Origin: an uncultured Clostridia bacterium
GTDB lineage: Bacteria > Bacillota_A > Clostridia > Oscillospirales > Oscillospiraceae
Assembly: GCA_946408145.1 (NCBI GenBank)
Contig: CAMJQX010000113.1
Span: 1 to 5,613 of the forward strand
Direction of reading: 5' to 3'
Length of the DNA: 5,613 bases
Part shown: positions 1 to 5,613 of the stretch, in pieces
Position numbering within the stretch: the stretch's first letter is position 1
Layout of the letters: every line of letters starts with the position of its first letter
Program-made: the position numbers and the translations under genes
The notes under the pieces: generated by a model
What the model saw: the letters and a program-made list of their open reading frames with translations, nothing else
Told to the model about the DNA's origin: nothing
Databases searched by the model: none

Positions 1-2099
1 GCTGCGCTCCAGCCGTGGTTATAGGTGCCCACATTGTCGTTGAACTGCTCCCAGAGCGTGTCCCACTCGTCATGGAGCATCGGATCGTAGCGATCGAGCA
101 TCCGCTGCACAGCCAGATCGACACGGCCCATGACGCACAGCGCCTCCAGCACGTATTTCTCGGTAAAGGGGCTTGCCTCACAGGTGCTCGTCAGCACAGC
201 GCAGATCTGCTCATAGTCGCTCTCGTCAGCCAGCCCGGATAGAGCCAGCATGGCGTTCGCCCGATCATCCACGTTCTTGCTGTTTGCGCTGCGGAAGCCC
301 TCCGGCGTCGTATACGCCTCGCGCCATGCGGCCTTCATGGAATCCATCCGCTCGGTGAGAAACGCCTCGTCGTCCGTAATGGCGAGATCCGCCGCCAGCT
401 GACGCGTCAGATTCAATGCGTAATAATACAGGCCCACCTGCAGCAGCTCCGCGTCGATCTTATTGCCCCAGTCGTTCCACTGCCAGGAGCCCGCGCGGTA
501 TTTGGGCAGTCCGTTTTCCATCTCAAAGAGCTTGAGGTAATCGACGAAGGCCCGGTAATAGGCCGTCATGGTCTCGCTGTCGCCTGAATGGAGCCAGTAG
601 TGATAAGCGCTGGACATAAAGGCCAGGCTTTGGTTGGGGATCTCCTGCGGCTTGACGCTGGGGGCGCGGCTGGGGATCGCGCCGGAGTCTGTGGTCCAGG
701 CCACGCAGGCAAGGATCGCCTTTTTCGTCATGGCGAGCGCCCCCTCGTCATAGCCGTAGAGCGCGGCGTCGATCTGGTTGGAGGCGTCTCCCATATAGGG
801 GCCGCGCTCCCGCTCGGGGCAGTCCATGTAGGTGTCGCGCATGCAGATGGCGACGGTGTTCAGGCTCTCCTGCCACAGCTGATCCAGCGCGGCGTCGGAG
901 GAGCGGAAGGGCTCGACCCAGTCGCCGTTGAATTCGCTCTTGCGGTAGCCGAGCTTCGTAAAGGTCACGCCGGCCTCGGCCTCGATGATCAGCCTGGAGC
1001 CGGAGCGCCAGGGATAGTTTTCATAGCGCTGTGCGCCGGCTGCGGTGATGTAGGTGTCCTTGAAATTGGGGATGTTCTCCCGATCGGTATAGGTGTCGGT
1101 ATAGAAAGTCAGCTTTTTGCCGGCAGGCGCTTCCAGCTCGAAATACGCCGTGAACTGGATGTTTCCGGGCAGCTCCAGCACCAGGGTGGTGTCCTCGGTC
1201 AGCTCACGGTTCAGATAATCGGCGGCGTTGAGGCAATCGCTCAGTTCGTGGAAGCGGATCGGGAGGATGATCGGCGCATAGAGCGCGCCGAAGGGCAGAT
1301 CCCCGGGCCTGGCAATCAGGCTCGCATTTTCCCATGCGGAGTCGTCGTATCCGAGGCTCGTCCAGTCGCCGAGATCGTCACGGGCGTCAAAGAAAACGTT
1401 GCGCTCGGCCAGCATGGAGGATTGCTCATAACGAACATAATCCGCGCCGCCTGTCACGCGGTTTTTGTACGCCGTGTGGCGCTGAGCCTTCCAGCTTGCG
1501 TCAGACGCGATGATCGTATTGCCGAGCTTCATTTCAAACAGCAGGCCGGCCTGGGGGTATTCGTCCCCCTCTTCGTCCACGATTACAGGCATGATGGAGC
1601 CGTCGCCGCTGCGGCCGTTGAACGCAGCAAGCAGCGCGACGACATTCTCGCCGGCCTGGAGGTTTGTGATCTCCACCTCGTCGTAATAAGAGTCATAGGG
1701 CGTGGGCCCGCGCTTGAGCGAGCCGTCCAGAACCGTCAGCTCGCCGTTTATCCAGAGGACGTATTTGTCCGCCGCGGAGATGAAGGCCGTCGCCGAGGGC
1801 ACAGCCTCGTCCAGCGTAAAGGTTTTGCGGAAGGCAACGTAGCTGTCCTCGGAGCAGGCCTCCGTCCAGATCCAGTTGCCCGTCCAGTCGCTCTTCCGGT
1901 AGGCCTCGATGGCCTCCGTATATTTCAACTCGGAGCGGTCCGGCGCACCTCTGTCCGGGACGGCAGCCGTCTCCGCACTCTCCGCCGTTTCTGAGGGCAC
2001 GGACGCCGGCTCGCCGCTGTCCCCGCAGGCGGCGAGGCTCAGGGCGGAGGCGAGACAGAGCAGAAGGGCGATCCATCTGGCAAAGCGTTTCTTTTTCAT
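1..2099 (-). CDS. GH78-type alpha-L-rhamnosidase, lipoprotein (3' end outside window)
   Basis: Likely hydrolyses terminal alpha-L-rhamnose from glycosides on the cell surface, by the inverting mechanism of family GH78. Seen: 699 codons with no stop to the window edge. A type II signal peptide starts MKKKRFARW, followed by a hydrophobic core and lipobox LAAC (lipidated Cys25), then an Asp/Glu/Ser/Thr-rich linker to about residue 55. Residues ~60-240 resemble the lectin-like N-terminal domain of rhamnosidases (FRKTF, WINGEL, YYDEVEIT). Residues ~265-395 fit the second beta domain. The (alpha/alpha)6 catalytic domain starts near 400. The motif DCPERERGPYMGDA supplies Asp426, Glu431 and Asp438, with the same spacing as the acidic residues Asp567, Glu572 and Asp579 reported for Bacillus RhaB. 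Glu684 in TLWEQF, followed by NHGWSA, is the likely counterpart of the general base. Family members are usually about 900 residues, so the end of the barrel and the C-terminal beta domain are probably missing here. The start was chosen for its strong ribosome binding site and signal peptide. It is transcribed divergently from the GH3 gene. Substrate and linkage are not determined. Confidence 0.88.
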   Translation of the reverse strand, partial: MKKKRFARWIALLLCLASALSLAACGDSGEPASVPSETAESAETAAVPDRGAPDRSELKYTEAIEAYRKSDWTGNWIWTEACSEDSYVAFRKTFTLDEAVPSATAFISAADKYVLWINGELTVLDGSLKRGPTPYDSYYDEVEITNLQAGENVVALLAAFNGRSGDGSIMPVIVDEEGDEYPQAGLLFEMKLGNTIIASDASWKAQRHTAYKNRVTGGADYVRYEQSSMLAERNVFFDARDDLGDWTSLGYDDSAWENASLIARPGDLPFGALYAPIILPIRFHELSDCLNAADYLNRELTEDTTLVLELPGNIQFTAYFELEAPAGKKLTFYTDTYTDRENIPNFKDTYITAAGAQRYENYPWRSGSRLIIEAEAGVTFTKLGYRKSEFNGDWVEPFRSSDAALDQLWQESLNTVAICMRDTYMDCPERERGPYMGDASNQIDAALYGYDEGALAMTKKAILACVAWTTDSGAIPSRAPSVKPQEIPNQSLAFMSSAYHYWLHSGDSETMTAYYRAFVDYLKLFEMENGLPKYRAGSWQWNDWGNKIDAELLQVGLYYYALNLTRQLAADLAITDDEAFLTERMDSMKAAWREAYTTPEGFRSANSKNVDDRANAMLALSGLADESDYEQICAVLTSTCEASPFTEKYVLEALCVMGRVDLAVQRMLDRYDPMLHDEWDTLWEQFNDNVGTYNHGWSA

Positions 2100-2105
2100 G
2101 GCAAA

Positions 2106-2113
2106 CTCCTCCT
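2106..2113 (-). promoter_or_regulatory. Ribosome binding site of the rhamnosidase gene
   Basis: AGGAGGAG on the minus strand, 6 nt before the ATG at 2099. It is a near-perfect Shine-Dalgarno sequence and it fixes the start of the lipoprotein signal peptide. Confidence 0.85.
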
Positions 2114-2132
2114 ATGGTTTTCAGTTGATGTC

Positions 2133-2161
2133 ATTGTACGGAAAAAGCAGGAGGGGAAAAA
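2133..2161 (-). promoter_or_regulatory. Candidate promoter of the rhamnosidase gene
   Basis: On the minus strand, TACAAT (2138-2133) matches the -10 consensus at 5 of 6 bases. Seventeen bp upstream the -35 position holds TTTTTC (2161-2156), a poor match to TTGACA. A good -10 with a weak -35 is typical of an activator-dependent promoter. The end of the large dyad (2166) lies 4 bp upstream of this -35, where an activator would contact RNA polymerase. Transcription would start near 2126, giving a leader of about 27 nt. This is pattern-based only; no start-site data are available. Confidence 0.45.
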
Positions 2162-2165
2162 GACT

Positions 2166-2229
2166 TATCGCACAACCTTGACGCGAAGCGGCACAAGCTT
2201 ATGCTGCCCTGCGGAAAGGCTGTGCGATA
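2166..2229. promoter_or_regulatory. Shared operator: 64-bp dyad of four GCACAANCTT-like half-sites
   Basis: Seen: the sequence is an imperfect inverted repeat centred between 2197 and 2198. The outer 14-bp arms (2166-2179 and 2216-2229) match at 13 of 14 positions, and the central 20 bp (2188-2207) is a near-palindrome around AAGCTT. Within it are four related decamers: plus-strand GCACAACCTT (2170-2179) and GCACAAGCTT (2191-2200), and minus-strand GCATAAGCTT (2204-2195) and GCACAGCCTT (2225-2216). Each same-strand pair is spaced exactly 21 bp, two helical turns. Known: direct half-sites about 21 bp apart are typical of AraC/XylS-family activators such as AraC at araI. Inferred: one regulator bound here controls both divergent transcripts. 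The proposed start points lie outside the dyad, so it is more likely a DNA site than an RNA hairpin. Confidence 0.7.
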
Positions 2230-2233
2230 TTCC

Positions 2234-2262
2234 TTGTATGATCTGCCGGTTGTGCTATCCTC
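2234..2262 (+). promoter_or_regulatory. Candidate promoter of the GH3 operon
   Basis: TTGTAT (2234-2239) and TATCCT (2257-2262), with a 17-bp spacer, are weak -35 and -10 matches (3 of 6 and 4 of 6). They would hardly be called alone. They are listed because they fall exactly at the mirror positions of the rhamnosidase promoter elements about the operator centre, 4 bp beyond the operator edge. A start near 2269 would leave a leader of about 24 nt before the ATG at 2293. Alternatives are TATGAT at 2237-2242, which lacks a -35, and TTGACG (2178-2183) with TATGCT (2200-2205) inside the operator. Confidence 0.35.
2246..2255 (-). promoter_or_regulatory. Fifth, partial operator half-site
   Basis: The minus-strand decamer GCACAACCGG shares its first eight bases with the half-site GCACAACCTT. 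It lies 30 bp from the nearest half-site of the dyad, inside the -35/-10 spacer of the candidate GH3 promoter. If the regulator binds there it could modulate or repress that direction. It has no mirror partner on the rhamnosidase side. It may also be a chance match. Confidence 0.35.
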
Positions 2263-2279
2263 TCTATGAAACAAACTGC

Positions 2280-2286
2280 AGGAGGG
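2280..2286 (+). promoter_or_regulatory. Ribosome binding site deciding the GH3 start
   Basis: AGGAGGG lies 6 nt before the ATG at 2293. An in-frame ATG at 2266 would add nine residues but has no Shine-Dalgarno sequence before it and would place polar residues ahead of the MKRKNR signal start. The downstream ATG is therefore preferred. Confidence 0.85.
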
Positions 2287-2292
2287 TACAAG

Positions 2293-5241
2293 ATGAAAAG
2301 AAAGAACCGCTGGAAGCTTCCCACTGTATTGGCTGCGATCCTTGCCGTGATCCTCATGGCGGCGATCCCGGTCACGAACTACTACGCAACCATGATCAAC
2401 GCAGCGCTGGGCGCGGAAACGCAGAGAATCCTTCCCGATCCCGACGCGCAGATTTTTTACTGGACAGAGTATGACAGCGAGGAGGAGCTGAGCGCCAACG
2501 ACTGGGCGGTCTGCCGCCAGGTGGAAGCGGAGGGCGCCGCGCTCCTGCTCAACCGCGACCATGCGCTGCCGCTGGCCCCGGATGCAAAAATTTCACTCTT
2601 TTCCCAGTCGGCCGCCGACCCTGTTCTGACCGGAACAGGCTCCGCCTTTATGGCTACAGGCGACGCGGTGAGCTTATACAGTGCGCTGGAGGACAGCTTC
2701 GCTCCCGGCTGCGTCAACACCGAGCTGTGGAAGTTCTATAAGACCTCCGGCTATAAGCGGGTCAACGCCGACCTCTCCGGCGGAAGCCCCGATCAGTACC
2801 GCATCAACGAGGTACCCTGGGAGAAGTATCCCGACGCGCTCAAGAGCAGCTTCGCCGACTTCGGCGACTGCGCCATCGTCGTCTTCTCCCGTTCCTCCGG
2901 CGAGGGCGCGGATCTGCCCTCCGGGCTGGAGAGCCTTGCGGCGTACATGACGGACGGAGACTATCTGCAGCTCTGCCGGGAGGAGCGGGAGCTTCTCGAA
3001 AACCTGCAGGCGCTCAAGGAAGAGGGCGTCTTCCAAAAGATCGTGGTGCTGCTCAACTCCTCCAGCACGCTGCAGCTGGATTTCATCGACGATTACGATC
3101 TTGACGCCGTGCTCTGGGTCGGAAATCTGGGCATGAACGGCATCCCCGCGGTGGCTGATATCCTGGCGGGCAAGGTCAATCCCTCCGGCCGGATTGTGGA
3201 TACCTTTCTCAAGGACAACCATGCTTCTCCCGCCATGGCAAACTACAACGCCTTCCCGTACACAAACGCGGAGGCCTACGGGCTTGCTGCCGCGCAGAAC
3301 AACACAGCGCCCGGTATCGACAAATGCAACCTGAATTACGTCGTCTATCAGGAGGGGATCTATGTCGGCTACCGGTATTTTGAGACGCGCTACGAGGACT
3401 ATGTGCTCGGTCAGGGCAACGCGGGTGATTTTGACTACAGCGCGGAGGTCGCCTTCCCCTTCGGTTACGGCCTCAGCTACTCCGATTTTGTCTACTCGAA
3501 TTTTGCCGTCGAGGATGCGGGCGAGAGCCTGACGGTAAGTGTCGACGTGAAAAACGACTCCGCTGTTGACGGCAAGCACACGGTGCAGATCTACTTCCAG
3601 TCTCCGTATACCGAGTATGACCGCCTGAACGGGGTGGAAAAGGCCTCGGTGGAGCTCTGCGGCTTCGACAAAAAGGAGATCGCCGCGGGCACGACGGAAC
3701 ACTTTACGATCTCTGTCCGCAAGGACGATCTGACAAGCTATGACGCCAATCAGGCGCAAACCTATATCCTCGACGCCGGGGATTACTACTTTACTGTCGG
3801 CACGGACGCCCACAACGCCGTCAACAACATCCTGCTGGCAAAAGGGGCCGAGGAAGGACGCCTGATCGGCTCCGGCGACGCCTCTCTTACCGCAAAGTGG
3901 ACGGTCGCCGAGCTGGATACTGCGACCTATTCCCGTTCCAGCTATACCGGCAATCCGATCACCAATCAGTTTGACAACGCCGATCTGAACAAATACGAGG
4001 GCGCCGACGGGCAAAGCGTGACCTATCTCAGCCGTGCCGACTGGCTCGGCACCTGGCCGAGCACACAGCGTCTTTCCGTCACCGAAGCCATGTGGGCCGA
4101 CGGGCTGACCCATGAGGAGAGCGGCCGCGCCGCCATCGCCGAAAAAATGAAGGCGCTTTATTATGCCGATGCCGTGCCTGCGGAAACGGGAAAAAGCGGG
4201 AGCCTGAACGCCATTGATTTCGTAGATGTCGATTACAGCGATCCGGCCTGGGAGGAGCTGATTTCCCAGATCGGCTATGCGGATATGCTGGAGCTTGTGT
4301 ACAACGGCGCATACAACACCAAGGCGCTTCCCGCCATCAATCTCCCTGCCACGCAGGAGATGGACGGCCCTACCGGCTTCACCAAGAGCCTCATGGGCGG
4401 CGGCAGCGGCATGGCCTTTACTTCCGAGGACGTCATGGCTGCCACCTTTAACCGTGCGCTGATCACGGCGGTGGGCAAATGCATCGGCGAGGATATGATG
4501 CACGGCAATCAGGGCGCAAACGCCTCTGCCATCGCCGGCATCTATGCGCCCGGCGCCAACATTCACCGCAGCCAGTACCTCGGCCGCCACAACGAGTATT
4601 ACTCCGAGGACGGATGGCTCTCCGGAGAGATCTGCGCCGCGGAGGTGCAGGGCATCCGGGATCGGGGCGCGCTGGCCTTTGTCAAGCATTTCGCGCTCAA
4701 CGATCAGGAGGAAGGGCGCTACGGCATCTCCGTCTGGGCCAATGAACAGGCGATCCGCGAGCTGTATCTGGAGCCCTTTGAGGGGGCTGTCCGCGGGGGC
4801 GCCATGAACGTGATGTCCAGCTTCAACCGCATCGGCGTGGTCTGGTCCGGCTCCCACCGCGGTCTGATGACCGGCGTGCTCCGCGAGGAATTCGGCATGG
4901 AGGGCGCTGCCATCACCGATATGTCCATGAACGCCAAATGGATGGACTACCGCCTTGGCGTGCTGGCCGGTCAGGACTACTGGTGCGGGCAGAAAGGCGG
5001 CATGGGAACCTTGGACGGTTCAGAAGCCGATCCCGCGCTGAGCAGCGCTGTGGCAAGAGCGGCGAAAAATGTGGTCTATTCCGTGACGAGGACCAACGCC
5101 ATGAATATCGGCAACGCCACCGTGATCGCCGTCACGCCGACGTGGCAGATCGCCCTGAGAGCGGCTGCAGGCATCGTGTCCGCTTTCACGGTTGTGGGTA
5201 TTCTTTTCTGGATTCGGTTTGAAAGGAGAAAGAACGCATGA
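2293..5241 (+). CDS. GH3 glycosidase with reversed domain order, membrane-anchored (beta-glucosidase-like)
   Basis: A 982-residue retaining beta-glycosidase, probably releasing beta-linked glucose or a similar sugar outside the cell. A basic N-terminus (MKRKNR) and hydrophobic segment (~9-27, no lipobox) form a signal peptide or anchor. Residues ~70-385 are the alpha/beta sandwich that is normally C-terminal: EGAALLLN from Glu80, SSGEGADL with Glu204 as likely acid/base, NPSGRI, and EGIYVGYRYFET. FPFGYGLSYS (from 388) leads into an FnIII-like domain to ~512. The TIM barrel follows (~575-930), with DGPTG (Asp691), KHFALNDQEEGR (Lys798, His799) and GAAITDM, whose Asp876 is the expected nucleophile. 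A second hydrophobic helix (~955-975) ends in RFERRKNA. Sandwich before barrel is the reverse of most GH3 enzymes but is known in R. albus and B. fibrisolvens beta-glucosidases. Its stop overlaps the next gene's start by 4 bp. All expected catalytic residues are visible. Exact sugar specificity (glucose, xylose or other) cannot be read from the sequence. Confidence 0.92.
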   Translation: MKRKNRWKLPTVLAAILAVILMAAIPVTNYYATMINAALGAETQRILPDPDAQIFYWTEYDSEEELSANDWAVCRQVEAEGAALLLNRDHALPLAPDAKISLFSQSAADPVLTGTGSAFMATGDAVSLYSALEDSFAPGCVNTELWKFYKTSGYKRVNADLSGGSPDQYRINEVPWEKYPDALKSSFADFGDCAIVVFSRSSGEGADLPSGLESLAAYMTDGDYLQLCREERELLENLQALKEEGVFQKIVVLLNSSSTLQLDFIDDYDLDAVLWVGNLGMNGIPAVADILAGKVNPSGRIVDTFLKDNHASPAMANYNAFPYTNAEAYGLAAAQNNTAPGIDKCNLNYVVYQEGIYVGYRYFETRYEDYVLGQGNAGDFDYSAEVAFPFGYGLSYSDFVYSNFAVEDAGESLTVSVDVKNDSAVDGKHTVQIYFQSPYTEYDRLNGVEKASVELCGFDKKEIAAGTTEHFTISVRKDDLTSYDANQAQTYILDAGDYYFTVGTDAHNAVNNILLAKGAEEGRLIGSGDASLTAKWTVAELDTATYSRSSYTGNPITNQFDNADLNKYEGADGQSVTYLSRADWLGTWPSTQRLSVTEAMWADGLTHEESGRAAIAEKMKALYYADAVPAETGKSGSLNAIDFVDVDYSDPAWEELISQIGYADMLELVYNGAYNTKALPAINLPATQEMDGPTGFTKSLMGGGSGMAFTSEDVMAATFNRALITAVGKCIGEDMMHGNQGANASAIAGIYAPGANIHRSQYLGRHNEYYSEDGWLSGEICAAEVQGIRDRGALAFVKHFALNDQEEGRYGISVWANEQAIRELYLEPFEGAVRGGAMNVMSSFNRIGVVWSGSHRGLMTGVLREEFGMEGAAITDMSMNAKWMDYRLGVLAGQDYWCGQKGGMGTLDGSEADPALSSAVARAAKNVVYSVTRTNAMNIGNATVIAVTPTWQIALRAAAGIVSAFTVVGILFWIRFERRKNA
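5223..5229 (+). promoter_or_regulatory. Ribosome binding site of the Ig-like lipoprotein gene
   Basis: AAGGAGA within the last codons of the GH3 gene, 8 nt before the ATG at 5238. With the ATGA stop/start overlap it indicates translational coupling in one operon. Confidence 0.75.
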
Positions 5242-5613
5242 AAAGATGGCTCCCCTTACTGTTTGTATGTCTTCTGCTTCTCGCGGGCTGCTCAGGAAGC
5301 CCGGCGAAAGAGAGCGCGCAAACAGAAACCCCGCAGCAGGCATCGGAAACAGCCGTTCCCGACGCCGAACCTACCTTGGAAAAGCTCGAGATCGTGTCCA
5401 AGCCGGTGAAAATGAATTATGATTCCGGCGATACCTTCGATCCGACCGGTCTGCGGATCGACGCGCACATGTCCGACGGAAGCGTTCTCGAGGATGTGGC
5501 ATGGGAGATCGAAAACCCGATCATCGGCCCCAAAACCAGCGCGGTCAATATCAGCTGCATGGGCACGCGCCTGATGCTCTCCGTCACCGTAACCGTGAAG
5601 GGCAACACAGATC
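5238..5613 (+). CDS. Lipoprotein with bacterial Ig-like domain (partial, C-terminus outside window)
   Basis: Only the first 125 codons are present. MKRWLPLLFVCLLLLAGC is a type II signal peptide with lipobox LAGC, so Cys18 should be lipidated and the protein held on the outer face of the membrane. Residues ~19-48 form a linker rich in Ala, Glu, Gln, Thr and Pro. From ~49 the sequence resembles a bacterial Ig-like domain of the Big_3/Big_4 type: the segment YDSGDTFDPTGLRI, then a SDGS turn, and strands ending in LSVTVTVKG. Such domains act as spacers or weak carbohydrate- or wall-binding modules in surface enzymes of Firmicutes and do not reveal the main function, which must lie downstream. 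The 4-bp overlap with the GH3 gene and its own Shine-Dalgarno sequence suggest it is co-expressed with that enzyme. A further glycosidase or a binding protein is plausible, but this is inference. Confidence 0.85.
   Translation, partial: MKRWLPLLFVCLLLLAGCSGSPAKESAQTETPQQASETAVPDAEPTLEKLEIVSKPVKMNYDSGDTFDPTGLRIDAHMSDGSVLEDVAWEIENPIIGPKTSAVNISCMGTRLMLSVTVTVKGNTD

Follow-up and report, generated by a model that had tools for sequence, protein, structure and literature searches.

Head-to-head LytTR-type operators probably control divergent GH78 and GH3 genes in an uncultured Clostridia bacterium

The nearest described counterparts of the DNA element analysed here are operators of LytTR-type regulators, as far as the accessible parts of the respective reports go. 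In Escherichia coli, the LytTR response regulator YpdB, which belongs to a LytS/LytTR-type two-component system, binds at yhjX to a direct repeat of two decamers 11 bp apart (decamer-N11-decamer), and binding is abolished on loss of site A (PMC4847170). In the LytTR systems of Streptococcus mutans, the spacer is mostly 12 bp long and the repeats lie about 4–11 bp upstream of the −35 element; for HdrRM/BrsRM, two 9-bp repeats with a 12-bp spacer, and thus 21 bp start to start, are placed 8 bp before the −35 element (PMC6193735). AgrA, also a LytTR regulator, is associated at agr P2-P3 with direct repeats that directly precede the two divergent promoters (PMC4227749), and the VirR boxes of Clostridium perfringens are located immediately upstream of the −35 element, with a spacer given as 7–8 nt (PMC2838878). 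In Butyrivibrio proteoclasticus B316, each of three LytTR response regulators lies near a secreted GH3 enzyme with a C-terminal transmembrane helix (PMC2914790), and one LytTR regulator is listed in an arabinoxylan locus of Roseburia (PMC5320581).

We analysed a 5,613-nucleotide stretch of DNA from an uncultured Clostridia bacterium (GenBank assembly GCA_946408145.1, contig CAMJQX010000113.1; hereafter the window), in which two glycosidase genes diverge from a common intergenic region. The minus strand encodes a GH78-type (alpha-L-rhamnosidase-like) enzyme (3..2099, cut by the window end; PF17389 and PF08531), the translation of which carries a lipoprotein-like signal peptide. The plus strand encodes a GH3 enzyme (2293..5241), wherein the C-terminal domain precedes the N-terminal domain (PF01915, PF14310 and PF00933 in that order) and hydrophobic segments are present at both ends of the translation. 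The GH3 stop is overlapped by the start of a lipoprotein-like gene recognized from its translation (5238..5612, plus strand), whose product gave a weak SP0191-family lipoprotein match under the family cut-off; these two genes probably form one operon.

Between the divergent genes lies a 64-bp imperfect palindrome (2166..2229), with 24 of its 32 pairs matched. Shuffled sequences did not match this: the best of 2000 Markov-shuffled intergenic regions had 20 pairs, and the best of 100 shuffled windows had 21. The palindrome is built from four decamers, arranged as two direct-repeat pairs of 21 bp start to start that face each other head-on. On the plus strand, GCACAACCTT (2170..2179; AAGGTTGTGC on the minus strand) and GCACAAGCTT (2191..2200; AAGCTTGTGC on the minus strand), both without mismatches, would be the promoter-proximal and promoter-distal decamers, respectively, of an operator facing GH78. 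On the minus strand, GCATAAGCTT (2195..2204; AAGCTTATGC on the plus strand) and GCACAGCCTT (2216..2225; AAGGCTGTGC on the plus strand), with one mismatch each, would be the distal and proximal decamers of an operator facing GH3. The hexamer AAGCTT (2195–2200) is common to both inner decamers, which gives the two distal decamers a 6-bp overlap. The original prediction had described these four decamers, their two 21-bp pairs, the AAGCTT centre and the 64-bp imperfect palindrome, and all of them are present. On the opposite strand, the decamer takes the form AAGGTTRTGC, and each strand of the dyad reads AAGCTTRTGC-N11-AAGGYTGTGCGATA, directed at its own gene. It is the variant AAGCTT that makes the overlap possible; in a set of 45 distinct tandems (from the 54 related loci described below plus a few more, window included), a C is found at that position in 20% of the distal and 9% of the proximal decamers. 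A fifth copy of the decamer (GCACAACCGG, 2246..2255, minus strand, two mismatches) forms an extra half-site, which is lost in the nearest relative and is probably non-functional.

This nearest relative, the uncultured isolate RUG467 (locus L001), has a GH3 gene that is 97.3% identical in DNA and 98.6% identical in protein. Its dyad is identical to that of the window at 63 of 64 positions, compared with 95 of 129 aligned columns for the two flanks together (Fisher p = 5e-6). A genome scan using 12 aligned GH3 proteins yielded 54 loci, a GH3-based and non-random sample for which consensus and score cut-offs were fixed after the sites had been seen. What recurs in these relatives is the tandem AAGGTTRTGC-N11-AAGGTTRTGC, directed at a gene; in most cases it is a simple direct repeat that lacks the palindrome of the window. 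Under one score rule, the 54 loci contained 56 pairs at the 21-bp start-to-start spacing (43 distinct sequences), compared with a mean of 1.7 such pairs in three shuffled controls and with 0–3 pairs at every other spacing tested in the range of 11–32 bp, except for 23 bp (12 pairs). Ten of these 12 cases reflect extra boxes before or after a tandem in L010, L015, L021, L022 and L025. The original prediction had proposed an operator of 21-bp direct repeats for the two divergent glycosidase genes, which is borne out, and the decamer and its spacing are kept in upstream regions of relatives, a check that it had itself named.

The upstream regions of some lipoprotein genes carry additional copies. 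In L010, L015, L021, L022 and L025, half-site-like boxes flank the tandem, one 23 bp ahead of it and one 23 bp past the second decamer, and three successive decamers in 21-bp steps are found at L005:19177-19228 and L016:7218-7269.

The distance between the tandem and a putative promoter is equally regular. TTG is found exactly 8 nt past the second decamer in 27 of the 45 distinct pairs, and TT in 36 of the 45, with the best −10-like hexamer 17 nt beyond in most of these 45 tandem rows; the promoters behind this 8-nt distance are predictions, and some pairs in both the 54-locus scan and the 45-tandem set fall within coding frames, probably by chance. Both window operators follow the 8-nt rule, with TT on the GH78 side and TTG on the GH3 side. 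For GH78, the predicted −35 element is TTTTTC (2156..2161, minus strand), 8 nt past the proximal decamer, followed after a 17-nt spacer by the −10 element TACAAT (2133..2138, minus strand). For GH3, judging from the tandem geometry of relatives and the identical tandem of L001, the −35 element would be TTGTAT (2234..2239, plus strand), again 8 nt past the proximal decamer, and by the same geometry the −10 element would be TATCCT (2256..2261, plus strand) after a 16-nt spacer. Purine-rich ribosome-binding sites are located downstream of both predicted promoters.

The decamer-N11-decamer arrangement on both strands of the dyad fits the layout of LytTR operators, namely two repeats of 9–11 nt separated by 11–13 nt. 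Compared with the YpdB site, the sequence (GGCATTTCAT versus AAGGTTRTGC) and the target differ, and a fused divergent pair is not described in the available text on YpdB (PMC4847170). HdrRM/BrsRM share the 21-bp step and the 8-bp promoter distance, but, according to the part of the report at hand, their regulator is paired with a membrane inhibitor protein rather than a GHKL kinase and serves bacteriocin and competence targets. The agr P2-P3 region resembles the window in its divergent promoters, but has SarA sites between the AgrA repeats, and overlapping distal half-sites are not described in the accessible portion of that work (PMC4227749). VirR differs in having virulence genes as targets. 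Its boxes presumably resemble the present decamer in a GTTNTGC core. The likeness to B. proteoclasticus is one of genomic association, that is, a LytTR regulator near a secreted GH3 enzyme with a C-terminal transmembrane helix, and no binding site is described for those regulators in the consulted part of the source (PMC2914790).

Upstream tandems were assigned to GH3 genes in 14 of 53 cases (11 distinct sites; score of at least 16/20, within 260 bp upstream and on the GH3 strand, with L052 at the lowest score), L016 being set aside because its match stops short of the gene start. Many of the GH3 genes without an upstream tandem closely follow another gene. In the scan of all 54 loci, tandems also preceded other genes, and the nearest downstream genes include those for a lipoprotein, GH3, GH78, GH2 and GH43. 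The lipoproteins belong to a conserved family of roughly 205–220 residues in the alignment, for which the one member scanned had no Pfam match. GH78-type lipoprotein-like targets were found in L009, L028, L007 and, in part, L105; a GH43 target in L030; and GH2 targets in L042 (weak site) and at position 26435 of contig C159 of a sister genome. The use of rhamnosides suggested by the original prediction finds weak support, the GH78-type genes being one of several target classes. Two neighbourhoods contained further genes. DUF4956 and CotH genes follow GH3 at L099:3988-6258, on the same contig and just before the GH2-GH43 operator, and a contig start (L098:2-1812) encodes mobilisation-protein-like (MobC/NikA) and LexA-like (S24 peptidase) products, hinting at a mobile element nearby.

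A candidate regulator was seen in the sister genome G001, which stands in for the window's genome. Its contig C159 carries, about 6–8 kb from the dyad and beyond the GH78 gene, a response regulator gene (14004-14717) with REC and LytTR domains (PF00072 and PF04397) and an overlapping GHKL kinase gene (12665-14050; PF14501), that is, a REC-LytTR regulator encoded together with a sensor kinase. The LytTR domain scored 50.3 bits in Pfam against a cut-off of 22.6, and its signature is FARCNNY, compared with FhRhHRS for LytTR and FFRCHNS for AgrA. When the 3-Mb sister genome was searched for the operator pattern with a −35 TTG and at most three mismatches, four matches were obtained, all of them on C159: one for each half of the dyad and two further ones at 14801 and 26339. 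The reversed-pattern control gave none. The site at 14801 is flanked by the regulator gene and by a divergent small-lipoprotein gene, the latter followed by another GH3 gene. A looser, different pattern gave one extra match in this genome, with three mismatches, on contig C131. Of 13 pattern matches across six genomes, at least 12, on six of seven contigs, share their contig with a LytTR gene, the count being a lower bound because five of the six LytTR matches of genome G006 are among those listed. The exception is contig C7 of G006, with a site before a GH78 gene (L009) and the regulator of that genome on another contig (L024), an arrangement that suggests action of the regulator in trans.

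The site follows close orthologues of this regulator and not its distant paralogues. Among the 54 loci, 41 regulator matches were scored against the sister regulator. With limits chosen after the scores were seen, a tandem adjoined the regulator gene in 23 of 23 loci at 285 bits or more and in none of 12 loci below 230 bits, which are distant paralogues (best score 13/20). The 23 loci include near-duplicates (L018 and L019 equal L013, L025 equals L021 and L029 equals L028), leaving 19 distinct site sequences, and the site of L024, at 2404, was counted from the whole-locus scan because an over-long frame had put it outside the regulator-adjacent stretch. Among six loci at 240–265 bits, only L046 reached a score of 16, and the others gave 13–15, three of them as variants directed at the regulator gene. 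These three variant tandems (L037:3965, L044:3302 and L048:4631) each point at the gene of their own regulator, which scores 253–258 bits, suggesting that site and regulator have drifted together.

Two draws of genomes were scanned as well. In an even draw of 200 from the family, the regulator exceeded 300 bits in three genomes, all of which carry the motif (up to two mismatches), and the motif was present in four; the G103 match contains one in-frame TAG. The fourth genome, G059, has three sites and a best regulator match of 205.8 bits; one of its sites lies 43 bp from a contig end, and the regulator, expected beyond that end, could be missing from the assembly. In an order draw of 394, the regulator (E ≤ 1e-62) was found in two genomes and the motif in four, both regulator genomes among them; the isolated motif matches of G500 and G645, which lack the regulator, are background. 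Because the two draws overlap and the idea itself came from G001, we regard them as strong support and not as a formal test. Close orthologues of the LytTR response regulator were also present in 12 of 13 site-bearing genomes, most of which had been chosen from loci where the site was already seen. Given these observations, we consider it very likely that the repeats of the window are paired head-to-head LytTR operators through which a REC-LytTR regulator would activate both GH78 and GH3, with the distal decamers presumably coupling the two.

Alternatively, the sites could be read by another of the genome's LytTR response regulators instead of the one encoded on the contig. The sister genome does have seven LytTR matches, and in L003, L004, L006 and L008 a different LytTR-GHKL pair (about 154–162 bits) is situated directly upstream of GH3. 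The motif, however, goes with the group of close orthologues rather than with the distant paralogues, and we regard this alternative as unlikely.

Direct repeats of 21 bp would suit AraC dimers as well. The original prediction had assigned the two-turn repeats to AraC/XylS-family dimers that would activate both genes, and this assignment now seems improbable. The repeats are present but do not discriminate between the two regulator classes, and their geometry fits published LytTR operators. An AraC-family gene near the locus, which the prediction had asked for, does exist on the sister contig (C159:34809-35852), and a 94% identical gene is found on the site-bearing contig C7 of G006. It is, however, about 28 kb from the dyad, has no adjoining tandem and does not follow the motif: tracing this one AraC gene of C159 across the 13 site-bearing genomes returned a homologue (E ≤ 1e-30) in four (31% identity in one case), compared with 12 for the LytTR regulator.

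That the palindrome works as RNA, in the form of a leader hairpin or a terminator, is very improbable, even though it folds at −34.5 kcal/mol (z −6.1, with none of 200 shuffles as good) and one weak terminator-like match was found on the minus strand. Both predicted promoters lie outside the dyad and would thus place it in neither leader, the window had no Rfam match at gathering scores, and the plain direct repeat of most relatives has no such palindrome. Least probable of all is a classical palindrome-binding repressor of the LacI or TetR type with the dyad as a single inverted-repeat operator, since, against the 64-bp symmetry and weaker facing tandems (15–16 each) in L028, L029, L031, L037 and L044, relatives keep the tandem orientation and the 21-bp spacing, and facing tandems both scoring at least 18 occur, among the 54 loci and the window, only in the window and L001.

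The dyad is most likely two ordinary tandems, one per gene, fused head-to-head, mainly because relatives of both window genes have a tandem of their own elsewhere. In L009, GH78 and GH3 are encoded on one strand, both behind a single tandem.

As for how the paired LytTR operators would work, the GHKL sensor kinase would phosphorylate the REC-LytTR response regulator, which would then bind each tandem as one dimer and recruit RNA polymerase at the −35 elements of the GH78 and GH3 promoters, acting as an activator and not as a repressor. The overlapping distal decamers would couple the two operators. If each subunit needs a whole decamer, the distal decamers would not both be occupied, and the promoters would either compete for the central regulator subunit or share it; full simultaneous occupancy of both operators is doubtful given the 6-bp overlap. 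The sites and their spacing, the promoter distance, the co-occurrence with the regulator and the target classes are established at the level of sequence.

The operator class is known. Within the literature searched, its sequence specificity, its regulon and the fusion of two operators appear to be new. No description of the AAGGTTRTGC operator was found in titles and abstract openings, a search that covered few subscription papers and that agrees with the earlier view that no described regulon has this motif. The control system also appears to be present in related gut and rumen bacteria, where it would switch on surface enzymes. More tentatively, and with less than even confidence, we propose a previously undescribed LytTR-GHKL regulon of cell-surface glycan enzymes in gut and rumen Clostridia, comprising the small lipoprotein, the membrane-anchored GH3 and the GH78, GH2 and GH43 enzymes, in which two operators, fused in this lineage and sharing a central decamer, might serve as a bidirectional switch, with one dimer committed to a single promoter at any moment or a central subunit bridging both. 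The present analysis adds an operator sequence and a regulator class to the association of LytTR and GH3 noted in Butyrivibrio (PMC2914790), and the dyad offers a natural test of two LytTR tandem operators with a common distal half-site. In uncultured gut and rumen Clostridia, the regulon would be predictable directly from sequence.
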